This document shows, piece by piece, positions 1 to 64,000 of a stretch of DNA of 64,000 bases. Under the pieces are notes generated by a model. That model was not told the origin of the DNA and ran no database searches. It worked only from the letters and a program-made list of their open reading frames with translations. How positions within the stretch are numbered: position 1 is the first letter of the stretch; the number at the start of each line of letters is the position of its first letter. Position numbers and translations under genes: made by a program. This DNA is from Acidobacteriota bacterium (GTDB lineage Bacteria; Acidobacteriota; Vicinamibacteria; Vicinamibacterales; 2-12-FULL-66-21): contig QHWT01000055.1 of assembly GCA_003222675.1 (NCBI GenBank), positions 230,619 through 294,618 on the forward strand, read 5' to 3'.

Positions 1-2268
1 CTCGAGCGCGGAGTGCTGATTGCCGAGCCGCCCAACCTCTGGCTAATGCGCGATACCGATGGCGACCTGCGCGCCGATGTGAAAGACCTCGTCACGAATC
101 AGTTCGGACGCCGGGGAGGCGATCCTCAGAACGCGGGGAACGGATTCCCGTGGTCGCTCGATAACTGGATGCACACGGCCGGCGAAACCGACCTCGAGCT
201 GCGCCTGAAGAACGGAAAGTTCGAATTTCAGAAGACGCTCGAGCGAGGCGAGTGGGGCGTGACAGAGGACGATGCTGGACGGATTTACCGGAATACGAAC
301 GAATCGGCGCTGCACGTGGACCTGGTTCAGACGGCCTACTTTGCACGCAATCCAAACCTGCTGCGCACGCGCGGCAGCTACGAGCGTCTCGCGGACGACA
401 ATCCCGAGCTGAATACCGTCTGGCCCGTGCGCCCGAATCCCGGCACCAACCGCGCGTACCAGATGGGCATCGATCGTCCGGACGGATCGCTCGAGAAGTT
501 CACGTCGGTGTGCGCACCGGTGGTCTATCGTGGCGATCGGCTGCCGGCAGATCTCTATGGCAGCGTGTTCGTCGCCGAGCCTGCGGCGAACCTGGTCAGC
601 CGAATCGTTCTCGATGACAGCGGCGGAACCCTCAGCGCCCGGAAGGCATACGATCGCGGAGAATTTCTCGCGTCGACTGACGAGCGTTTCCGTCCCGTCT
701 ACATCTCCAACGCTCCCGACGGCACGCTCTACATTGCAGACATGTATCGCGGAATCATCGAGCACCGCATCTCCATCACCACGTACCTGCGCGACCAGAT
801 CCTCGGCCGCAAGCTCGATCGACCGACGGGTATGGGACGCATCTATCGCGTGATGCACGAGGCGACCGTGCGCGACACAACGCGCGGTCCGACAAGCGGA
901 TCGCCGGATGAACTCGTGGCGATGCTGTCGCATCCGAATGGCTGGCGGCGCGACGCGGCACAGCGCCTGATCGTCGAGCGCGGTCACAAGTCTGCCGCAC
1001 CTGCCCTGGTGAAACTCGCCCGGGAGGCACGCGATTGGCGCGCACGGCTGCGCGCGTTGTGGACGCTCGATGGACTGGACGCGATCGACCCCGCACTGGT
1101 GATCGCGGCGCTGGACGATCGGTCGCGGTACGTGCGGAACTCCGCTGTCCGTCTGGCGGAGCGATGGCTGAGTGACGGCAACCACGACATCACCGGCGCG
1201 CTGTTGAAAAGGATCGACGACCCTGACGTTGCCGTTCGCCGTCAGGTTGCCGCATCTCTTGGATCGATGGCGCCCGGCGAGCGCGAAGCGGCCGTCACAT
1301 CACTGCTCGAGCGCCACGGTGACGATGCGATCACGATGGATGCGGCACTCAGCAGCCTGCACGGCAGCGAGGCGGTTGTTCTTCAGAAGTTCGCGCAGGC
1401 CGGCAGCGAATCGACGCCGCAGCGCGACGCAGCCGTCACGATGCTTGCGGCAACGATCGTGCGGAGCGCAGACGACACCGCGGCTCAGGACTTGTTTGCA
1501 TCGATCGCAGATGCGAGTCGTCCGCTGTGGGTGCGTTCCGCACTGTTGCGCGGAGCGGAGGCAGCGCTCCTCGGCGCCGCCATGCCCGGCGCGAGACGTG
1601 CGGGGCGGTCCGAACCCGTGCTTGCCAGTCTGCCGTGTCCGACCTGTCCCGGCGGCCGCGCGGGGCCCGGCGGCGCGTATGCGTTTCAGCGGCCCGGCGA
1701 TCCCACGAACGTCGAGCGCACGAGCCGCCGCGGACCGTCACTGCGGCTGAATCGCGAACCCGCCGCGCTCACCAGGTTGTCGTCGTCAACAGACGATCTG
1801 GCTGCGCGGACTTCGACGCTGCTGACGCACGTGTCATGGCCCGGAAAACCCGGCGAGAAGATCGTTGCCGCATTGAGCGCGGAAGAACAGCAGCGTTTCG
1901 ACGCAGGCCGTGAAGTCTACAAGAACATCTGCCAGGCCTGCCATCAGCCCGACGGCCGCGGACAGGAGAAGCTCGCGCCGAGCCTGATTGCCTCGCCGCT
2001 GGCGCTGGCCAATGCCGAGATTCCCGCGCGCATTCTGCTGAACGGGAAAGAGGGATCCATTGGTCTGATGCCGCCGATCGGCTCGGCGTTGAACGACGAT
2101 CAGATCGCCGCCGTGCTGACGTACGTTCGGCGCGAGTGGGGCAACGACGCGGCACCCGTCGATCCCGCGCTCATCAAGAACATTCGAGCCCTCACAGCCA
2201 GCCGCACCAGGCCATGGACCACTGATGAACTGAATGGGCTGATCGCGTCGGGGCGCGGTGGAAGATGA
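1..2268 (+). CDS. PVC-type haem-binding membrane-bound dehydrogenase (5' partial)
   Basis: The reading frame is open to the first base, so the gene begins outside the window; an internal GTG at 13 is only the first start codon seen. The N-terminal part (to about residue 285) has the DUF7133/beta-propeller look of 'membrane-bound dehydrogenase' proteins, with AEPPNLWLMRDTDGD and YIADMYRGIIEHR. A HEAT-like helical stretch follows (about 295-540), then a GC-rich low-complexity linker. The C-terminus is a monohaem cytochrome c with CQACH near residue 640 and a distal LMPP motif. Such proteins are exported redox enzymes common in Planctomycetes and Acidobacteria and often sit with sugar-degradation genes, as here. 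The physiological substrate cannot be read from the sequence. The linker around 1560-1790 (MPGARRAG, CPTCPGG) is unlike the rest and may be a lineage-specific insertion. Confidence 0.85.
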   Translation, partial: LERGVLIAEPPNLWLMRDTDGDLRADVKDLVTNQFGRRGGDPQNAGNGFPWSLDNWMHTAGETDLELRLKNGKFEFQKTLERGEWGVTEDDAGRIYRNTNESALHVDLVQTAYFARNPNLLRTRGSYERLADDNPELNTVWPVRPNPGTNRAYQMGIDRPDGSLEKFTSVCAPVVYRGDRLPADLYGSVFVAEPAANLVSRIVLDDSGGTLSARKAYDRGEFLASTDERFRPVYISNAPDGTLYIADMYRGIIEHRISITTYLRDQILGRKLDRPTGMGRIYRVMHEATVRDTTRGPTSGSPDELVAMLSHPNGWRRDAAQRLIVERGHKSAAPALVKLAREARDWRARLRALWTLDGLDAIDPALVIAALDDRSRYVRNSAVRLAERWLSDGNHDITGALLKRIDDPDVAVRRQVAASLGSMAPGEREAAVTSLLERHGDDAITMDAALSSLHGSEAVVLQKFAQAGSESTPQRDAAVTMLAATIVRSADDTAAQDLFASIADASRPLWVRSALLRGAEAALLGAAMPGARRAGRSEPVLASLPCPTCPGGRAGPGGAYAFQRPGDPTNVERTSRRGPSLRLNREPAALTRLSSSTDDLAARTSTLLTHVSWPGKPGEKIVAALSAEEQQRFDAGREVYKNICQACHQPDGRGQEKLAPSLIASPLALANAEIPARILLNGKEGSIGLMPPIGSALNDDQIAAVLTYVRREWGNDAAPVDPALIKNIRALTASRTRPWTTDELNGLIASGRGGR

Positions 2269-2285
2269 GGACGGCCTCAGCTTTT

Positions 2286-2387
2286 TCAATCGAAGGACTC
2301 AAAGGAGGACCGAAGGGTCGAAGGAACTTCTAAAAAATTTACGAGGATCCTTCGACTCCTTCGCTTCCCGTCGAGTCCTTCGATTGA
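2286..2387. terminator. Large inverted-repeat hairpin between convergent genes
   Basis: The arms TCAATCGAAGGACTC (2286-2300) and GAGTCCTTCGATTGA (2373-2387) are perfect 15-bp inverted copies. Inside them a second pair, TCGAAGGA and TCCTTCGA, can also form. The right arm ends one base before the TGA codon of the minus-strand receptor gene, and the left arm lies 18 bases after the plus-strand stop. The body is built from variants of the word CGAAGGA. It is well placed as a bidirectional terminator, although there is no clean U-tract. Confidence 0.6.
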
Positions 2388-5300
2388 TCAGAACGTCACT
2401 CGGGCGCCGAACTGCATGCGGCGCGGACCGACGCGCGTGCCGGTAATCCGTCCGAAGCTCGGACTGCTCACATTCAGATTGGCCGATCCGAACTGCGTGT
2501 GGTTCCACGTATTGAATGTTTCCCAGCGCACCTGCAGGTTCGCGCGACCCGGCACGCGGAAGTTCTTGTACAGACCAACGTCCCAGTTGTCGATTCCCGG
2601 CTGCTGAATGCTGTTGCGTCCCGCGTCTCCCTGCACGCGAATGCGATTGCCCTGCGCGTCGCGCGGGAAATCGAACGCCGCGCTATTCAAATAGTGGTCG
2701 GGCAGTTGACGTCCTTCCGCGGGGTCGCCAACGACATTCGGACGCGACTGCGTGAAAGCGCCGATGAACAGCCAGTCAGTGCCGAGCGTGGGCGTCTGAA
2801 ACTGACCTTGCGCGAACGTGGCGATACCGCTCACCTGCCATCCGCCGAGCACCGCGTCGACGCCGGCGGGCATCTTTTGCAGCAGCGCGCGCCCGCGGCC
2901 CACCGGCAGCTCGTAAACCCAGCTTGCGACGAACCGGTGAGGCACGTCGAACGTGCTGTGCCCCTTGTCCCACGTCTTGAAATCCGCGGACAGCGCCGAG
3001 AACTCGTCGGTCGCGCCCAGGTCGAGGCTGCGCTGCCACGTATAGGATCCGAGGAACCAGAGGCCTTGCGACCACCGTTTCTCGACCTTCGCCGTCAACG
3101 CGTTGTAGCTCGACCACCCTCCGTTGTACGTCATCAGAATGAACCCGAACTGCGGGTACGGCACGCGCTGCACGATCGGAGTCGTGCCCGTCGGATCGAG
3201 ACGCGCGATATTGAAGTTGCGGCGCTGCGGCAGCTTGCGGCCGGTGCTGCCGGTGTATTCGACTTCGACCAGATAATGTGACGCGAGACTCTTCTGGCCG
3301 CCCAGGCTCCACTGCGTCAGGTACGGCGTGCGATTGCGGCGGTCGAACGTGAACGGGTTGACGTTCGGCGAGTCGGTGAACGACGGCAGCATGTCGCGCA
3401 TGAAGAGATTTGGCGTCTGCGGGTTTCCCTCGATCGTCTGCGCCTGGAAAAACGGAGGGCCGATGCCCTTGAACTGTTCCTCGTTGAAGTTGTCGGTCGA
3501 ATAGTAGATGCCCGCGCCGCCGCGAACGACGAAGTCCTGGAGGACGGGCGGCCTCCATGTGAACCCGAGCCGCGGCGCGAAGTTGTTCCAGTCCGGATCG
3601 ACGATATCGGGCCGGACACCTTGTCCGGCCAGCAGGATCTCCGCGCGCTCGGGCGCGAAGACCAGGCTCTTGTTGTCGCGTTCCACCGGGGAGCGCGCGA
3701 ATTCATATCGCAGCCCGTAGTTCAGTGTGAAATTGGGAACGAGACGCCAGTCATCCTGCACGTACCCCGCCGAGTACGTCGTACGAAGGTTCTGAATCGA
3801 ATCGCCGATCGCGCCAGCCGCGCGCGAGGGGATGCCGAGCAGAAAATCGGCGAGGCCGATGCCGTTCGCCTGAAGACCGGTGTACCGGCCATCGAACGTG
3901 AACGTCGGGTTGCCGCTGAAGTTCGTGATCTGGAAGTAGTGTTGACGGCTGATCTGGAATCCCGTGCGGATGTTGTGACGTCCCTTGACGAAGCTGAGAT
4001 TGTCCGTGAACTGCAGGTTCTCGTCGAGCGCGCCGATTGCCTGCGAAATTGACCCGATGCCGCCGAAGCCGGCCATGTTGAACGAGGGAATGCCAAACAT
4101 GATCGCCTGATCGGTGGTGTTTCTCAGGTGGAAGACCTCGCGCGCGAAATCGGGCCCGTAAGAGGTCTCGGACAACCGGTAGGTCTTGCTCCGGTTGTAG
4201 CCGAACCGGAACTCGTTCAGCAGCCGCGGCGTGAACACGTGCGTTTCTGTGACGGTGACGAGACGGTTGCTGAGCGGGAAACCTTCGCCGCCGAAGGGGC
4301 GCAGCACCTTCACATCGCGCGCTTCATCGGATGACGAGAATGTGCCGTACATCTGGTCGCGCGACCCGACGACGTGATCGACGCGCGCGTTGTACTGATC
4401 GAAGTTGTTGACGGTCGGCGGTGCAGCGATGGCGTTGAACCCGGGAAACGTCGCGGTGCCGACCGCGACCTGCACGTTGGGCGTCACCGTGTACTGTGTC
4501 GACAGCTGCGTCGTGGGATCCAGTCGTCCCGACGGAATCACGTTGCCTGGAAACGGCAGACCGGTAGCGGGGTCAATCACGTCCACACATTTTTTTGACG
4601 TCGGGTTCGTCTGGCAAATCGGCGAGCTGGTAGGGAATAGCCCGGTGCCGGCGCTGTCGTCCGCCAGGTTGCCTTTCAGCTGCGCCGCCGACGGATACAG
4701 GCCGGTGGCGCTCGACGAGACGCGCTGCCGGAACCCCTCATAGTTGAAGAACCAGAACGTCCGGTTGCGCCCGTTGTACAGCGACGGCAGCATCAACGGG
4801 CCGCCAATCGCCGTCCCGAAGTTGTTCTGGCGGAACGGCGGCTTGGGGCGGTTCGTGGCATTGAGGAAAAAGTCGTTCGCATCGAACCGCGCGTCGCGAT
4901 TGAACTCGAATGTGCTGCCGTGCCACTGGTTCGTTCCGGACTTCAGCGTCGTGTTGATGATGGCCGCGCTGCGCCCGAACTCGGCGCCGAACGTCGATCG
5001 CTGGATCTTGAATTCCTGGATGGCATCCACGCTCGGGCGGATGCCTGCGTTCCCGAAGCGCGCGTTCCGCGTCTCGATGCCGTTCACCAGGAAGCTGTTG
5101 TTCGACTCGCGTCCTCCCGCAATCGACAGCGTGGTATCGCCACGGCCCGTCCATGTGGACGCCGGCGACACACCGATGCCGAGGGGAACGGCGCCAGCGG
5201 AGAGCTGCGCCAGCTGGATGAAGTTGCGTCCGTTGAGCGGCAGCTCGACGATCGCCTTGCTGTCCATTACCTGGCCGATCGCCGCACTTTCGGCATTGAG

Positions 5301-5717
5301 CAGTGTTGCCGCCGCTGCCGAGACGGTGACGGTTTCCGTAACCGTCACCAGGAGCTTCACGTCGACGCGCGCGCGCTGTCCTACCTGAATGCGGATGTCG
5401 TTCACGATCGTGTCTCTGAACCCGCCCGCGTCGACCTTCAATTTATAGAGTCCCGGCTTCAGCTGGCCGAAGAGATACATGCCTTGTCCGTCGCTGACCG
5501 CTTCGTACGTGACACCCGTGTCCACATCCGTCAGCACCATGGCTGCGCCCGGCACGATCAGGTCGCTGTTGTCCACGACGCGCACGACGAGGTCGCCGGA
5601 GATGATTTGAGCGTGCGCGGACGGATCCGGCGCAAGCACGAACAGCACGATCCCGGCGAGAAGGGACGGAAGCATACACACGCGAAAACCCCGAGGACTG
5701 GAGGATTGGTTCAGCAT
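2388..5717 (-). CDS. TonB-dependent receptor, Oar-like, with carboxypeptidase-regulatory domain
   Basis: About 1109 residues. I start at ATG 5717 because GGGAGG lies six bases upstream and a signal peptide follows (LLAGIVLFVLAP, cleavage after AHAQ); the frame stays open upstream but that part overlaps the GH127 gene. After the signal come a carboxypeptidase-regulatory Ig-like domain (about 40-130), a TonB plug with LPLNGRNFIQLAQL (about 165), and a long beta-barrel ending in an aromatic residue (GARVTF), as expected of an outer-membrane protein. Oar-like receptors of Acidobacteria take up oligosaccharides or other large substrates. The gene starts 22 bp after the GH127 stop, so the two are probably one transcript and the ligand may be an arabinose-containing glycan; this is inferred from position only. 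Confidence 0.88.
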   Translation of the reverse strand: MLNQSSSPRGFRVCMLPSLLAGIVLFVLAPDPSAHAQIISGDLVVRVVDNSDLIVPGAAMVLTDVDTGVTYEAVSDGQGMYLFGQLKPGLYKLKVDAGGFRDTIVNDIRIQVGQRARVDVKLLVTVTETVTVSAAAATLLNAESAAIGQVMDSKAIVELPLNGRNFIQLAQLSAGAVPLGIGVSPASTWTGRGDTTLSIAGGRESNNSFLVNGIETRNARFGNAGIRPSVDAIQEFKIQRSTFGAEFGRSAAIINTTLKSGTNQWHGSTFEFNRDARFDANDFFLNATNRPKPPFRQNNFGTAIGGPLMLPSLYNGRNRTFWFFNYEGFRQRVSSSATGLYPSAAQLKGNLADDSAGTGLFPTSSPICQTNPTSKKCVDVIDPATGLPFPGNVIPSGRLDPTTQLSTQYTVTPNVQVAVGTATFPGFNAIAAPPTVNNFDQYNARVDHVVGSRDQMYGTFSSSDEARDVKVLRPFGGEGFPLSNRLVTVTETHVFTPRLLNEFRFGYNRSKTYRLSETSYGPDFAREVFHLRNTTDQAIMFGIPSFNMAGFGGIGSISQAIGALDENLQFTDNLSFVKGRHNIRTGFQISRQHYFQITNFSGNPTFTFDGRYTGLQANGIGLADFLLGIPSRAAGAIGDSIQNLRTTYSAGYVQDDWRLVPNFTLNYGLRYEFARSPVERDNKSLVFAPERAEILLAGQGVRPDIVDPDWNNFAPRLGFTWRPPVLQDFVVRGGAGIYYSTDNFNEEQFKGIGPPFFQAQTIEGNPQTPNLFMRDMLPSFTDSPNVNPFTFDRRNRTPYLTQWSLGGQKSLASHYLVEVEYTGSTGRKLPQRRNFNIARLDPTGTTPIVQRVPYPQFGFILMTYNGGWSSYNALTAKVEKRWSQGLWFLGSYTWQRSLDLGATDEFSALSADFKTWDKGHSTFDVPHRFVASWVYELPVGRGRALLQKMPAGVDAVLGGWQVSGIATFAQGQFQTPTLGTDWLFIGAFTQSRPNVVGDPAEGRQLPDHYLNSAAFDFPRDAQGNRIRVQGDAGRNSIQQPGIDNWDVGLYKNFRVPGRANLQVRWETFNTWNHTQFGSANLNVSSPSFGRITGTRVGPRRMQFGARVTF

Positions 5718-5739
5718 AATGGCCTCCCACTGCGCCATG

Positions 5740-7749
5740 TCAGCGTGACTGCACCTTCGGGAATTCCGTGATGCGGATGTTCGTGCATCCGTACGGAATG
5801 AGCGTAACGTTCTCGACCGGCTGATCAGAAACGGGCCGGGCGCGATCTGACCAGGCAATGTCTGCTGGCGACAGCTCGCCTGCCCAGCCTTGCACCAGCT
5901 TCCACGCCGGAATGCGCTGCGCGCGCGCCGTGCCCACGATGCCGGCGCCATCAGGTGAAAATGGCCTGGCGCCGATCGGGCGTTCTTCGAATGACACAGA
6001 ATCTTCGGGGCGGCGCCGGTCCACGATGAGACCGTAGTTCCACGGCGTGGTGGGCCGAATCTCGAAATCCGCGTGCGGCAATTCACGATGCGGCTTGTCG
6101 AGATTGACGCGCGTCCATTCCTCGCCGATCTTCAACGCGTACACGAGCGGGCCGCGCTCAACCGCGGCCGCCTCGTTGTAACGCGTGGTGATTGTCGCGT
6201 GCATTGGAAGGCGCAGCGTCAATTCGGTCCGTCCGATCCACTCGCGATCGATCCGGTGAAAGGTTCCGCGCGTCATCGGCTGCTCGTGTTCGGATCCCAC
6301 GCGGACCTTAGCGCCCTCCGCCCACGCGGGCACGCGCAGCAGCAGCGGGAAGCGCACGGAACGCGAAGGTGCGATGACGAGCGTGACCGTATCTCTGAAT
6401 GGATAATCCGTGTCGACCTGCACGCTCACGGGCACGTCGCGGAGTCGGGTCTCGACGCGGCACGGCGCCCACGACGCGGCGACGAGTCCCTCGTCCGCCG
6501 TTTTCATCCACAGGTGCGCCACGAATTTCGGCCAGCCCTGATGCATGTTCGACGTGCAGCAGCCATAGTTCGGCTCGAGGCCGAACAGATTCGACTCCGG
6601 CCCATTCGTCGTCCACCCGTGCTCGGGATTGATTGTGCACTGCACCTGGTTGACCTGCTGATCGTACTGATGCGACCACATGTCGGGCGCGATCGCCGCC
6701 GGCAGCGCATTGAAGGCCACGCGCTCCAGTCGATCCGCACAACGCGGATCGCCGAAGACGGAGAACAGATGTTCGAGCGAGTACATGAACTCGACGACGG
6801 AACAGAGCTCGGTGCCCTGGAGCGGGTTTCTGCCGGCGAGGCACTCGTCACCGCTGAACATCCCCGTGACCTGGCCGTGGTGTCGATCGAGAAAGTCGAT
6901 CATTTCTGTGCTGAAGGCGCGATCCGCCGGGCGTCGATCGAGGCGCCAGCTCAGCGCGGACGCCTTCGTCGCCATCGCCGTATTGACCACGTGCTTGGTC
7001 CATTTCCACAACCCACGACGCGGCGTTGGAACGGCCAGATCCTCCGTCGTGAACAACGCCTGGAAGTCGATGCCCTGCGCGCGGAGCTTTCGCGCAAGAT
7101 CGAGGAGCCACGGCTCGCGCGTGCGCTCGTAGACGTGGAACACCGCCACGAGTCCCTCGTACCATCGGAACTTGCCCCACCCATAGAGCGGCGTTCGATC
7201 GAGACCGTCCAACAGCGCGCGAAGGCTCCGCTGAACCGCCGCGAGAACGCGCGCGTCGCCGGTCGCGTCGTGGTACTGCGCGAGCACCTTGTTCGCGAGC
7301 AGGATCGCCCAGAGGTCGTAGCGCTTCGTCACCGCGTCTTCGGGATACGGACCGTACCAGCCGTCAGCGCGCTGGTGAGTCACGATGAAATCGATGTCAC
7401 GCGAGATCCGCGTCTTCAGCGGCTCGTCGTCGATGAGCCACGCCAGCGGAATGACACCGTCGAGCCAGTACGGCGCGCGTTCCCATCCTTCGGCGGTTCC
7501 GCCGAACCACTGGCTCTGACCCACGTCAGGCCAGAATTCGTCGAGATGCCCGCTCAAGCCGTCCGCCTGAATTCGCAACTGGCGCTGCAGCCAGCCAGCC
7601 GGACGGATCGTTCCGAGAGGCAGCGGATGGAACATCGGGTCGCTCAGTGCTGAAGACTGCTCGGCCGATTGGCCGAGCGGCGCTCGGCCCGCGGCGGCGA
7701 CGCCGGCTGCGACACTGGCGAGAAAGCGACGGCGATCGATCGTGGTCAT
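5740..7749 (-). CDS. GH127 (DUF1680) beta-L-arabinofuranosidase-like protein, Tat-exported
   Basis: About 669 residues from ATG 7749, which places a twin-arginine-type signal (IDRRRFLASVAAG) at the N-terminus; the longer in-frame start lacks it. The family removes terminal beta-L-arabinofuranose with a zinc-held catalytic cysteine. The matching pieces are visible: TELCSV near residue 311 (Glu plus Cys) and NYGCCTSNMHQGW near 398 (the paired cysteines). The (alpha/alpha)6 barrel is followed by beta-sandwich segments. It is divergent from the DUF6807 gene across a 107-bp gap and precedes the TonB receptor by 22 bp. The gap contains TGTCAA at 7783-7788, a TTGACA -35 box on this strand, but no convincing -10. 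Specificity within GH127 is uncertain. Confidence 0.85.
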   Translation of the reverse strand: MTTIDRRRFLASVAAGVAAAGRAPLGQSAEQSSALSDPMFHPLPLGTIRPAGWLQRQLRIQADGLSGHLDEFWPDVGQSQWFGGTAEGWERAPYWLDGVIPLAWLIDDEPLKTRISRDIDFIVTHQRADGWYGPYPEDAVTKRYDLWAILLANKVLAQYHDATGDARVLAAVQRSLRALLDGLDRTPLYGWGKFRWYEGLVAVFHVYERTREPWLLDLARKLRAQGIDFQALFTTEDLAVPTPRRGLWKWTKHVVNTAMATKASALSWRLDRRPADRAFSTEMIDFLDRHHGQVTGMFSGDECLAGRNPLQGTELCSVVEFMYSLEHLFSVFGDPRCADRLERVAFNALPAAIAPDMWSHQYDQQVNQVQCTINPEHGWTTNGPESNLFGLEPNYGCCTSNMHQGWPKFVAHLWMKTADEGLVAASWAPCRVETRLRDVPVSVQVDTDYPFRDTVTLVIAPSRSVRFPLLLRVPAWAEGAKVRVGSEHEQPMTRGTFHRIDREWIGRTELTLRLPMHATITTRYNEAAAVERGPLVYALKIGEEWTRVNLDKPHRELPHADFEIRPTTPWNYGLIVDRRRPEDSVSFEERPIGARPFSPDGAGIVGTARAQRIPAWKLVQGWAGELSPADIAWSDRARPVSDQPVENVTLIPYGCTNIRITEFPKVQSR

Positions 7750-7856
7750 CTGTCGGGCCCCCGATGGGTGCGGGCTCAGCAGTGTCAAACTTCCAGCCCG
7801 GCCGCATCGCTCTCCGAATCGGTGATAATCCACGGCGATTATAGGGGGACAACGCG

Positions 7857-8876
7857 ATGACAGTCGTGCGCACGGTGAGTCAACTGATCCTGATCGGGCT
7901 TCTGGTGCCGAGGCTCAATGGCGCCACGGCTCCCGCGTCGGAACCGGTGAAGCTGACACAACACGGCAGCCAGATCGACGTCGCGATTGGCGACCGGCCG
8001 TTCACCACGTACTATTTCGACCCCGCGCAAGCCAAGCCCTACCTCCAGCCGCTTCGCGCCGCGACAGGCACCGTTGTCTCGCGAGGCTTTCCTGTCGGCA
8101 ACGATGTGCCGGCTGCGCACGTGAAGGATCGATCGCTCGAACCGCACCAGAGGGATTTGTACTTCGCGCACGGCGACATCAACGGCGTCAACTTCTGGGC
8201 CGAGGAGGCGTTCGGCCGCTTCTACGGACAGCAGTCGATGCCGTTCGGACGCACGACCTTCCGCAAGCTCGATGGCGTGAAGAGCGGCAACGATTCAGGC
8301 AGCGCGCGTGCGGAGTTCGCGCTGGAGGGTGCGGGCAAAGAGGTGATGGGCGCCGAAATTCAGGAGTACACCTTCTCGGGCGATCGCGCGACGCGACGCA
8401 TCGACTGCGTGTTCACGATTCGCGCCGATCACGGGCCGCTGACGATCAACGACACGAAGGAGGGGACGTTCGCCATTCGCGTCGCGCCGGAACTGAACTC
8501 GCCGCCAGGCGTCATGGTCAACTCGCGCGGCGGTACAGGCGAGCCGGAGATCTGGGGCAAGCAGGCTGAGTGGGTGGATTATTCCGGCACCATCGGCACG
8601 GAACAGGTCGGCATCGCGATTTTCGATAGCCCTCGGAATTTCCGTCATCCAACCACCTGGCACGCGCGCGGGTATGGCCTCTTCTCGGTGAACCCGTTCG
8701 GTCTGCGCGCATTCACCGACAATCCGAAGGCGGACGGAAGCCACCGAATCGAGCCGGACGGTTCGCTGACTTTGCGCTACCGCGTGCTCATTCATCCGGG
8801 AGACGCGAAACAGGCGAACCTCGCCGACGACTATCGTCGATACGCCGAAGAGGCGCGCGCGGGAGGCGGACGATGA
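7857..8876 (+). CDS. DUF6807 (PmoA-family) exported protein
   Basis: About 339 residues with a plausible signal peptide (SQLILIGLLVPRLNGATA). The hallmark of DUF6807 is a stretch near residues 85-115 reading HQRDLYFAHGDINGVNFW; most relatives have a PHHRGLWF-like version, so the second histidine is replaced here by glutamine. Later segments (GTEQVGIAIFDSPRNFRHP, HARGYGLFSVNPFG) also fit the family. Members are linked to sugar-degradation loci, but no reaction is established. The stop codon overlaps the next start as ATGA, so translation of the two is probably coupled. GGGGGA lies upstream of the ATG as a ribosome-binding site. Confidence 0.8.
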   Translation: MTVVRTVSQLILIGLLVPRLNGATAPASEPVKLTQHGSQIDVAIGDRPFTTYYFDPAQAKPYLQPLRAATGTVVSRGFPVGNDVPAAHVKDRSLEPHQRDLYFAHGDINGVNFWAEEAFGRFYGQQSMPFGRTTFRKLDGVKSGNDSGSARAEFALEGAGKEVMGAEIQEYTFSGDRATRRIDCVFTIRADHGPLTINDTKEGTFAIRVAPELNSPPGVMVNSRGGTGEPEIWGKQAEWVDYSGTIGTEQVGIAIFDSPRNFRHPTTWHARGYGLFSVNPFGLRAFTDNPKADGSHRIEPDGSLTLRYRVLIHPGDAKQANLADDYRRYAEEARAGGGR

Positions 8877-11104
8877 GGTCTGCGGTGATCCCGATCGTGT
8901 CGCTCCTCTTCACAGCGCCCATCGCGGCCGCCGATCCCTTGACGTGTGACGTTGCCAACTACAAGCCGATGGCCGGCCTCGAGGCGCTTTCCGAGGCCAA
9001 TCAACTGACCGTGACGTGGCGCGGACAGGACGAGGCCGACCTGCGGATGCGCTATGGGATCCAGGAGCGTCAGCCAATTGTCCGCGAGTTGGCGATCCGC
9101 GGACCGCGCGGATCGTGGACGCCGCTTGGCGAGAATCTGAGAGCGGAATATGACGTCACGAGCGGCGTACGACGCATGTCGGAGCAGCAGGCGGCGCCGT
9201 TGCGCGGCCTTGGCATTGAGCTCACCAAGGACGTCATCGATCGGAATCGCTGGTTCGCGTTCTGGGACGCCCCGCTGCTCGTGCCTGGCATGCGCGCGGA
9301 TCAACCGACACCACGCAACATCGGGTTGCCGCGCAAGCCTGACGAGATCCGGCGGGCGCACGCCTCATTCGATACGGCATCCTGCAGCGTCAAGACTGAT
9401 GGCTCACGGCTCGAAGTCGAGTTCCCGGGTCTCTCGATCGGGATCTTTTCCGGCGCGCTGCGGTTCACGGTCTATCGCGGCACGAACCTCATTCGAATGG
9501 ATGCCGTCGCGACGACCAGCGAGCCATGGGTCGCCTACAAGTACGAAGGAGGCCTGCAGGGGTTCTCGACCGACGTCGTATCGCGCATCGCGTGGCGTGA
9601 CCAGGGAGGACATCGGCAGCAGTACCGCTTTGGCGGCGTGACCAACGACGCGCGCGTCTCGGTTCGAGCGGCGAACCGGGTGCTCGTCGCAGAAGGACCG
9701 CGCGGCTCCGTCGCCGTATTTCCGCCGCCGCACACGTTCTTCTTCACGCGGGAAGTAGAAACGAATCTCGGATACGTCTGGTATCGCAAGGACCAGGAGA
9801 ACCGATTCGGCCTCGGCGTGCGCCAGGCGGACGGGGAGGACGTGGCCGAGTACAGCGAAAACTTCGCGCTCTACAACGCACCGCCCGGCACGTCGCAGCG
9901 CATGGCCGTGTACTTCTACGCGGGCGCTGGTGATGCGGATGCGACCAGGCAGGCCGCGCTCGCGTTCACGCACGGCGACGTATTCAAGGCGATTCCCGGC
10001 TACAAGACATTCGTCAATCACTTTCATCTGCGATTCACCCAGCGCCTGCGCGCCGGCGGATCGCTCGACCGACAGACCGAGGATCTTGCCGCCATGCGGG
10101 CGCTCGGACTCAACATCGTGGGGCTGAGCGACTTTCATGGCGATCTGCATCCCGACGATCCGGGGCCGCTTCGGTTCAAAGACTGGAAGGACTATGCAGA
10201 GGCCTCGCGCAAGGCGTCCGACGCGGACTTCCTGGTGACGCCGTGGGAGGAACCGAGCGCGTACTTCGGCGGACACTACAACATGATGTTCCCGAAGCTG
10301 GTCTACTGGTCGAAGGTGCGCAAGGCAGGGCAGCCGTTCAAGGAGAACGATTCAGCCTATGGCACCGTGTACCACGCCGGCGATGAGGCAGACGTGCAGC
10401 AGCTGCTCGATGCCGAGAACGGCTACTGGTTTCACGCGCATCCGCGCACCAAGGGCACGACCGGCTTCCCTGATGCCGTGCTCGACAAGCCGTGGGTGAA
10501 AAACGATCGATATCTCGGCGTCGCGTTCAAGCCGGGGATGGGCATGGACCTCTCGGAACCGCGGCTCTGCGAGTGGCGATGCTTCGACGTGACCGACACC
10601 ATGAACAATCTGTTCGCCGCGACGAGCCTCGCTCCCAAGTACATCATCGCGGACGTCGACACGTATAAGAAAGGACCGGAGGACGATCTCTATCCCGCCT
10701 TCCCGGTGAACTACCTGCACCTCGACAGAGTGCCCGGCGCGGAGGACGACTGGACACCGATCCTCAAGGTGCTGCGCGAAGGCGACTTCTTCGTGACGAC
10801 AGGAGAGATCCTGATCCCGCGCTACCACGTTGAAGGTACGGGCCGCCGGCGGACGATCAGTGCGGATGTCGAGTGGACCTTTCCTCTGGAGTTCGTCGAG
10901 ATCGTGTGGGGTGACGGGAAAACCGTCGACCGGCAGATCGTCCGCGCCACGGACCTTCCGGCGTTTGGCACCAGGCGATTCACGCTGCCGTTCGATGCGA
11001 CGGGCAAGGCGTGGATCCGGTTCGCCGTCTGGGACTCTGCCGGGAACGGGGCATTCGTGCAACCAATCAAATTGAACGCGCGCGAGCCGTCAGGCGCACG
11101 ATGA
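8873..11104 (+). CDS. CehA/McbA-like (PHP-type) metallohydrolase domain protein, exported
   Basis: About 743 residues with a signal peptide (IPIVSLLFTAPIAAADP). The first ~370 residues are beta-rich and unassigned. The C-terminal half resembles PHP/CehA-McbA metallohydrolases: GLSDFHGDLHPDD near residue 425, then WEEPSAYFGGHYN and YWFHAHPRTKG, which would supply metal-binding His/Asp residues. An Ig-like tail follows. It overlaps the DUF6807 gene by four bases, so the two products probably act in one process, likely trimming or desulfating a carbohydrate outside the cytoplasm; that role is inferred from neighbours. The fold call is moderately sure, the substrate unknown. Confidence 0.65.
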   Translation: MRSAVIPIVSLLFTAPIAAADPLTCDVANYKPMAGLEALSEANQLTVTWRGQDEADLRMRYGIQERQPIVRELAIRGPRGSWTPLGENLRAEYDVTSGVRRMSEQQAAPLRGLGIELTKDVIDRNRWFAFWDAPLLVPGMRADQPTPRNIGLPRKPDEIRRAHASFDTASCSVKTDGSRLEVEFPGLSIGIFSGALRFTVYRGTNLIRMDAVATTSEPWVAYKYEGGLQGFSTDVVSRIAWRDQGGHRQQYRFGGVTNDARVSVRAANRVLVAEGPRGSVAVFPPPHTFFFTREVETNLGYVWYRKDQENRFGLGVRQADGEDVAEYSENFALYNAPPGTSQRMAVYFYAGAGDADATRQAALAFTHGDVFKAIPGYKTFVNHFHLRFTQRLRAGGSLDRQTEDLAAMRALGLNIVGLSDFHGDLHPDDPGPLRFKDWKDYAEASRKASDADFLVTPWEEPSAYFGGHYNMMFPKLVYWSKVRKAGQPFKENDSAYGTVYHAGDEADVQQLLDAENGYWFHAHPRTKGTTGFPDAVLDKPWVKNDRYLGVAFKPGMGMDLSEPRLCEWRCFDVTDTMNNLFAATSLAPKYIIADVDTYKKGPEDDLYPAFPVNYLHLDRVPGAEDDWTPILKVLREGDFFVTTGEILIPRYHVEGTGRRRTISADVEWTFPLEFVEIVWGDGKTVDRQIVRATDLPAFGTRRFTLPFDATGKAWIRFAVWDSAGNGAFVQPIKLNAREPSGAR

Positions 11105-11321
11105 CCTCGCCGTGGGGCCGTCCACCCCTGGACGATTATTTTCGACAGGGGGCTCGCGCCTTACGGCCTGTACCGCCCAGCGCGGGTCCTGCCCTGCCAG
11201 ATCGTCGTTCGCACCATCCGCGTGGCTGCGAATGTGGCTGCTGTCTTAGCCTTCGACGTCTCCTACGTCAGGAGCAAGGCCGCGAAGTTCAGCACCACGT
11301 CGAGCGAATGACAATCATGTC
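11105..11321. other. Intergenic gap between convergent genes, no gene recognised
   Basis: A short ORF overlaps the previous stop as ATGA and runs to 11331, and another frame reads through most of the gap without a start codon. Neither resembles a known protein. I see no strong hairpin followed by a T-run, and no word array like those in the other gaps. It could be the decayed remains of a gene. Confidence 0.35.
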
Positions 11322-12530
11322 TTACTTCTGATCGGATGGCCTGACTCGCTCGAACGCGGTGAGCGCGGCCCGCTCCGTTTTATCTGCTTCCCGGAGCGTG
11401 TGCATATTGCCCGCGCGCAACCCGTCGGCTCTCATCTGCCAGCTTTCGCTGCGCAACCGCACGTACTCGCCGGCGTCGGCGATGAGCGGCCGCTGTTCGC
11501 GTGCCACCTTGCCGATCGTCCGCAGCGGAGCGCTTGCCGACTGGAGGTCGGGAAGAATCGTACCTTCGATCAAGCTCGCCAATTCCTCCGCGTCCGCGCG
11601 TCCCTTGACGAACTGGTTCACCGCGTGTTGATAGACGCTCGCCGTGCGATCTTCGGCGGCTACGACCTGCGCGATGCTCGGGCCGACATCCGCAATGCCG
11701 CGAAGCGGCACGCTGCACACCACCGCGATCCCCACCATCGCGGCCATGGCCGCGGCGGCGCGACCGAGCGATGGCGTGGTCTCGCCGACGTTCATCGTCA
11801 GCACGAATCCGAACCCGAGGCCCACGACAAGAGCGATCACGTTGCCGACGTTGCCGAGTCCTCCCGTGACGAGCACATAGAGCACGAACACGGCAGCGAC
11901 AGGGCCCAGCCTCTTGACGACGGCCAGCGGGATCGTGAGCGGCGAGCGGCGCAGCACGCCCCAGGCCGACGTCGCGAGCAGCAATCCATAGACGCCGAGC
12001 ACCGGCGACGTCGCGCCTGCATTGGCCAGGAGCGGGTATGCGAACAAGCTCGCGACGCCGCCGGAGATTCCCGTGGCGAAATACACCACAGCAAACGTGA
12101 CATGTCCGACGAGGCGCTCGAGCACGAGGCCGATCACCACCAGCCCGATCATATTGATGGTGAGATCCAGGAATCCCGCGTGGACGAACATCGATGTGAC
12201 GAGGCGCCACCATTCGCTGTTCGTCGTCCGGGGCGCGAAGTTGGCGCCCCATCCGATGAGTGTGTTCGGGTCGCTCATCGCGCCCGCTCCGAACAGCAGG
12301 CCGATGAACACCGCGACATTTACAAACACGAGCGCCGGCGTGACGAGAGCCATCGACGTCCGCGCGCGAAGCGCCGCACGGAACGCGTGTTCCTCCGCAC
12401 GCGGCGCGGCGGCGGCGGCAACCGGCTGCACGGCGTCGACGATGCGGCGCAGCAATCGCACGCGCTCGTCGGACGTCATCACGTAGAGGGCGACGCCGCC
12501 CACAACGACGAGGGCAATGAGGAACATCAT
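11322..12530 (-). CDS. Rhomboid-family membrane protein lacking catalytic residues (pseudoprotease candidate)
   Basis: About 402 residues from ATG 12530; GTG 12557 would add nine residues. The rhomboid fold is clear: an N-terminal anchor, WWRLVTSMFVHAGF before a membrane helix, then GHVTFAVVYFATG and four more helices. In active rhomboids the second helix has HxxxN, a later helix has GxSG, and the last has a catalytic His. Here the HxxxN histidine is Asp (D122, with N126 kept), the serine position is Thr in GATSP (T174), and the histidine position is Asn in VGNVIALVVG (N230). The catalytic dyad is therefore missing, as in iRhoms. A soluble C-terminal tail of about 115 residues follows. A binding or chaperone role is possible but unproven. 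Confidence 0.75.
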   Translation of the reverse strand: MMFLIALVVVGGVALYVMTSDERVRLLRRIVDAVQPVAAAAAPRAEEHAFRAALRARTSMALVTPALVFVNVAVFIGLLFGAGAMSDPNTLIGWGANFAPRTTNSEWWRLVTSMFVHAGFLDLTINMIGLVVIGLVLERLVGHVTFAVVYFATGISGGVASLFAYPLLANAGATSPVLGVYGLLLATSAWGVLRRSPLTIPLAVVKRLGPVAAVFVLYVLVTGGLGNVGNVIALVVGLGFGFVLTMNVGETTPSLGRAAAAMAAMVGIAVVCSVPLRGIADVGPSIAQVVAAEDRTASVYQHAVNQFVKGRADAEELASLIEGTILPDLQSASAPLRTIGKVAREQRPLIADAGEYVRLRSESWQMRADGLRAGNMHTLREADKTERAALTAFERVRPSDQK

Positions 12531-12650
12531 GGCCTGACAACTCAAGAGATGTGCCACCGGCGCGACGCAAATGGTCGCCGGATTTTGCGAACGCGGCGCG
12601 AAAACGCCGCCGCGGGCTGCAGGATTTGCCGGGGGGCGACCACTTTGTAA

Positions 12651-12760
12651 TGGCTTCAGGCTTCAGGGGGTCAGGCCTCAGGCTTCAGGCTTCGGGCTTC
12701 GGTCCGTCTAGCGCACGGCCATGGGCCGTGAGCCCTGAGTCATAAGCCATGCGTCATCAT
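12651..12760. repeat. Heptad word array (GGCTTCA type and TGAGYC type)
   Basis: Two stretches of degenerate 7-bp words lie between the rhomboid and GH51 genes. The first repeats GGCTTCA/GGCTTCG about seven times with one slipped unit. The second, after GGCCATGGGCC, reads in steps such as CGTGAGC, CCTGAGT and CATAAGC. The rest of this 249-bp gap (12531-12779) contains no gene. No promoter for the GH51 gene is obvious. Confidence 0.6.
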
Positions 12761-12779
12761 CTTCATGTATGTTTCCAGC

Positions 12780-14435
12780 ATGGATGCATACAGTCGGCGT
12801 GATTTTCTCCGGGTCGCCGGTGTCACCACGGCAGGCCTCACGCTCGCGCCACGGACCTCGCGCGCCGCGGATGCGCGCATCGACGTGCTCATCAACGAGC
12901 CGATCGGCCCGGTGACGGCGGATCTCTACGGGCACTTCATCGAACACCTCGGCGGCGTTGTCTACGACGGCGTCTGGGTAGGCGAGCGTTCGCGCGTGCC
13001 TAACACCGGCGGCATCCGGCAGGCGCTCGTCGATCACATGCGGCGATTGCCGCCTGGGGCGATCCGTTGGCCGGGCGGCTGTTTCGCGGACAGCTACGAC
13101 TGGCGCGACGGCACCGGACCCGTGGCCGCGCGTCCACGGCGCACGAATTTCTGGATCAACGACATGGCGTCGCTGCCGGATTCACCGGGCAAGTTCGATC
13201 CGAATACGTTCGGAACGAATGAATTCATGCGGTTCTGCCGTCTCGCGGGCGGCTCGCCTTATCTCGCCGCCAACCTGCGCAGCCTGCCCGCGCGCGATTT
13301 TTATCAATGGGTCGAGTACTGCAACGCGCCTCCGGGCTCGACGTCGCTCGCGGAGCTGCGCGAGCGTGGCGGCGATCGCGATCCGTTCGGCGTCCGCTTC
13401 TGGGGTGTCGGAAACGAGTCGTGGGGCTGCGGCGGAAATTTTTCGCCTGAGGACTACGCGGTTGAATACCGGCGCTTCACGGCGTGGGTGCCGCATTACG
13501 GCGTGCCGCTCTCGTTTGTCGGCTCAGGCCCGAACGCCGGCGATCTCGGCTGGACGCGCCGATTCCTGACCAAGCTGACCGAAAAGGGCGAAGGCGCGCT
13601 CAACGGCTTGTGGGGCTGGGCGCTGCACCATTATTCATGGAACACGAGCCGCGGCGCGAGCACGGATTGGATAGCCGGCAAGGGGGACGCCGTGCAGTTC
13701 AGCGTCGATGAATGGTACGAGCTGCTGAACGAAGCGGACCGTATGGACGGGTTGATCTCGAGCCACTGGGCGGTGATGGGCGAGCTCGATCGCCGCCGCC
13801 GCCTGAAGCTCGTCGTCGATGAATGGGGCGCGTGGTACAAGCCCGGCACTTCCGTCGATCCGACGCACCTCTTCGGCCAGCAGTCGACGATGAGGGATGC
13901 GCTGCTGACCGCGCTGACGCTCGACACCTTTCATCGTCATGCGGAAAAGGTCGCGATGGCGAACGTCGCGCAGCTCGTCAACTGCCTCCATTCGCTGTTC
14001 CTCGCCCACGAAGACCAGTTCGTCGCGACGCCGACGTTTCACGTCTTCGAGCAGTATGCGGCGCACGCTGGCGGCCAATCCGTACGCTCGGTGTTTTCCG
14101 CGCCGCGCATCGGGTACCAGCGGGTGAATGCGGCGGGATCGTTCTGGGGCCTGAGCGGATCGGCCACGATCAAGGATCGCGTGCTGACGCTGACGGTCGT
14201 GAACCCGCACGTCAGCGAACCCCGCGAGACAGAGATTACCCTTCGTGGCGCCGTGCCCGGCGCCAACGCAAAGGCGAGCGCGATTGCGGCGACGGACATC
14301 CACGCGCACAACACGTTTGCGGAGCCGCATGCCGTGCAGTCGCGCGATGTCTCCGTGTCCGCATCTCGAGACGGGCTGATCGTCCACCGGTTTCCGCCCG
14401 CATCGGTGACGCGACTGACGTTCGATCTCGCGTAG
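12780..14435 (+). CDS. GH51 alpha-L-arabinofuranosidase, Tat-exported
   Basis: About 551 residues from the second in-frame ATG, chosen because it puts a twin-arginine signal (SRRDFLRVAGVTT) at the start. The (beta/alpha)8 barrel shows FIEHLGGVVYDG, the substrate-binding IRWPGGCFADSYDW, the acid/base glutamate in GVGNESWG (E213) and the nucleophile in VVDEWGAW (E348), followed by the C-terminal beta-sandwich. The enzyme releases alpha-L-arabinofuranose from arabinan, arabinoxylan or arabinogalactan. Together with GH127 upstream it makes arabinose-rich plant or microbial glycans the likely target of this region. The convergent gene ends 40 bp downstream across a small GTAGC/GCTAC hairpin (14432-14454). 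Confidence 0.93.
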   Translation: MDAYSRRDFLRVAGVTTAGLTLAPRTSRAADARIDVLINEPIGPVTADLYGHFIEHLGGVVYDGVWVGERSRVPNTGGIRQALVDHMRRLPPGAIRWPGGCFADSYDWRDGTGPVAARPRRTNFWINDMASLPDSPGKFDPNTFGTNEFMRFCRLAGGSPYLAANLRSLPARDFYQWVEYCNAPPGSTSLAELRERGGDRDPFGVRFWGVGNESWGCGGNFSPEDYAVEYRRFTAWVPHYGVPLSFVGSGPNAGDLGWTRRFLTKLTEKGEGALNGLWGWALHHYSWNTSRGASTDWIAGKGDAVQFSVDEWYELLNEADRMDGLISSHWAVMGELDRRRRLKLVVDEWGAWYKPGTSVDPTHLFGQQSTMRDALLTALTLDTFHRHAEKVAMANVAQLVNCLHSLFLAHEDQFVATPTFHVFEQYAAHAGGQSVRSVFSAPRIGYQRVNAAGSFWGLSGSATIKDRVLTLTVVNPHVSEPRETEITLRGAVPGANAKASAIAATDIHAHNTFAEPHAVQSRDVSVSASRDGLIVHRFPPASVTRLTFDLA

Positions 14436-14475
14436 CGATCTCGTGGATTGCTACCTTGGGTGGAACGCGTACGTC

Positions 14476-15735
14476 TCAACGAAACGCCCCGGCGAGATCC
14501 GCGATACTGACGTTGAGCGTCGCTCGCGCGATGCGATCGAGGTCGGCTTCGGGCCCGACGAGATGAAACGTGCGGTGGACGTGCGTGTAGCGTTCCCCGG
14601 GCGCGAGCGCAAGGGCCGGCGATGACGTCTCGAGCTCATAGAACGGTCCGAGCGGCGGCTGGCCCGGCGCAGGAGGACCATCGTTGTAGCTGTTGATCGC
14701 ATCCCCTTTGTAGGGCTCGCGCTGGATTTCCCACATTGAGTTCACGTACTCGCGCGCGTCCGCCGTGCGTGTGTACTGCACCAGCGTCAGTCGGTGCGTC
14801 GACGGATCATAACTGCCCGCCACGGAACGCGCGCGCGACGGCGACAGACCGATCTTGCTGCGATACTGGCCGTCGCCTTTGAAGAAGATCGCGGCGTTCC
14901 CGACGACGAGGCGATTCGCCGGAACTTTTCCAAAATACGCATCGTTCACGATGGATCCCCGCGTTGATTCGGGCCCGGGCTCGAACGGAATGGCGATCGT
15001 CGTCGACGGCGACGGGTTGAACTGCCCGAGGATCCACACCGACACGAGTCCCGATTGCCGCTGCCACGCGCTGCGCCCCGCGTTGGCAACCGTGTTGGAC
15101 GATTCGAACGCGACCATCTGTACGGCCCCGGGAGACTCTCCGAGGCGCTGCGCGGCATCGGCGTTGCTCAACAGACGAATCGTGCGATCGACGTCCATTT
15201 CGAGCTTCGTGCCCGAGTAGTTCGTCAGCGTCATGCGCTTGCGGAGGCGCACGGCCGTGGTCGACCGGCTCGCCACGTCCCATGCGCCCCAGTCGAACGC
15301 CTCGGGCACCTGCCAGTGCTCGAGATCGAACGCTGCGCCGGGCTGGAAATACAACGCGTACTGGCCGCCTTCGGGTCCGAGCCAGAAGCGATCCTCGCCG
15401 CCGAACACGTTCATGTGCGGCTGGCGTGTGCCCGATTCGATCGCCGCGCGGCCAATCCATCCAAAGCCAGGCGCGTCGCGGCCACCGGTCGTGCTCGTCA
15501 TCACGCGTCCCTGGTAGGCGGGCGCGACAACGACCTGCGCGCCAGGCGCGCTCCCCAGGACGAGGACCTCGCTGTGCTTCCGGAGAAATTCAAGATCGGA
15601 TGCGAACGTGCTCTTCGTCTGGGAAAGGTCCACGCCGGCGGTGGCGACAGCAGCGATGAGAACGCCCGCGAACATCAGCGTGTGGCTTGCCGGAGGCGAG
15701 AGAAGCCTCAGCGGTTCATCGGCAGATTTTGACAT
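14476..15735 (-). CDS. DUF6786-like exported protein
   Basis: About 419 residues; GGGGAG precedes the ATG. An N-terminal hydrophobic segment (LMFAGVLIAAVATAG) suggests export or anchoring. The central GGEDRFWLGPEGGQYALYF (about residues 112-130) is what I recall as typical of DUF6786 proteins, which look like aldose-1-epimerase-type beta-sandwiches. C-terminal pieces (NSYNDGPP, LGPFYELETSSPALALAPG) fit that too. Known members sit beside glycosidases and have no assigned reaction. The location next to GH51 supports a carbohydrate role. Family assignment is from memory of the motif only. Confidence 0.65.
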   Translation of the reverse strand: MSKSADEPLRLLSPPASHTLMFAGVLIAAVATAGVDLSQTKSTFASDLEFLRKHSEVLVLGSAPGAQVVVAPAYQGRVMTSTTGGRDAPGFGWIGRAAIESGTRQPHMNVFGGEDRFWLGPEGGQYALYFQPGAAFDLEHWQVPEAFDWGAWDVASRSTTAVRLRKRMTLTNYSGTKLEMDVDRTIRLLSNADAAQRLGESPGAVQMVAFESSNTVANAGRSAWQRQSGLVSVWILGQFNPSPSTTIAIPFEPGPESTRGSIVNDAYFGKVPANRLVVGNAAIFFKGDGQYRSKIGLSPSRARSVAGSYDPSTHRLTLVQYTRTADAREYVNSMWEIQREPYKGDAINSYNDGPPAPGQPPLGPFYELETSSPALALAPGERYTHVHRTFHLVGPEADLDRIARATLNVSIADLAGAFR

Positions 15736-15797
15736 GTGCGACTCCCCGAGGAGGCGCGCATCTTATCGCCGCCGGCGCGCTGTGCACAATGATCGGA

Positions 15798-15812
15798 TGG
15801 CATTGTTCCTGC
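15798..15812 (+). promoter_or_regulatory. Possible sigma-54 promoter for the two-component pair
   Basis: TGGCAT, five bases, then CTGC gives the GG-N10-GC spacing of a -24/-12 element (GG at 15799-15800, GC at 15811-15812), with two mismatches to the consensus. The kinase gene starts 57 bp further on. It is weaker than the element at 44945 and could be chance. Confidence 0.3.
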
Positions 15813-15868
15813 TTTGCGCCTGTGTCCAGCTTCACGCGAATTGCGATTTGTGAACCAACGATCCATCC

Positions 15869-16642
15869 ATGAAAATTTCTGTCGCGCGGTCCAAGCCACG
15901 CTGGAAGCCGCGGTCCCATTCCGTCGCTCGTCTTGTGATGGCCGCTCCATCTTCTGCGGCGTTTGACACGGGCAGTAAGGATTCCGGACAGCTCGACCGC
16001 GCGGTCGAGGAATCGACCCGTCGGCTCGCCCACGCGCTGCACGACGATGCCGCGCAGCTGCTCGCGGCGATTGGCATCGCCGTCGACGAGCTCGAGCGCA
16101 CCTTGTTTTCCGATACCGAGAGGCAGTTCCGGAAAGTGAAGCAGCTCCTCAAGCACGCGGAGCACGAGTTCCGGCACCTCTCGCACGAACTGCACCCCAC
16201 TATCCTGGACGACTGCGGCCTCGTGCCCGCGCTCGAGTTTCTCGCCGAAGGCCTGTCGAGCCGCGGCCGCCCCGTGATCAAAGTCAGGGCAAACGATACG
16301 GGTCGGCTGCCGAAACCGATCGAGGTCGCGATCTATCGCGTCGCACAGGAGGCCTTGAACAACGTTCTGAAACATGCGAGCGCGAGCCGCGTAGTCGTGG
16401 TGCTGCGGCGCGGCGGCACCTCGGTCCGCTGCACGATCCGTGACGATGGTGTGGGATTCGACGTGGCCGCAACGTTAGCCCGGCCCGATCGCCGGGGACT
16501 CGGATTGATTGGCGCGCGCGATCGTCTCGCCAGCGTCGGCGGGAAGCTCGCCATCCGCTCGGTTCCGGGCGGTGGCACCGAACTGCTCGCGATTGTGCCT
16601 GTGGAGGGAACCCGTGGCGATCACCGTGATGCTCGCCGATGA
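15869..16642 (+). CDS. NarL/UhpB-type sensor histidine kinase (cytosolic)
   Basis: About 257 residues without membrane segments. The HisKA_3 dimerisation motif lies around residues 52-60 (RLAHALHDDAAQLLAAIG), with the phospho-acceptor His in the ALHDD context. The HATPase_c domain follows: QEALNNVLKHA (N box), DDGVGFD (G1) and GLGLIGARDR (G2). There is no visible sensor domain beyond a basic N-terminus, so the signal probably comes through a partner. The next gene, a LuxR-type regulator, starts 29 bp before this gene ends, so the two form a coupled two-component pair. No good ribosome-binding site precedes the ATG; an internal ATG at residue 24 is an alternative start. Confidence 0.88.
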   Translation: MKISVARSKPRWKPRSHSVARLVMAAPSSAAFDTGSKDSGQLDRAVEESTRRLAHALHDDAAQLLAAIGIAVDELERTLFSDTERQFRKVKQLLKHAEHEFRHLSHELHPTILDDCGLVPALEFLAEGLSSRGRPVIKVRANDTGRLPKPIEVAIYRVAQEALNNVLKHASASRVVVVLRRGGTSVRCTIRDDGVGFDVAATLARPDRRGLGLIGARDRLASVGGKLAIRSVPGGGTELLAIVPVEGTRGDHRDARR

Positions 16643-17246
16643 CCATGAGATCGTGCGCGAGGGCGTGAGGAGCATGCTGGAGCGGCAAGGCTTCTCCGTC
16701 GTGGGCGAAGCGTCCGACGGGCGCGAGGCCGTGGCGATGGCGTCGAGGCTTCGCCCTCAGGTCGCCGTGCTCGACGCGGCCATGCCGCTGCTGAACGGCA
16801 TCGATGCCGCCCGGGCGATTGCCGCGTTGCGCCGGGGCACCAAGAGCCTGCTCCTCACCATGCACACCGAGGGGCCGCGCGTGCGGCAGGCGCTCCACGC
16901 CGGTATACGCGGTTATGTCGTCAAGACGCAGGCCTCATCCGATCTCACGCGCGCGATTCACGACGTCGTGCGCGGCTACCTGTACTTGAGCCCGATTGTT
17001 TCGAACGCCGCCGTTGCCGAACCTCTTCGGCCCGCAGACATGCCCGCCGAGCCGTTGACGCTGCGCGAACGCGAAGTGGTTCAACTGATCGCCGAGGGAA
17101 AGACAACGAAGGAGATCGCGTCAATCCTCCATCTCAGTCCGAAGACCGTCGACTCTCATCGCACCCGGTCAATGGCCAAGCTCGACGTCCACAATATCTC
17201 CAGTCTCGTCCGCTATGCGATCCGCGAGGGCATGATCGAGCCCTGA
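16614..17246 (+). CDS. NarL/FixJ-family response regulator
   Basis: About 210 residues from GTG 16614, which has GGAGGG six bases upstream inside the kinase gene. The receiver domain has the acidic pair D9-D10, the phosphorylation site D54 (VLDAAMP), a conserved Thr in LLLTMHTEG and the Lys in YVVKTQ. The C-terminal LuxR helix-turn-helix has LTLREREVVQLIAEGKTTK and PKTVDSHRTR. It should bind DNA when phosphorylated by the upstream kinase. Target genes are unknown; the flanking exported and redox genes are candidates by position only. Confidence 0.92.
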   Translation: MAITVMLADDHEIVREGVRSMLERQGFSVVGEASDGREAVAMASRLRPQVAVLDAAMPLLNGIDAARAIAALRRGTKSLLLTMHTEGPRVRQALHAGIRGYVVKTQASSDLTRAIHDVVRGYLYLSPIVSNAAVAEPLRPADMPAEPLTLREREVVQLIAEGKTTKEIASILHLSPKTVDSHRTRSMAKLDVHNISSLVRYAIREGMIEP

Positions 17247-17255
17247 ACGCGCGCG

Positions 17256-17924
17256 TTATCTTCCGAAGGCGGCATCGCTGTCTGCGGCGCCGACGATGAT
17301 TTCCCCTGTCTGCGCGCCGGTCAGGACGTCCTTCAGCCGCACGTGGATCATGTTCACCGTCAGTCCCGAGGTGGTCTGCCCGTCACCCCGCGGGATCTGC
17401 TCGTTCAACGTGACCGTTCCGACGCCGGGGAGCGCGATTTGGGAATTCGGCGCTGGCACACCGTCGGCAATCGCGACACTGCCGACGAGGAGACCGGCGA
17501 ACGTGGAACCGTTCGCGTCGCTGCTCGCGCTGCTGCCGTTGCTCGCGCTGCTGGACTGGCCGGAGACGAGCTGCGCGGTGATCAGTCCGCCGAGGATGTT
17601 GACGTTCTGCAACGTCGATCCGCTTTGCGCGCTCGCCGCGTTCTCGCCGACCACGCCGGTGGTGACCGAGCTGAGCGACTCGGCGGCGAGGACGCTCGCA
17701 ACGTTGACCGCGGCGGCCGCCGCATCGCCCATCCCCGATGGATCCAACGTCGCGAAGGGCGATCGTGCCAGTGACGCCGCCGGTGTCTGGACGAAGGCGC
17801 CGTACGCGCCGCCGTTGACGGTGTTCGACGACTGCGCACGGCTTGCCGGCATGGTCACTGTCAGCGCGCCGAGCAGGACGACGGCGATCGCACGGCCCAC
17901 GGCTTTGGCAGAGATCGATGTCAT
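17256..17924 (-). CDS. Choice-of-anchor P-like exported protein
   Basis: About 222 residues from ATG 17924, with GAGGAG upstream and a signal peptide ending ASRAQ. The mature part is rich in Ala, Ser and Gly. It carries the pattern I associate with the choice-of-anchor P family: an Ala-rich VNVASVLAAESLSS, LQNVNILGGLITAQ, then PGVGTVTLNEQ and VNMIHVRLKDVLTG. The short serine run (SGQSSSASNGSSASSD, about 120-135) looks like a linker. It starts 23 bp after the di-haem peroxidase-like gene, whose tail looks like the matching post-COAP domain, so the two probably work together at the cell surface or in the periplasm. Biochemical function is unknown. Confidence 0.6.
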   Translation of the reverse strand: MTSISAKAVGRAIAVVLLGALTVTMPASRAQSSNTVNGGAYGAFVQTPAASLARSPFATLDPSGMGDAAAAAVNVASVLAAESLSSVTTGVVGENAASAQSGSTLQNVNILGGLITAQLVSGQSSSASNGSSASSDANGSTFAGLLVGSVAIADGVPAPNSQIALPGVGTVTLNEQIPRGDGQTTSGLTVNMIHVRLKDVLTGAQTGEIIVGAADSDAAFGR

Positions 17925-17947
17925 GTTGAATATCTCCTCGTGTGCCG

Positions 17948-20209
17948 CTACCTGATGAACGCCTGCAGGTTGCCGCCAGACAGGACGCCGCCGTTCGTGT
18001 AGACGAGCGTCCCGGCGGCATCCCATACGGCGATCTCGAACGTGTCGTGACCGGCCCCGGGTTGCCGATGGTCGCAGCCTTTGGCTGTGAGCGAGAAGCC
18101 GCTCGCGTCGTTGACCACCGCCGGTCCCCAGACGCGCACGCATGTCTCGGTGGACTCGTGCATGGTGAACGTGTCGGTCCTGATCTCGACCCGCCGGCCA
18201 CGATCGCGGAATCGCACCTTGCCGTCAGGCACCTCCTCCGTTCCATTGAAGTTGAAACCAAAGTCGGACATCTGCCGGCCGGCGCCGAGCACGCCGCTTC
18301 CGCGCATCTTCGAAATCGAGAGGAACGGTTGGAGCGGCACGAGTCCTGCCTCGGGGCGCCCGCCAGCGCCGACCGACGGAACTTCTTCGATATCGTCCAC
18401 GCATCTTCCGCTGCCATTGTCTTCGACGTGATGATCGTTGCCGAGGCACCCGTTCGGACGCAGGAGCGATGGATGATCGAACGGCGCCTTGTCCTGCCGC
18501 GTGCGCTCGTCGGTCAGTGCCTGAAGGAACGCGACGAGCGCGTCCATCTGCGTGAGGGTCAGGCCCAACGGCTGAATATCCGGATCGAGATTGGCGATGT
18601 TGAGGCGCGCGAAGTCCCCGCCCCGGTTGTAGAACTGAACGACCTGCCGGAGCGTGCCCTTGGCACCGGCGTGAAAGTAGGGGCCCGTCAATTCGACATT
18701 TCTGAGTGCCGGTGTCTTGAACGTGCCATCGACGTTCGCCCGCTTGTCGCACTCGGGTACGGCGCCCAGCGGCGGACTGAGGTTCTGGTCGACGAACAGC
18801 GGAGGATCCATCATCGCGCGTCGCGTGTCGCTCAGCGGATTCCCAAACGGATCGGTGCCGCCGCGTCCGATGTCCTCAGCGGTCGGCCGCATGCCGATGT
18901 TGTAGAACCCGTCGTCGTAGATGGCGCAGCCGCCATCCCCCATCACCATTCGCTCGAGGCGCTCATTTCCCACGTTGCGGACGCTGGCATTGGTGAGCTC
19001 GGCCCCGCCATGACAGTTGATGCAGCGCCCCGTGCTGGTGAAGAGATCCATGCCCTGCTGCTCGAGACCGCTGAGCGCGGTCGTGTCCCCCTCGAGAAAG
19101 CGGTCGACGCGGCTGTCGTTGGCCACCAGCGTCGATTCAAAGAGCTGAATCGCGAGCCCCCAGAAGAGGGAGAAATTCGCTTCCATCTGAGTGAACGTCG
19201 CCCCGCTGATCGTCACGGCACCGCCGCTCCACCACTCGGGGCGGAACGCCGATCTGATCATCTGCGGATAGTTCGTATTGATGCCGCCCGAGGAGCGTGC
19301 GAACGGGCCCAGCACGCTGTCGTTCGGATCAACAACCTGCTTTGCGAGCGGCGTGAGGGAAAGCATCTTCCGACCGAGCTTCGGAAAGACGCGCCCCGCG
19401 CATGACATCTCGAACGGCGAGAGCGGCGGGCCCACTGCCTGCGACGCGAGGCTGCCGGGCTCGATCTCCACCTGCACGGCGTGGGGCTGCGCGCCCGCCG
19501 CGTCTGCTCTCCAGACACGCGCAGTGGGATCGAGATCGCCGAACGGGCTCGCGCCATTGAAGATGTGGTCAGCGCGTCCGTCCCAGAAGTTGTCGAAGTT
19601 GAACACGGCGTTATTCATGCTGGGCGTGTTCCGCGGCTCGACGCGACGGGCGTTGATCCCGTGAACCTGGAACACGGGATCGGCCACGCTGTCGCACACG
19701 TCCGCGGCGTGTCCCGGTGTCACGTCGATGAACGTTGTGTTGAAGACGCCCTGCGAGGAAGCGACATCGTTCGCGTCGGACACGATCGGCGATCCCGCCG
19801 CGTTTTCATCCGCGTGCCTGGTGAACGGAAAATCCTTTGCCCGCAGCGTGTAGTTGGGCCCGCCGACCTGGAACGTGGTATCGCCGCCGAGCAGGCCCGG
19901 GCTGAGCTGATTCTTCCGCCGGTTGTCCGCGCCCGCATGGAAATGACACGACGCGCACGCCTGGATGCCGTCGCCGCCGGCCTGCATGTCCCAGAAGAGC
20001 GCTTTCCCCAGGCGTATCGCGGCTGTCTTATCCGCCACGAAGTCCGCGAGGTTCGCGGGCTCGGGAACCGGCACCGTCTTCAGTGACGCGAGCGGATGCG
20101 GCGGATCCCGGGGCGGCACCTGTGCCCGGAGTGCGACGGTGAATATCAGAACGGCTCCCACGGGGATGACGAGCGACGAAAGGATGTCGCGCGCGCTGCG
20201 TGACTGCAT
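17948..20209 (-). CDS. Di-haem cytochrome c peroxidase/MauG-like protein with extra C-terminal beta domain
   Basis: About 753 residues from ATG 20209 (AGGAGG upstream, N-terminal helix LVIPVGAVLIFTVAL). Two haem-binding motifs are present: CASCH at 85-89 and CINCHGG near 395, each with family surroundings (RLGKALFWDMQ, TPALRNVELTGPYFHAGA). This is longer than the 320-480 residues of ordinary members. The last ~120 residues (from about 630) form a separate beta domain with GTEEVPDGKVRFRDRG and GGVLSGGNLQAFI, which looks like the domain found after choice-of-anchor P regions. The downstream gene encodes just such an anchor protein. It probably oxidises a partner or small molecule in the periplasm. 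Confidence 0.82.
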   Translation of the reverse strand: MQSRSARDILSSLVIPVGAVLIFTVALRAQVPPRDPPHPLASLKTVPVPEPANLADFVADKTAAIRLGKALFWDMQAGGDGIQACASCHFHAGADNRRKNQLSPGLLGGDTTFQVGGPNYTLRAKDFPFTRHADENAAGSPIVSDANDVASSQGVFNTTFIDVTPGHAADVCDSVADPVFQVHGINARRVEPRNTPSMNNAVFNFDNFWDGRADHIFNGASPFGDLDPTARVWRADAAGAQPHAVQVEIEPGSLASQAVGPPLSPFEMSCAGRVFPKLGRKMLSLTPLAKQVVDPNDSVLGPFARSSGGINTNYPQMIRSAFRPEWWSGGAVTISGATFTQMEANFSLFWGLAIQLFESTLVANDSRVDRFLEGDTTALSGLEQQGMDLFTSTGRCINCHGGAELTNASVRNVGNERLERMVMGDGGCAIYDDGFYNIGMRPTAEDIGRGGTDPFGNPLSDTRRAMMDPPLFVDQNLSPPLGAVPECDKRANVDGTFKTPALRNVELTGPYFHAGAKGTLRQVVQFYNRGGDFARLNIANLDPDIQPLGLTLTQMDALVAFLQALTDERTRQDKAPFDHPSLLRPNGCLGNDHHVEDNGSGRCVDDIEEVPSVGAGGRPEAGLVPLQPFLSISKMRGSGVLGAGRQMSDFGFNFNGTEEVPDGKVRFRDRGRRVEIRTDTFTMHESTETCVRVWGPAVVNDASGFSLTAKGCDHRQPGAGHDTFEIAVWDAAGTLVYTNGGVLSGGNLQAFIR

Positions 20210-20379
20210 CGAGTCCTCCTTGGCTCGGCGAACGAGTCCTCTTGGTTCTCGCGAGCGGCCTGTGACGACGCCTTTGCGCTTACCTTGCGGCATCAGTCGC
20301 TCGTTGCAGGCGCAACTGTGCGGCCCGGAGTCTGCGGTCACAATCAGGTGGATTCCCGAATCGGAGAGGGAAGATACCT

Positions 20380-20435
20380 GAGGTGCGAGGTCCGAGGTGC
20401 GAGGTCCGAGGTCCGAGGTCCGAGGTCCGAGGTTT
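20380..20435. repeat. Perfectly phased heptad array, unit GAGGTCC
   Basis: Eight consecutive 7-bp units start at 20380: two GAGGTGC, five GAGGTCC and a final GAGGTTT. The last unit overlaps the TAA stop of the minus-strand universal stress protein gene (stop at 20434-20436). The same heptamer, in its reverse complement GGACCTC, recurs within the M56 peptidase gene near 37085-37220. No gene lies in the rest of the 20210-20433 gap. Confidence 0.85.
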
Positions 20436-21330
20436 ACGTCCGCCCCGGCGGAAGCGCGAGCACCAGGCGGTGCGCGAGACAGAGCACGCGATACGTCACG
20501 GAACCCATGCGCGGACCCAGCAGCGGTGACGAGTGAAGTCCCATGACGATGAGGCCCACGTTGCGATCTGCGGCGACCTTCGCGACTTCTTCCGCCGGTT
20601 CTCCGTACGCGATCAACATTTCCGGCTTCGCCGACGTGAGCGCCCGAATCGCCTCCTCGAGCTGCCGCTCGGCGCGATCGCGGCGCTCCGCCTCCAGATT
20701 GGGCAGACCCAGCGCCGACGCCACCATCGAACGCACCGGTTCAATCACGTGCAGCACCAGCCAGGGTACCCCCACGATTTCAGCAACGCGCGCCGTCGTC
20801 GCGACCTGATGCGTGGTGGCCGCCGAGAGATCCACCGGCGCCAGCACGCGGCGAACCGCCTGTCGGACGTCCTGTAATTGCAGCGGGCCCGGATCGTTGC
20901 CCGGCGTGACGAGCACCGGCACCGACGTTTCCCGCAGCACGCGTTCGGTCGTCGATCCGAAGAACAGCTTCCTGAATCCGGTCGAACCGTGCGATCCCAT
21001 GACGATGAGATCGCAGGCGCGTTCGCGGGAGATGCGCAGGATCTCCGGGGCAGGTTTGCCGCTGACCACTTCGAGCCGTACCGCATCGGACGTCTTCGGC
21101 GGGCGCTCGAAGGTGTGGCTGAAGAATCGTTCGAGCTCGCGCTGCGTGTCTTCCGTCAGCTGCGTCGGACCCGCGGAAAGCGCGGCCGCTTCCTCGAGCA
21201 GCGGGTCGTTCACGGCGAGCAGCGTCAGCGGCGCCTGGAAGTGAGCCGCGATCGTGGCGGCGTATCGCAGCGCGCCGCGAGCGTTATCGGAGAAATCGAT
21301 CGGACACAGGACGGAAGGTCGGAGCGCCAT
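20434..21330 (-). CDS. Tandem universal stress protein (two UspA domains)
   Basis: About 298 residues from ATG 21330, giving the usual N-terminus SVLCPIDFSDNARGAL. The first Usp domain (about 1-145) ends with the ATP-binding pattern GSHGSTGFRKLFFGSTTERV. The second (about 155-298) begins RRVLAPVDLSAATT and ends GLHSSPLLGPRMGSVTYRVL, whose nucleotide loop is less canonical than the first. Tandem Usp proteins are cytosolic stress-response proteins. It stands alone: a 238-bp gap separates it from the upstream receptor gene, whose terminator lies there. Confidence 0.9.
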   Translation of the reverse strand: MALRPSVLCPIDFSDNARGALRYAATIAAHFQAPLTLLAVNDPLLEEAAALSAGPTQLTEDTQRELERFFSHTFERPPKTSDAVRLEVVSGKPAPEILRISRERACDLIVMGSHGSTGFRKLFFGSTTERVLRETSVPVLVTPGNDPGPLQLQDVRQAVRRVLAPVDLSAATTHQVATTARVAEIVGVPWLVLHVIEPVRSMVASALGLPNLEAERRDRAERQLEEAIRALTSAKPEMLIAYGEPAEEVAKVAADRNVGLIVMGLHSSPLLGPRMGSVTYRVLCLAHRLVLALPPGRT

Positions 21331-21481
21331 GTCAGCGCGACTTGACGCGGAGGAACTCCGCGGGCCAGAGCGCCCGGAGCGTAAACCGCCGAAAAAAGGA
21401 CAAAGCGACACGCATGCTACGACGGATCGGCCTCCGAGGAAAAGCGCGAGGGCGTGATAAGCGAAGGACAGGAGATGAGCA

Positions 21482-21528
21482 GGTCAGGAGGCCAGGAATG
21501 CGAGCCTGAGGCGGCTCGTCTCCTGACC
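21482..21528 (-). terminator. Terminator-like hairpin after the second Oar-like receptor
   Basis: GGTCAGGAG (21482-21490) pairs with CTCCTGACC (21520-21528). The surrounding sequence is a word array of AGGAG/AGGCC-type units on one side and their complements on the other. It lies 40 bp beyond the receptor stop codon in transcription direction. The rest of 21331-21568 contains no gene that I recognise. Confidence 0.5.
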
Positions 21529-21568
21529 TCCTGCGGGACCTAACGACGATTCCACTCGCGGACGATTC

Positions 21569-24500
21569 TTACCATCCCAATCGCACGCCGAACCGCACCT
21601 GGCGTTCGCTGCCGTCCTGCGTGCTCGTGATGACCGCAAATCCGTTCAGATCGCGCACGGTTCCGTCTGGATTCAGCCGCAGGTTGGAGACGTTTCCATT
21701 AGGGTTGCTGAACCGCGGACGGTTCGTCACGTTGAACGCCTCGATACGCAGCATCAGTTCCATCTGCCGAGGCAATCGGAACTGGCGGAACACTCCCAGA
21801 TCCCAGGATGCGACGCCCGGGCCGCGGACGCCGTTGAAGGAGGCCGTGCCGAAGCGCGCTTCGGTCACCGCCTTGAACGCCAGCGGATCGAAGTACGGAC
21901 TCGTAGAGCCGATTCCGCCGAGAATCTGGACGTCGGACTTCACCTGGTCGGCGCGCTGATCGTTTTCCGGCGCGTTGAGCGACGTGCCCGACGCCGTCAC
22001 GCTGAACGGCGTGCCGCTGTAGAAGCTCAGGATATTGTTCATCTGCCAGCCACCAACGATTTGCGAGAGCACGCCGCCGCTGTTCAGCCATCGCCGAGTC
22101 GGACCGAACGGCAGCTCCGTGATGTTCGTGATGTTCAGCACGTGGGTTCGATCGAAGTCGCTGAGCGATCGATTCAGGGCGTAGAACTCCGGGATGTTGA
22201 TCCGCAGGGCGCCATCGCTGTTCGCATTGCCCGCGATCCCCATCGACTTGGAGTAGGTGTAGTTCACGCCGAACTGGATGCCATTGGCAAAGCGCCGATC
22301 GAGGCGCGTCTGCAGCGCGTCGTACTGGCTGTCGCCAATCGGCGCGATCAGCCGCGTCTGCCCGGTGCGGCCGAACTTCTGGTTCAACTGGCGGCCAGCC
22401 TGCCCGCCGCCGATCGGCGACCAGTTCAGCTCGCGGAACCCGAGCTGATCGATCTGACGCGTTCCAACATACGCCGCCTCGCCAACGAACCCCCACCTCA
22501 GTTCTCTCTGCACGGCGACGTTCCACGATCGGATGTACCCGCGAACGAAGTTATCGGGCAGCGTGAAGACGGTAATCGGGCTCGGGACGGAGATGATGCC
22601 GTTGCCGAGCTCCGGGTCCGGAATCGCCGGGATGCCATCAGAGAGATGGCTGACGAAGGTCAGCGAATTCGGCGCCTGGAGCAGCAGGTTCAGCACCGCC
22701 GGGTGATTCGTACGGAGCGGCCTCGCGAGCGAGTACGGATCGTTGGTGATGCCGAACCCGGCGCGAAGAACCGTCTTGTCTGTCGGGCGGAAGGTCATGC
22801 CGATGCGCGGCGCGAACATGGTCTTGCTCACGTGCACGCCGAGATCCTTTGGCACGACGCCGACGCCGCCCACCATCATCGTGTTGCTGTTGACGTCGTA
22901 GCGTTCGAGCCCCCGATCGGCGCGCGTGGGGACAGGAAAGTACTCCCATCGCGTCCCGTACGAGATCGTCATCTTAGCGTGCGGCTGCCACTGGTCGCGG
23001 ATATACAAGCTGTACTGCCAGTTGCGGGTCGTGTACGGCTCGACCAGCTTGAGCCGCCCGATCTGGTCGGGCACGCCGAGGAGGAACGACGCGAACGCGT
23101 TGTACTGATTGCCGCCCGGTCCGCCCTGGATCTGCGTGGGGCCGGAGCGGAACCGGAACCCGCCGCGCGCGCCGAAGCTGTCGCCGCCGCTGATCTCCGG
23201 CTGCGTGTGATTGAGCGCCTGGTAATAGATGTCGGTCCCGGCCCGCACGTTGTGCCGCCCCTTTACCCAGTTGACGTTCATCACGGTCTGGTACTGATCG
23301 TCGCTTCTGAAGTACGGCATGAAGGTGTCTGTCGTACCGAGGTCGGCATACGTGTCGAGATCGAACAGCGGCGTCCCGCCTTCGTAGGAATTCGGCCCGT
23401 TGGTGCCGGGCAGGTGGAGGACGTCAAGCCCCTTGCGGGTGCCGAGGTCCGATTGCGCGCTGTTACTGTTCATGCGCACCCATCCGAAATGCGCGTCCAT
23501 CGCCAGCGTGGGCGTCAGCGTGTAAGTAGCGCCGGCGGAGATGTTGTACGTGTTGCCATCCCCGTGGCCCGGGTTGCTGCTGCCCAGCGGCTGCCCCTGG
23601 AGCTGATCGCCGAACACGGTGCCGTTCTCGGTAGCGAAATCGAGCACGCTGAATCGTCCGAACACGTTCAGCCGGCTGCTGGCATTCCAGTTCACCTTGC
23701 TGTCGACGGTGGATCGGTTCAGCACGAACGGCGCCTGCGCGAAGTAGTTGTTCGTTTCGGGGATCGACCCGTCCGCGTTGCGCAGATTCGGAAGCGGAAT
23801 GAGGGCGATGAGGCTCTTGACCGTCGGATCGATGCGATCCGCCGGTATCTGGTTGTTCGGAAATAGGGTACGCCCAGAGCCGTTCGGATTACCGGTCAGC
23901 GGATCGTAAATCGGTGCCGCCGATGCGCTCAGGTCGCCGCGGCGCACCGCTTCGGTCGGGACCGAAACCGTCCGGTTCAGGATCTGGCGGTCGCGCGTGC
24001 CTTCATAGCTCACGAAATAGAAGATCCTGTTGCGGACCACCGGGCCGCCCACCGTCCCGCCGTACTGGTTGTAGCGCCACTTGCCCTTCTCGGTGCCGGG
24101 CGGCGCGAAGTAATTCTGCGTCCGCAGCTTTTCGTTCGTGTGGAACTCGAACGCCGATCCGTGGAGATTGTTCGTCCCGCTCTTGATCTGGGCGTTGATG
24201 GCGGATCCGCCGGCGAGCCCCTGCTCAGCGTCGAAGCTGTTCGTCACGATGTTGACGGCCTCGAGCGATTCGAGCGCCGGGACGTACGCGGCGACGTGCG
24301 GCAACCAGATGTTCGTCGTGCTCACCCCGTCGATCCGGATGTTGTTGGAGCTGCGACTCGCGCCGTTCACGTTGAAGACCAGCGCGCGTGACGGATTCGA
24401 CGGCACCGAGTGCGCCTCGGCCGGCGGCGTGAAGCCGGGCAGCACGCGAAACAGATACTGGTAGTTCCGGTTCAGCGACACCGGAAGGTTGACCAGCTCG

Positions 24501-24928
24501 CGTGTCTTGAGCTCGGCACGCACCTCGGCGCGATCGGTCTGCAGGATTGGCGCATCGGCCGCGACCGACACCGTCTCGCTGAGTTGCCCGACCTGCAGCG
24601 AGACGTCGACGCGGCTCACGTTGTTCAAGGTCACCGGCACGGTGGACCGAGTGAAGGTGCGGAACCCGGACAGCTTGACCGTCACGGTATAGGTGCCGGA
24701 CTGCACGGTGGTGAAACGGTACGCACCGGTGCTGTCGGTCACGCCCTCGTGCGACGCGCCCGTGTCAGTGTCCGTAATGGTGACGGTCGCGCCCGGCACC
24801 GCCGATCCGGTGTCGTCGGTCACGTTGCCGACGATCGAGCCATAAAGCACCTGAGCGGAGGCGGGCGATGACGCTGCACCAGATAGAAGCAAGACGACGA
24901 CAATCGGAACGGCGAGGGAGCACTTCAT
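21569..24928 (-). CDS. TonB-dependent receptor, Oar-like, with carboxypeptidase-regulatory domain (second copy)
   Basis: About 1119 residues from ATG 24928, with GGAGAT eight bases upstream and a signal peptide ending SPASAQ. The regulatory Ig-like domain (VGNVTDDTGSAVPGATVTI, about 35-120) is followed by a plug with LPVSLNRNYQYLFRVLPG and a long barrel ending FGVRLGW. It has the same architecture as the receptor at 2388-5717 but differs in sequence, so it is not a recent duplicate. A sigma-70-like promoter lies about 90 bp upstream and a hairpin follows the stop, so it is probably monocistronic. No glycosidase is adjacent and the ligand cannot be guessed. Confidence 0.88.
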   Translation of the reverse strand: MKCSLAVPIVVVLLLSGAASSPASAQVLYGSIVGNVTDDTGSAVPGATVTITDTDTGASHEGVTDSTGAYRFTTVQSGTYTVTVKLSGFRTFTRSTVPVTLNNVSRVDVSLQVGQLSETVSVAADAPILQTDRAEVRAELKTRELVNLPVSLNRNYQYLFRVLPGFTPPAEAHSVPSNPSRALVFNVNGASRSSNNIRIDGVSTTNIWLPHVAAYVPALESLEAVNIVTNSFDAEQGLAGGSAINAQIKSGTNNLHGSAFEFHTNEKLRTQNYFAPPGTEKGKWRYNQYGGTVGGPVVRNRIFYFVSYEGTRDRQILNRTVSVPTEAVRRGDLSASAAPIYDPLTGNPNGSGRTLFPNNQIPADRIDPTVKSLIALIPLPNLRNADGSIPETNNYFAQAPFVLNRSTVDSKVNWNASSRLNVFGRFSVLDFATENGTVFGDQLQGQPLGSSNPGHGDGNTYNISAGATYTLTPTLAMDAHFGWVRMNSNSAQSDLGTRKGLDVLHLPGTNGPNSYEGGTPLFDLDTYADLGTTDTFMPYFRSDDQYQTVMNVNWVKGRHNVRAGTDIYYQALNHTQPEISGGDSFGARGGFRFRSGPTQIQGGPGGNQYNAFASFLLGVPDQIGRLKLVEPYTTRNWQYSLYIRDQWQPHAKMTISYGTRWEYFPVPTRADRGLERYDVNSNTMMVGGVGVVPKDLGVHVSKTMFAPRIGMTFRPTDKTVLRAGFGITNDPYSLARPLRTNHPAVLNLLLQAPNSLTFVSHLSDGIPAIPDPELGNGIISVPSPITVFTLPDNFVRGYIRSWNVAVQRELRWGFVGEAAYVGTRQIDQLGFRELNWSPIGGGQAGRQLNQKFGRTGQTRLIAPIGDSQYDALQTRLDRRFANGIQFGVNYTYSKSMGIAGNANSDGALRINIPEFYALNRSLSDFDRTHVLNITNITELPFGPTRRWLNSGGVLSQIVGGWQMNNILSFYSGTPFSVTASGTSLNAPENDQRADQVKSDVQILGGIGSTSPYFDPLAFKAVTEARFGTASFNGVRGPGVASWDLGVFRQFRLPRQMELMLRIEAFNVTNRPRFSNPNGNVSNLRLNPDGTVRDLNGFAVITSTQDGSERQVRFGVRLGW

Positions 24929-25395
24929 AGCGGGATCTCCTCTCAAACCTAGTGGCCGTAGCGGAAATCGCGACCGGCGCGCGCCCGACGACCCACGCGC
25001 CGTGGGTGGTCCAACCCGAGTACCGTAAGGAAAGCGCGCGCGCGTTGTCAAGGACGCGCACCCGTCGAGCAGGCGGCTGAAAACGCAGCCTGACTGGCAG
25101 ATATCAACTGCCGACCGGCGGAATTTGCACCAGTTTTCGGGCATGTGGCATTCAGCACGTGCCATTGACGTCGTTTTTTCAACCCAGTCCGAGTCGCCGT
25201 TTCCAGCTCAATGACGACGCGCCGTATCCACGTACTGGGATCCGGTTGAGGTGGTCCTGGCAGGCCGATTGCCCTGGCCTTGCGCGTCAGAACCCCAAGG
25301 CGCGGTGAAGACCCGCGCCGCGGCGACTTTCGTCGCCCTGTCTCCGCCTTCGCGCGACGCGCTTCGGCGGGACAAGCACGGCGCAGGAGGCTCAC
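24929..25395. other. 467-bp gap: promoter of the receptor gene, otherwise unassigned
   Basis: Apart from the minus-strand promoter at 25022-25051, I see a short dyad TGGCA/TGCCA at 25146-25164 and a GC-rich imperfect inverted repeat (CTCCGCC and GGCGGGAC, about 25348-25376) before the next gene. No ORF here has a recognisable product. Long open frames on the minus strand to 25686 are antisense by-products of GC-rich coding sequence. Confidence 0.4.
25022..25051 (-). promoter_or_regulatory. Sigma-70-type promoter for the second Oar-like receptor
   Basis: On the minus strand, TTGACA (25051-25046) is followed after 18 bases by TACGGT (25027-25022). The -35 is perfect and the -10 keeps the TAnnnT core. 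Transcription would start about 90 bp before the ATG at 24928. Confidence 0.5.
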
Positions 25396-25917
25396 GTGAT
25401 CGATCTCGCGTTTCAGTCCACGCTGACGGCAGACCACCGGGAGGCGCTCGAGCGGCTGATGTTCTTCAACCAGCGCCAGCGGCAGGCCGACACCGCCGTC
25501 ACGCGCGCGCTTGAATTGTTCGGGAGTCCGACGATCGTGTCGGAGCCCTCCGGTGTGCACATTGCGTTCGACGCGTGCCCCGAGGTGCAGTGCCTGTTCG
25601 CGATCGAACGCGGCCGGCGCAGCGATGCGCTGGCCGGCGTTGTCGTGTATGTTCGAACCTCGGTCGAAGAGGTGCTCGTCCTGCACATCGCGGTTCCGGA
25701 TCGGTATGGACGGAGAGGGCTCGAGGTGGTCGCCGCGCTCGTGCGAACCGTGCGCGCCGCAGCCGCGCGCATGCGCGGTGTCGAGCGCATGACGATGCTC
25801 GACCTTCAGGGGCGCGAGTTGAGGATTACGATCCGGGCGGTGGGTTCACGGTCCATTCGCGATCGGCAATCGACCGCACCCCGCGACGCTGCGCGACTGC
25901 CGGCCAGAGCGTCTTGA
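25396..25917 (+). CDS. Small GNAT-like protein of unknown function
   Basis: About 173 residues from GTG 25396, supported by GGAGG seven bases upstream. I do not recognise the gene. A segment around residues 90-130 (VLVLHIAVPDRYGRRGLEV followed by an Arg/Ala-rich helix) resembles the beta4/motif A region of GNAT acetyltransferases, though the acetyl-CoA loop is not textbook. The last 25 residues are basic and look disordered. No signal peptide or membrane segment is visible. It lies 73 bp before the ABC transporter genes on the same strand but may not belong to them. Confidence 0.55.
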   Translation: MIDLAFQSTLTADHREALERLMFFNQRQRQADTAVTRALELFGSPTIVSEPSGVHIAFDACPEVQCLFAIERGRRSDALAGVVVYVRTSVEEVLVLHIAVPDRYGRRGLEVVAALVRTVRAAAARMRGVERMTMLDLQGRELRITIRAVGSRSIRDRQSTAPRDAARLPARAS

Positions 25918-25990
25918 TTCGTCCCGTTTCGCAGGTTGACTCGGTTCTTCGGATCCTTCGAGGCCTTCCCGTCGCGTAACATGATCCGGA

Positions 25991-26686
25991 ATGACCGTCC
26001 TGTCGGTGACGGGAATCCGCAAGGTTTATAACGACGTCGTTGCCGTCGACGAGGTGTCGTTCGATGTGAACGCCGGCGAGATCGTCGGCTTGCTCGGGCC
26101 GAACGGCGCGGGAAAGACGACGACGATCAATATGATCCTCGGCGTGCTGGAACCAACCGCCGGCACGATCCGAATCAAGGGCTGCGATCTCGTCACCCAT
26201 CGCCGCGACGCGCTCGCGCGGACGAACTTCGCTGCGGTCTACGCACCCGTCCCCGGCAATCTCACCGTGGCGCAGAACCTGCGCTTCTTCGGACTGTTGT
26301 ATGGCGTGACCAGGCTCGCTGAGCGCATCGACACCCTGATTGCGCAATTCGATCTCGATCGATTCCGCAACGTGAAATGCGGCGTGTTGTCGTCCGGGGA
26401 GCAGACGCGCGTGTCGCTGGCGAAGGCGATGCTGAACCGTCCGACGCTGCTGCTGCTCGACGAGCCGACCGCATCGCTCGATCCGGACACCGCGGACTGG
26501 GTGCGCTCGCGGCTCGAGCGCTATCGCGACACGGTGGAAGAGGTCTGCGACCGCGTCCTGTTTCTCTCGCACGGCCGCATCCTGCTCGAGGGGAACCCGA
26601 AAACACTGCCTTCGGAGCACGGCAAGGACACGCTCGAGGAGCTTTTCATCACCGTGGCGCGGGAGCCGCTCACGCTCGAACCGTGA
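25991..26686 (+). CDS. ABC transporter ATP-binding subunit with missing H-loop
   Basis: About 231 residues. Walker A is GPNGAGKT (36-43), the signature is LSSGE (133-137), Walker B is LLLLDE (153-158) and the D-loop SLD follows at 162-164. After residue 180 the sequence jumps from ERYRD straight to TVEEVCDRVLFLSHGR. In relatives a beta-strand and the switch histidine (typically LLASHNM) lie between those pieces, so about 12-14 residues including the H-loop are absent, in frame. The remaining SHGR histidine belongs to the next strand. This would be expected to abolish or weaken ATP hydrolysis. The permease gene follows 46 bp later. Confidence 0.85.
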   Translation: MTVLSVTGIRKVYNDVVAVDEVSFDVNAGEIVGLLGPNGAGKTTTINMILGVLEPTAGTIRIKGCDLVTHRRDALARTNFAAVYAPVPGNLTVAQNLRFFGLLYGVTRLAERIDTLIAQFDLDRFRNVKCGVLSSGEQTRVSLAKAMLNRPTLLLLDEPTASLDPDTADWVRSRLERYRDTVEEVCDRVLFLSHGRILLEGNPKTLPSEHGKDTLEELFITVAREPLTLEP

Positions 26687-26701
26687 TGTCCTCGAAACGC
26701 A

Positions 26702-26715
26702 GGGTCTAAAGACCC
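26702..26715. repeat. Palindrome GGGTCT-AA-AGACCC followed by GGCGTAC
   Basis: A perfect 6-bp inverted repeat lies in the 46-bp gap between the ATPase and permease genes. A near-identical element (GGGTCT-TC-AGACCC, then GGCGTTC) lies at 41513-41532 and a looser one at 61322-61358. I take them as copies of one small palindromic repeat. Confidence 0.5.
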
Positions 26716-26732
26716 GGCGTACAATCGACCCG

Positions 26733-27536
26733 GTGAATACCGGGCGCGTCGCCGCCATCGTCCTTCGCCAGTTCTACCTGACACGCGGAAGCATCACGCG
26801 CACGGTGCCGCTGTTCGTCTGGGTCGCGATTGACATCGTCCTCTGGGGTTTCATCACGAAATACCTGAACAGCGTCTCATCGGCCGGATTCGACTTCGTG
26901 CCGGTCCTGCTCGGCGCGGTGCTTCTCTGGGATTTCTTCACGCGGGTCATGCAGGGCGTGACGATGGCGTTTTTCGAGGACGTGTGGTCGCGCAACTTCC
27001 TGAACCTCTTCGCCTCGCCGCTCACAATCACCGAGTACCTGACGGGCCTCGTGATCACAAGCGTCATCACGAGCGCGGTCGGTCTGGTCGTGATGATCGT
27101 GCTCGCCGCCGCCGTCTTCGGGCTTTCGTTCAATTCCTATGGCGCGATGCTGGTTGCCCTGGTGCTGGTGCTGTTCCTGTTCGGCATCGCGCTTGGCGTT
27201 GCCGCATGCGCCATCGTGCTGCGGTTCGGGCCGTCCGCTGAGTGGTTCGTCTGGCCGATTCCGGGATTGCTGTCGCCTTTTGCCGGCGTGTTCTATCCGA
27301 TCGCGACCCTTCCTCGCTGGATGCAGGCGATCGCGGCGATTCTTCCTCCGTCCCACGTGTTCGAAGGCCTGCGCGCTGTTGTGGCCGGTGGGGCAGTGGT
27401 GCCGGCACGCTTGGGCATCGCGGCGGCGCTGGCGGTCGTGTACGTGCTCGGCGCGTGCTGGCTCTTCACGCGCGTGTACCGCCAGGCCGTTCGGATAGGT
27501 CTGATCGCCCGCTACAGCGCGGAGAGTCTGGCGTGA
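26733..27536 (+). CDS. ABC-2 type transporter permease
   Basis: About 267 residues from GTG 26733. Six hydrophobic segments are visible, including FDFVPVLLGAVLLWDFF, VITSAVGLVVMIVLAAAVFG and AMLVALVLVLFLFGIALG, with the ABC-2 membrane pattern GLLSPFAGVFYPIATLPRW before the last pair. It should be the membrane partner of the ATPase 46 bp upstream. The protein looks complete, which contrasts with the damaged ATPase. Substrate unknown. Confidence 0.85.
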   Translation: MNTGRVAAIVLRQFYLTRGSITRTVPLFVWVAIDIVLWGFITKYLNSVSSAGFDFVPVLLGAVLLWDFFTRVMQGVTMAFFEDVWSRNFLNLFASPLTITEYLTGLVITSVITSAVGLVVMIVLAAAVFGLSFNSYGAMLVALVLVLFLFGIALGVAACAIVLRFGPSAEWFVWPIPGLLSPFAGVFYPIATLPRWMQAIAAILPPSHVFEGLRAVVAGGAVVPARLGIAAALAVVYVLGACWLFTRVYRQAVRIGLIARYSAESLA

Positions 27537-27540
27537 GGCT

Positions 27541-27640
27541 CAGAAGGCATGGCTTACGCCCGCTCATGCCCTGGGCCGGCTTAAGCCTTGAGCCGCCCTG
27601 AGCCTTGAGTCAGAAGCGCCTACACGAGCGCGCAGGAGTC
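27541..27640. repeat. Heptad word array at a gene-truncation junction
   Basis: After the permease stop the sequence runs in 7-bp words such as GGCTTAA, GCCTTGA, TGAGCCT and TGAGTCA, with a complementary GGCTCAG near 27539. The array ends exactly where recognisable FUSC-like coding sequence begins, so it marks the breakpoint of the lost 5' part. Confidence 0.55.
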
Positions 27641-27852
27641 ATGCAGCGATCAACGGTCTCTTCACGATCTGCATCACCGGCTATGTCGTGTTTCTCGTCG
27701 TGCTCGCGGGCGGAGCGGAACCGGCGACGGCGAAATACCGAATCATCAACACGCTGATTGGCGGCAGCCTCGCGCTGATCTTTGCGGCGGCGTGGCCCGT
27801 AGCGGATGAACTCGAAATGAAACGCGCGAACGACGAGGGGCCTGCCGCATGA
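27592..27852 (+). pseudogene. C-terminal remnant of a FUSC-family membrane protein
   Basis: This frame has no ATG, GTG or TTG near its 5' end, and opens after a TGA at 27589-27591. From 27649 it encodes INGLFTICITGYVVFLVV and then YRIINTLIGGSLALIFAAAW, which reads like the last helices of FUSC/aromatic-acid-exporter-type proteins (the conserved TLIGG-LAL pattern before a Trp-Pro). The normal protein is several hundred residues longer. The stop overlaps the ATG of the following ABC ATPase (ATGA), so it was probably the upstream member of that operon before truncation. Confidence 0.5.
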
Positions 27853-28613
27853 TCGAGACCGAGGGGCTGGGGCGTTACTACGGAAGCCATCTCGCGCTGC
27901 AGGGACTCACGCTGCGTGTCGCTCCGGGCGAGATACTTGGATTCCTGGGACCGAATGGCGCTGGCAAGTCGACGACGGTCAAAATTCTGACCGGCATGAT
28001 CAAGCCGGACTACGGACGCGCGCGCGTTGCGGGGTACGACGTGGTCGAGCAGCCGATTGAAGTCAAGCGGCGCATCGGATACGTCCCCGAATCCGCGGCG
28101 CTCTACGAGTCGCTCACGGCTCGCGAATACCTGGACGTGATTGCGTCGCTCTATCATCTGCCGCGCGACCCGGCGCTCCAGCGGATCGACGAACTCCTGG
28201 ATCGGTTCGAGCTGTCCGGTTCACGCGACCAGCGGCTCAGCGAGTTCTCGAAAGGCATGAAACAGAAGGTGCTGATTGCGTCGGCGCTGATGCACCGGCC
28301 GGAGGTGTTGTTCCTCGACGAGCCGCTCACCGGACTCGACGCGAACGCCGCGCTCGTCGTCAAGGAACTGATCCGCGGTCTGGCGGCGCAGGGGCGCGCG
28401 ATCTTCTTCTGCTCGCACGTTCTCGAGGTCGTCGAGCGCGTGTGCACGCGCATCGTGATCATCAACAGAGGGCGGGCGATTGCCGATGGCACGGCACGCG
28501 CCATCGCCGAGGCCGCCGGCGCGTCCACGCTCGAGAACGCCTTCGTTGCGCTCACCGGCAGCCGCAGCGCCGCCGAGACCAGCCACGATCTCCTTCAAGC
28601 CCTGGAGCGGTGA
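27849..28613 (+). CDS. ABC transporter ATP-binding subunit (second module)
   Basis: About 254 residues and complete. Walker A is GPNGAGKST (about 35-43), signature LSEFSKGMKQK, Walker B VLFLDEP, and unlike the ATPase at 25991 the H-loop is intact (IFFCSHVLEVVERVC). The ATG overlaps the FUSC remnant stop and its own stop overlaps the permease start, so it is one translationally coupled unit. It resembles the CcmA/NatA group of ABC-2 exporters. Substrate unknown. Confidence 0.88.
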   Translation: MIETEGLGRYYGSHLALQGLTLRVAPGEILGFLGPNGAGKSTTVKILTGMIKPDYGRARVAGYDVVEQPIEVKRRIGYVPESAALYESLTAREYLDVIASLYHLPRDPALQRIDELLDRFELSGSRDQRLSEFSKGMKQKVLIASALMHRPEVLFLDEPLTGLDANAALVVKELIRGLAAQGRAIFFCSHVLEVVERVCTRIVIINRGRAIADGTARAIAEAAGASTLENAFVALTGSRSAAETSHDLLQALER

Positions 28614-29641
28614 TGCTCGGTCGCATTCTCGAATGGCTCGGTGTGGACGGCCTGCAGTTCCGCGCGCTCATCATCGTGTACTTGAAGACGGATTGGCGCG
28701 CGTCCGGGGGTGCCATCCGGGCCCGCCGGCAGGAACGCGGCAGCGGCCCCGCTATCGTCGGCGTGCTTATCGTGATGGCGATCGGCGGTGTCGCGCTGGC
28801 AATGGTGGCGGCCGTCACTGAGGATCCGCTCCTGTCTGGATCGATGCTCACGACGTATGGCGCCGCGAACACGATGATGCTGCTGCTCGTCGACTTCACC
28901 GGCGTCGTCGTGTCGCCCGAAGATTACGCCGTGCTCGGGCACCGGCCAATCGATTCACGCACGTACTTCGCCGCGAGGCTGACGTCGGTCGCGACGTATG
29001 TGGGAGCGATGAGCGTTGTCCTCGCGCTCGCACCGGCGTTCGCCTTTGCATTCGCGCGCCGGCTCGGTCTGCTGGCAATCCCCGCAACGCTTGCCGCCGT
29101 CACGTTCTGCAATCTCGTCGCGACGGTGTTCGTTATCGCCGGGTACGTCGCGCTCCTCGGCCACGTGCATCCCGCGCGCCTCAGTCGCGCGACTTCCTAC
29201 CTGCAACTCGTCCTCTCGATGTTGTTCTACGTCGTGTACTACCTGGCGACCATCGGATTCCAGCACTCGTTCCTGGAACGAAGCGGGATCGGTGACACGC
29301 CCTTCTTGTGGCTCAATCCCGCTGCATGGTTCGGTGCGTTCATTCCTGTCGCTGGAGGTCACGGATCCTCGCGTATGGTCGCGGCATCCCTGGCCGCAGT
29401 CGCACTGACGGTTGCGGCGGTGCCGATTGCAGCGGGACGCCTCTCGCTCGATTACGCGCGCCGCCTTGGCGAGGTCAGCGCCGCGGCCGAACCGACGCGG
29501 CGGGGCGGGCATCGATTTCACCTTCCAGGCTTCAGTCGCAATGAAGCGCGCGCGGTGGCGTTGCTCGTCCGCGCGCAGTTCAGGTTCGACAATCGATTCA
29601 GGATGGCGGTGCTCGGCATCCTGCCGTTGACGGCGTTCTAG
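28613..29641 (+). pseudogene. ABC-2 permease, N-terminal part ending at an in-frame amber codon
   Basis: About 342 residues from ATG 28613, overlapping the ATPase stop by one base. It has several membrane segments (AIVGVLIVMAIGGVALAMV, TLAAVTFCNLVATVFVIAGY, LQLVLSMLFYVVYYLATIG). The last residues are RFRMAVLGILPLTAF and then TAG at 29639-29641. The same frame continues without shift into the next entry, so a single base (TAC to TAG, for instance) could account for the break. The first half retains the long extracytoplasmic-helical region of this exporter type but lacks the final helices. Confidence 0.7.
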
Positions 29642-29644
29642 TGC

Positions 29645-30229
29645 ATGATGGACACGAGCGCGTTCGCGGATCCGTTTGCGGCCGAGGACGTCAACAGCGG
29701 CGTCTCGATATACTTCGCGGTCGTATTCCTGCCGATAACGCTGCACATGGCGCTGCACGCGAGCGAGAGCTGGCGCGCGGGCTGGATCTTTTTCGCGTCT
29801 CCCGCGTCTTCGTCGCGGATTGTCATTGCGACCAAGAACTTCGTGGCGGTGTACTTCCTCGGCGCTTACCTTCTGTTGGTCGCGGCCGTGTGGAGCGTCT
29901 TCTATCAACGGGTGTGGCATGCGCTCGTGCACGCCATGTTCGTGTGGCTGATCGCCCACCTGCTCCTGCAGTGTGCGGTTCTCGTCAAGCCGGTGCTGCC
30001 GTTCGCCTCGGAACCGCGGCGCGGCGAGCGTACGGGCGGATTGTTCCTCATGTTCTTCGGGGGCGGTACGCTGGCCGCGTTCATTCCGTTCCTGATGCCC
30101 GCCGTCTACGCGCATCCGCCAATCGCCGTCGCGGTGTTCGCCTTCATGGTCGCGGCGACCGCGGCGCTCGAGTATGCGCTGCGACTCAGGATCGACGAGG
30201 TCGTCGGGGATCTCGAGTTTCGGAACTGA
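29645..30229 (+). pseudogene. ABC-2 permease, C-terminal part (in frame with the preceding half)
   Basis: About 194 residues, three bases after the amber codon and in the same frame. It holds the remaining membrane helices (SIYFAVVFLPITLHMALH, NFVAVYFLGAYLLLVAAVW, GTLAAFIPFLMPAVYAH). ATG 29645 could reinitiate translation because it lies directly after the stop, but no ribosome-binding site is visible, so the halves are best seen as one broken gene of about 537 codons unless suppression occurs. Confidence 0.7.
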
Positions 30230-30294
30230 TCGTCGGTCGCATCGAGTGCGCCACCGCGCATGTTTGTGACAGCGCGGCCGGTAGGCCGCACACC

Positions 30295-30340
30295 CAATCA
30301 CCAATCACCAAATCACCAGATCACCAAATCACGACATCAG
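30295..30340. repeat. Array of 7-8-bp words CAATCAC/CAAATCAC
   Basis: Five or six copies of CAATCAC, CAAATCAC or CAGATCAC follow one another and end in GACATCAG. The array contains the TGA stop (30337-30339, minus strand) of the hybrid kinase gene. The rest of the 107-bp gap between convergent genes holds nothing that I recognise. Confidence 0.75.
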
Positions 30341-31923
30341 TGGATGCCCGGCGTCGCGGTGCGGCCCGCCAGCGATGCAACGACGACCGCAAGCTCGGAG
30401 GGTTCCACGGGCTTCGGCACGTGTGCCTGGTAACCCGCCAGCAGCGTGCGCGCGCGATCGGTCGCGTTGGCGAACGCGGTCAGCGCGGCCGCGGGGATGT
30501 GACGGCGCCGGTCGGGCAGGCTTCGCACTTTTTTAATGAGCACGTAGCCGTCTTCGAGCGGCATCGCGATGTCGCTGAGAAGCACGTCGGGCACTTCGCG
30601 ATCGAGCATCGCGAGCGCGTCGGACGTCGATGTGGCGGTGACCACACGCGCCCCGCAGTTCTCGAGAACGGCCGCCACGAGCGACAATGCGTCAGGCTCG
30701 TTGTCGACGACCAGCACCGTGACGCCATCGAGCCGCGGCAATCCCTCGATGCCTGTCGGCCCGGTCTCGTCATCGGTCGCCGCCGCGCGGATCATCGCCA
30801 CCGGCACACGGACCACGAACGTCGCGCCTTGCCCTGCGCCGTCGCTGCGCGCTTCGATCAGCCCGCCGTGCAGCTCGACGAGATGGCGCACGATGGATAA
30901 TCCCAGGCCAAGGCCTCCGTGCTGTCGTGTGGTTGCGGCGTCCTGCTGCCGGAACCGATCGAACACGTAGGGCAGGAACGCGGGCGCGATGCCTGCGCCG
31001 GTGTCGCTGACCGTGATGATGAGCCGCTCCCCGTCACGCGCGATGGACAAGCGCACTCGCCCGCCGTCGGGCGTGAACTTGATCGCGTTCGACAGCAGAT
31101 TCCAAATCACCTGCTGCATGCGCGCCGGATCGCAGAGCAGCGATTCACCGTCGCGCCCGGCATCAATGTCGAGCGCCAGGTGTTTCGCGTCCGCCTGGTG
31201 CCGCACGGATTCGATCGCCCCCTCCACGACGCCGCGAATGGGCACGGTACGAAACTCGAGCCGTAGTTTGCCCGTGATGATCCGCGAGATATCGAGCAGG
31301 TCCTCGATCAGCTGTGCCTGTACGCGTGTATTGCGCTCGATGATGTTGATCGCCCGCTTGGTCGCCGCCTCGTCAAGATGGCCGCCCGCAAGGAGTCGCG
31401 CCCAGCCGAGAATGGCGTTCAGCGGGGTGCGGAGCTCGTGAGACAACGTGGCGAGAAACTCGTCCTTCGCCTGGTTGGCGGCCTGAGCCTGCTCGCGTGC
31501 CTGCTGTTCGCGGACGAGCAGCTGCCGTCGATCCTCATCAGCGCGGTGCAGCGCCATGGCATAGCGCAAGCTGCGCTCGAGCCGTTCTGGCGCGAGCGCA
31601 TTCTTATTGAGGTAATCCGCCGCTCCCGCCTTCATCAGCGCAACCGCAAGCTCTTCGTCTCCCTGCCCGGTGAGCGCGACGACGGGGACACGGTGACCGG
31701 CGGCGCGGATAGCCCCCAGCGTCTCGATGCCATTCGACCCCGGCAACTGGTAGTCGAGCAGCACGCAATCGAAGCGGTCGTGCTGCAGCGCCGCGAGCGC
31801 CGGATCGCGCCCGGCCTGCTCTTCAATCTGTGCGTCCACACCCGCCTGCGCCAGCGCGCGCTTCACCGCGAGGCGATCGAGATCGTCGTCGTCGACGAGG
31901 AGGAGCTTGAGCGGAGGACCCAT
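30337..31923 (-). CDS. Hybrid histidine kinase: receiver, HisKA, HATPase, receiver
   Basis: About 528 residues from ATG 31923. Domain order: an N-terminal receiver ([14 protein letters not shown], phospho-Asp in [10 protein letters not shown], Lys in YLNKNALA), a short coil ([15 protein letters not shown]), HisKA with [17 protein letters not shown] near 150, HATPase_c ([30 protein letters not shown]) and a C-terminal receiver ([31 protein letters not shown]). No membrane segment. It starts 5 bp after the small response regulator and belongs to the same three-gene transcript, suggesting a phosphorelay. There is no DNA-binding output domain in the set. Confidence 0.92.
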
Positions 31924-31928
31924 GATCT

Positions 31929-32345
31929 TTATGGCAGTTCGACGAGCGTCCAATATTTGTTGAGCGAGGCCATGAGCTCGACGAAATCGATGAAGGTGAC
32001 CGGCTTGATGAGATAACCTGCGACGTTCAGGTTGTACGCCTCGATCTTGTCGCGGTCGTCGTTCGACGTCGTCAGGACGACAACCGGTGTATGCATGAAC
32101 ATGGGATCCTTGCGGAGCTCCCGCAGGAACTCGATGCCCGTCATGCGCGGCATGTTCAAATCGAGCAGGACGATCCGACGCGCGGCAGGCACCAGCCCGC
32201 CGCGCAGTATTTCCAGCGCCTCGATGCCGTCGCCGGCAATGAACAGCGGATTCACGATCCGGTTCTTCTCGAACGCGCGCCGCACGTTCATCACGTCCAC
32301 CTGGTCGTCTTCGACCAGCAGAATGTTGAGTACCTTTTCGTCCAC
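31929..32345 (-). CDS. Stand-alone response regulator (Rcp1-like receiver)
   Basis: About 138 residues from GTG 32345; the G of this codon is the last base of the upstream kinase stop (TAGTG), so translation is coupled. It is a single receiver domain: [18 protein letters not shown], the phosphorylation Asp in [13 protein letters not shown], Thr in VVLTTSNDD and Lys in GYLIKPVTF. The extended 'LTTSNDDRD' loop is typical of small receivers next to bacteriophytochrome- or PAS-type kinases. It should shuttle phosphate from the PAS kinase upstream, perhaps to the hybrid kinase downstream. Confidence 0.9.
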
Positions 32346-33595
32346 TACACCCCCGAGGTCGCCGTCTTGGGCCACGAGAACCAGAAGCAGGCGCCCGATC
32401 CGGCCGCCGATGTGACTCCAACCTGCCCGCCCTGCGCCTCGACCAGTTTCTTGACGAGGGACAAGCCAATGCCGGTCCCTTCGACCCTGTCGCGCGCTTC
32501 GAGCGTCTGGAAAATTCCCCAGATGCGCTCGTGAAATTCGGCAGGTATCCCCGGCCCGCTGTCGGTGACGGAGAATTCCCAGAATGCCCCCGCGTCCTTC
32601 GCTTCGATGTCGATCTCCACGTCGTCGCCGCCGTGCTTGATCGCATTGCCGATGAGATTTTGAAACACCTGTCGCAGTGGCGTGGGCTCGGCGACGATGA
32701 CCGGCAGGTCGACCTGAACCGAGACAATTGCCGACTCCGGCGAGAGCAGATCGATCGTCTCGCGCACAAGGCGGCAGACATCCACTGACACGGGCTGTTC
32801 GTGCGCGCGCCCCGCCCGCGAGTACTGCAGGATGCCCTCGATCAGCGATTCCATACGGTGCATGCGCGTGCGCATCAGCGCGAGCATCTCGCGCGTGTCG
32901 TCCGAGAGCGAGTCCTGCAGGTCCTCCTCGATCCATTGCGCGAGGTTCGCGATGCCGCGAAGCGGCGCGCGCAAGTCGTGCGATGCGGCGTAGGCAAACG
33001 CATCAAGCTCGCGATTGCTGCGCTCGAGCGCGGCGGCGAGCGTCGCGAGTTCCTGCGCGCGCCCACGCAGCTCCTCGCGTTCACGTTCGGCGCGCTCGCG
33101 CTCGTACTGCTCGCGAAACAACGCGAGCGCACGCTCTTCGGCGTTGCGCCGATCGGTGATGTCCTGCGCCGTCCCGCGCACCTTCACCGCCGTCCCCTGC
33201 TCGTCGCACACGACGGTGCCGCGCCCCAGGATCCACCGCTCGGTCCCCTCGGGCAGCACAATCCGATGTTCGACGACGTATGAGCTCCGCGTTTCGATCG
33301 CTTGCGCGATGACTTTCTGCATGCGCTCGCGATCGTCTGGTTGCAGCCGGTCCACGTACGCGGCGTATGAGAATGGCTCACCCGGATCGAGGCCCCAGAT
33401 CCGGAAGAGCTCTTCCGACCACTCGATCCGGTCCGATGCGAGATCCCATTCCCACGAGCCGATGTGCGCAATCCGCTGCGATTCGCGCAATTGCTGTTCG
33501 CGCCGCCGAAGCTCGGCGACGAGCGCATCCGCATCCGTCGTCACAACCCCGAGCGGAAATGTCCCGCCGTCACGCCAACGAGGGTTTTTGGTCAT
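32345..33595 (-). CDS. PAS-domain sensor histidine kinase
   Basis: About 416 residues from ATG 33595; an in-frame start at 33646 would reach into the repeat array. A PAS/PAC unit ([16 protein letters not shown] to [16 protein letters not shown], about 40-170) is joined by a coiled coil ([18 protein letters not shown]) to HisKA with [16 protein letters not shown] and HATPase_c ([30 protein letters not shown]). No membrane segment, so it senses a cytosolic cue. The context matches the PAS kinase plus single receiver pairs seen with phytochrome-type systems, but no GAF/PHY chromophore domain is present. Confidence 0.9.
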
Positions 33596-33667
33596 GCGTG
33601 TCCGGAGTGAGTACAGAACCGGGTGACAACAAGCGGGCGGTGTCAAAGGAGCAAGAGGTTTGCCACA

Positions 33668-33745
33668 CGGCTCAGAAACTCAGGACTCAGGGCGGCTTGA
33701 GGTTTAAGCCAGCATGAGCCGTGAGTCATGAGTCATCAGTCTGAG
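33668..33745. repeat. Heptad word array with inverted halves (GGCTCAG / TGAGTCA)
   Basis: The first half reads as GGCTCAG, AAACTCA, GGACTCA and GGGCGGC; the second as GCCGTGA, GTCATGA, GTCATCA and GTCTGAG. The two halves are roughly complementary and would fold back. The minus-strand Ser/Thr kinase gene stops inside the second half (TGA at 33736-33738). Confidence 0.65.
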
Positions 33746-35229
33746 AGCGCGGCCGCTGAGGTCGCGGGCTCGATGATCGCGAGCGACAGCACGTGCAGCA
33801 CGGCGGTCACGATCAACCACGCGGACATCGCGTCGTGATTGCCGGAGACCGCGATGCCGATGCCGAGCAGGATCGCGAGCAGCACGCCTTCGAGGCTTGC
33901 GATCGATCGAAGCAGGCGCGCGCGCTGCGCCGGCAGCGTCATCGGGTGCACGTGTGACGCGAACAACAAGTGCAGCCGCAGCGTGACCGCGATCGTGGCA
34001 AGCACGAGCGTGACAAGGAAGAGCGACGAGCCCCACGGCGCCAGCCACCGACGGCTGATCCACACTGCGATCGTGGCTGCGCTCGTCAACATGGCAATCG
34101 CGACCTGATGAAACTGCCACCACCACCAGGCGCGCGCGGAAAGCACGCGCGGCGCTGCATTCGGGACCTGCTCCCCGGGGCCGCGGAGTGCGGCCAGCAA
34201 TTCGCGTCCTGACGCGAACCGCGCGTTCGGATCGACATCGAGGCAACGGCGCACGATCGCGTCCAGCGCCGGCGGCTCGATCCGGTGCGCGAGCGGCGAT
34301 TGAGGGCTGACGAACCGTTCGACGAGCGACGCGGCGTCGGTTCCGCCGAACGGATGCACTCCTGTCGCGCATTCGTAGGCCATCACGCCAAATGCGAATA
34401 CGTCGCTGCGCGCGTCGAGCGGCGCTCCGCGCAACTGCTCCGGCGACATGTAGCCCGGCGTGCCGAGCATCGCGCCCGTGACGGTGAGGGACGCGTTCGA
34501 TCCCGGGGTTGGCGACAGGCTCCGCGCGAGGCCGAAGTCGACGACCTTCACGCGGCCGTCGCTCGAGACCAGCACGTTCTCCGGCTTGAGGTCGCGGTGG
34601 ATGATCCCGTGCTCATGCGCCGCGGCGAGGGCCTCGGCAACCGTCGTCAAGATCCGCAGCAGATCGCCAGTGAGCGGACCCGGTCCGAGCGTCGCGCGCA
34701 GCGTGGCGCCGCGCACGAGCTCCGTCGCGATGAAGACCTCGCCCTCGATCTCCTCGAACGCATACACCGTCGCGATTGCCGGATGCGACAGCCCTGCCGC
34801 CGCGCGCGCTTCGCGCGCCAGGCGCTCGCGTGCGACCTTGTCGCGCGTGAACGCGGGCGGCAGCGCCTTCAATGCGACGGTGCGTCCGAGCCGCGTGTCT
34901 TCCGCAGCGTAAACGATGCCCATGCCGCCGCGGCCAAGCTGCTCGAGGATGCGATAAGGCCCGATCCGACGGCCCGTGAGATCGGGCGCGCGGTCGAGAT
35001 CCTCGGAGAGAAGATCAGGCATCGCCGCCCATGGAGGTGTTTCGAGGAATCCGCCGGCGCGGTCGTGGGCCGCGAGCAGCGCGCGCACTTCCGCGACGCT
35101 CGAGGGATCGGTGACGGACGTGCGCGTCAGCAGCGCCTCGCGCGCGTCGCGATCCAGATCGACGGCCTCTTCGAAGAGCGCGGTGATGCGCGACCAGTGA
35201 TGCGTCAAAGCAGCTCGCGCGCCAGCCAC
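33736..35229 (-). CDS. Membrane-anchored serine/threonine protein kinase
   Basis: About 497 residues from GTG 35229, overlapping the sigma factor gene by 25 bp. A short N-terminal helical region of the type seen in ECF-linked kinases (residues 1-75) precedes a complete kinase domain: glycine loop LGRGGMGIVY, VALKALPP (Lys), IIHRDLKPEN catalytic loop, DFGLARSL and GTPGYMSPEQL. The C-terminal ~120 residues are four hydrophobic segments (IAMLTSAATIAVWI, LFLVTLVLATIAVTL, VLLAILLGIGIAV, WLIVTAVLHVLSLAII), without PASTA or TPR sensors. The pair with a TIGR02999-type sigma factor is standard in Acidobacteria and suggests regulation of that sigma factor by phosphorylation. Confidence 0.92.
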   Translation of the reverse strand: MAGARAALTHHWSRITALFEEAVDLDRDAREALLTRTSVTDPSSVAEVRALLAAHDRAGGFLETPPWAAMPDLLSEDLDRAPDLTGRRIGPYRILEQLGRGGMGIVYAAEDTRLGRTVALKALPPAFTRDKVARERLAREARAAAGLSHPAIATVYAFEEIEGEVFIATELVRGATLRATLGPGPLTGDLLRILTTVAEALAAAHEHGIIHRDLKPENVLVSSDGRVKVVDFGLARSLSPTPGSNASLTVTGAMLGTPGYMSPEQLRGAPLDARSDVFAFGVMAYECATGVHPFGGTDAASLVERFVSPQSPLAHRIEPPALDAIVRRCLDVDPNARFASGRELLAALRGPGEQVPNAAPRVLSARAWWWWQFHQVAIAMLTSAATIAVWISRRWLAPWGSSLFLVTLVLATIAVTLRLHLLFASHVHPMTLPAQRARLLRSIASLEGVLLAILLGIGIAVSGNHDAMSAWLIVTAVLHVLSLAIIEPATSAAALSD

Positions 35230-35765
35230 GCGCGGGCGAGCGCCCAGTGACGCTTGACCGTGGCCGGCGAGATGCCCATCGCGTCGGCGGTCTCCTCGAT
35301 GGTCAGGCCGCCAAAGTAGCGCAGTTCAACGATGCGCGCCTGATCCGCATCCACGACCGCGAGCCGGTCGAGCGCCGCGTCGAGCGCGATCAGATCGACC
35401 CGGCCGTCGGGTGCCGTGACAGGCAGGGATTCGTCGAACGTGACGCGCGGCGCCCCGCCACCACGCTTCTGCGCGTCGCGCGCACGCGCGCGCTCGATGA
35501 GGATCTGCCGCATGGAGTGCGCCGCGATCGCGCAAAAGTGCGCCCGGTTCTGCCACCGATCCGGACGATCCTTCAGGAGCCGCAGGTATGCCTCGTGGAC
35601 GAGCGCGGTGGGTTGCAGCGTCTGGCCGGGACGCTCGCCGCGCAGATAGTGTGCGGCAAGGCGGCGCAGTTCGTCGTAGACCAGCGGCAGCAACGTTTCG
35701 AGCGAGAGACGATCGCCGCGGCTCGCCCGCGCGACCAGCTCGTCGAATGGTGCTGCGTCCGCCAT
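35205..35765 (-). CDS. ECF-like RNA polymerase sigma factor (TIGR02999 type)
   Basis: About 186 residues. Region 2 has LVYDELRRLAAHYLRGERP and QPTALVHEAYLRLL, then RAHFCAIAAHSMRQILIERA, all characteristic of the TIGR02999 group found beside protein kinases. Region 4 ends with IVELRYFGGLTIEETADAMG and the helix-turn-helix ATVKRHWALARAW. No anti-sigma factor is adjacent; the kinase downstream overlaps it and probably takes that control role. It starts one base into the cyclophilin stop codon, so it lies in one transcript with that gene. Confidence 0.92.
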   Translation of the reverse strand: MADAAPFDELVARASRGDRLSLETLLPLVYDELRRLAAHYLRGERPGQTLQPTALVHEAYLRLLKDRPDRWQNRAHFCAIAAHSMRQILIERARARDAQKRGGGAPRVTFDESLPVTAPDGRVDLIALDAALDRLAVVDADQARIVELRYFGGLTIEETADAMGISPATVKRHWALARAWLARELL

Positions 35766-36286
35766 CAGGCGACCCGCTCGATCGTCACCTTGTTGATGAC
35801 CACCGGCTTCACCGGACGATCCTGCCGTCCGGTCGGAACCGCGCCGATCTTCTTCACGACCTCGAGTCCCTCGACGACCTCGCCAAAAACGGAGTGCTTG
35901 TTGTCGAGATGCGGCGTCGGTCCCAGCGTGATGAAGAACTGGCTGCCATTCGTGTTCGGCCCGGCATTGGCCATCGACAGGATGCCGGCGCGATTGTGCC
36001 GCGCCTTCGGATGGAACTCGTCGGCGAAGTTGTAGCCGGGGCCGCCTGTGCCCTGCCCGAGCGGATCGCCCCCCTGGATCATGAAACCGTTGATCACGCG
36101 GTGAAAGACGATGCCGTTGTAGAACGGCGTCTTGCGACGCTCACCAGTCGCCGGGTCGCGCCATTCCTTGGTCCCTTCCGCAAGCCCCACGAAGTTCGCG
36201 ACGGTGTTCGGGGCTTCCTGATCGAAGAGCCGAACGCGGAACGTCCCCTCAGTGGTGTCGAAATTCGCGTAAGTTCCTGGTTGCAC
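35765..36286 (-). CDS. Peptidyl-prolyl cis-trans isomerase, cyclophilin type
   Basis: About 173 residues from GTG 36286, with AAGGAG six bases upstream. The cyclophilin core is complete: NTVANFVGLAEG, NGIVFHRVINGFMIQGGDP (catalytic Arg), ILSMANAGPNTNGSQFFI and HSVFGEVVEGLEVV. No signal peptide, so it acts in the cytoplasm as a folding helper. It is first in the run PPIase-sigma-kinase, and is divergent from blaI; a GATAAT -10 box (36312-36307, minus) lies close to the BlaI dyads, so it may share that control. Confidence 0.93.
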   Translation of the reverse strand: MQPGTYANFDTTEGTFRVRLFDQEAPNTVANFVGLAEGTKEWRDPATGERRKTPFYNGIVFHRVINGFMIQGGDPLGQGTGGPGYNFADEFHPKARHNRAGILSMANAGPNTNGSQFFITLGPTPHLDNKHSVFGEVVEGLEVVKKIGAVPTGRQDRPVKPVVINKVTIERVA

Positions 36287-36327
36287 GGCGTCTCCTTGAA
36301 CCCGACATTATCCCACTCCGTCTAACT

Positions 36328-36368
36328 ACGAAGTTCTTCGTTGACAGCTACGAAGCTGTTCGTAGATA
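36328..36368 (+). promoter_or_regulatory. BlaI-type tandem operators overlapping a sigma-70 promoter
   Basis: Two perfect dyads, ACGAAG-TT-CTTCGT (36328-36341) and TACGAA-GCTG-TTCGTA (36349-36364), lie 22 bp apart centre to centre, two helical turns. Between and across them is a promoter: TTGACA (36341-36346), 16 bp, TAGATA (36363-36368). A repressor bound at both sites would block polymerase. The predicted start is only about 5 bp before the blaI ATG at 36380, so the message would be nearly leaderless; no ribosome-binding site is present. Confidence 0.75.
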
Positions 36369-36379
36369 CTGCGAGTCCA

Positions 36380-36796
36380 ATGGCAACATCCCCGCGAACC
36401 CCCGTTCCCCGGCCCACAGACGCCGAACTGGCGATCCTGCGCGTGCTGTGGGATCGCGGCCCCAGCACTGTCCGGCAGGTACACGACGTCCTGGGACGCG
36501 AGCGTCCGGCCGCGTATACGACCGCCTTGAAACTGCTGCAGATCATGACGGAAAAAGGACTCGTCGAACGCGACGAGCGGGACCGCACGCACGTCTATCG
36601 TGCGCGGCTGAGCGAGGAGCAGACGCAGCGTCAGCTCGTCCGCGATCTCGTGGATCGCGCGTTCGGCGGGTCCGCGACCAAGCTCGTCATGCAGGCGCTC
36701 GCCTCGCGCCACGCGTCGCCCGACGAGCTGCGTGAAATCCGACGCGCCATCGACAGCGCCCGTCAGGAGAAGGAGGCCCACCATGACAGGGATTGA
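36380..36796 (+). CDS. BlaI/MecI/CopY-family transcriptional repressor
   Basis: About 138 residues from ATG 36380; the longer frame from 36341 would begin inside the promoter. The winged helix has PTDAELAILRVLWDRGPSTV, GRERPAAYTTALKLLQIMTEKG and VERDERDRTHVY, and a C-terminal dimerisation part follows. It overlaps by 14 bp the M56 metallopeptidase gene, the classic BlaI-BlaR1 arrangement in which the protease relieves repression. It most likely binds the two dyads directly upstream. No beta-lactamase gene is adjacent, so the regulated function is probably something else, such as the repressor's own operon or the divergent PPIase-sigma-kinase run. Confidence 0.92.
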   Translation: MATSPRTPVPRPTDAELAILRVLWDRGPSTVRQVHDVLGRERPAAYTTALKLLQIMTEKGLVERDERDRTHVYRARLSEEQTQRQLVRDLVDRAFGGSATKLVMQALASRHASPDELREIRRAIDSARQEKEAHHDRD

Positions 36797-39686
36797 TGCG
36801 TTGCTCCACCAGCCGGCTGCGCAAGCCGTCGGATGGGCGCTGCTGCATTTCGTCTGGCAGGGGACCATCATCGGGGTGCTGACCGCGCTCGTCTTGCTCG
36901 CGATGCGCCGCAGCGCCGCGGATGTCCGCTACGTGGTGTCCGCCATCGGCCTCGCGTTGATGCTGACGCTGCCGATCGTCACGGGCGTACAGACGTGGAA
37001 CGCGTCACGCGCGCCTTCGCCGCTTCGCGGCTCCGACCCTCGCGCTTCGCGTGTCGGCGGGGTCGGCGAGGCAAGCACGTCTCGGATTTCGGCTCCCGGA
37101 TCTCGAACCTCGAGCCTCGGACCGCGGACCGCGAACGTCGGATCTCGCACCTCGGACCGCGTACCTCGCACCTCGGACCTCGTACCTCGGACCTCGGATC
37201 CCGGATCTCGCACCTCGACCCTGGGCGACCGACTCGAGACGTTCCTGCCGGTGCTGATTGGAATCTGGCTCGCGGGCGTGATGTTGCTCAGTCTGCGTCT
37301 TCTCACCGGCTGGCTGTGGATTCAGCGCCTGCGCACGCATGGCGCGACCGCGGCAGGAGAATCGTGGCAGCGGATGGCGACACGTCTCTCGCGTCGGCTG
37401 CACATCGCACGCACCATCACGCTGCTCGAATCGACGCTGGTCGATGTGCCGACGGTCATCGGCTGGGTGAAACCTGTGGTGCTGCTGCCCGCGAGTGCGC
37501 TCTCGGGCCTGTCGGCGCAGCAGCTCGACGCGATTCTCGCCCACGAGCTCGCTCACATCCGCCGCCACGATTACCTGGTCAACCTGCTGCAGACACTCGT
37601 CGAGACGCTCCTTTTCTATCACCCGGCCGTGTGGTGGCTCTCGCGACGCATCCGCGCCGAACGCGAGCATTGCTGCGACGATCTTGCGGTAAGTCTCTGC
37701 GGCGATCCGATCGCGTACGCCAACGCGCTTGCCGATCTCGAATCGCTGCGATCGAGCGACCATCACTTCGCGATGGCCGCCACGGGCGGATCGCTCCTGC
37801 ATCGGGTCCGGCGATTGACCGGCGCTCCGCCGTCACATGCGGGTCGGGGTCCCGCGTGGCTTGCTGGGAGCGCGGCGCTGATGGTGCTTTGCGGGATCGC
37901 GCTGGGCGCCGACGGACTGCGTCAGGCCTCCACGACCGGCACGCGTCCATCGCAGTCAGCACCGGTCGCGGGCCCGATCCTCCCATACACCGGAGACGAT
38001 CTGATGCCCGTGCTCGCGGAAGCTGACGCGGCGCTCCAGGCGGCGATGCGCGCGCTGCGGCTCCATCCGTTCCTGGGCGCGCTGCCGTGGCCACAGGAGG
38101 GCGTGATTTCGAAGCGCCTCGGCCAGGCTTACGAACAAGCCCTTCGCGCGCAAGAGGAAGCCCTCCGCGCCCAGACCGAGTCGATGCTCGCGCACGTCGA
38201 GACGGATGCGCTCCTCGACCAGCACGCAGCCCTCAGTGCACAAGCTGAAGCCCTTGCGTCGTTGAAGGCAAGCACGGCCCCCGCACTGGCGGCACTCGAT
38301 TCGAACATGGCGTCGGCCTCGGCCGCGCTCGCCGCGTTGAGCGAGACCACCACCCCGGCTATCGCGGACCTCGGCGCGACCATCGCGGCCCTGACACCGC
38401 AGGCGTCGACGACCGAACAGAGCGTCAGCATCAGTCATCACCAGGACGACTCGTCGGGGAACTGGATCTGGTCGAACAACGGCGAGAAGCTGTCGGTCAG
38501 CTACTCGGGACGCTTCGACTTCACCGACGACGACACGGATCTGCGGGAGATTTCGTCGGACGGCTATCTGAAGATCTCCGATGCCGCGTGGATCGGCCGC
38601 CACACGGTCGAGATACAGGAGCGCGGCGGGCAGCTCGAACACCGTTACTTCGTCAACGGGTCGGAGCGCTCGTACGAGCCGGAGGGACGCCAGTGGCTGC
38701 GCGAGAACCTTCCGAAATTCGTGCGCAACACGGGCATTGGAGCCGAGCGTCGCGTCGCGCGGTATCTCAAATCCGGCGGACCGTCCGCGGTGCTCGCCGA
38801 AATCGCGCGGATCGACAGCAGCTACGTGAAGCGGATTTACTTCACCGAGCTCCTGGAGCAGGCGACGCTCAACGCGGATCAATACCGCGCCGTTCTGAAG
38901 CAGGCGGGCCGTGAAGTCAATTCCGATTACGAGCTCGCGACGCTGCTCATCGCGATTGCCGACAAGATTCCGGCCGACGAGCCGTCGAGCGCGGCGTACT
39001 TCACCGCCGCCTCGAGTATCTCGTCCGACTACGAGCTCCGCCGCGTGTATTCCAAAATGCTCGACAAGGGGCCGGTCTCCCCCGCGATCCTCGAGTCGAT
39101 TCTCTCGAGCACGAGCTCGATTGAATCAGATTACGAACTGGCCGAGCTGCTGCGGCAGATTCTCGGACAGCAGTCGCTGGACGATCGAACCCGGCCGTTG
39201 TACTTCAAGGCGGTGAGCTCGATCTCGAGCGATTACGAACGGCACCGTGTGCTGAGCGCCGCGCTGCGAGGCACGCCGGACGGCGCGACCATCCTTGGCG
39301 CGCTGAACCGCGCCGGCGACATCGGCAGCGATTACGAGGCGGCGCAGTTCCTGCTGGAAGTGCTGCAGAAGGCGAGTGTCGAGGGGGCCGCGCGCGACCC
39401 GTTCTTCACGGTCGTCAACCGCTTGAACTCGACGTACGAGCGGCGCCGCGTGCTGGACGCGGTGATTCGCAAGCCGGGCGTCAGCCGTGAGACCCTGCAG
39501 GCAGTCCTGCGGTCCGCAAAGGAAATGTCAGGATACGATCTCGCGCAGGTGCTGCTCGCCGTCGCGAACGCGCACACATTGACCGGCGATCTCCGCGACA
39601 GCTACCTCGATGCGGCGGACAAACTCTCGGGTTACGACCAGGGACAGGTCATGACGGCGCTCGTGAAGAGCGAGCGCCGCAAGTAG
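36783..39686 (+). CDS. M56 (BlaR1-like) membrane metallopeptidase with low-complexity insert and SDYE-type repeats
   Basis: About 967 residues from ATG 36783 (AAGGAGG upstream). Three N-terminal membrane helices precede an extracytoplasmic stretch, a fourth helix (VLIGIWLAGVMLLSL) and the zinc motif HELAH at 254-258, with EREHCCDDLA after it. The C-terminal half has no penicillin-binding domain: it holds a helical Ala-rich region (EEALRAQTESMLAHVE) and about nine repeats of 32-37 residues from about 680 to the end, each headed by a pattern S-[DSTG]-Y-[EDV] such as SDYELRRVYSKML and SDYERHRVLSAAL. Residues about 101-146 are six heptapeptides (RTSDLVP, RTSDPGS and the like) encoded by a 7-bp DNA repeat. 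It is the signalling partner of BlaI. Confidence 0.87.
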   Translation: MTGIDALLHQPAAQAVGWALLHFVWQGTIIGVLTALVLLAMRRSAADVRYVVSAIGLALMLTLPIVTGVQTWNASRAPSPLRGSDPRASRVGGVGEASTSRISAPGSRTSSLGPRTANVGSRTSDRVPRTSDLVPRTSDPGSRTSTLGDRLETFLPVLIGIWLAGVMLLSLRLLTGWLWIQRLRTHGATAAGESWQRMATRLSRRLHIARTITLLESTLVDVPTVIGWVKPVVLLPASALSGLSAQQLDAILAHELAHIRRHDYLVNLLQTLVETLLFYHPAVWWLSRRIRAEREHCCDDLAVSLCGDPIAYANALADLESLRSSDHHFAMAATGGSLLHRVRRLTGAPPSHAGRGPAWLAGSAALMVLCGIALGADGLRQASTTGTRPSQSAPVAGPILPYTGDDLMPVLAEADAALQAAMRALRLHPFLGALPWPQEGVISKRLGQAYEQALRAQEEALRAQTESMLAHVETDALLDQHAALSAQAEALASLKASTAPALAALDSNMASASAALAALSETTTPAIADLGATIAALTPQASTTEQSVSISHHQDDSSGNWIWSNNGEKLSVSYSGRFDFTDDDTDLREISSDGYLKISDAAWIGRHTVEIQERGGQLEHRYFVNGSERSYEPEGRQWLRENLPKFVRNTGIGAERRVARYLKSGGPSAVLAEIARIDSSYVKRIYFTELLEQATLNADQYRAVLKQAGREVNSDYELATLLIAIADKIPADEPSSAAYFTAASSISSDYELRRVYSKMLDKGPVSPAILESILSSTSSIESDYELAELLRQILGQQSLDDRTRPLYFKAVSSISSDYERHRVLSAALRGTPDGATILGALNRAGDIGSDYEAAQFLLEVLQKASVEGAARDPFFTVVNRLNSTYERRRVLDAVIRKPGVSRETLQAVLRSAKEMSGYDLAQVLLAVANAHTLTGDLRDSYLDAADKLSGYDQGQVMTALVKSERRK
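37085..37225 (+). repeat. Heptamer minisatellite (CCTCGGA) inside the M56 coding sequence
   Basis: About eighteen degenerate 7-bp units (CCTCGGA, CCTCGTA, TCTCGCA, CCGCGGA) follow one another in frame. Three units make 21 bp, so the protein shows a heptapeptide period. The unit is the reverse complement of the intergenic array at 20380-20435. The insert falls in the loop before the fourth membrane helix. Confidence 0.85.
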
Positions 39687-39771
39687 AGGACGAAGGACGG
39701 TTGTCGGAAAACTGAGCGTTCCACGTTCGGCCGGCGCGCCTCGCAGGAAACCATCCGCCATACCGACGCAG

Positions 39772-40502
39772 GTGCGGCAGGCGCAGAAGATGGAAGCGAT
39801 CGGCCGTCTGGCTGGTGGCGTCGCGCACGACTTCAACAACGTGCTGACCGCCATCTTCGGCTACGTCGACCTGCTGCTCGACAACTTCGGTCCGGCCGAC
39901 CCGCTCCGTGCCGACGTGCTCGAGATCGAGCACGGGGCGGAACGCGCCGCGGGGCTCACGCGCCAACTGCTCGCGTTCAGCCGTCGGCAGGTGCTGCAGC
40001 CGCGCCGCATCAACGTGAACGAGGTGATCAACGGGATGGCGCCGCTCCTCGGTCGCCTGATCGGCTCAGATGTCGAATTGACGCTCGATCTCGAGCCCGC
40101 GATCGGCGACGTGCGGGCTGATCCCGGTCAGCTCGAACAGGTGCTGATGAATCTCGCGGCGAATGCGCGCGACGCGATGCCCGAAGGCGGGCGAATGTCG
40201 GTAATGACGCGCAACGAGGACGTGACCACGGAACGCGCAAACAGGCTGACCAGCCTCGCGCCCGGCCAGTTCGTGTGCCTGTCGGTCGCGGATACCGGCG
40301 CCGGGATTCCCGATGAAATCCAGCGGCAGATCTTCGAGCCGTTCTTTACCACCAAGGACCAGGGCGGGGCACGGGCCTGGGACTTGCGACCGTCTACGGC
40401 ATCGTGAAGCAGAGCGGCGGCTGGATCTACGTCAAGTCAGAAGCCGGCCGCGGCGCCCGCTTCACGATCTATCTGCCGCGGCTGCCTACTTCTTCTCCTT
40501 GA
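39772..40502 (+). pseudogene. Truncated and frameshifted sensor histidine kinase
   Basis: From GTG 39772 the frame encodes the end of a linker (RQAQKMEAIGRLAGG), the HisKA motif VAHDFNNVLTAIFGYVD and a HATPase domain up to [12 protein letters not shown]. Near 40367 one base is missing: the continuation [19 protein letters not shown] and FTIYLPRL lies in the next frame and ends at TGA 40500-40502. The original 5' sensor part is not present upstream, where the M56 gene ends only 85 bp away. It was probably a PAS-type kinase. Its 3' end overlaps the convergent gene by 17 bp. Confidence 0.75.
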
Positions 40503-40929
40503 AGTCGGCCGGCAGCGCGACGTCACTTGCCGCGACGCTCTTCGAGACCTCGAGGTACTCGTTGTGAAGCGTCACGATCGTGGCCCGCGCCTTCGGTTCT
40601 TCTTTTTTCGCGATCTTGCGCGCGAGCATCCCGCCGATCCCGCCGCCGCTCGATTGCTGCTGCTGCTGCATCTCGGCCATCTGTTCCTTGCTCTTGACGG
40701 ACTCGAACACCGTTGTCGTCTCGAGCGGCGTGCCCTGCAGCTTCGACCCTTCCTGCTGCATCTTCGCCATCGCGTTCTTCATCATGGGGAACGCGGCGAA
40801 GGCTGCGGCGAGCTGCTGCGCGGAGGCGACGGCTTCGGGACCGGCGAGCTGCTTCGCGTAGCGGATGTCGAAGTCGGTCAGCTCCTTCATCTCGGGAATG
40901 ACCGGGCCGAGCCACGAGTTGGTCGTCAT
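40486..40929 (-). pseudogene. Downstream part of a frameshifted exported protein of unknown family
   Basis: About 147 residues, mostly helical and charged, with WLGPVIPEMKELTDFDIRY at the start and a glutamine run (QMAEMQQQQQSS, about 84-95). The region just upstream, read in this frame, gives KTLEEGGGLVM leading directly into the first methionine, so the apparent start is an internal residue of a longer protein whose first part is the next entry. The product has no family that I can name; I recall similar secreted proteins from Acidobacteria. Confidence 0.6.
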
Positions 40930-40931
40930 GA

Positions 40932-41432
40932 CTAACCCGCCGCCCTCTTCGAGGGTCTTGCCTCGTGCGTGTCGTAGCCGGCGATCTGCTTCTTCTGGCC
41001 GGTTTCCTTCACGTCGAAGTCCACTTCGAGCTCTTTCGCGGGCTTCTCTTCCTGCCGCTCGCCCGGTTGCTCCTTGTCGACTTCCTTCTTCGCCTTTTCT
41101 TCTTCTTCGCGCATCCGGCGGCGCAATTCTTCGAACGTCGTGACCGTGTAGGTCTTCTTCTTGACGTCGAGGTCGTAGATCTTTTCTTCCGACAGGTCGA
41201 TGATCTGTCCTGTCGATTCGTTCATCGTCGCCTTGCGATTGCCCTTCACCGCCGAGGTGCCGACGACGCCTTCCTTGGCGGCCTTCCCTCCGATGAAGTT
41301 GACGACTCGGCCGAGCATGCCTTCGAGCTTGAACTGCGACTTGTCCTTCGTCTTGACTTCCGCGAACAGCGGTGCGGTCGCAAGCGCCACGATCGGCAGC
41401 GCAACCGCGCAGATCCTCTTCACGCGTTTCAT
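40932..41432 (-). pseudogene. Upstream part of the same frameshifted exported protein
   Basis: About 166 residues with a signal peptide (ICAVALPIVALATAPLFA). The mature part has MNESTGQIIDLSEEKIYDLD and a charged helix (ELRRRMREEEEKAKKEVDKE), then KKQIAGYDTHEA. There the frame leaves the expected path: the last residues (RPSKRAAG) are a frameshift product, and KTLEEGGGLVM continues in another frame into the downstream part. I infer a deletion of roughly ten codons plus one or two bases at about 40968-40975. GGGAGG precedes the ATG and a TATAAT box lies 39 bp upstream. Confidence 0.65.
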
Positions 41433-41470
41433 GAACCCTCCCTGGGAGTCCTCAAATGCTGGGATAGGAC

Positions 41471-41476
41471 ATTATA
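41471..41476 (-). promoter_or_regulatory. Perfect TATAAT -10 box for the gene starting at 41432
   Basis: TATAAT on the minus strand, about 39 bp before the ATG, with GGGAGG as ribosome-binding site in between. The matching -35 is poor, so the promoter may need an activator. Confidence 0.4.
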
Positions 41477-41512
41477 AGGGGCTTGATAAAGGGCTTGGGG
41501 CGGAACTATTGA

Positions 41513-41532
41513 GCCGGGTCTTCAGACCCGGC
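41513..41532. repeat. Palindrome GCCGGGTCT-TC-AGACCCGGC
   Basis: A perfect 9-bp inverted repeat with a 2-bp centre lies 25 bp upstream of the ECF sigma gene. It is nearly the same as the element at 26702-26715. It could be an operator, but the second copy in a different context argues for a dispersed repeat. Confidence 0.5.
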
Positions 41533-41556
41533 GTTCTTCACCGTTAACGCCTGTGC

Positions 41557-42153
41557 ATGTCTGACGTCCTTCCCACAGTGGAGCTCGTGGCAGACGGGAC
41601 GACAGCCTTCCCGGCGGGACCGCGTGTCGTTCGCTTTGCGGACGGGCATGCCGCCGACGATGGGCGGCTGGTGCGGGCGGCGCGCGAGGGCGATCGCGCG
41701 GCGTTCTCGTCGCTGTACGAGCGCTACGCGCGTGTCGTGCATGGATTGCTGCTCGCGCGCGTGGGACGCGACAACGTCGAGGACCTCGTCCAGGACGTGT
41801 TTCTCACGGCCTGGCGCCGCCTCGACGACCTGAGGGATCCGGCTGCGTTCGGCGGCTGGATCGTCATGATCACACGCAACCGCGCGATGGATTTTCATCG
41901 GCGCACCGCCGAGTTCGTGGAGCTGCCCGAGAACCTGCCGGTACCCGGAGGCGCGGCCGAGCGCGCCGATGCCCACGCCGCCCTCGAGGCGATTCGCGCG
42001 TTGCCGGAGGCGTACCGAGAGACATTGATGCTCCGGCTTGTGGAAGGGTTGAGCGGACCGGAGATCGCGACGCGAACGGGACTGACGCCCGCCTCGGTGC
42101 GCGTGAACCTGCACCGCGGCATGAAACTGCTGCGCGAGAAGCTGCAACGATGA
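41557..42153 (+). CDS. ECF sigma factor (RpoE-like)
   Basis: About 198 residues. Region 2 shows DRAAFSSLYERYARVVHGLL, RDNVEDLVQDVFLTAWRR and then FGGWIVMITRNRAMDFHRR; region 4 has LPEAYRETLMLRLVEGLSG and the helix-turn-helix PASVRVNLHRGMKLLREKL. The stop overlaps the start of the FecR-like gene (ATGA), which is the expected anti-sigma partner. The 30-residue N-terminal extension before region 2 is unusual but not rare. Confidence 0.92.
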   Translation: MSDVLPTVELVADGTTAFPAGPRVVRFADGHAADDGRLVRAAREGDRAAFSSLYERYARVVHGLLLARVGRDNVEDLVQDVFLTAWRRLDDLRDPAAFGGWIVMITRNRAMDFHRRTAEFVELPENLPVPGGAAERADAHAALEAIRALPEAYRETLMLRLVEGLSGPEIATRTGLTPASVRVNLHRGMKLLREKLQR

Positions 42154-43175
42154 GCGACGATCTTTCGCGCGACGATTATCTGTGGACGGCGGCGGGCGAG
42201 CCCGATCCGGAGATCGCGCGCCTCGAAGCGTTGCTGGCGCCATACGCGCATCGCGGCACCCTGCCGCCGCTGCCCGCGCGCGCGCCGCGGCGTCGCGCAT
42301 TGCACGTGGTGCTGCCGATTGTGACGGCCGCCGCATCGCTTGCGCTCGTGATTGCGGCGGCGTGGTTCACGTCCACTGCGCGGCCTCCCGGCTCCTGGTC
42401 AGTGCAGTCGCTCGCGGGCGCGCCAGCCGTTGCCGGCTCGCCCATTGCCGGGCCGTCGCGGCTTGCCGTCGGCCAGGCGCTGACGACCGACGCGCAGTCG
42501 CGCGCGCGGATTGCGGTGGGGGAGATCGGCCGCGTGGACGTCGAGCCGAACAGCCGCGTGCGGTTGATTCGATCGCGTCCGGGCGAGCATCGCATGGCGC
42601 TCGACCGGGGGCGCATCGCGGCGCAGATCTGGGCGCCGCCCCGGTATTTCTTCGTGACCACCCCCTCGGCAACCGCCATCGATCTCGGCTGCGCGTATAC
42701 GCTGGACGTGGATGCGGCCGGCGCCGGGATGATCCGCGTGACGCACGGGTGGGTGGCGTTCGAATATGAAGGACGCGAATCATTTATCCCGCAAGGCGCT
42801 GTCTGCGCGACGCGTCCGGGCTTCGGACCCGGCACGCCGCGGTTTGCCGATGCGCCTGCGCGGCTGGAGCGGGCGCTGCCCGTGCTCGACTTTTCCGCCC
42901 TGGCCGATCCGCGCCGCGCCGCGGCGCTCGCTGACCTCCTCGCCTCGGCGCGCGCGCGCGATGCCCTGACGCTCTGGCATCTGCTTTCGCGCGGCACCCC
43001 CGAAGAGCGCGCGAAGGTATACGATCGGCTCGTCACCCTGGTCCCGCCGCCGGCGTCGGCGTCGCGGGAAGCCGTTCTACGCGCGGACCGGCGCGCGCTG
43101 GACGACTGGTGGAACGAGCTCGGGCTCGACAGCGCGTCATGGTGGCGCGTCTGGAAAAGTCCCTGGCGGGAATAG
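42150..43175 (+). CDS. FecR-domain anti-sigma-like membrane protein
   Basis: About 341 residues. A short cytosolic N-terminus (YLWTAAGEPDPEIARLE) of zinc-less anti-sigma type precedes one membrane helix (LPIVTAAASLALVIAAAWF, about 52-72). The periplasmic part carries the FecR beta-sandwich (IGRVDVEPNSRVRLIRSRPG, FFVTTPSATAIDLGCAYTL, VTHGWVAFEYEGRESFIPQG), followed by an unassigned C-terminal region. It is coupled to the ECF sigma gene by a four-base overlap and likely sequesters that factor until a periplasmic signal arrives. No TonB receptor follows, so the signal is not obviously iron. Confidence 0.83.
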   Translation: MSDDLSRDDYLWTAAGEPDPEIARLEALLAPYAHRGTLPPLPARAPRRRALHVVLPIVTAAASLALVIAAAWFTSTARPPGSWSVQSLAGAPAVAGSPIAGPSRLAVGQALTTDAQSRARIAVGEIGRVDVEPNSRVRLIRSRPGEHRMALDRGRIAAQIWAPPRYFFVTTPSATAIDLGCAYTLDVDAAGAGMIRVTHGWVAFEYEGRESFIPQGAVCATRPGFGPGTPRFADAPARLERALPVLDFSALADPRRAAALADLLASARARDALTLWHLLSRGTPEERAKVYDRLVTLVPPPASASREAVLRADRRALDDWWNELGLDSASWWRVWKSPWRE

Positions 43176-43178
43176 TCA

Positions 43179-43637
43179 ATGGCCGGAGTCCGGATTGTCC
43201 GCAGACTTGCCATCGTCTTTCTGATCCTGTTCGTGGTGGCACAGTTCATTCGTCCGGCGAGAACCAATCCGCGGTCGCAGCCATCGGCGAACCTCATGAC
43301 AAAGGCGCCGCGCGAGGTGGCGCAGATCTTCGATCGTTCATGCCGCGACTGCCATTCGAACGACACGCGCTGGCCGTTGTACACCCAGGTCGCGCCGATG
43401 TCGTGGCTCGTCACGTATGACGTTCGGGAAGGGCGCGATCATTTCAACTATTCCGAATGGACCGCGATCGATCCCGACGATCAGGACAAGCTGCTCGGCG
43501 GCGTGTGCACGCTCGCGAAGCGCGGCCGCATGCCCCTCTGGCAGTACCTTTTGATCCACCGGGGAGCCAGGCTGTCGCCGGCCGACGTCACGACGCTCTG
43601 CACGTGGTCCGAAAAAATGCGGGACACGATACAGTGA
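43179..43637 (+). CDS. Haem-binding-domain (Haem_bd) periplasmic protein
   Basis: About 152 residues, starting three bases after the FecR-like stop. The N-terminal helix (LAIVFLILFVVAQF) anchors or exports it. The single haem motif is CRDCH near residue 53, within SCRDCHSNDTRWPLYTQVAPM, and the second half HFNYSEW and WQYLLIHRGARLSPADV fit the PF14376-type haem-binding family. It is the third gene of the sigma/FecR operon, so a redox or haem signal could be part of that system, an inference from position. Confidence 0.88.
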   Translation: MAGVRIVRRLAIVFLILFVVAQFIRPARTNPRSQPSANLMTKAPREVAQIFDRSCRDCHSNDTRWPLYTQVAPMSWLVTYDVREGRDHFNYSEWTAIDPDDQDKLLGGVCTLAKRGRMPLWQYLLIHRGARLSPADVTTLCTWSEKMRDTIQ

Positions 43638-44000
43638 CGGGAGTTTCGGAGGTATACGGAGGTAACGGATTTCAACACGAAGCAACGAAGGCAACGAGGG
43701 TAACGAAGAAGACGGTGACGAGTACATGCGCCGCGCCGCGCTTCGCGCGGCAGGAGGTCGAGCGAGATCCCGAATACGAACAACTCTAACCTCATGGGTT
43801 GCTCGTATTCGGGATCTCGCACGACCTCCGATGGGCCGGCCACAGTCGCACTGGCCGGCCGCGGCGCATTCTGCTCTCTCCAACTCGTGTCCAGCTTGGC
43901 GCCTCGGCGTCTGGGCGTGAGATCCTCTTCGTTGTTCTCCGTTCGCTCCGTTGCTTCGTTCTGAAAATCCGTTACCTCCGTCGGCCTTCGTACTCTACAT
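43638..44000. repeat. 363-bp gap made of a nested giant inverted repeat
   Basis: The outer arms are about 60 nt: ACGGAGGTAACGGATTT near 43656-43672 matches, reversed, AAATCCGTTACCTCCGT near 43965-43981, with AACGAAG words in between on both sides. The inner arms (about 43753-43785 and 43796-43829) match over some 32 nt with three or four mismatches around a short loop near 43786-43795. A third perfect hairpin, GGCCGGCCA/TGGCCGGCC, sits at 43834-43860. No protein-coding signal is convincing. The next gene, fdhD, begins right after the outer arm. Confidence 0.75.
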
Positions 44001-44843
44001 ATGTCAGACACACCTCAAACTCTGGCGCCGATGCGCAAAGTCACGGTCACGCGTGTCGGCCGCGCGGCTCAGGCCGGACGCGAGGACGTGGCTGCCGCCG
44101 AAGAGCCGCTCGACGTGCGGCTGCAGGGGCAGTCCTTCGCGATCGTGATGCGCACGCCGGGCGACGATCGTGCGCTCGCGGCCGGTTTCCTTTTCTCCGA
44201 ACGCGTAATCCGGACATCCGACGACATCGGTGCGGTCGAGCACTGCCGTCATCCCGATCAAGCGAAGGCGCATCACGTCGTGAACGTCTTTCTGCGCGGC
44301 GACGCGGCAGCCGCCGCGTTGAAGCATCTCGAGCAGCGACGACGGGTCGTCGCAAACAGTTCGTGCGGCGTGTGCGGCCGCGCATCGATCGATGAGCTGC
44401 GCTCGGACATTCCTCCATTGACGGCCTCGTCCCGCGTGCATGCGGCGGTGATTAGCGCACTGCCCGGCATGTTGCGCCAGCGACAGGTTACGTTCGACGA
44501 AACCGGCGGGCTCCACGCTGCCGGTCTTTTCGACCTGTCGGGCACCCTCGTCGCAAGCGCCGAAGACGTGGGACGCCATAATGCCGTCGACAAGGTGGTG
44601 GGCGCGATGCTGCTGGAAGATCGCCTGCCGCTGCCGCACGCGATCCTCATGGTCAGCGGACGCGTGTCGTTCGAGATCGTCCAGAAGGCGTGGCTCGCCG
44701 GTGTGCCTGTGCTCGCGGCGGTCTCCGCGCCGACGAGTCTCGCGATCGATCTCGCGCGCGAAGCGGGCATCACGCTGATCGGTTTCGTCCGCGATGGAGG
44801 ATTCAACATCTACGCGCATGAGGTCCGGATCATTGGTGGGTAA
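44001..44843 (+). CDS. fdhD: Formate dehydrogenase accessory sulfurtransferase FdhD
   Basis: About 280 residues. The family pattern is clear: EEPLDVRLQG, RTPGDDRALAAGFLFSE, the active loop NSSCGVCGRAS (two cysteines, about residue 117), then FDETGGLHAAGLFD, SAEDVGRHNAVDKVVG and GRVSFEIVQKA. FdhD passes sulfur from IscS to the molybdenum cofactor of formate dehydrogenase-type enzymes. No formate dehydrogenase gene lies in this window, so its client is elsewhere. It is preceded by the giant inverted repeat and followed by the sigma-54 promoter of the PBP gene, and looks monocistronic. Confidence 0.95.
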   Translation: MSDTPQTLAPMRKVTVTRVGRAAQAGREDVAAAEEPLDVRLQGQSFAIVMRTPGDDRALAAGFLFSERVIRTSDDIGAVEHCRHPDQAKAHHVVNVFLRGDAAAAALKHLEQRRRVVANSSCGVCGRASIDELRSDIPPLTASSRVHAAVISALPGMLRQRQVTFDETGGLHAAGLFDLSGTLVASAEDVGRHNAVDKVVGAMLLEDRLPLPHAILMVSGRVSFEIVQKAWLAGVPVLAAVSAPTSLAIDLAREAGITLIGFVRDGGFNIYAHEVRIIGG

Positions 44844-44944
44844 CGCGCTACACACGTAGCGTCGCGACCTTCGGCCGAGCTTCCATTAATTGGTGCCGAC
44901 GCACCATCCAGCAGGCTCAAGTTCCTGAATCACAAAACTTTGTG

Positions 44945-44961
44945 CTGGCACCGCGGTTGCC
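44945..44961 (+). promoter_or_regulatory. Near-perfect sigma-54 promoter upstream of the class A PBP gene
   Basis: CTGGCAC, five bases, TTGCC matches the -24/-12 consensus (GG at 44947-44948 and GC at 44959-44960, ten bases apart). The predicted start, about 44972, lies 13 bases before the ATG at 44985. An imperfect dyad, GGTGCCGACGCACC, lies about 50 bp upstream and could be an activator site. Confidence 0.7.
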
Positions 44962-44984
44962 TTGAAGGCACCGAGGTGCTGTTG

Positions 44985-47288
44985 ATGGTGCGTCGATCGA
45001 ACGTCGTGATCGCAGCCGTGGCGCTGCTGGCCGTCTTCACCTGGTCGGTGTCGGCGATCGCGCTCCTCGGGGCGTGGCGGCTCGCCGGCGAGCTGGACCG
45101 CGCCACCGAAAGGGCGCGGCTCGAACCGCACGCGCAGGCATCGGTCGTCTTCGATCGTCACGAGCACCCGGTGTTCTCCTTTTATCTAGAACAGCGGCTC
45201 GATGTGTCGTTCCAGTCGGTGTCGCCGCACATGATCGATGCGATCCTCGCGGCCGAGGATCGACGCTTCTATTCACATCATGGCCTCGACGGCGTCCGCA
45301 TGGTGAAGGCGGCGTGGCGCAACTGGCGCGCGGGACGAATCGTCGAAGGGGGCAGCACCATCACGCAGCAACTCGCGCGCGCTGAACAGCTCACGTCCGC
45401 GCGCACCTTCACGCGAAAGATCCGCGAGGCGGTGCTCGCGGCGCGGTTCGAGGAGCGCTACAGCAAGAGCGAGATTCTCGGCGCGTACTTGAACACCGTG
45501 TACTTCGGCGACGGCTACTACGGCGTCGAAGCCGCGTCGCGCGGCTATTTTGCCAAGGCTGCGTCGACGCTGCAGCCGCACGAGGCGGCCCTGCTCGCCG
45601 CGCTTGTACGATCGCCGTCCGCCTACTCGCCGTCTTACGCACCCGCGCGCGCGCTCGCGCGGCGCAATCTCGTGTTGCGCCTGATGCGAGATACGGGGAA
45701 GTTGACCGACGGGCAATACCGGGCCTCGGCCGCCCTGCCGCTCCGCGCCAACAGCACGCCGGCGATTCTCAACGCATCGGACGGCGATTCGCGTGCGTGT
45801 GGCCAGTACTTCCAGGAGGAGGTGCGGCGCGAATTGATGGCCCGCTTCGGCGACCACCAGGTGCTGAAGGGTGGCCTGCGCGTTTACACGGGCTACGACG
45901 AGCGGATGCAGTGCGAGGGAGAGCGCGCGATTGCCACGCGGATCGCGCAGATCGTCAGGCTGCGCCCGAAGGCTCGCGACCTGCAGGGCAGTCTCGTTGC
46001 GATCGATCCCGCGTCGGGGGAAGTGCGCGCGATCGTCGGCGGACGCGAGTTCGCGGCCAGCAGCTTCGATCGGGCCATCCAGGCGCGGCGGCAGCCTGGC
46101 TCCGCTTTCAAACCCATCATCTACGCCGCGGCGCTGGAGCAGGGCTTCGCGCCCGGCTCGATCCTGCGGCACCTCGACGAACCCATCATGACCTCGTCGG
46201 GCCCGTGGCTCCCAGGCGGAGAACACGAGCAGCCGGAGTACACGTTGCGCTCTGCGCTCAAGATCTCGAGCAACCGTGCCGCTGCCCAGTTGCTGCAGCA
46301 GGTCGGCCTCCGCGTCACCGAGTACTACGCGCAGCGGCTCGGGATCGAATCGCGCCTTCCATCGGTGCCATCACTCGCGCTCGGGACGGGTGGCGTCACG
46401 CTGCTCGAGCTGACGTCGGCATACGGCGTGTTCGCCAATCAGGGCACCGCGGTGACGCCGCACCTTGTCGTGCGCGTCGAGGATCGCGACGGGCGTACGT
46501 TATGGGACGCGCAACCTGCGCGGCGGCCGGTGTTGTCCGAGGCAACCGCGTTCATGATGTCGAGCATGCTCGCGGACGTGATTCAGTCGGGGACCGGCAC
46601 GCCGGCGCGCGCGGCCGGTTTCACATTGCCGGCGGCCGGTAAGACGGGAACGACCGACGACTACACGGATGCGTGGTTCGTCGGCTACACGCCCCGACTC
46701 GTCGCCGGTGTGTGGTTTGGCATAGATCGTCCGGCGCCCATCATGAACCGCGGATTCGCCAGCATCGTCGCGGTGCCTGCGTGGGCGCGGTTCATGAAAA
46801 CGGCCACGGAGGGCGACCCGCCGTCGTGGTATGCGCCTCCGGGGGATGTCGAGAAGGTTGCGATCTGCCGATTGAGCGGAAAGCTTGCGACCGATGCGTG
46901 CCGCCACGACTGGCGTGGACCTGATTACGTCGCCGCCGACCTGACGGACCTTCCGGGCCAGCAGATGGCTTCCGGGTTCAGCAGCACGGCCACTGTTGCG
47001 ACCTCCGAGGTCGTCAACCAGCCCATGGTCTTCGAGGATTACTTTCCGGTCGGCAGCGTGCCCTCGGAGGTTTGCCCGCTGCACGGCGCCGCGCCGCTTG
47101 GCATCGATGGAGTCGTCGGCTCGGCGTGGCTCGATCGCCGCTACTCGGTCGAGCCTGCCTCCTCGATTCAACCGGCCGCGGCCGCCGATCTTCCGCCTAA
47201 AGGCGGAAGCCACGAACGAAGCATCCTTTACGTCGAGCGCATCCCGCGCGCGGATGGAACGACGCATTTCGTGATCAAGCAGCGCTGA
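44985..47288 (+). CDS. Class A penicillin-binding protein (PBP1A type)
   Basis: About 767 residues from ATG 44985; the frame extends to a TTG at 44940, but that covers the promoter. One N-terminal helix (VVIAAVALLAVFTWSVSAIA) is followed by the GT51 glycosyltransferase domain with catalytic AAEDRRFYSHHG (E91), EGGSTITQQLAR and LNTVYFGDGYYGVEAAS. The transpeptidase domain has the active serine in QPGSAFKP, SSNRA (SxN) and AGKTGTT. It polymerises and cross-links peptidoglycan outside the membrane. The C-terminal tail contains DLPPKGGSHERS, which is encoded by a palindromic repeat (47190-47215) and so may be a neutral insertion. Control by sigma-54 is unusual for a wall synthase. Confidence 0.93.
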   Translation: MVRRSNVVIAAVALLAVFTWSVSAIALLGAWRLAGELDRATERARLEPHAQASVVFDRHEHPVFSFYLEQRLDVSFQSVSPHMIDAILAAEDRRFYSHHGLDGVRMVKAAWRNWRAGRIVEGGSTITQQLARAEQLTSARTFTRKIREAVLAARFEERYSKSEILGAYLNTVYFGDGYYGVEAASRGYFAKAASTLQPHEAALLAALVRSPSAYSPSYAPARALARRNLVLRLMRDTGKLTDGQYRASAALPLRANSTPAILNASDGDSRACGQYFQEEVRRELMARFGDHQVLKGGLRVYTGYDERMQCEGERAIATRIAQIVRLRPKARDLQGSLVAIDPASGEVRAIVGGREFAASSFDRAIQARRQPGSAFKPIIYAAALEQGFAPGSILRHLDEPIMTSSGPWLPGGEHEQPEYTLRSALKISSNRAAAQLLQQVGLRVTEYYAQRLGIESRLPSVPSLALGTGGVTLLELTSAYGVFANQGTAVTPHLVVRVEDRDGRTLWDAQPARRPVLSEATAFMMSSMLADVIQSGTGTPARAAGFTLPAAGKTGTTDDYTDAWFVGYTPRLVAGVWFGIDRPAPIMNRGFASIVAVPAWARFMKTATEGDPPSWYAPPGDVEKVAICRLSGKLATDACRHDWRGPDYVAADLTDLPGQQMASGFSSTATVATSEVVNQPMVFEDYFPVGSVPSEVCPLHGAAPLGIDGVVGSAWLDRRYSVEPASSIQPAAAADLPPKGGSHERSILYVERIPRADGTTHFVIKQR
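47190..47215 (+). repeat. Palindromic repeat CTTCCGCCT-AA-AGGCGGAAG within a coding sequence
   Basis: A perfect 9-bp inverted repeat with CCACGA attached lies inside the 3' end of the PBP gene. In the other frames it reads FRLKAEAT on this strand and VASAFRRK on the opposite strand, tags that I recall as very common in Vicinamibacteria proteins, which suggests a dispersed element able to insert in coding DNA. Confidence 0.6.
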
Positions 47289-47289
47289 C

Positions 47290-47315
47290 TCGTGGCTTCC
47301 GCCTTCACGCGGAAG
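47290..47315 (-). repeat. Inverted second copy of the CTTCCGC repeat, also a likely terminator
   Basis: TCGTGGCTTCCGCCTT (47290-47305) is the exact reverse complement of 47200-47215. Its own hairpin, CTTCCGC/GCGGAAG (47296-47315), sits between the PBP stop and the convergent VKOR-like gene, and supplies the last codons and TGA of the latter. Confidence 0.6.
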
Positions 47316-47706
47316 ATGATTGGACGATGAACAGCGCAAGCAGCGTCCCATTCGCGATATGCCCCGTCCAGCAGATGCGGCACTCGTGACGGTTCGAAAT
47401 CAGGCTATACCCGAGGAATGCGCTCATGGCGACGGCGGGGACGGTCATCACGGCGAGCCACCAGGCCGGCCAGTGTGAGATGACGCCGATCGCGAGCACC
47501 GTGTAGAGCAGCACGCCGAGCGCGGCGTTGGGAAATCCAAGCAGGGATGCGCGTGGCGTGCGAAAGAGCACGGCGCATCCGCCAGCTTCGAGACGGCAGA
47601 TCTCAGGCCCCGTCAGCCATCCGGGCAGCACGCGGTAATGCCCGTACAGCGCGGCGACTGAGGCGGCCGCGCCGCAGGCGAGCGCGATCCAGATCGCCAA
47701 CGTCAT
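47305..47706 (-). CDS. Vitamin K epoxide reductase (VKOR)-like membrane protein
   Basis: About 133 residues from ATG 47706, overlapping the glycosylase stop as ATGA. Four hydrophobic segments are visible. The loop pair CRLEAGGC (about 41-48) and the later CRICW motif (about 112-116) match the redox cysteines of VKOR, the latter being the CxxC that reduces quinone. Conserved LGFPNAALGVLLY follows the first pair. VKOR-type proteins reoxidise periplasmic thiol oxidases in many bacteria in place of DsbB. No DsbA-like partner is adjacent; the neighbour is a DNA glycosylase, so the pairing looks accidental or operon-level only. Confidence 0.78.
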   Translation of the reverse strand: MTLAIWIALACGAAASVAALYGHYRVLPGWLTGPEICRLEAGGCAVLFRTPRASLLGFPNAALGVLLYTVLAIGVISHWPAWWLAVMTVPAVAMSAFLGYSLISNRHECRICWTGHIANGTLLALFIVQSSSA

Positions 47707-48536
47707 GATTGAGACGGCTGACACGTCGGGCACCAGTACGTCAGGCGCGCGTCGCGTCCCTGGGCCTTCACGAGAATACGCGTGCCGCACTTGCGGCACG
47801 GCTGCCGCGCACGGCCGTAGACATAGAGGCGCTCGCCGGGATCGGCACGCCGCGTAGTCCGACGATATCCCGTGTAGGTCACGATGCCGCCGCGCGGATC
47901 GGTCACGTTCGCGCGCAAGTACTTCTGCGCCGCGCGAAGGATCTGCCGCAGCGTTTCGTCATCGAGCGCCGCGACACGAACGAACGGATGGACGCCGCAG
48001 ATGAACAGCACTTCGGATTTGTAGACGTTCCCCGCGCCTGCGACGACCCGCTGGTTCAGCAGCGCCTCGCCGATCTCAGTCGCGCCTCGCTCGCGAAAGC
48101 GGCGAATCGCTTCGTCCTCGTCGAAGGATTCAGCGAGCAGGTCGGGGCCCATGAGGCGCAGGTCTTCCTGCCGCGCAATCGACGTGCGATCGAGGAACTC
48201 CGCCACGGGGACGTTGAAGCCGACCGCTTCGAAGGCGTCGGTCGCGACGACAATGCGCATGTCGCGCCGCGGACGCTGCCAGGTTTCGCCGCGGCGGTAA
48301 ATGTGCCAGCTCCCGTTCATGCGCATGTGCGTGCGCAGAACGAGGTCGCCGCTGAAACGCATCAGCAGGTGCTTGCCTGCAGCCGTCACGCTCTCGATGG
48401 TGCGCCCCGTCAGCGGATGATCCTCGTGCACGCGCGTCAGCGCGGGGAACACCGACTCGAAGCGGACGACCAGGTGTCCTGCGAGCGCGCGGTTGAGTGT
48501 GCGCGCCGCCCGAAAAATCGTGTCCCCTTCAGGCAT
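47703..48536 (-). CDS. Fpg/Nei-family DNA glycosylase (endonuclease VIII-like)
   Basis: About 277 residues beginning PEGDTIFRAARTLNRAL: the catalytic Pro2 and Glu3 are in place once the initiator Met is removed. The helix-two-turn-helix region has LLNQRVVAGAGNVYKSEVLF, and the C-terminal zinc finger is CRKCGTRI plus YWCPTC. The PEGDT start and overall pattern are closest to the actinobacterial/acidobacterial Nei2 group rather than Fpg. It excises oxidised pyrimidines and nicks the strand. Upstream, 63 bp away on the same strand, is the Lhr helicase, also a DNA repair protein, so the two may be co-transcribed. Confidence 0.9.
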   Translation of the reverse strand: MPEGDTIFRAARTLNRALAGHLVVRFESVFPALTRVHEDHPLTGRTIESVTAAGKHLLMRFSGDLVLRTHMRMNGSWHIYRRGETWQRPRRDMRIVVATDAFEAVGFNVPVAEFLDRTSIARQEDLRLMGPDLLAESFDEDEAIRRFRERGATEIGEALLNQRVVAGAGNVYKSEVLFICGVHPFVRVAALDDETLRQILRAAQKYLRANVTDPRGGIVTYTGYRRTTRRADPGERLYVYGRARQPCRKCGTRILVKAQGRDARLTYWCPTCQPSQS

Positions 48537-48599
48537 GCCCGGCCTTCGCCGCGCTGGCCGTCCCGCGGCTTCGGCGAGGCAGGCCTCTGACGGCGTGCA

Positions 48600-51500
48600 C
48601 TACCGCTCCGCCGCTCCGGCGAGACGCGCCGCAGCCGAAGGCGAAGGCGGCCTTCGCATTTGCAGGCCCATCGCGGACGCGTTGAAGCCGGCTTCGATCA
48701 GAAACGGCGTCAGCGGGTGATCGGCAGGAGCGCGCCCGTTGATCTCGGATACGAGCAGGCCGCCGCGGACGTCGTCACGCGCCAGCGCGGCGAGGCGCTC
48801 GCCGAGCGCGCGGCCGATCGTCGATCGCGCCGGCTCGTCTTCCGGCAGGAACGCCACGAGCTGGCGGCCGCCGCGCGGAATGTAGGCAGCGAGCGCTCCG
48901 TTGACGAGCACCACGAGCGCGCCGACGGTGCGGGTCGGTCCGCGCCCCGCAGCTTCGTCAGCCGCCGACGCTTCGGGCCACTTCAACGTCGTGCCGTAGG
49001 GATTCGCGGGATCGGTGGCCGCGAGCACGAGGACCTCGGGATCGTCCGGCGCATCGCGCAAGGAGCGCAGGAGCTCGAGCGCGGGAGGCAGCGCGAACTG
49101 CGTCGCGCCCACGCCGCCGACGAAGTACCCGCGCCGTACGCGTCCGGCGTCCTCGAGCGCCTTCAGCACGTCGTAGACGGCGCCGAAGCCGCCGGCGATT
49201 CCTTCCGCGGCGGCCACCTCGCGCGTCAGCACGCCATAGCGCGCGAGCAGTTGCTGCGCCATCGACGTCGACCACTGCGTGTCCGTCGCGATGGCCGGCA
49301 GCCGTTCGGCAAGCAATGACCACCGGCCTTCGGCAGCGGGAGGCGCCACGCGCCGGGTCCTGAACGTGCGCACGCGCGCGGCCTTGCGCGAACGCCGTTC
49401 GGGAGGACGCGTGAACGCGCGCAGCGCATGAAACGTGTCGTTGGTGATCAGTCCTTTCCACACGAGGTCCCACAGCGCGTCAACGGTCTCGCCGGGATAC
49501 CCACCGCCGGCGGCCTCGTGCAGCGGAACAAAGAAGGTCGCGCCGTTTTTCTTGAGATGAGCAGTAATCGCGGCTTCCCGCGGCGACAGATCTGTGGCGG
49601 GCACAGGACGCCACAGTCTGGCGAGATGGTCGGTGAGATAAATGGCGACGCGCCCGTCACGATCGCCGATTGGCTCGACGCCGCGCCATACCACTTCGCC
49701 TGCGGCCAGCAGCGCGTCGAGATCCGCCGGCATGTAGCCGTCAACGCGCGCCGGGAGCATATCCGATTCCACGATCGATGCGGGGAGCGGCGCCCCTTGG
49801 AGATTCTCGACGGCATCGAGCAACGCGTCGAGGCCGCCGCGCTTGCGGACGAGACCCTGCCACGACGTGACGAGCCGCGCGAGCACGGGAGGATCGACCG
49901 GCTCTACCTCCTTGCGCAGCTTGGCGAGCGATCGCCGCCGCACGGTCTGCAAGACGTCGCCGTCGCACCACTCGCGCCCGCTGCCGCCCGGCCGGAACTC
50001 ACCCTCGAGCAGTCGTCGCGTCGCGGCGAGTGTTTTCAGTAGTGCATCGGCCGTCGATCTCCCGAGTGTGTAGCGGGCGGCAAAGTCACCGCTCGTGAAA
50101 GGCCCATGCGTTCGCGCATACCGTCGCGCGAGGTCGAGCGACGCATCACGCGTCGGCTCCAGGAGTGACGCCGGCAAGCCGACCGGCAGCGGAACGCCGA
50201 GGCCGTCGCGATAGCGCCCCGAATATTCGACGGGAATCACGCGCGCCTGGCCGCCGATGTTGATCCTGATGATCCGACGATCCCGCAGCAGGCGTTCGAT
50301 CGCATCGTCCGCATCGATCGACGCTCGCGCGGCCACCTCGTCGCGCGTGAGATCTCCGAGATGAAGCAAGAGGTCGTGCACGCCGTCGATCGATCGGGCG
50401 CGATACCGTTCATCGAGCTGCTGAAGCTGTCGCTCGACGTCCCCCAGCGCGTCGGCGTCCAGCAGCTCTCGGAGCTCCGCCTCGCCGAGCAGCTCGCGCA
50501 GCTGCGCCTGATCGATCGATAAGGCCTGCGCGCGCCGTTCGGCGAGGGGCGCATCGCCATCGTAGATATAGTTTGCGACATAGCCGAAGAGCAGCGCCGA
50601 GGCAAACGGCGACGGTATGCTCGAATCCGCCGTCACTGTCTTGATCTCCCGCGCTTCGATCCGGCGCAGCGTCTCGACGAGCGCGGGAATATCGAAGACG
50701 TCGCGCAGGCACTCGCGATACGCCTCCAGGATCATCGGAAAAGATCCATAGCGGGCCGCGACAGCCAGGAGATCTGCCGCACGCTTGCGTTGCTGCCAGA
50801 GCGGCGTGCGTCCGCCCGGACGACGGCGGGGGAGCAGCAGCGCACGCGCCGCCGCCTCGCGAAACTTCGCCGCGAAGAGCGCGGTGCTGCCCAGCTGCCG
50901 CACGACGAGTGCTTCCGCTTCGTCCGATGCCGGGATCAGCAACGCCGCGTCGGGCGGATTCTCCGTCTCCGGGAATCTCACGACGAACCCGTCATCCGTC
51001 CACATCGTCTCCACATCGGTGCCCGTTTCGGCGCGGACACGTTCGACGATGGCCATCGCCCATGGCGCGTGGATGCGGCCGCCGAAGGGGGAGAGCACGC
51101 ACAATCGCCAGTCGCCGAGCTCGTCCCGCGTGCGTTCGATGACGATCGTGCGGTCGTCGGGGACGGCGCCTGTCGCGGCTGCCTGGTCAGCGAGATAGCG
51201 GACGAGATTTTCCGCGGCACTGGCATCGAGGTCGTGTTGTTTGGTCAGCCGCTGGACGGCGGCCCCCGGCGGCATCTGCCGGATGCTGCGAACGAGCTCG
51301 CCGATGTGGCGTCCGAGCTCCAGCGGGCGGCCGGCCGCGTCCGCTTTCCAGAATGGCATCTTGCCCGGCTGGCCCGGGGCTGGCGTCACGATGACGCGAT
51401 CATGGGTGATCTCTTCGATGCGCCAGGACGAGGCGCCGAGCAGGAACGTTTCTCCCACGCGGCTCTCGAACACCATTTCCTCGTCGAGCTCTCCCACGCG

Positions 51501-53210
51501 GGCGCCGGGTCCGCGCTCGCCACTGAGGAACACGCCGTACAGCCCGCGATCGGGAATCGTCCCGCCGTTGATCACCGCCACGCGCTTCGCGCCTTCGCGC
51601 GCCGTGATCGTGTTCTTCAATCGATCCCACGTCACGCGCGGACGGAGATCCGCGAAATCGTCCGACGGATATCGGCCCGACAACATGTCGAGCACGCCCT
51701 CGAAGATCGCACGGCTCAGCTCGGCGAATGGCGCAGCGCAGCGGAGCGCCTGGAACAGGGCGTCGACGTCCCAGTCGTCCATCGCGACCATCGCGACGAT
51801 CTGCTGCGCGAGCACGTCGAGGGGATTTCGCGGATACCGGCTGGATTCGATGTGCGCCTCGTGCATCGCGCGCGTGACGGCCGCGCACGCCACGAGATCA
51901 CCACGAAACTTGGGCACGATGATGCCGCGGCTCGGCTCGTCGATACGGTGTCCCGATCGCCCGATGCGCTGCATTCCGCTCGCCACCGATGGCGGCGCTT
52001 CGATCTGGATAACGAGATCGATTGCCCCCATGTCGATCCCGAGCTCGAGCGACGATGTGGCGACGAGGCCGCGAATCTGTCCGGCCTTCAGCCGATCCTC
52101 GATTTCGATCCGTTGCGCGCGTGCCAGGGATCCGTGGTGTGCGCGAACGAGCGTGTCTCCGGCGAGCTCGTTGAGCGCGGCCGCCAGACGTTCGGCGACG
52201 CGGCGGCTGTTGACAAAGATGAGCGTTGAGCGCTGCGCCTGCACCAGCTCGAGCAGCCGCGGATGAATCGCGCTCCAGATCGACGTGCGTACCGGTCCTT
52301 TCGAGGCGGGGCCGCTCGGGATGTCTTCTGCCTCGCCGATGCGGGCCATGTCCTCGACCGGCACTTCGATCCGAAGGTCGAGACTCTTCTTCTGCGAAGT
52401 GTTGACGATGGTCACCGGACGGTAGGTCGGAGCCGCGCGGTCGGCGGTGAACTCGTCGTGGATGGCGTCCTCTGGATCGAGCGACCCGGTTCCGGCATGC
52501 CGGCGAGGTCGAACCTGTCTCGCCGTGGCCGCATCGCGGCGAAGGCGGACGCCGCCGAGAAAGCGCGCGACCTCGTCGAGCGGCCGCTGCGTCGCCGACA
52601 GGCCGATGCGTTGCGGCGCCACGCGCGCTAGCGCCTGGAGACGCTCCAGCGAGAGCGCCATGTGCGCGCCCCGCTTCGTCGGCACCAGCGCGTGGATCTC
52701 ATCGATGATGATCGTGTCCACAGATCGCAGCGCTTCGCGTGCGTTCGAGGTGAGCAGGAGGTACAGGGACTCGGGCGTGGTGATCAGGATGTCGGCCGGC
52801 TCGCGCTGGAACCGGGCCCGCTCGATGGCCGGCGTGTCCCCGGTGCGGACGGCGACGGCCGGGGCGTGAAAGGCCTCGCCGCGCGCCACGGCGCGATTGC
52901 CGATTCCCGCGATCGGTGCGCGCAGATTGCGCTCGACGTCAACGGCGAGAGCCTTCAACGGCGAAACGTAGATGATCCGACAACGATCCGGCGCGACGGG
53001 GATGTCGCCGAACATGACCCGATTGATGGCCCAGAGAAACGCCGCCAGCGTCTTGCCGCTTCCTGTCGGCGCGAGAATCAGCGTCGAGTCACCGCGCGCG
53101 ATCGCAGGCCAGCCCTGCGCCTGCGGCGGCGTCGGCGCGGCAAACGACGCGCGAAACCATTCCGCAACGGATGAGTGGAACAGCTCGAGCACGTCCGCGC
53201 GCTTCGCCAC
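48600..53210 (-). CDS. lhr: Lhr-type ATP-dependent DNA helicase (long form)
   Basis: About 1536 residues from GTG 53210; the frame runs on upstream into a repeat array. The core is: motif I APTGSGKTLAAFLW (about 50), motif II IIIDEIHALVP, motif III GLSATQRPLDEV, and the helicase C half with ATSSLELGIDMGAIDLVIQ and MQRIGRSGHR. The winged-helix and beta-barrel 'Lhr' region follow to about 860, then a C-terminal part of some 650 residues with no catalytic motif, as in bacterial full-length Lhr. The last residues (PSPSAAARLAGAAER) are encoded by a GC-rich inverted repeat. Lhr moves 3'-5' on DNA and takes part in repair. It lies directly upstream of the Nei-type glycosylase. Confidence 0.93.
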   Translation of the reverse strand: MAKRADVLELFHSSVAEWFRASFAAPTPPQAQGWPAIARGDSTLILAPTGSGKTLAAFLWAINRVMFGDIPVAPDRCRIIYVSPLKALAVDVERNLRAPIAGIGNRAVARGEAFHAPAVAVRTGDTPAIERARFQREPADILITTPESLYLLLTSNAREALRSVDTIIIDEIHALVPTKRGAHMALSLERLQALARVAPQRIGLSATQRPLDEVARFLGGVRLRRDAATARQVRPRRHAGTGSLDPEDAIHDEFTADRAAPTYRPVTIVNTSQKKSLDLRIEVPVEDMARIGEAEDIPSGPASKGPVRTSIWSAIHPRLLELVQAQRSTLIFVNSRRVAERLAAALNELAGDTLVRAHHGSLARAQRIEIEDRLKAGQIRGLVATSSLELGIDMGAIDLVIQIEAPPSVASGMQRIGRSGHRIDEPSRGIIVPKFRGDLVACAAVTRAMHEAHIESSRYPRNPLDVLAQQIVAMVAMDDWDVDALFQALRCAAPFAELSRAIFEGVLDMLSGRYPSDDFADLRPRVTWDRLKNTITAREGAKRVAVINGGTIPDRGLYGVFLSGERGPGARVGELDEEMVFESRVGETFLLGASSWRIEEITHDRVIVTPAPGQPGKMPFWKADAAGRPLELGRHIGELVRSIRQMPPGAAVQRLTKQHDLDASAAENLVRYLADQAAATGAVPDDRTIVIERTRDELGDWRLCVLSPFGGRIHAPWAMAIVERVRAETGTDVETMWTDDGFVVRFPETENPPDAALLIPASDEAEALVVRQLGSTALFAAKFREAAARALLLPRRRPGGRTPLWQQRKRAADLLAVAARYGSFPMILEAYRECLRDVFDIPALVETLRRIEAREIKTVTADSSIPSPFASALLFGYVANYIYDGDAPLAERRAQALSIDQAQLRELLGEAELRELLDADALGDVERQLQQLDERYRARSIDGVHDLLLHLGDLTRDEVAARASIDADDAIERLLRDRRIIRINIGGQARVIPVEYSGRYRDGLGVPLPVGLPASLLEPTRDASLDLARRYARTHGPFTSGDFAARYTLGRSTADALLKTLAATRRLLEGEFRPGGSGREWCDGDVLQTVRRRSLAKLRKEVEPVDPPVLARLVTSWQGLVRKRGGLDALLDAVENLQGAPLPASIVESDMLPARVDGYMPADLDALLAAGEVVWRGVEPIGDRDGRVAIYLTDHLARLWRPVPATDLSPREAAITAHLKKNGATFFVPLHEAAGGGYPGETVDALWDLVWKGLITNDTFHALRAFTRPPERRSRKAARVRTFRTRRVAPPAAEGRWSLLAERLPAIATDTQWSTSMAQQLLARYGVLTREVAAAEGIAGGFGAVYDVLKALEDAGRVRRGYFVGGVGATQFALPPALELLRSLRDAPDDPEVLVLAATDPANPYGTTLKWPEASAADEAAGRGPTRTVGALVVLVNGALAAYIPRGGRQLVAFLPEDEPARSTIGRALGERLAALARDDVRGGLLVSEINGRAPADHPLTPFLIEAGFNASAMGLQMRRPPSPSAAARLAGAAER

Positions 53211-53218
53211 AGCCTTAT

Positions 53219-53422
53219 TGTAGGTGCTAGATGCCAGGTGCTCGGTGCTGCGTGCGGGGTGCCCAGTGCGGTCGCGGTAAATCGTACAGATGTCGATCAG
53301 GCGCAGCGGTTTCACTCAGCAGAGCACGAGCACCTCGGCACAGAGCACCTCAACTCACCTGACAAGGCAGCCACCGAGCACGTTTTCTGTATTCTGCCTC
53401 CTCTCTCCTGTATTCTTAAGAG
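53219..53422. repeat. Divergent gap filled by a heptad array with inverted halves (AGGTGCT / AGCACCT)
   Basis: The left half reads in 7-bp steps, AGGTGCT, AGATGCC, AGGTGCT, CGGTGCT, GCGTGCG, GGGTGCC and CAGTGCG. About 80 bp later the right half has AGAGCAC, GAGCACC, TCGGCAC, AGAGCAC in the opposite sense. CTGTATTCT occurs twice at the right end (about 53380-53414), just before the small plus-strand gene. No clear sigma-70 promoter stands out for either flanking gene. Confidence 0.7.
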
Positions 53423-53689
53423 ATGGGAGATTCGGGAGAAGGCCTGGTCGACGCGGAAGCACGGATCCAGGAACAAATGGAGGAGCGCGAAGCGGATCGC
53501 CGCCGCCGCGCGAATGGCAAGACGCCCGCCGTCGATCCAGAGCGGCTGCGGGAAATCGAATCGCTGAAGCTCGCGAAAGCGGAGCTCACCAGGCAGGCCG
53601 GCGCGACGACGCATCCGATCAGGAAGAAGCAGATCGATGCGGCGCTCGCCGAGATCGATCGCCGGCTCGCTCAATCACCGGCGAAATAA
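53423..53689 (+). CDS. Small conserved-looking charged helical protein
   Basis: About 88 residues. I do not recognise a family. The composition is Glu/Arg/Ala-rich and helical, with ARIQEQMEEREADRRRRA near the N-terminus and KKQIDAALAEIDRRLAQ at the end, so a soluble coiled-coil protein is likely. It has no signal peptide or cysteine. It is divergent from lhr and ends eight bases before the convergent kinase gene. Codon use looks like that of its neighbours, which supports a real gene. Confidence 0.55.
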   Translation: MGDSGEGLVDAEARIQEQMEEREADRRRRANGKTPAVDPERLREIESLKLAKAELTRQAGATTHPIRKKQIDAALAEIDRRLAQSPAK

Positions 53690-53697
53690 GCGGCGGC

Positions 53698-55315
53698 TTA
53701 CGACGGCTCGCCCGAGCCGATCGCCTGGACGACGGCCGCCGCGAATTCCTGCGGGGAAGGTGGCCGCCTGTGCGGATCCATCTCCAGTGCGCCCATGACG
53801 ACGCGCTGGAGTGGCGCGGGCACGCGCGCGGCCGCGGAGATCAGAGGCCGGGCGCCGCGATCCTGCGCAAGGATCACGTCCGCAAGCGACCCGCGGCTGA
53901 ACGGCAGCGTGCCGCTGAGCATTTCGTACGCGATCACGCCGAGGGCGAACACGTCCGTGCGGTGATCGGGGGACGCTCCCCGGAGTTGCTCGGGCGCCAT
54001 ATAGGCCGGGGTGCCGACGATAGATCCGGCCGCCGTCAGTGTGGCGTCGGGCCCCGATCGCGTCTCTTCCGCGGCGTCGCCAACGAGCTTCGCCACCCCG
54101 AAGTCCAGCACCTTGGCCTCGATCTCTCCGGTTGCCGGCAGCAGGATGTTCTCCGGCTTGAGATCCCGGTGCAGCACCCCTTCGCGGTGCGCCGCCTCTA
54201 TTGCGTGACAGATGGCCGACAGGATTCGCGCCGCGCGCGCGGGATCCAGCGATCCTTCGCGCTGCAGCACGCGCCGCAGATCTTCGCCTTTCACGAGCTC
54301 CATTACCAGATAGGCGCCGCCATCGGGAAACGTGCCGAAGTCGAAGATCGACACGATACCCGGGTGCTGCAGCCGCGCGACGATTTGCGCCTCGCGACGG
54401 AAGCGCCGCCGCGCATCCATGTCCTGGAGCAGATCCGCTCGCACGACCTTCACCGCGACAAGGCGATCGAGCCGTACATCGCGCGCGCGATAGACGGCGC
54501 CCATGCCGCCGCGGCCGATCAACTGTTCGATCCGGTACTTGTTATCGACGACGCGTGGCACCGCACCCACCGGCTTGAGCGCTGAACCATCCACCGGGCA
54601 CAGCGTGACGCCCGCGTCCTCACACCGGCCGCATCGGGGGCATTCCATCATCGGCAGTTGCGGCGTCTCGATCACGCGCGTCGTCGCGGACGCGCTGTCT
54701 TCGGCGCGGCGCCGGAGGCGAGCGACATCGAGTCCGAGGCCGAGCTGTCCCGCGATTGTCGCGAGCAGCTCGCGATCCTCGGCGGTGTAGGCTTCTTCTG
54801 ATCGTTTCGCGCCGAGCACGATCGCCCCGACGAGCGATCGATTCTGGCCGAGTACCGGCACGATCAGCGCGATCGCAGTCTGCTCGAGCCACGCGATTTC
54901 GGACGCCGGCAGGCGGCGCGCCGGCGATCGCGGATCGTCCAGGAAAATCTCCAGCGGCTCCTCCGACCACCGCAGCATCGTCACGATGCCACCGTCGAGT
55001 GGCAGCGACGGAATGTCGCCGCCGATGCGTGTCACCACGGCGAGGCGCCCGTCCTCCATGCTGCTGACCAGCATGGCAATGGCTTCGGGGTGGAGCGCCT
55101 GCTCGATCTGATGGACCACCAGCGCGGAGAGATCGGCGGAATCCGTCTCGAAGCGCACGCGGCTCGCGAGCGAGAGCAGGATCTTGCGCGCATCGTACTC
55201 CTCGCGAAAGAAGCGCTGGTCGAGCCACTGCCGCGCGCGATCGCGATAGCGCAGCCCCGCGACGCTCGCCGCGAGCAATGCGAGATAGACGACGGAACCG
55301 CTCGGCAGGAAGGAC
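53698..55315 (-). pseudogene. GAF plus Ser/Thr kinase part of a frameshifted membrane kinase
   Basis: About 540 residues in this frame. After the break come a last membrane segment (VVYLALLAASVAGLRY), RARQWLDQRFFREEYDARK, a GAF-like domain (about SALVVHQIEQALHPEAIAML to the ELLATIAGQLGLGLDV helix), a zinc-ribbon-like CPRCGRCEDAGVTLC, and a full kinase domain with LIGRGGMGAVYRARD, VLHRDLKPEN, DFGVAKLVG and GTPAYMAPEQL. The kinase itself is intact, so it could still be made if translation starts internally. The frame lacks its own start; the N-terminal half is in the next entry. Confidence 0.7.
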
Positions 55316-56386
55316 GGCAAGCACGGTGAGGGTCCGGCTCGCCAGCGCGTATTGAATGCTGCGTCGCAGCACGACGCGCGGCCCGAGCACGCGCGCGACG
55401 CCGACGGCATATGTGAGTCCGAACGCCGGCAGCAGCACCAACGCCTGCAGGAATGCTGTGACCGGCCTGGAAAACGATGGCGCGTCGACGGCCAGCAGCG
55501 ACGCAACGATCGGCGTTCCGTCCTTGATCGCGAAGGCCAGGACGCCGGGAATCGCGGTGTAAAGCGCCATGCGGATGCGACGGCGCTGGTTTCCATCCTG
55601 GTTGAAGCGGAACCGATGCCATCCCTCGGCGATGACGGCGACGTTAATCGCGAGGCCGGCGGCGAACGACGCGAAGTAGGCGCCCGGGTGCGTGGCATCC
55701 CAGACGGCGGCGTCGAGCAGCCGATCCACGCCGACGAGATAGAGCGACGTCGCCGTCGCGAGCAGGATCATCGGCGCCGCCGCGGCGAACGGAACGGCGT
55801 GCAGCCAGCCGTGCTTGCGCAACAGCGCCGATGGTGTCGGGAAATAGAGGACGGCGAGGGCAATGACGGGAAATGCCAGCGGTCCCGCCAGCCAGGTGAA
55901 AACCGTCAGCGCACGATCGAGCCCCGGCGGCAACACTCGTTCGACGCCGAGCAAAGGCCCGCCGCCGCCGACCGCACTCAACGCGAGCGCGATCACCGAG
56001 AGTTGCGCGGTCAAATCGCTGCTGCGCAGCAGGAACAGCACGAGCCCGGCGACCGTGAAGACGACGATCTGCACGATCATGCCCGGACGACGGCTCGTCG
56101 ACGCCCGCGCGGCGCCTGACCAGTATTCGTCGCGCCAGTGCGCGATTGCCGCGCGTCTCGCGTCGATCGCGACGGGCGATCGAAGCTCGGGCGGCCGCGT
56201 GACGATCGGCTGGATCGACGTCGCTCCCGGCGGATGGCTGCGTACGAACCCGACCTGAACCACGGAGTAGATCACCGTCAGCAGAATGATCGCGGCGGTG
56301 ACCCCGAGTTGTAGGGAGAAGCGGTCGAGTGGGACGCGGTCACGCGGATCCACAGGTGGCACCGATGATACAGCCACGGATTTCAC
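55316..56386 (-). pseudogene. Membrane N-terminal part of the same frameshifted kinase
   Basis: About 357 residues up to the break. It carries many hydrophobic segments (LGVTAAIILLTVIYSVVQV, MIVQIVVFTVAGLVLFLL, PLAFPVIALAVLYFPTPSAL) and ends ASRTLTVLAVLP at about 55305-55320, after which the reading moves to another frame with a probable loss of about 20 codons. The GTG start at 56386 lies inside the repeat array GTGAAATCCGTGGCT, so the array either supplies the start codon or the true start is a nearby downstream GTG. With both parts the protein would be a membrane-GAF-kinase sensor of about 890 residues. Confidence 0.65.
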
Positions 56387-56600
56387 GGATCAGACGGATC
56401 AAACACAATAAGCCACGGATCTCACAGACAACACGGATCAGAACAAAGCCAAATCCGTGAAATCCGTGAGATCCGTGGCTCTAAGAAACCGGATCCGTGA
56501 AATCCGTGAGATCCGTGGCTCTAGGCAAACCGGATCCGTGAAATCCGTGAGATCCGTGGCTCTAGGCAAACCGGTGGATCCGTGGTTGAAGCCGATCCCG
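56372..56600. repeat. Tandem ATCCGTG array with 41-bp higher-order period and inverted flank
   Basis: Between 56451 and 56590 a 41-bp unit occurs about three times; each contains ATCCGTG three times (ATCCGTG, AAATCCGTG, AGATCCGTG) followed by GCTCTA and AAACCGG. The part from 56372 to 56440 has the same words reversed (AGCCACGGAT, TCACGGAT). The array spans the gap between the ftsH stop and the kinase start, both on the minus strand. It has no spacers of constant length, so it is not CRISPR. Confidence 0.85.
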
Positions 56601-56613
56601 TGTGATCTGCGGC

Positions 56614-58419
56614 CTAATTCGCGTTCGACTGCGCGAGCAATTCTTTGATGTGGTCCGCTTCCAACGCTTCATGCTCGAGAAGCGCCTCGGCGAGCGCCTT
56701 GACCGCCATCCGGTTGCGGTCGAGCAGATCGTGCGCGAGACGGTAGCCGCCATCGAGGATCTTCTCGATCTCGTCGTCCACACGGCGGGCGGTGGCCTCG
56801 CTCATGGCGTGCGGCTTGTCGGGATCGAAGCTGTTGCCTGGCTTCCGGAACGCGCGCATCCCGAGCGACGACATGCCCCACTCGCACACCATGTGCTGCG
56901 CGATGTCGGTGGCGCGCTCGATGTCGTTCGACGCCCCGCTCGTCATGTGATCCATGAAGAGCTCCTCCGCGACGCGGCCGCCCATCAGCACGGCCACCTG
57001 CGTTTCGAGATAACCCTTCGTGTAGGTGTGACGATCCGCCTCGGGCAGCTGCATCGTGACGCCCATCGCCCGGCCCCGCGGGATGATCGTGACCTTGTGC
57101 AGCGGATCGGCCTTCGGCAGGAGCGCGGCCACGACCGCGTGTCCCGCTTCGTGGTAGGCGCAGTTCAGGCGATCGAGCTCGCTCAGCACCACCGATCGGC
57201 GCTCGACGCCCATGAGCACCTTATCGCGGGCTGCTTCCATGTCGCTGCCACCGACCCGCTCGCGGCCGGCGCGCGCCGCCATGAGCGCTGCTTCGTTGAC
57301 GAGATTCGCGAGGTCCGCACCCGAGAATCCGGGCGTTCCGCGCGCGATCGACCGCAGGTTCACGTCGTCTGCCGTCACGACCTTGCGCGAGTGAACGGTG
57401 AGAATGGCCTCACGCCCCTTGAGATCCGGATTCCCGACCATCACCTGGCGGTCGAACCGCCCGGGTCGGAGGAGCGCCGGATCGAGAATGTCCTGACGGT
57501 TCGTCGCCGCGATCACGACGATGCCCTGAGTGGACTCGAAGCCGTCCATTTCAACGAGCAGCTGGTTCAGCGTCTGCTCGCGCTCTTCATGGCTGAGCGA
57601 GCTGCCGCCGCGGCTTCGGCCGACGGCATCGAGCTCGTCGATGAAGACGATGCACGATTTGTGGCGGCGGGCGTCCTTGAATAGCCGCCGCACGCGCGCG
57701 GCGCCGACGCCGGCATACATCTCGACGAAATCGGAGCCGCTGGCAAAGATGAACGGCACGCCCGCTTCGCCCGCGATCGATCGCGCAAGCAGCGTCTTTC
57801 CCGTGCCCGGAGGACCGATGAGCAGCACGCCCTTCGGAATGCGACCGCCAATCGATGCGAACCGCTGCGGCTGTCGAAGGAAGTCGACGATCTCCTTCAC
57901 CTCGTCCTTCGCTTCGTCGACGCCCGCGACATCCTGGAACGTGACGACCTGGTCGCCGCGCTCCGCGAGCTTCGCGCGGCCTGGCGTATGGATCCGCCCC
58001 GCGGTGCTGCGATAGACGGTGAAGCCGAGCAGCGCGAGAAATGCGACTGCGATCGCCAGTGCGCCGCCGCTGAGCGAGCCGGGCTCCGGCGCCGCCTGCA
58101 CATCGATGCGAATGCCGCGCTTCAGCGCGAGGTCCGACACGAACGACGCGTTCGCGAGGAACTCGGGGGGCGCAACCGTGTGCGCCTGCCGTCCGTCGCC
58201 GAGTGTCAGTTCGATCCCGTCCTGTGAGGAGCGGACGTAGGTGACATCGCCGCGCTCGATCAGTTGGAGGAATTCCGAGAAGGCGAGCTCCGGCGGCTGA
58301 TGCCGCGTGCGGACGACGTGGACAGCCGCGCCAATCGCAAGGGCAAGCACAATCCCGGCGGGAACGAAGAAGCGTTTACGTCGAAACAGCGGTGGCACCA
58401 CAGGACAATTCCGTTTCAC
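56614..58419 (-). CDS. ftsH: ATP-dependent zinc metalloprotease FtsH
   Basis: About 601 residues. Two membrane helices ([19 protein letters not shown] and [16 protein letters not shown]) bracket a small periplasmic domain. The AAA module has [20 protein letters not shown], Walker A GPPGTGKT, Walker [12 protein letters not shown] and the second region of homology [19 protein letters not shown]. The protease motif is YHEAGHAVV, with the third zinc ligand in [12 protein letters not shown]. It degrades misfolded membrane and short-lived cytosolic proteins. The N-terminus [17 protein letters not shown] is a little unusual. Its downstream neighbour across the array is the broken kinase. Confidence 0.96.
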
Positions 58420-58561
58420 GAAGGCTGCGCCAGCGGAAACCCGCCCGTGAACGTAGCGGGTCGCCCCACAGACCTCCCGCCTTGCAACTTTCTCAGGCGG
58501 CGGCTTTTAGGTGAAAAAAGGACACTCCGCTGGGGATTGGAATGTGTTGTGATTCTACACG

Positions 58562-59287
58562 ATGCTGGGAGCGAACGCCAAGCCCGGCCGTATTCTTTTT
58601 GCGGCCGCGGCCGTGCACGCCTACACGGCGAGCGGTGCCGTCCTCGCCTTCATCGGCATTCGCGCTGTGTTCGCCGGTGACGTGCGGCTCGCGTTCGCAA
58701 TGATGCTGATCGCGACGCTCGTCGATTCCACGGATGGGGTCCTCGCGCGCGCGGTCCGGGTGAAAGAAACGCTCCCGTCCGTCGACGGCGCGCGCATCGA
58801 CGATATCGTCGACTACCTCACGTTCGTCGTCCTGCCGATGCTGCTGCTGGACCGATTCGGGTTTCTGCCGTCTCCGGTGGCGCTGCTCGTGGTCGCGATC
58901 GTGCTGCTGAGCAGCGCCTATGGCTTCGGTTCGGCCGATGCCAAGACGGCCGATCATTTCTTTACGGGATTTCCGTCGTACTGGAACATCGTGGCGTTGT
59001 ATCTCTACATCTTCGCCGTCCCGCCGGCGCTGACGGCGGCGATCCTGATCCTGCTGAGCGCGCTCGTGTTCGTGCGCATCGGGTACGTCCATCCGTCGCG
59101 GACGCCAGCGCTGCGCCGGTTGACGGTGACGCTCGGAAGCGCGTGGGCCGTGTCGCTTGCCGGGCTGATCGGCTGGTTGCCGTCTCCCCCACGGTGGCTG
59201 GCGATCGCGTCGCTGGCGTTTCCCGTCTATTACATCGTGCTCTCGCTCGTGCTGCATGCGCGACGGCGGCCGGTGCCCGCCGAATGA
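58562..59287 (+). CDS. pcs: CDP-alcohol phosphatidyltransferase, phosphatidylcholine-synthase-like
   Basis: About 241 residues with seven or so membrane segments. The CDP-alcohol motif is present and in the phosphatidylcholine synthase form: VDSTDGVLARAVRV, then LPSVDGARIDDIVDYLTF (D-G-A-R...D...D), and a little later GFGSADAKTADHFFTGFPSY, which I associate with Pcs enzymes. These make phosphatidylcholine from CDP-diacylglycerol and choline at the inner membrane. The stop overlaps the start of the PBP gene as ATGA, an unexpected coupling of lipid and wall synthesis. A different alcohol substrate cannot be excluded. Confidence 0.78.
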   Translation: MLGANAKPGRILFAAAAVHAYTASGAVLAFIGIRAVFAGDVRLAFAMMLIATLVDSTDGVLARAVRVKETLPSVDGARIDDIVDYLTFVVLPMLLLDRFGFLPSPVALLVVAIVLLSSAYGFGSADAKTADHFFTGFPSYWNIVALYLYIFAVPPALTAAILILLSALVFVRIGYVHPSRTPALRRLTVTLGSAWAVSLAGLIGWLPSPPRWLAIASLAFPVYYIVLSLVLHARRRPVPAE

Positions 59288-61296
59288 TCCGCGTCAATCG
59301 CCGGACCCAGGATCGCGTTGCAGGCGTGCTATTCGCCTGCCTCGTCGCCGCGACGGCGATTCTCGTCGTCTGGTCCATGCGACAGGGGTGGGCGGTGTAC
59401 AAGCTGCGTCGCGGCGTTGGCGACACGTGGTTCTACGCGGCCGACGGGCGGCCGTGGTTCCGCATGGACGAGCAGCGGCGCGACGTGTCGCTGGACGAGA
59501 TCGCGCCGGACCTGCAGCACGCCGTCATTGCGGTCGAGGATCATCGTTTTTATCATCACATCGGCATTGATCCGATCGGGTTCGGCCGGGCCCTCTGGCG
59601 CGATGTGCGGCACGGCAATCGGGCGGAAGGCGGGAGCACGCTGACGCAGCAGCTCGCGCGGACCTTGTTCCTGTCGAACAAGCGCACGCTTGGACGCAAG
59701 GCGCAGGAAGCGGCGCTGGCGCTGCTGCTCGAACAGGAGCTGTCGAAGAAGCAGATTCTCGAGCTCTATCTCAATCGCATTTACCTGAGCGGCGGCGTCT
59801 ACGGCGTCGAGACGATGTCCCGGAATTTGTACGGAAAGCCGGCGAGCGGGCTGACGCTCGCGGAATCCGCGCTGATTGCCGGCCTTGTTCGCGCGCCATC
59901 GGCGCTGTCGCCGTGGTCGAACCTCGATGGCGCGATCGATCGCAGCCGCGTGGTCCTGCAGCGCATGCGAGAAGAGGAGTTCATCACGGTCGACCAGGAG
60001 AAGAACGCGCTCCGCGCGCGGATACGAATCCGCCCGTATCCCGGCGCCACCGAGGCGCGCTGGGGTTACGCGAAGGAGTTCCTGCGGCAGCAATTCCGGG
60101 ATCGGTTCGGCGGCGATCATCCGCCCGACTGGAGTGTGCGCACGACGTTCGTGCCGGAGCTGCAGGACGCAGCGGAGCGCGCCGTGGAGAACGGCATGCG
60201 CCGCTTCGGTAACAAGGAACTGCAGGCGGCGCTCGTCGCGATCGATCCCGCGACGGGAGACATTCTCGCGATGGTCGGCGGCCGCGATTTCCGGGAGTCA
60301 CAGTTCAACCGCGCGTGGCGCAGCCGCCGGCAGCCGGGCTCCGCGTTCAAGCCGTTGCTGTATGCGGCGGCCCTCGAACACGGATACTCGCCGGTGAGCG
60401 TCTTGAACGGTCTCGCGACGATCCAGCCGCAGGGACCCGACGAGTGGGCGCCGCGGAATGCAACGGGCGAGGATCCCGATGCGCTCACGCTGCGGGCCGC
60501 GCTGATCGAATCGAACAACCGCGCCGCGACGTTACTCCAACAGCGCCTCGGCACGCGTCCGGTACTGCGGCTTGCCTCGGACGTCGGCTTGCGCGATCTC
60601 CCTGACGTCCCGTCGCTCTCGCTCGGCACCGGCCTCGTCACGCCGCTGGATCTCACCGCCGCGTTCTCGATGTTTCCGAACGGCGGCTTGGCGGTGCGCG
60701 CCCGAGGGCTGACGAGTGTGCTCGATGCGGATGGCGGCGTCGCGTTCGACAATCCCGCGCGCGCCAACCGCGTCATCTCCGCGCAGGTTGCGTATCAGAT
60801 GGTCTCCATGCTCCAGGACGTGATGGACCGCGGCACTGCCAGCGCGGCGCGCTCGGCGTTCGGCATCAGGTTCCCGTCGGGAGGAAAGACCGGCACGACC
60901 GACGACTTCAAGGATGCGTGGTTCGTGGGGTTCAGCTCGTCGCTGGTCGCAGGCGTGTGGGTCGGGCTCGATCAACCAGCGGCGATCGGCCGCGAGGCAT
61001 ACGGCGCGCGATACGCGCTGCCCCTCTGGAGCGAGTTCATGCGCAACGTCTCTCGCAGCCGTCCGCCTCAGGATTTCACTCAGCCGCCAGGGCTGCGCGA
61101 AGAGGCGCTATGCCGAGTGTCGTACCTGAGGCCCGTCGAGGAATGCCCGACATATACGGAGTACTTCAAAGAAGGTGACGAGATCCCCACGCGGCTCTGC
61201 CCGATTCACCAAGGCACAGTGAAGCAGCAGATCAAGCGTGCCGTCCAGGGAATCTTCTCGGCCATCGGCCGGAAGCTGAAGGGAATTTTCAAATAG
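59284..61296 (+). CDS. Class A penicillin-binding protein (PBP1A type, second copy)
   Basis: About 670 residues from ATG 59284, which overlaps the preceding stop. After one helix (VLFACLVAATAILVVW) the GT51 domain has AVEDHRFYHHIG, EGGSTLTQQLAR and LNRIYLSGGVYGVETMS. The transpeptidase domain has QPGSAFKP, ESNNRAA (SxN) and GGKTGTT. Compared with the PBP at 44985 the tail is shorter and lacks the repeat insert, ending in a basic segment (RKLKGIFK). The four-base overlap with the phosphatidylcholine-synthase-like gene suggests one transcript. Confidence 0.93.
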   Translation: MIRVNRRTQDRVAGVLFACLVAATAILVVWSMRQGWAVYKLRRGVGDTWFYAADGRPWFRMDEQRRDVSLDEIAPDLQHAVIAVEDHRFYHHIGIDPIGFGRALWRDVRHGNRAEGGSTLTQQLARTLFLSNKRTLGRKAQEAALALLLEQELSKKQILELYLNRIYLSGGVYGVETMSRNLYGKPASGLTLAESALIAGLVRAPSALSPWSNLDGAIDRSRVVLQRMREEEFITVDQEKNALRARIRIRPYPGATEARWGYAKEFLRQQFRDRFGGDHPPDWSVRTTFVPELQDAAERAVENGMRRFGNKELQAALVAIDPATGDILAMVGGRDFRESQFNRAWRSRRQPGSAFKPLLYAAALEHGYSPVSVLNGLATIQPQGPDEWAPRNATGEDPDALTLRAALIESNNRAATLLQQRLGTRPVLRLASDVGLRDLPDVPSLSLGTGLVTPLDLTAAFSMFPNGGLAVRARGLTSVLDADGGVAFDNPARANRVISAQVAYQMVSMLQDVMDRGTASAARSAFGIRFPSGGKTGTTDDFKDAWFVGFSSSLVAGVWVGLDQPAAIGREAYGARYALPLWSEFMRNVSRSRPPQDFTQPPGLREEALCRVSYLRPVEECPTYTEYFKEGDEIPTRLCPIHQGTVKQQIKRAVQGIFSAIGRKLKGIFK

Positions 61297-61319
61297 CGCG
61301 TCTTCCAGGTGAGGCGCTG

Positions 61320-61375
61320 CAGGGCTAAAAGTCCTGCGCTACGGATATCGTAGCGCAGTCCTTGAGGGCTGCTGC
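61320..61375. repeat. Palindromic repeat with hairpin CTGCGCTACG-GATAT-CGTAGCGCAG
   Basis: Perfect 10-bp arms at 61334-61343 and 61349-61358, flanked by AGGGCTAAAAGTC and TCCTTGAGGGCT, which are themselves roughly complementary. It lies between convergent genes and can serve both as terminator. The outer GGGCTAAAAGTCC part resembles the GGGTCTAAAGACCC elements elsewhere in the window. Confidence 0.6.
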
Positions 61376-61393
61376 ACCTGCATCTTCGTCACG

Positions 61394-62392
61394 CTACCGC
61401 TGGATCCGCGCCGATCCTCCCTGGGCAAACGCGCGCACCTGGTCGAGGCTGGCCATCGTGGTATCGCCAGGAAACGTCGTCAGCAGCGCGCCGTGCGCCC
61501 AGCCAAGGCGGACCGCCTGCTCCGGCGATTCGCCGCTCATCAGACCGTAAAAGAATCCTGACGCAAACCCGTCGCCCCCGCCGACGCGATCGTACACCTC
61601 GAGCTCGCACGTGGGAGACACGAACGTCTGCCCGCTGACCCACGCGACGGCGCCCCAGGTGTGACGATTGGTCGAGTGGACCTCTCGGAGCGTGGTCGCG
61701 ACGACCTTCATGTTCTGGTACTTCGCGAGCACATCTTCCATCATGCCGAAGAACGCGCTCGGATCGAGCTTCGACTTTGCCGCGACCTGCGGTCCGCGGA
61801 TACCGAGGCCCTTCTGCAGGTCCTCCTCATTGCCGACGAGCACGTCGACGTTGTCGACGATCCTTCCGAGGACGGACTGTGCGCGCGACAGGCCACCGGA
61901 CGCGGTCCACAGCTTCTCGCGGTAGTTGAGGTCGAACGACACGACGGCGCCATGGTTCCGGGCCTGACGCATCGCCTCGATGATCAGCTCCGCCGTCGTC
62001 TCCGACAGTGCGGCGAAGATGCCGCCGCTGTGAAACCACCGCACGCCGGCGCCGAAGATGCTGTTCCAGTCGAAGTCTCCGGGCTTGAGGCGCGCCGCCG
62101 CTTCGTTGCTGCGGTTGTAGAACACCACGGGCCCGCGGACGCCGAAGCCGCGATCGGAGTAGACGGCCGCCATGTTCGGGCCGTGAACGCCGTCGTGGTC
62201 GAACATCTTGTAATGCGGCGTCACACCCATCGCACGCACCTGCCCTGCAATCAATTCGCCGATGGGATATTTCACCATCGCAGTCGCGATGGCCGTGCGC
62301 ATGCCGAAGCCGTCGGAAAGGTTCGCCGCGCAATTGAACTCGCCGCCGCTGACGTGAACCGCGCACGACTGCGCCTTCCGGAACGGAATCAT
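61394..62392 (-). CDS. kdgK: PfkB-family sugar kinase, 2-keto-3-deoxygluconate kinase-like, damaged 5' end
   Basis: About 332 residues from ATG 62392. PfkB motifs are clear: VSGGEFNCAANLSDGFG, FHSGGIFAALSE, SFDLNYREKLW and the C-terminal YDRVGGGDGFASGF with the catalytic Asp. The pattern fits KdgK of pectin/uronate breakdown. The expected first strand is in the same frame upstream (LGALIHRLDPG), but there is no start codon before the TGA at about 62443. A GTG at 62436 begins a frame that would join it if two bases (CG) were removed near 62425. The present start therefore cuts off part of the fold, or the true sequence differs here. Confidence 0.75.
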   Translation of the reverse strand: MIPFRKAQSCAVHVSGGEFNCAANLSDGFGMRTAIATAMVKYPIGELIAGQVRAMGVTPHYKMFDHDGVHGPNMAAVYSDRGFGVRGPVVFYNRSNEAAARLKPGDFDWNSIFGAGVRWFHSGGIFAALSETTAELIIEAMRQARNHGAVVSFDLNYREKLWTASGGLSRAQSVLGRIVDNVDVLVGNEEDLQKGLGIRGPQVAAKSKLDPSAFFGMMEDVLAKYQNMKVVATTLREVHSTNRHTWGAVAWVSGQTFVSPTCELEVYDRVGGGDGFASGFFYGLMSGESPEQAVRLGWAHGALLTTFPGDTTMASLDQVRAFAQGGSARIQR

Positions 62393-62442
62393 GCCGGGGT
62401 CGAGTCGATGAATGAGCGCGCCGAGCGCGTTTTCACTAGGAG

Positions 62443-62491
62443 GTCACGGAGAGCTCTCGTTTTAGAATTCCTGCTCCATGATCTCCGTGAC
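62443..62491. repeat. Inverted repeat GTCACGGAGA / TCTCCGTGAC upstream of the sugar kinase
   Basis: Perfect 10-bp arms at 62443-62452 and 62482-62491, 29 bp apart, in the gap between two minus-strand genes. It may be the terminator of the secreted kinase-fold gene or an operator of the sugar kinase. Confidence 0.5.
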
Positions 62492-62515
62492 TCTGAGTAG
62501 GCGAGTCCGTAAGCC

Positions 62516-63283
62516 TCACCACACGAACACGGCGGCCCGCCCGTTCTTTTTCACGAGCGCGGCAATGGTCGCGGCCATCTTATCGCGGCGCGCCAGAAGC
62601 GAATTAATCTGCGACTTGTTCAGCCACGCCCCGGCGGCAGCCGAGATCGCCCGTTCGTCGAGCGCCTCCATGCGCGTCCATAACGCGGAGTCCACGTGAT
62701 CGATGGCCTGCGGCAGCGCGCGATCGTCGAGGAACGCCCGCGAGTGATCGATCAGGTACAGGTTCCACGCGCCATCGACGAGCAGGTTGCCCTTGTTGCG
62801 ATCCGGATTGCCGATCAGGTCGTCGAACAGCTTCATGCGCGCGAGCTGCCGCGACCATGACGCCGGTTTGGTCAGCGGCTGCACTTCAGTCCACGTGCGC
62901 ACGCCCTCGAGCCACAAAATCGCGGCCCCTGGCGCGCCGTCGATTCTCCGCTCGACGACGACCGGAACCATGCCGAGATCCAGCAGCTTGTCGAGCTCGT
63001 ACGCGGCGACCTCGGACTTGTAGCTTTCCCAGTAGCCGTTGCGAAAACCAGGACGCAGCGGCTTCCACGCCGCCGATGTCGCGAGTCCGCCCTCGGCGAA
63101 GAATGCACGCTTCGGGTGTGTGACACCGATCTCGATGGCCGCCATGCGCGCGACGGGCGCCGCGCGCAGATACGCTTCGTACTCAGCGTTGCGCCCCTCC
63201 CACACGCGTGCCGATGCCTGGCCCGAGGAAGGGGCCGTGGCCGGCGCCTGCGGGAGCAGGAAGAGCAGAGCGAGAAAGAGCAT
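62516..63283 (-). CDS. Exported protein with PI3/4-kinase/HipA-like active-site motifs, unknown function
   Basis: About 255 residues from ATG 63283, giving a signal peptide (LFLALLFLLPQAPATA). Around residue 100 AAYELDKLLDLGMVPVVV fits the helix after the nucleotide-binding Lys/Glu. The motif FDDLIGNPDRNKGNLLVD (about 152-169) and then LYLIDHSRAFLDD (about 176) look like the catalytic and metal-binding loops (DxxxxN...D) of the HipA/FAM20/PI4-kinase group. I do not recognise a characterised family. An exported kinase-like protein in a bacterium would need an extracytoplasmic nucleotide, so it may be inactive or may bind another ligand. Confidence 0.6.
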   Translation of the reverse strand: MLFLALLFLLPQAPATAPSSGQASARVWEGRNAEYEAYLRAAPVARMAAIEIGVTHPKRAFFAEGGLATSAAWKPLRPGFRNGYWESYKSEVAAYELDKLLDLGMVPVVVERRIDGAPGAAILWLEGVRTWTEVQPLTKPASWSRQLARMKLFDDLIGNPDRNKGNLLVDGAWNLYLIDHSRAFLDDRALPQAIDHVDSALWTRMEALDERAISAAAGAWLNKSQINSLLARRDKMAATIAALVKKNGRAAVFVW

Positions 63284-63398
63284 CTGATTTGTGACGGACT
63301 GTAGCACGAGCGCGCCCTCGCCCGCTGACGCTGGCGAGTTACAGCGAGGCAGCTTTGCGGAGGATAGGACAATGCGCGGGTCGGGAGTCCGCGGGAGG

Positions 63399-63425
63399 TG
63401 CCCTGAGCCCTGAGCCGTGAGCCAG
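63399..63425. repeat. Short heptad array TGAGCCC/TGAGCCG
   Basis: Three to four 7-bp words (TGAGCCC, TGAGCCG, TGAGCCA) directly precede the Ser/Thr kinase remnant. They belong to the same word group as the arrays at 12730, 27590 and 33720. Confidence 0.55.
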
Positions 63426-63437
63426 TACAATCATCGT

Positions 63438-63854
63438 GTGTTCACCGCGGGCAGCGTCCTGGACGGGCGTTACGAAATCATCGAGCCGATTGCGGAAGGG
63501 GGGATGGGGGCAGTCTATCGAGCCCGCCGGACCCTGCCCGGTGACGAAGTGGCCATCAAGGTCATGCGCGCGGATGTTGCCGCCGATCCTTCGTTGAAAG
63601 CCTTCGCGAGGCGAGCGGATGTCTTCACGATGGGCGTGCTCGCCTACGAGATGGCAACCGCGTGTCTTCCATAGGACGGCGCATCGATGCCGGCGCTGCT
63701 CGGCGCGATGCTGCGCGGAAGGCCGACGGATCCGCGCGATCGCCAGGAAACACTCCCCGACGCCGCGGCCAGCGCGATCGTGAAGGCGCTCTCGCCAGAG
63801 CCCGACGATCGTTTTGCGACGGCGCGCGACTTCGGCGCCGCGCTGCTCGGCTGA
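63438..63854 (+). pseudogene. Collapsed serine/threonine kinase gene
   Basis: From GTG 63438 the frame encodes the start of a bacterial Ser/Thr kinase: YEIIEPIAEGGMGAVYRA (glycine loop) and VAIKVMRADVAADPSLKAF. It then jumps in frame to RRADVFTMGVLAYEMATACLP, which normally follows the activation segment, so about 130 residues with the HRD and DFG motifs are gone. A TAG follows at 63672-63674, and the same frame continues with MPALLGAMLRGRPTDPR and SPEPDDRFATARDFGAALL to TGA 63852-63854. No catalytic activity is possible. It is a second kinase wreck in this window. Confidence 0.8.
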
Positions 63855-63893
63855 GCGGCACGTGGTACGTGAGAACCCCTCGACCAACAACCG

Positions 63894-64000
63894 TCAACCA
63901 ACAACCAGATCGAGAAACCTGAGGATGTCCGCGTCTTCCTCTATCAGCTTCCTCACCGATTTCCCGGCGCCGTGCCCGGCCTTCGTCTCCACGCGGATCA
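63894..64000 (-). CDS. Prolyl oligopeptidase (S9) C-terminus, 5' part outside the window
   Basis: The minus strand from 64000 to the TGA at 63896-63894 encodes about 35 residues: IRVETKAGHGAGKSVRKLIE followed by EDADILRFLDLVVG. The TKAGHGAGK piece carries the catalytic His of the S9A prolyl oligopeptidase family and is always near the C-terminus. Nothing more of the gene is visible. Just beyond the stop lies a short CAACCAACAACC word array. Confidence 0.8.
   Translation of the reverse strand, partial: IRVETKAGHGAGKSVRKLIEEDADILRFLDLVVG

Follow-up and report, generated by a model that had tools for sequence, protein, structure and literature searches.

A predicted pseudorhomboid clade of gp6 Acidobacteria that lacks the catalytic His and retains a C-terminal helical tail

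The 402-residue protein P0002, encoded in the 64,000-nucleotide stretch of DNA analysed here (the window), has a rhomboid fold and lacks the Ser–His dyad of rhomboid proteases, carrying T174 and N230 at these positions. Sequence comparisons strongly suggested that it belongs to a bona fide bacterial clade of pseudorhomboids, in which loss of the catalytic His (GlpG His254) is neither recent nor isolated, ancestral to the clade and of single origin. The kept fold and tail suggest that the protein has come to bind membrane proteins rather than cleave them. By analogy with YqgP, Derlins, and iRhoms, the most likely role is that of a membrane-protein adaptor, which we hold with moderate confidence. 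In eukaryotes, rhomboid pseudoproteases such as the iRhoms and Derlins direct signalling and the quality control of proteins. A search of the open literature found no description of a clade of bacterial rhomboids that lack the dyad.

The open reading frame runs from 12530 to 11325 on the minus strand, with the stop codon at 11322–11324. Residues 105–245 matched Pfam Rhomboid (PF01694; E 3.5e-20; 73 bits, with the cut-off at 22.6). An AlphaFold model built on 10 sequences (mean pLDDT 73) superposed on GlpG over residues 60–250 (Z 15.4, rmsd 3.2, 173 residues). Both results place the protein in the rhomboid-like superfamily with its six-helix core and bear out the earlier note, which had read the fold and membrane motifs from the letters of the DNA. 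With the seventh helix included, residues 58–275 of the model superposed on iRhom1 (Z 14.9, rmsd 4.8, 212 residues). The top PDB matches by sequence were iRhom1, iRhom2, and GlpG (E 2.2e-6 for iRhom1/2), and Foldseek with the full model found iRhom1 at no better than E 6e-3. Residues 1–57 contain a single membrane helix plus a short linker that is also helical; this membrane helix and the ERxR-type patch were found in all 12 clade members with a complete N-terminus. At the other end of the core, the seventh helix of the model passes straight into the tail. The parts of the gene are as follows.

11322..12530, minus strand: predicted pseudorhomboid gene (P0002, 402 aa), from the open frame, the Pfam Rhomboid match, and 12 further relatives in the order
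12477..12530, minus strand: extra N-terminal membrane helix, residues 1–18, with the ERxR-type patch after it (hydropathy run at 10–13)
11781..12359, minus strand: six-helix rhomboid fold, residues 58–250 (Pfam match at 105–245 and GlpG superposition)
12213..12284, minus strand: L1 loop, residues 83–106, where conservation within the family is highest (pLDDT <50 in the model)
12204..12209, minus strand: WR motif, W108–R109, kept in 11/13
12180..12182, minus strand: H117 at the GlpG His145 position, kept (11/13)
12165..12167, minus strand: D122 at the position of the oxyanion-hole His150, from alignments
12153..12155, minus strand: N126 at the Asn154 position, kept (Asn in 6/13)
12006..12011, minus strand: T174–S175 at the Ser201–Gly202 positions of GxSG, from alignments, one distant alignment being off by one residue
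11841..11843, minus strand: N230 at the position of the catalytic His254, from alignments (His absent in 13/13)
11808..11822, minus strand: GxxxG of TM6, G237 and G241, kept in 13/13
11697..11765, minus strand: seventh membrane helix, residues 256–278, continuous with the tail (predicted helix 255–308), from the model and hydropathy
11325..11696, minus strand: C-terminal soluble domain, residues 279–402, a predicted four-helix bundle, probably periplasmic (tail-only model; 11 invariant columns)

At the catalytic site, the window protein has D122, T174–S175, and N230 where proteases have His150, Ser201–Gly202, and His254, and keeps H117 and N126, just as had been described from the sequence. 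The assignment is gap-free between the family-invariant anchors G179, Y181, and G182 and G237 and G241. Three alignments placed T174 in the Ser column; the one made with 30 distant rhomboids placed A173 there, a slip of one residue, and none placed S175 there. An alternative alignment with Ser175 and another His in the active site was not seen, and no rescuing His was conserved elsewhere in the membrane domain of the 13 clade members except H117 (11/13) and the HxxxN column (7/13). Chance was excluded as the cause of the replacements, as control rhomboids of related genomes kept Ser, His, His, and Asn in 30/30, a set biased toward good rhomboids because it consists of the 30 best Pfam matches. 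Among the other rhomboids read, Ser and His were kept in 40/41, the exception being L066.

The four positions were replaced to different extents within the clade. The His254 column contained Glu (six members), Asn (two), Lys (two), Val, Tyr, and Met (one each), and the Ser201 column Ser (eight), Thr (two), Ala (two), and Val (one). The His150 column contained His (seven), Asp (two), Ala (two), Glu, and Ser (one each), and the Asn154 column Asn (six), Thr (two), Ser (two), Ala, Asp, and Glu (one each). Only the loss of His254 was universal, and the other catalytic positions had changed in many combinations. The earlier note had proposed that the Asp/Thr/Asn set might be conserved as a clade; the loss of the dyad is indeed clade-wide, but the set itself is private to the window protein and occurs in none of the other 12 members. 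Ser201 is paired with Glu in five relatives and with Lys in one, as might be expected if the window protein or some relatives still cut by another chemistry, in which Ser or Thr works with Glu or Lys rather than His. We consider this very improbable: His254 was also replaced by Asn, Val, Tyr, and Met, Ser by Ala or Val in three members, and His150 and Asn154 vary. Moreover, GlpG S201T was reported to be inactive with His254 intact (PMC3093617), and the Thr and Asn of the window protein are therefore not expected to cut.

Relatives of the window protein were found in 13/162 genomes of its order (Acidobacteria, gp6/Vicinamibacteria; own genome included), with one copy each. A narrower search of 100 relatives gave nine genomes (own included) with a full-length match. 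The class search matched 17/193 genomes, and the four extra matches were intact-dyad rhomboids whose ends differ; by eye, three look TPR-like. The phylum sample gave matches in 64/396 genomes, of which 61 lie outside the order. Of the new phylum loci, 27 were read (L026–L052), and all of these kept the dyad. In a tree of 54 rows and 191 columns from which the catalytic columns had been excluded, the 13 pseudorhomboids formed one clade with a support of 100/100, and the loss of the dyad needed two changes, one for this clade and one for L066. No close homologue with an intact dyad, which would have indicated a recent loss, was present among the 13. The clade genes are spread over four families of the order (f1, f2, f6, and f8), and all frames are open over the matched range, L021 being partial at a contig edge. 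In five members (L007, L008, L009, L010, and L018), GxSG is retained and Glu occupies the position of the catalytic His, a substitution that may have come first in the clade.

We then compared the conservation of the catalytic site with that of the rest of the protein. Seven catalytic-site columns that show little or no variation in 40 active relatives had a mean entropy of 1.55 in the clade and were no better conserved than random domain columns (P 0.62; 62% of random draws were as conserved). Across the clade alignment, 31 columns were invariant. F115, G134, E138, G142, G154, G179, G182, G237, and G241 were invariant in the clade and present in 90% or more of the active rows. The mean entropy of L1 was 0.91 versus 1.29–1.73 in the other regions, and 2.08 for L1 in the more diverse active set. 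The WR motif was lost in L008 and L012, the latter also lacking part of L1. The window gene is 57% identical to its copy in the congener L057, with a dN/dS of 0.32 for the gene, 0.20 for the N-terminus, 0.40 for the membrane domain, 0.13 for L1 (resting on 28 codons), and 0.27 for the tail, ratios that are rough because dS is near 1. The flanking genes had values of 0.12–0.14, showing that the pseudorhomboid gene is constrained, but less so than its neighbours. Its patchy distribution (13/162), its faster evolution, and the free drift of its active-site positions are what would be expected of a gene in decay but still present. Nevertheless, this explanation is quite unlikely, as none of the 13 frames, which come from four families, is interrupted within its match, dN/dS is well below 1, the 31 columns are invariant, and the loss of His is ancestral to the clade.

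The long soluble C-terminal tail that had been noticed at the outset proved to be a conserved domain, which is also found in certain intact rhomboids. Modelled alone, it was predicted to form a four-helix bundle (mean pLDDT 93, pTM 0.85). Its invariant positions (n = 11) include Y300 and the cluster L359–R360, S363–W364, and R367. If the rhomboid core adopts its usual topology, hydropathy and charge would make the tail periplasmic. A profile built from the 13 tails alone matched the tails of 6/6 intact-dyad rhomboids of another family of the phylum, f40 (E 1.6e-17 to 2.7e-9), and its second round added L032 (1.5e-8) and the Verrucomicrobiota record L068 (1.3e-5); the dyad is intact in all of these. 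Comparison by hhalign of the clade tails with the pooled tails of f40, L032, and L068 gave 98.4% (E 5e-15). The window protein thus belongs to a family of tail-bearing rhomboids with a homologous C-terminal four-helix domain. Class-wide (193 genomes), the profile matched only the 13 pseudorhomboids, and it matched no TPR tails. Two rhomboids that fall among the tailed rows of the 54-row tree, L033 and L067, gave no match to the tail profile; the tail of L033 is cut off. Because the same tail lies behind intact-dyad rhomboids of another family, the tail is older than the loss of the dyad, and catalysis appears to have been dropped from an already tailed rhomboid. In L026, L029, and L031, a zinc-ribbon-like CxxC...CxxC start was seen by eye where the pseudorhomboids have a membrane helix.

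Searches with the tail returned no convincing relatives. By sequence, Pfam gave a weak match to ACC_epsilon (E 0.036), and the PDB gave weak matches to designed proteins (E 1.7e-4 at best, across 27 residues). By fold, only common four-helix arrangements were found (best Z 11.1, below the helical threshold of approximately 13), and the best Foldseek match was cytochrome c' (E 0.065). The look-alikes included ligand-binding domains of the chemoreceptors PcaY_PP (Z 10.4, rmsd 3.2, 118 residues), Tsr (9.5), and Tar (9.1). Together with the 11 invariant columns, the confident four-helix model, and the continuous TM7 helix, they would suit a role as periplasmic sensor or scaffold, with the tail as the working part and the rhomboid bundle as a mere anchor. 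These Z values are nevertheless below the helical-bundle threshold, and designed bundles score equally high. Furthermore, a mere anchor would not require conserved rhomboid fold motifs and L1, yet both are conserved, and we regard such a role as improbable.

Between 2388 and 15735 of the window, the gene is surrounded by genes for a TonB-type receptor, a GH127 beta-L-arabinofuranosidase, an alpha-L-arabinofuranosidase, and DUF6807 and DUF6786 proteins. The setting among sugar-degrading enzymes that the earlier note described is therefore present, but it is common only to the congener L057, in which the neighbourhood is syntenic and two neighbours are 80 and 83% identical. Among the 12 other loci, no widely common neighbour or operon was found, and the setting accordingly says little about function. 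A 743-residue protein encoded at 8873–11104 on the plus strand, beside the arabinose-sugar enzymes, had no Pfam match and is 80% identical in L057.

With respect to function, an adaptor that binds client membrane proteins is favoured because the WR and GxxxG motifs are largely kept when the catalytic residues are not, and because the most conserved soluble parts, L1 and the tail, would both be periplasmic. The ancestor would have been a rhomboid with a seventh membrane helix and a helical tail that lost its catalytic His before the clade diversified, the fold and tail being retained ever since. The rhomboid bundle may engage client transmembrane helices through the WR loop and the GxxxG helix. 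The conserved L1 and the four-helix tail on the periplasmic face may recruit or sense a partner, candidates being a processive protease that would clear the client (FtsH, for example) or a factor for assembly in the periplasm. The periplasmic sidedness, client binding, partner, and link to FtsH are all inferred. Against the adaptor stand the presence in 13/162 genomes, which indicates that the protein is not generally needed in the order, the faster evolution of the membrane domain than of the neighbouring genes (dN/dS 0.40 versus 0.12–0.14), the WR losses, the incomplete L1 of L012, the low model confidence of L1, the absence of the N-terminal domain that YqgP needs as an adaptor, and the lack of a conserved neighbour that would indicate a partner. 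Alternatively, the protein could trap substrates of the cell's own active rhomboids and prevent their cutting, as iRhoms are reported to inhibit rhomboid-dependent signalling (PMC3149277). The same genome has five Pfam rhomboid matches, and the three others that were read keep the full dyad; these three, however, lie far off in the tree, have no tail, and show no genetic link to the window gene. We consider such a trap unlikely.

Loss of the dyad was also seen in other lineages. L066 and L132, from the genus of Flavobacterium sp. MC2016-06, have Pro at the His254 position, whereas both Ser and His are present in the closely related L133 and L134. In this genus, 18 of the 150 genomes drawn matched L066; in one genome (G745), a related copy is broken by a stop. 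A lake bin (uncultured bacterium ErkenSummer_bin-5518) contains four tandem frames of a rhomboid with a tail, of approximately 410 residues each (L070:1214–6455), none of which has both Ser201 and His254; a search of 80 further genomes from the same family gave no match to it. Four changes were needed to explain the loss of the dyad when 74 rows were placed on a quick tree. All dyad-loss groups have a soluble tail that looks helical by eye, and homology of the clade tail to the Flavobacterium-genus and L070 tails was not shown by hhalign (E 0.027 and 0.011; probability <4%). Recurrent loss across bacteria is a lead, not a result, as the starting profile was that of the pseudorhomboids and the Flavobacterium and L070 groups could hold decaying genes. 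Pseudorhomboids might form a recurrent bacterial class rather than one peculiar to eukaryotes, in which rhomboids with a seventh helix, a helical periplasmic tail, and a prior non-proteolytic job of client binding dropped the protease but retained this job independently in several lineages, namely the gp6 Acidobacteria, some genomes of the Flavobacterium genus, and the lake bacterium with its four-gene array. We put this forward tentatively, as possible rather than probable.

Finally, we compared the window protein with known rhomboid-like systems. Scores for rhombosortase (TIGR03902; 38.3 against a curated cut-off of 84) and for the GlpG equivalog (19.7 against 250) did not support membership of either. 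The likeness to iRhoms and Derlins that the earlier note had drawn holds for the pseudoprotease type, but not for the features specific to either group. The iRhom1 and iRhom2 proteins are likewise inactive rhomboids of 6+1 layout; they differ in their long cytoplasmic N-terminus and, as reported in PMC6451368, in a GPx replacing GxS and a Cys-rich domain of approximately 230 residues between TM1 and TM2. The window protein has GAT instead of GPx and an L1 of approximately 24 residues with no Cys, which rules out iRhom membership. The Derlins Der1 and Dfm1 share an inactive rhomboid fold and the WR and GxxxG motifs. Derlin membership was unsupported, since Pfam up to E 1 gave only Rhomboid and a sub-threshold DUF1751. 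YqgP (GluP) of Bacillus subtilis, which has a C-terminal TPR, resembles the window protein as a bacterial rhomboid with extra domains.

According to a review (PMC12615303), yeast Dfm1 recognises misfolded clients via WR and GxxxG, and the cytosolic SHP box of Derlins recruits p97/Cdc48. YqgP is reported to be an active rhomboid that also acts, without its protease activity, as a substrate adaptor for FtsH, to which it presents MgtE, and an open active site and the N-terminal domain are required (PMC7231995). It differs from the window protein in being an active protease and in the N-terminal metal-binding domain required for the adaptor role, which is absent here. This precedent hints that a bacterial rhomboid can double as an adaptor while still being an active protease. 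The closest counterparts were the f40 rhomboids (L026–L031) and the Verrucomicrobiota L068, which share the rhomboid fold, the seventh helix, and the homologous tail, but have their own intact His/Asn/GxSG/His. This dyad-less clade and its like-tailed counterparts with an intact dyad provide matched pairs in which the transition from protease to pseudoprotease can be tested.

Follow-up and report, generated by a model that had tools for sequence, protein, structure and literature searches.

An in-frame heptamer array in an M56 peptidase gene is probably tolerated DNA of a dispersed repeat family

The window analyzed here, 64,000 nt from the genome of a soil acidobacterium that is probably free-living, contains a gene for an M56 (BlaR1-type) metallopeptidase in which a long heptamer array lies within the reading frame. 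Does this array switch the protease on and off, does its product serve a function in the protein, or is it repeat DNA that the protein tolerates? The M56 gene (36783..39686, plus strand; 967 aa; Pfam Peptidase_M56, E = 1.8e-32) follows directly on an open reading frame for a BlaI/MecI-family repressor (36380..36796, plus strand; Pfam Penicillinase_R, E = 3.2e-28), with a 14-nt overlap. A profile built from 20 M56 proteins found Staphylococcus aureus BlaR1 in the PDB, and the six best matches of the predicted fold were BlaR1 cryo-EM structures. The characters expected of BlaR1/peptidase M56 were found together: an M56 domain with an HExxH motif whose residues are invariant in the M56 alignment, a BlaR1-like helix topology (predicted helices at residues 11-40, 46-76, 147-186, and 358-385), and an adjacent BlaI gene. 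The protein resembles S. aureus BlaR1 (PMC9834060; PDB 8exp-8ext) in helix topology and in its HExxH metalloprotease domain, but its C-terminal half differs and is repetitive, and Pfam found no C-terminal penicillin-binding (beta-lactam sensor) domain in the 967 aa. Because of this, the protein is, judged by its sequence, an M56 homologue that lacks the known sensor rather than a BlaR1 receptor. A plasmid origin of the BlaI-M56 operon was also considered and rejected, as no near match was found.

An earlier note on this DNA had reported a CCTCGGA-type heptamer array in frame within the M56 gene, and both the array and its coding position were borne out. Tandem Repeats Finder (TRF) called periods of 7, 14, and 21 at 37097-37222, with 17.3 copies of the 7-nt period, and a unit scan extended this call to 37081-37222, a degenerate 142-nt array that scored 82 and comprises 20 minus-strand CGAGGTN units. 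The lag-7 self-match of the loop that it encodes was 0.54, compared to ~0.25 at neighboring lags, a value reached in 0 of 2,000 codon shuffles. The only other CGAGGTN match of the window was a nearly perfect intergenic array of the plus strand (20380-20433), in which the longest perfect stretch measures 34 nt; a control scan of the window with the reversed unit gave 0 matches. The sense strand of the M56 array is of the GACCTCG type and codes for residues 100-147 within one open frame of 967 aa, yielding RTSDLVP-type heptapeptides (about RTSDLGP). All six frames are free of stops across the array, and since 7 equals 1 modulo 3, every frame of one strand gives the same heptapeptide. Could repeat reads have been misjoined inside the gene? 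The genome is a single draft in 152 contigs, its contamination is estimated at 3.9%, and repeats are difficult to assemble; however, the frame stays intact to either side of the array, both sides match one orthologue (71% identity over the whole length, in the sister species), the arrays are of short length, and many genes and contigs show the same pattern. We consider an assembly artifact extremely improbable.

The array had been placed before the fourth membrane helix, which is incorrect: residues 100-147 lie between predicted helices 2 (46-76) and 3 (147-186) and coincide in the predicted structure with residues 92-144, the only long stretch with pLDDT below 50. Relative to the predicted helices, the array thus appears to fill the helix 2-3 loop, the position of loop EL1 in S. 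aureus BlaR1, which likewise has a BlaI-family gene adjacent. EL1 participates in signaling in S. aureus (PMC9834060), so an effect of the array on M56 function is possible. The alignment of orthologues called for by the earlier note revealed that the repeat is missing from the loops of relatives. In the sister species and other family members, the helix 2-3 loop is of comparable or somewhat shorter length and of variable sequence (sister species: lag-7 0.27, codon-shuffle P = 0.62; relative G003: 0.36, P = 0.007). Because relatives have a variable loop without the repeat, the array is, on this alignment, lineage-specific among the compared genomes, while the loop itself is old. The loop is about as long in total as its counterpart in the sister species, which makes replacement of older loop sequence, or some history other than simple insertion, possible. 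These comparisons also bear on the idea that the repeat peptide has taken on a function such as spacing or signaling in an EL1-like loop. The match to the EL1 position would fit such recruitment, as would the length of the array, the longest of 85 CGAGGTN arrays sampled; however, no loop residues are conserved among relatives, the predicted order of the loop is very low, and the same heptapeptide occurs in unrelated proteins. A selected loop is therefore unlikely.

The unit proved to be dispersed through the genome. The 19-mer pattern GAGGTSCGAGGTSCGAGGT had 108 genome matches (reversed control, 1), and GAGGTCCGAGGTCCGAGGT had no match in the sister species or in 10 further members of the family and occurred in just 1 of 59 relatives. 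CGAGGTN is not the only heptamer of this kind: GAAGCC(C/T) had 63 matches in the genome and a few in other genomes, and TGGAGCC had 51 in G030, which belongs to a different family within the order. At least three heptamer families occur in the window alone, since GGCTTCA and GCCCTGA arrays, seen at 12652-12757 and 63400-63423, respectively, accompany CGAGGTN; an array of GAAGCC(C/T), the second heptamer family of the genome, lies at 12671..12702 on the minus strand. The window also contains a 41-nt tandem repeat (56451-56574; three copies, 97% matches) with ATCCGTG(AA)-type subrepeats inside, and runs of ATCCGTG also occur after the CGAGGTN arrays of loci L118 and L156. In a census of 560 kb of the organism's own sequence (28 arbitrarily placed 20-kb stretches of the larger contigs), 41 of 84 tandem arrays had period 7 and a further 15 had a multiple of it, with 32 dominant units among these 56 arrays; fifth-order Markov sequence of equal length gave 0 arrays at period 7 and 1 at period 14. 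Only 7 of the 56 lay inside genes, compared to 85% of the sequence that was coding (P of about 1e-32; gene calls are codon based, made in this analysis, and not curated). RAYT transposases (PF01797) were considered as the cause of this genome's repeats and rejected; there were two matches here, and since relatives have similar numbers, RAYT is not specific to this genome.

CGAGGTN itself is a dispersed bacterial heptamer repeat family, present in tandem at many places and mostly between genes, near gene edges. Among the 85 sampled arrays, located by consensus scan, 69 were intergenic and 16 were called intragenic; degenerate arrays are under-counted in this sample because loci were chosen mostly by exact matches. 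On the CGAGGTN strand, 49 intergenic arrays had their nearer gene edge 5' of the array and 20 had it 3' (P = 6e-4). For intergenic GAAGCCN arrays, the counts were 13 and 35 (P = 0.002), a polarity opposite to that of CGAGGTN on that strand but the same if read on the GGCTTC strand, the choice of the G-richer strand being arbitrary for GAAGCCT; the two tests are not independent, because both families often share a spacer. In G030, with its short contigs, intergenic TGGAGCC arrays were too few for a polarity count. Rehm et al. described a gene-edge polarity rule for the G-rich heptamers of Xanthomonas and Nostoc (PMC4692102). The dominant unit here, CGAGGTC, has no GGG, the quadruplex-type G tract of those repeats, and with no G-triplet it offers no obvious quadruplex. 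Our data suggest that the positional rule for quadruplex-forming heptamers also holds for one without G-triplets, in which case the rule may reflect how arrays originate or grow rather than quadruplex function. The M56 array, as a single case, fits the rule: at its 5' end it abuts the conserved segment of helix 3, and at its 3' end it faces a palindrome.

Gene edges were approached closely at several loci. At L116, L120, L142, L144, L145, and L157, arrays stop 2 to 4 bases ahead of the neighbor's apparent start codon (GACCTCGacATG), and their 5' ends occupy the expected position of the ribosome-binding site. At L121, L138, L140, and L146, arrays start at the upstream gene's stop codon, and at L140, the stop TGA belongs to a TGAGGTC unit, which suggests that gene ends have given way to arrays. 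Inverted pairs of CGAGGTN arrays a few bases apart, from which long hairpins are possible, were seen at L123:479-546, L133:2565-2647, and L136:2492-2606, the last between convergent genes.

The palindrome beside the M56 array links it to these intergenic arrays. Directly 3' of the array, a GC-rich palindrome of REP-like type that contains an internal insertion spans 37008..37076 on the minus strand; its 22-nt core (37010-37031) has 14 copies in the genome, the M56 copy included. Side-by-side comparison placed four other copies just 3' of intergenic CGAGGTN arrays. The M56 core lies in coding sequence but is interrupted by the insertion. Together, palindrome and array (about 37008-37222) encode most of the disordered helix 2-3 loop, which, given this shared arrangement, contains the same composite repeat as the spacers between genes.

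The earlier note's proposal that the array-forming process can enter coding DNA was supported, as further genes have the unit in frame, with the insert missing in relatives where these were compared. CGAGGTN arrays lie in genes for an amidohydrolase, a DinB/FGE-sulfatase protein, the tail of an OppD-like ATPase, an MMPL protein, a NuoEF-type fusion, PheT, a DnaE-type polymerase, and TilS, several of them between Pfam domains. In TilS, an in-frame insert of 34-40 aa is missing in all eight relatives (8/8), and in the NuoEF-type fusion, an insert of 17-22 aa is missing in its two close orthologues. One linker site of the DnaE-type polymerase carries different heptamers in three genera: CGAGGTN here, CCGATCC in G010, and CCGCATT/CCGCAAT in G002. 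Intragenic arrays showed no significant strand bias in the enlarged sample (11 antisense versus 5 sense). At L306:812-941, a 130-nt GGGGTGC/GGGGTCC array, similar in length to the M56 array, was called within a 718-aa reading frame. The note's further proposal that the M56 product tolerates the array is supported by the intact catalytic motif.

The range of host genes also bears on the note's proposal of a phase-variation device, in which slippage by one or two heptamers would shift the frame, turn the M56 protease off, and stop BlaI release reversibly. Its arithmetic is sound: changes of one or two units would destroy the protease and changes of three would keep it, so copy changes that are not multiples of three would switch the gene off. 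Heptamer-number phase variation is also known from the hmw1A promoter of Haemophilus influenzae (PMC8262952). However, a phase-variable locus requires a near-perfect, slippage-prone run and a gene with a useful off state. The longest perfect period-7 stretch in the M56 array is only 16 nt (sample median, 25 nt; shorter in only 8 of 85 arrays), compared to 11-24 heptamer repeats at hmw1A. Moreover, the family occurs in TilS, PheT, NuoEF-type, and DnaE-type genes, not in surface genes; a one-unit slip would be destructive in such housekeeping hosts, and an off state useful across the host genes as a whole is implausible. Rehm et al. rejected phase variation for analogous heptamer repeats on similar grounds (PMC4692102). 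Phase variation at this locus is thus unsupported and very unlikely.

We consider it likely that the M56 array is tolerated repeat DNA of a dispersed heptamer family and not a selected switch. A heptamer tract with its adjoining REP-like palindrome may have colonized an M56 loop that was already long, variable, and disordered and then been amplified there, with arrival and growth after the split from the sister species. Spread would have proceeded by copying from other tracts and growth by slippage. Because the unit is stop-free in six frames, insertion in either orientation would require no more than a frame-preserving total length, and its product would be a hydrophilic, unstructured peptide, with presumably little effect on signaling in the M56 protein. 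Selection would clear tracts from folded domains, leaving those in linkers and loops, which would afterwards decay through point mutation. We also entertain, as a speculation that is rather unlikely to hold, a dedicated activity, distinct from ordinary slippage, that copies in 7-nt steps and writes lineage-specific tracts, which extend with fixed polarity as far as gene edges and into linkers. If true, it would explain why one period accompanies many units in a genome, why unrelated heptamers in other phyla show a similar polarity, and why one DnaE linker carries different heptamers in different genera. Repeat DNA here repeatedly supplies housekeeping genes with new, unstructured protein sequence, and the TilS, DnaE-type, and M56 linkers offer comparative sites for following tract birth and decay across genera. 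Period seven appears to be favored in many bacteria, and genomes such as this one allow its cause to be tested.

In the open-licence literature, we found nothing closer on heptamer repeats in Acidobacteria than the works cited here and no description of lineage-specific heptamers that recur in the linkers of proteins. The tandem repeats of constant size and variable sequence known from Bacillus and others (PMC8161180) similarly combine one size with many sequences per genome, but that size is 20-21 or 52 nt, compared to 7 here. Rickettsia palindromic elements (reviewed in PMC10969869) are likewise repeat DNA that lies in frame in unrelated metabolic genes and adds a peptide; those elements measure ~150 bp, whereas the main part here consists of heptamers in tandem, accompanied at the M56 array by a REP-like palindrome. 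The TAACTGA repeats of marine Beggiatoaceae (PMC4679880) are dispersed, mainly intergenic, and occasionally at the ends of reading frames, but they contain stops in one orientation, whereas CGAGGTN is stop-free in six frames and occurs inside reading frames. The heptamers of Xanthomonas (GGGAATC) and Nostoc (GGGGA(C/T)T) (Rehm et al. 2015, PMC4692102) also form dispersed, mostly intergenic arrays near gene edges with fixed strand polarity and are rarer inside genes. CGAGGTN differs from them in lacking a G-triplet, in coexisting with many other units in one genome, and in having in-frame tracts in housekeeping linkers that are documented against orthologues.
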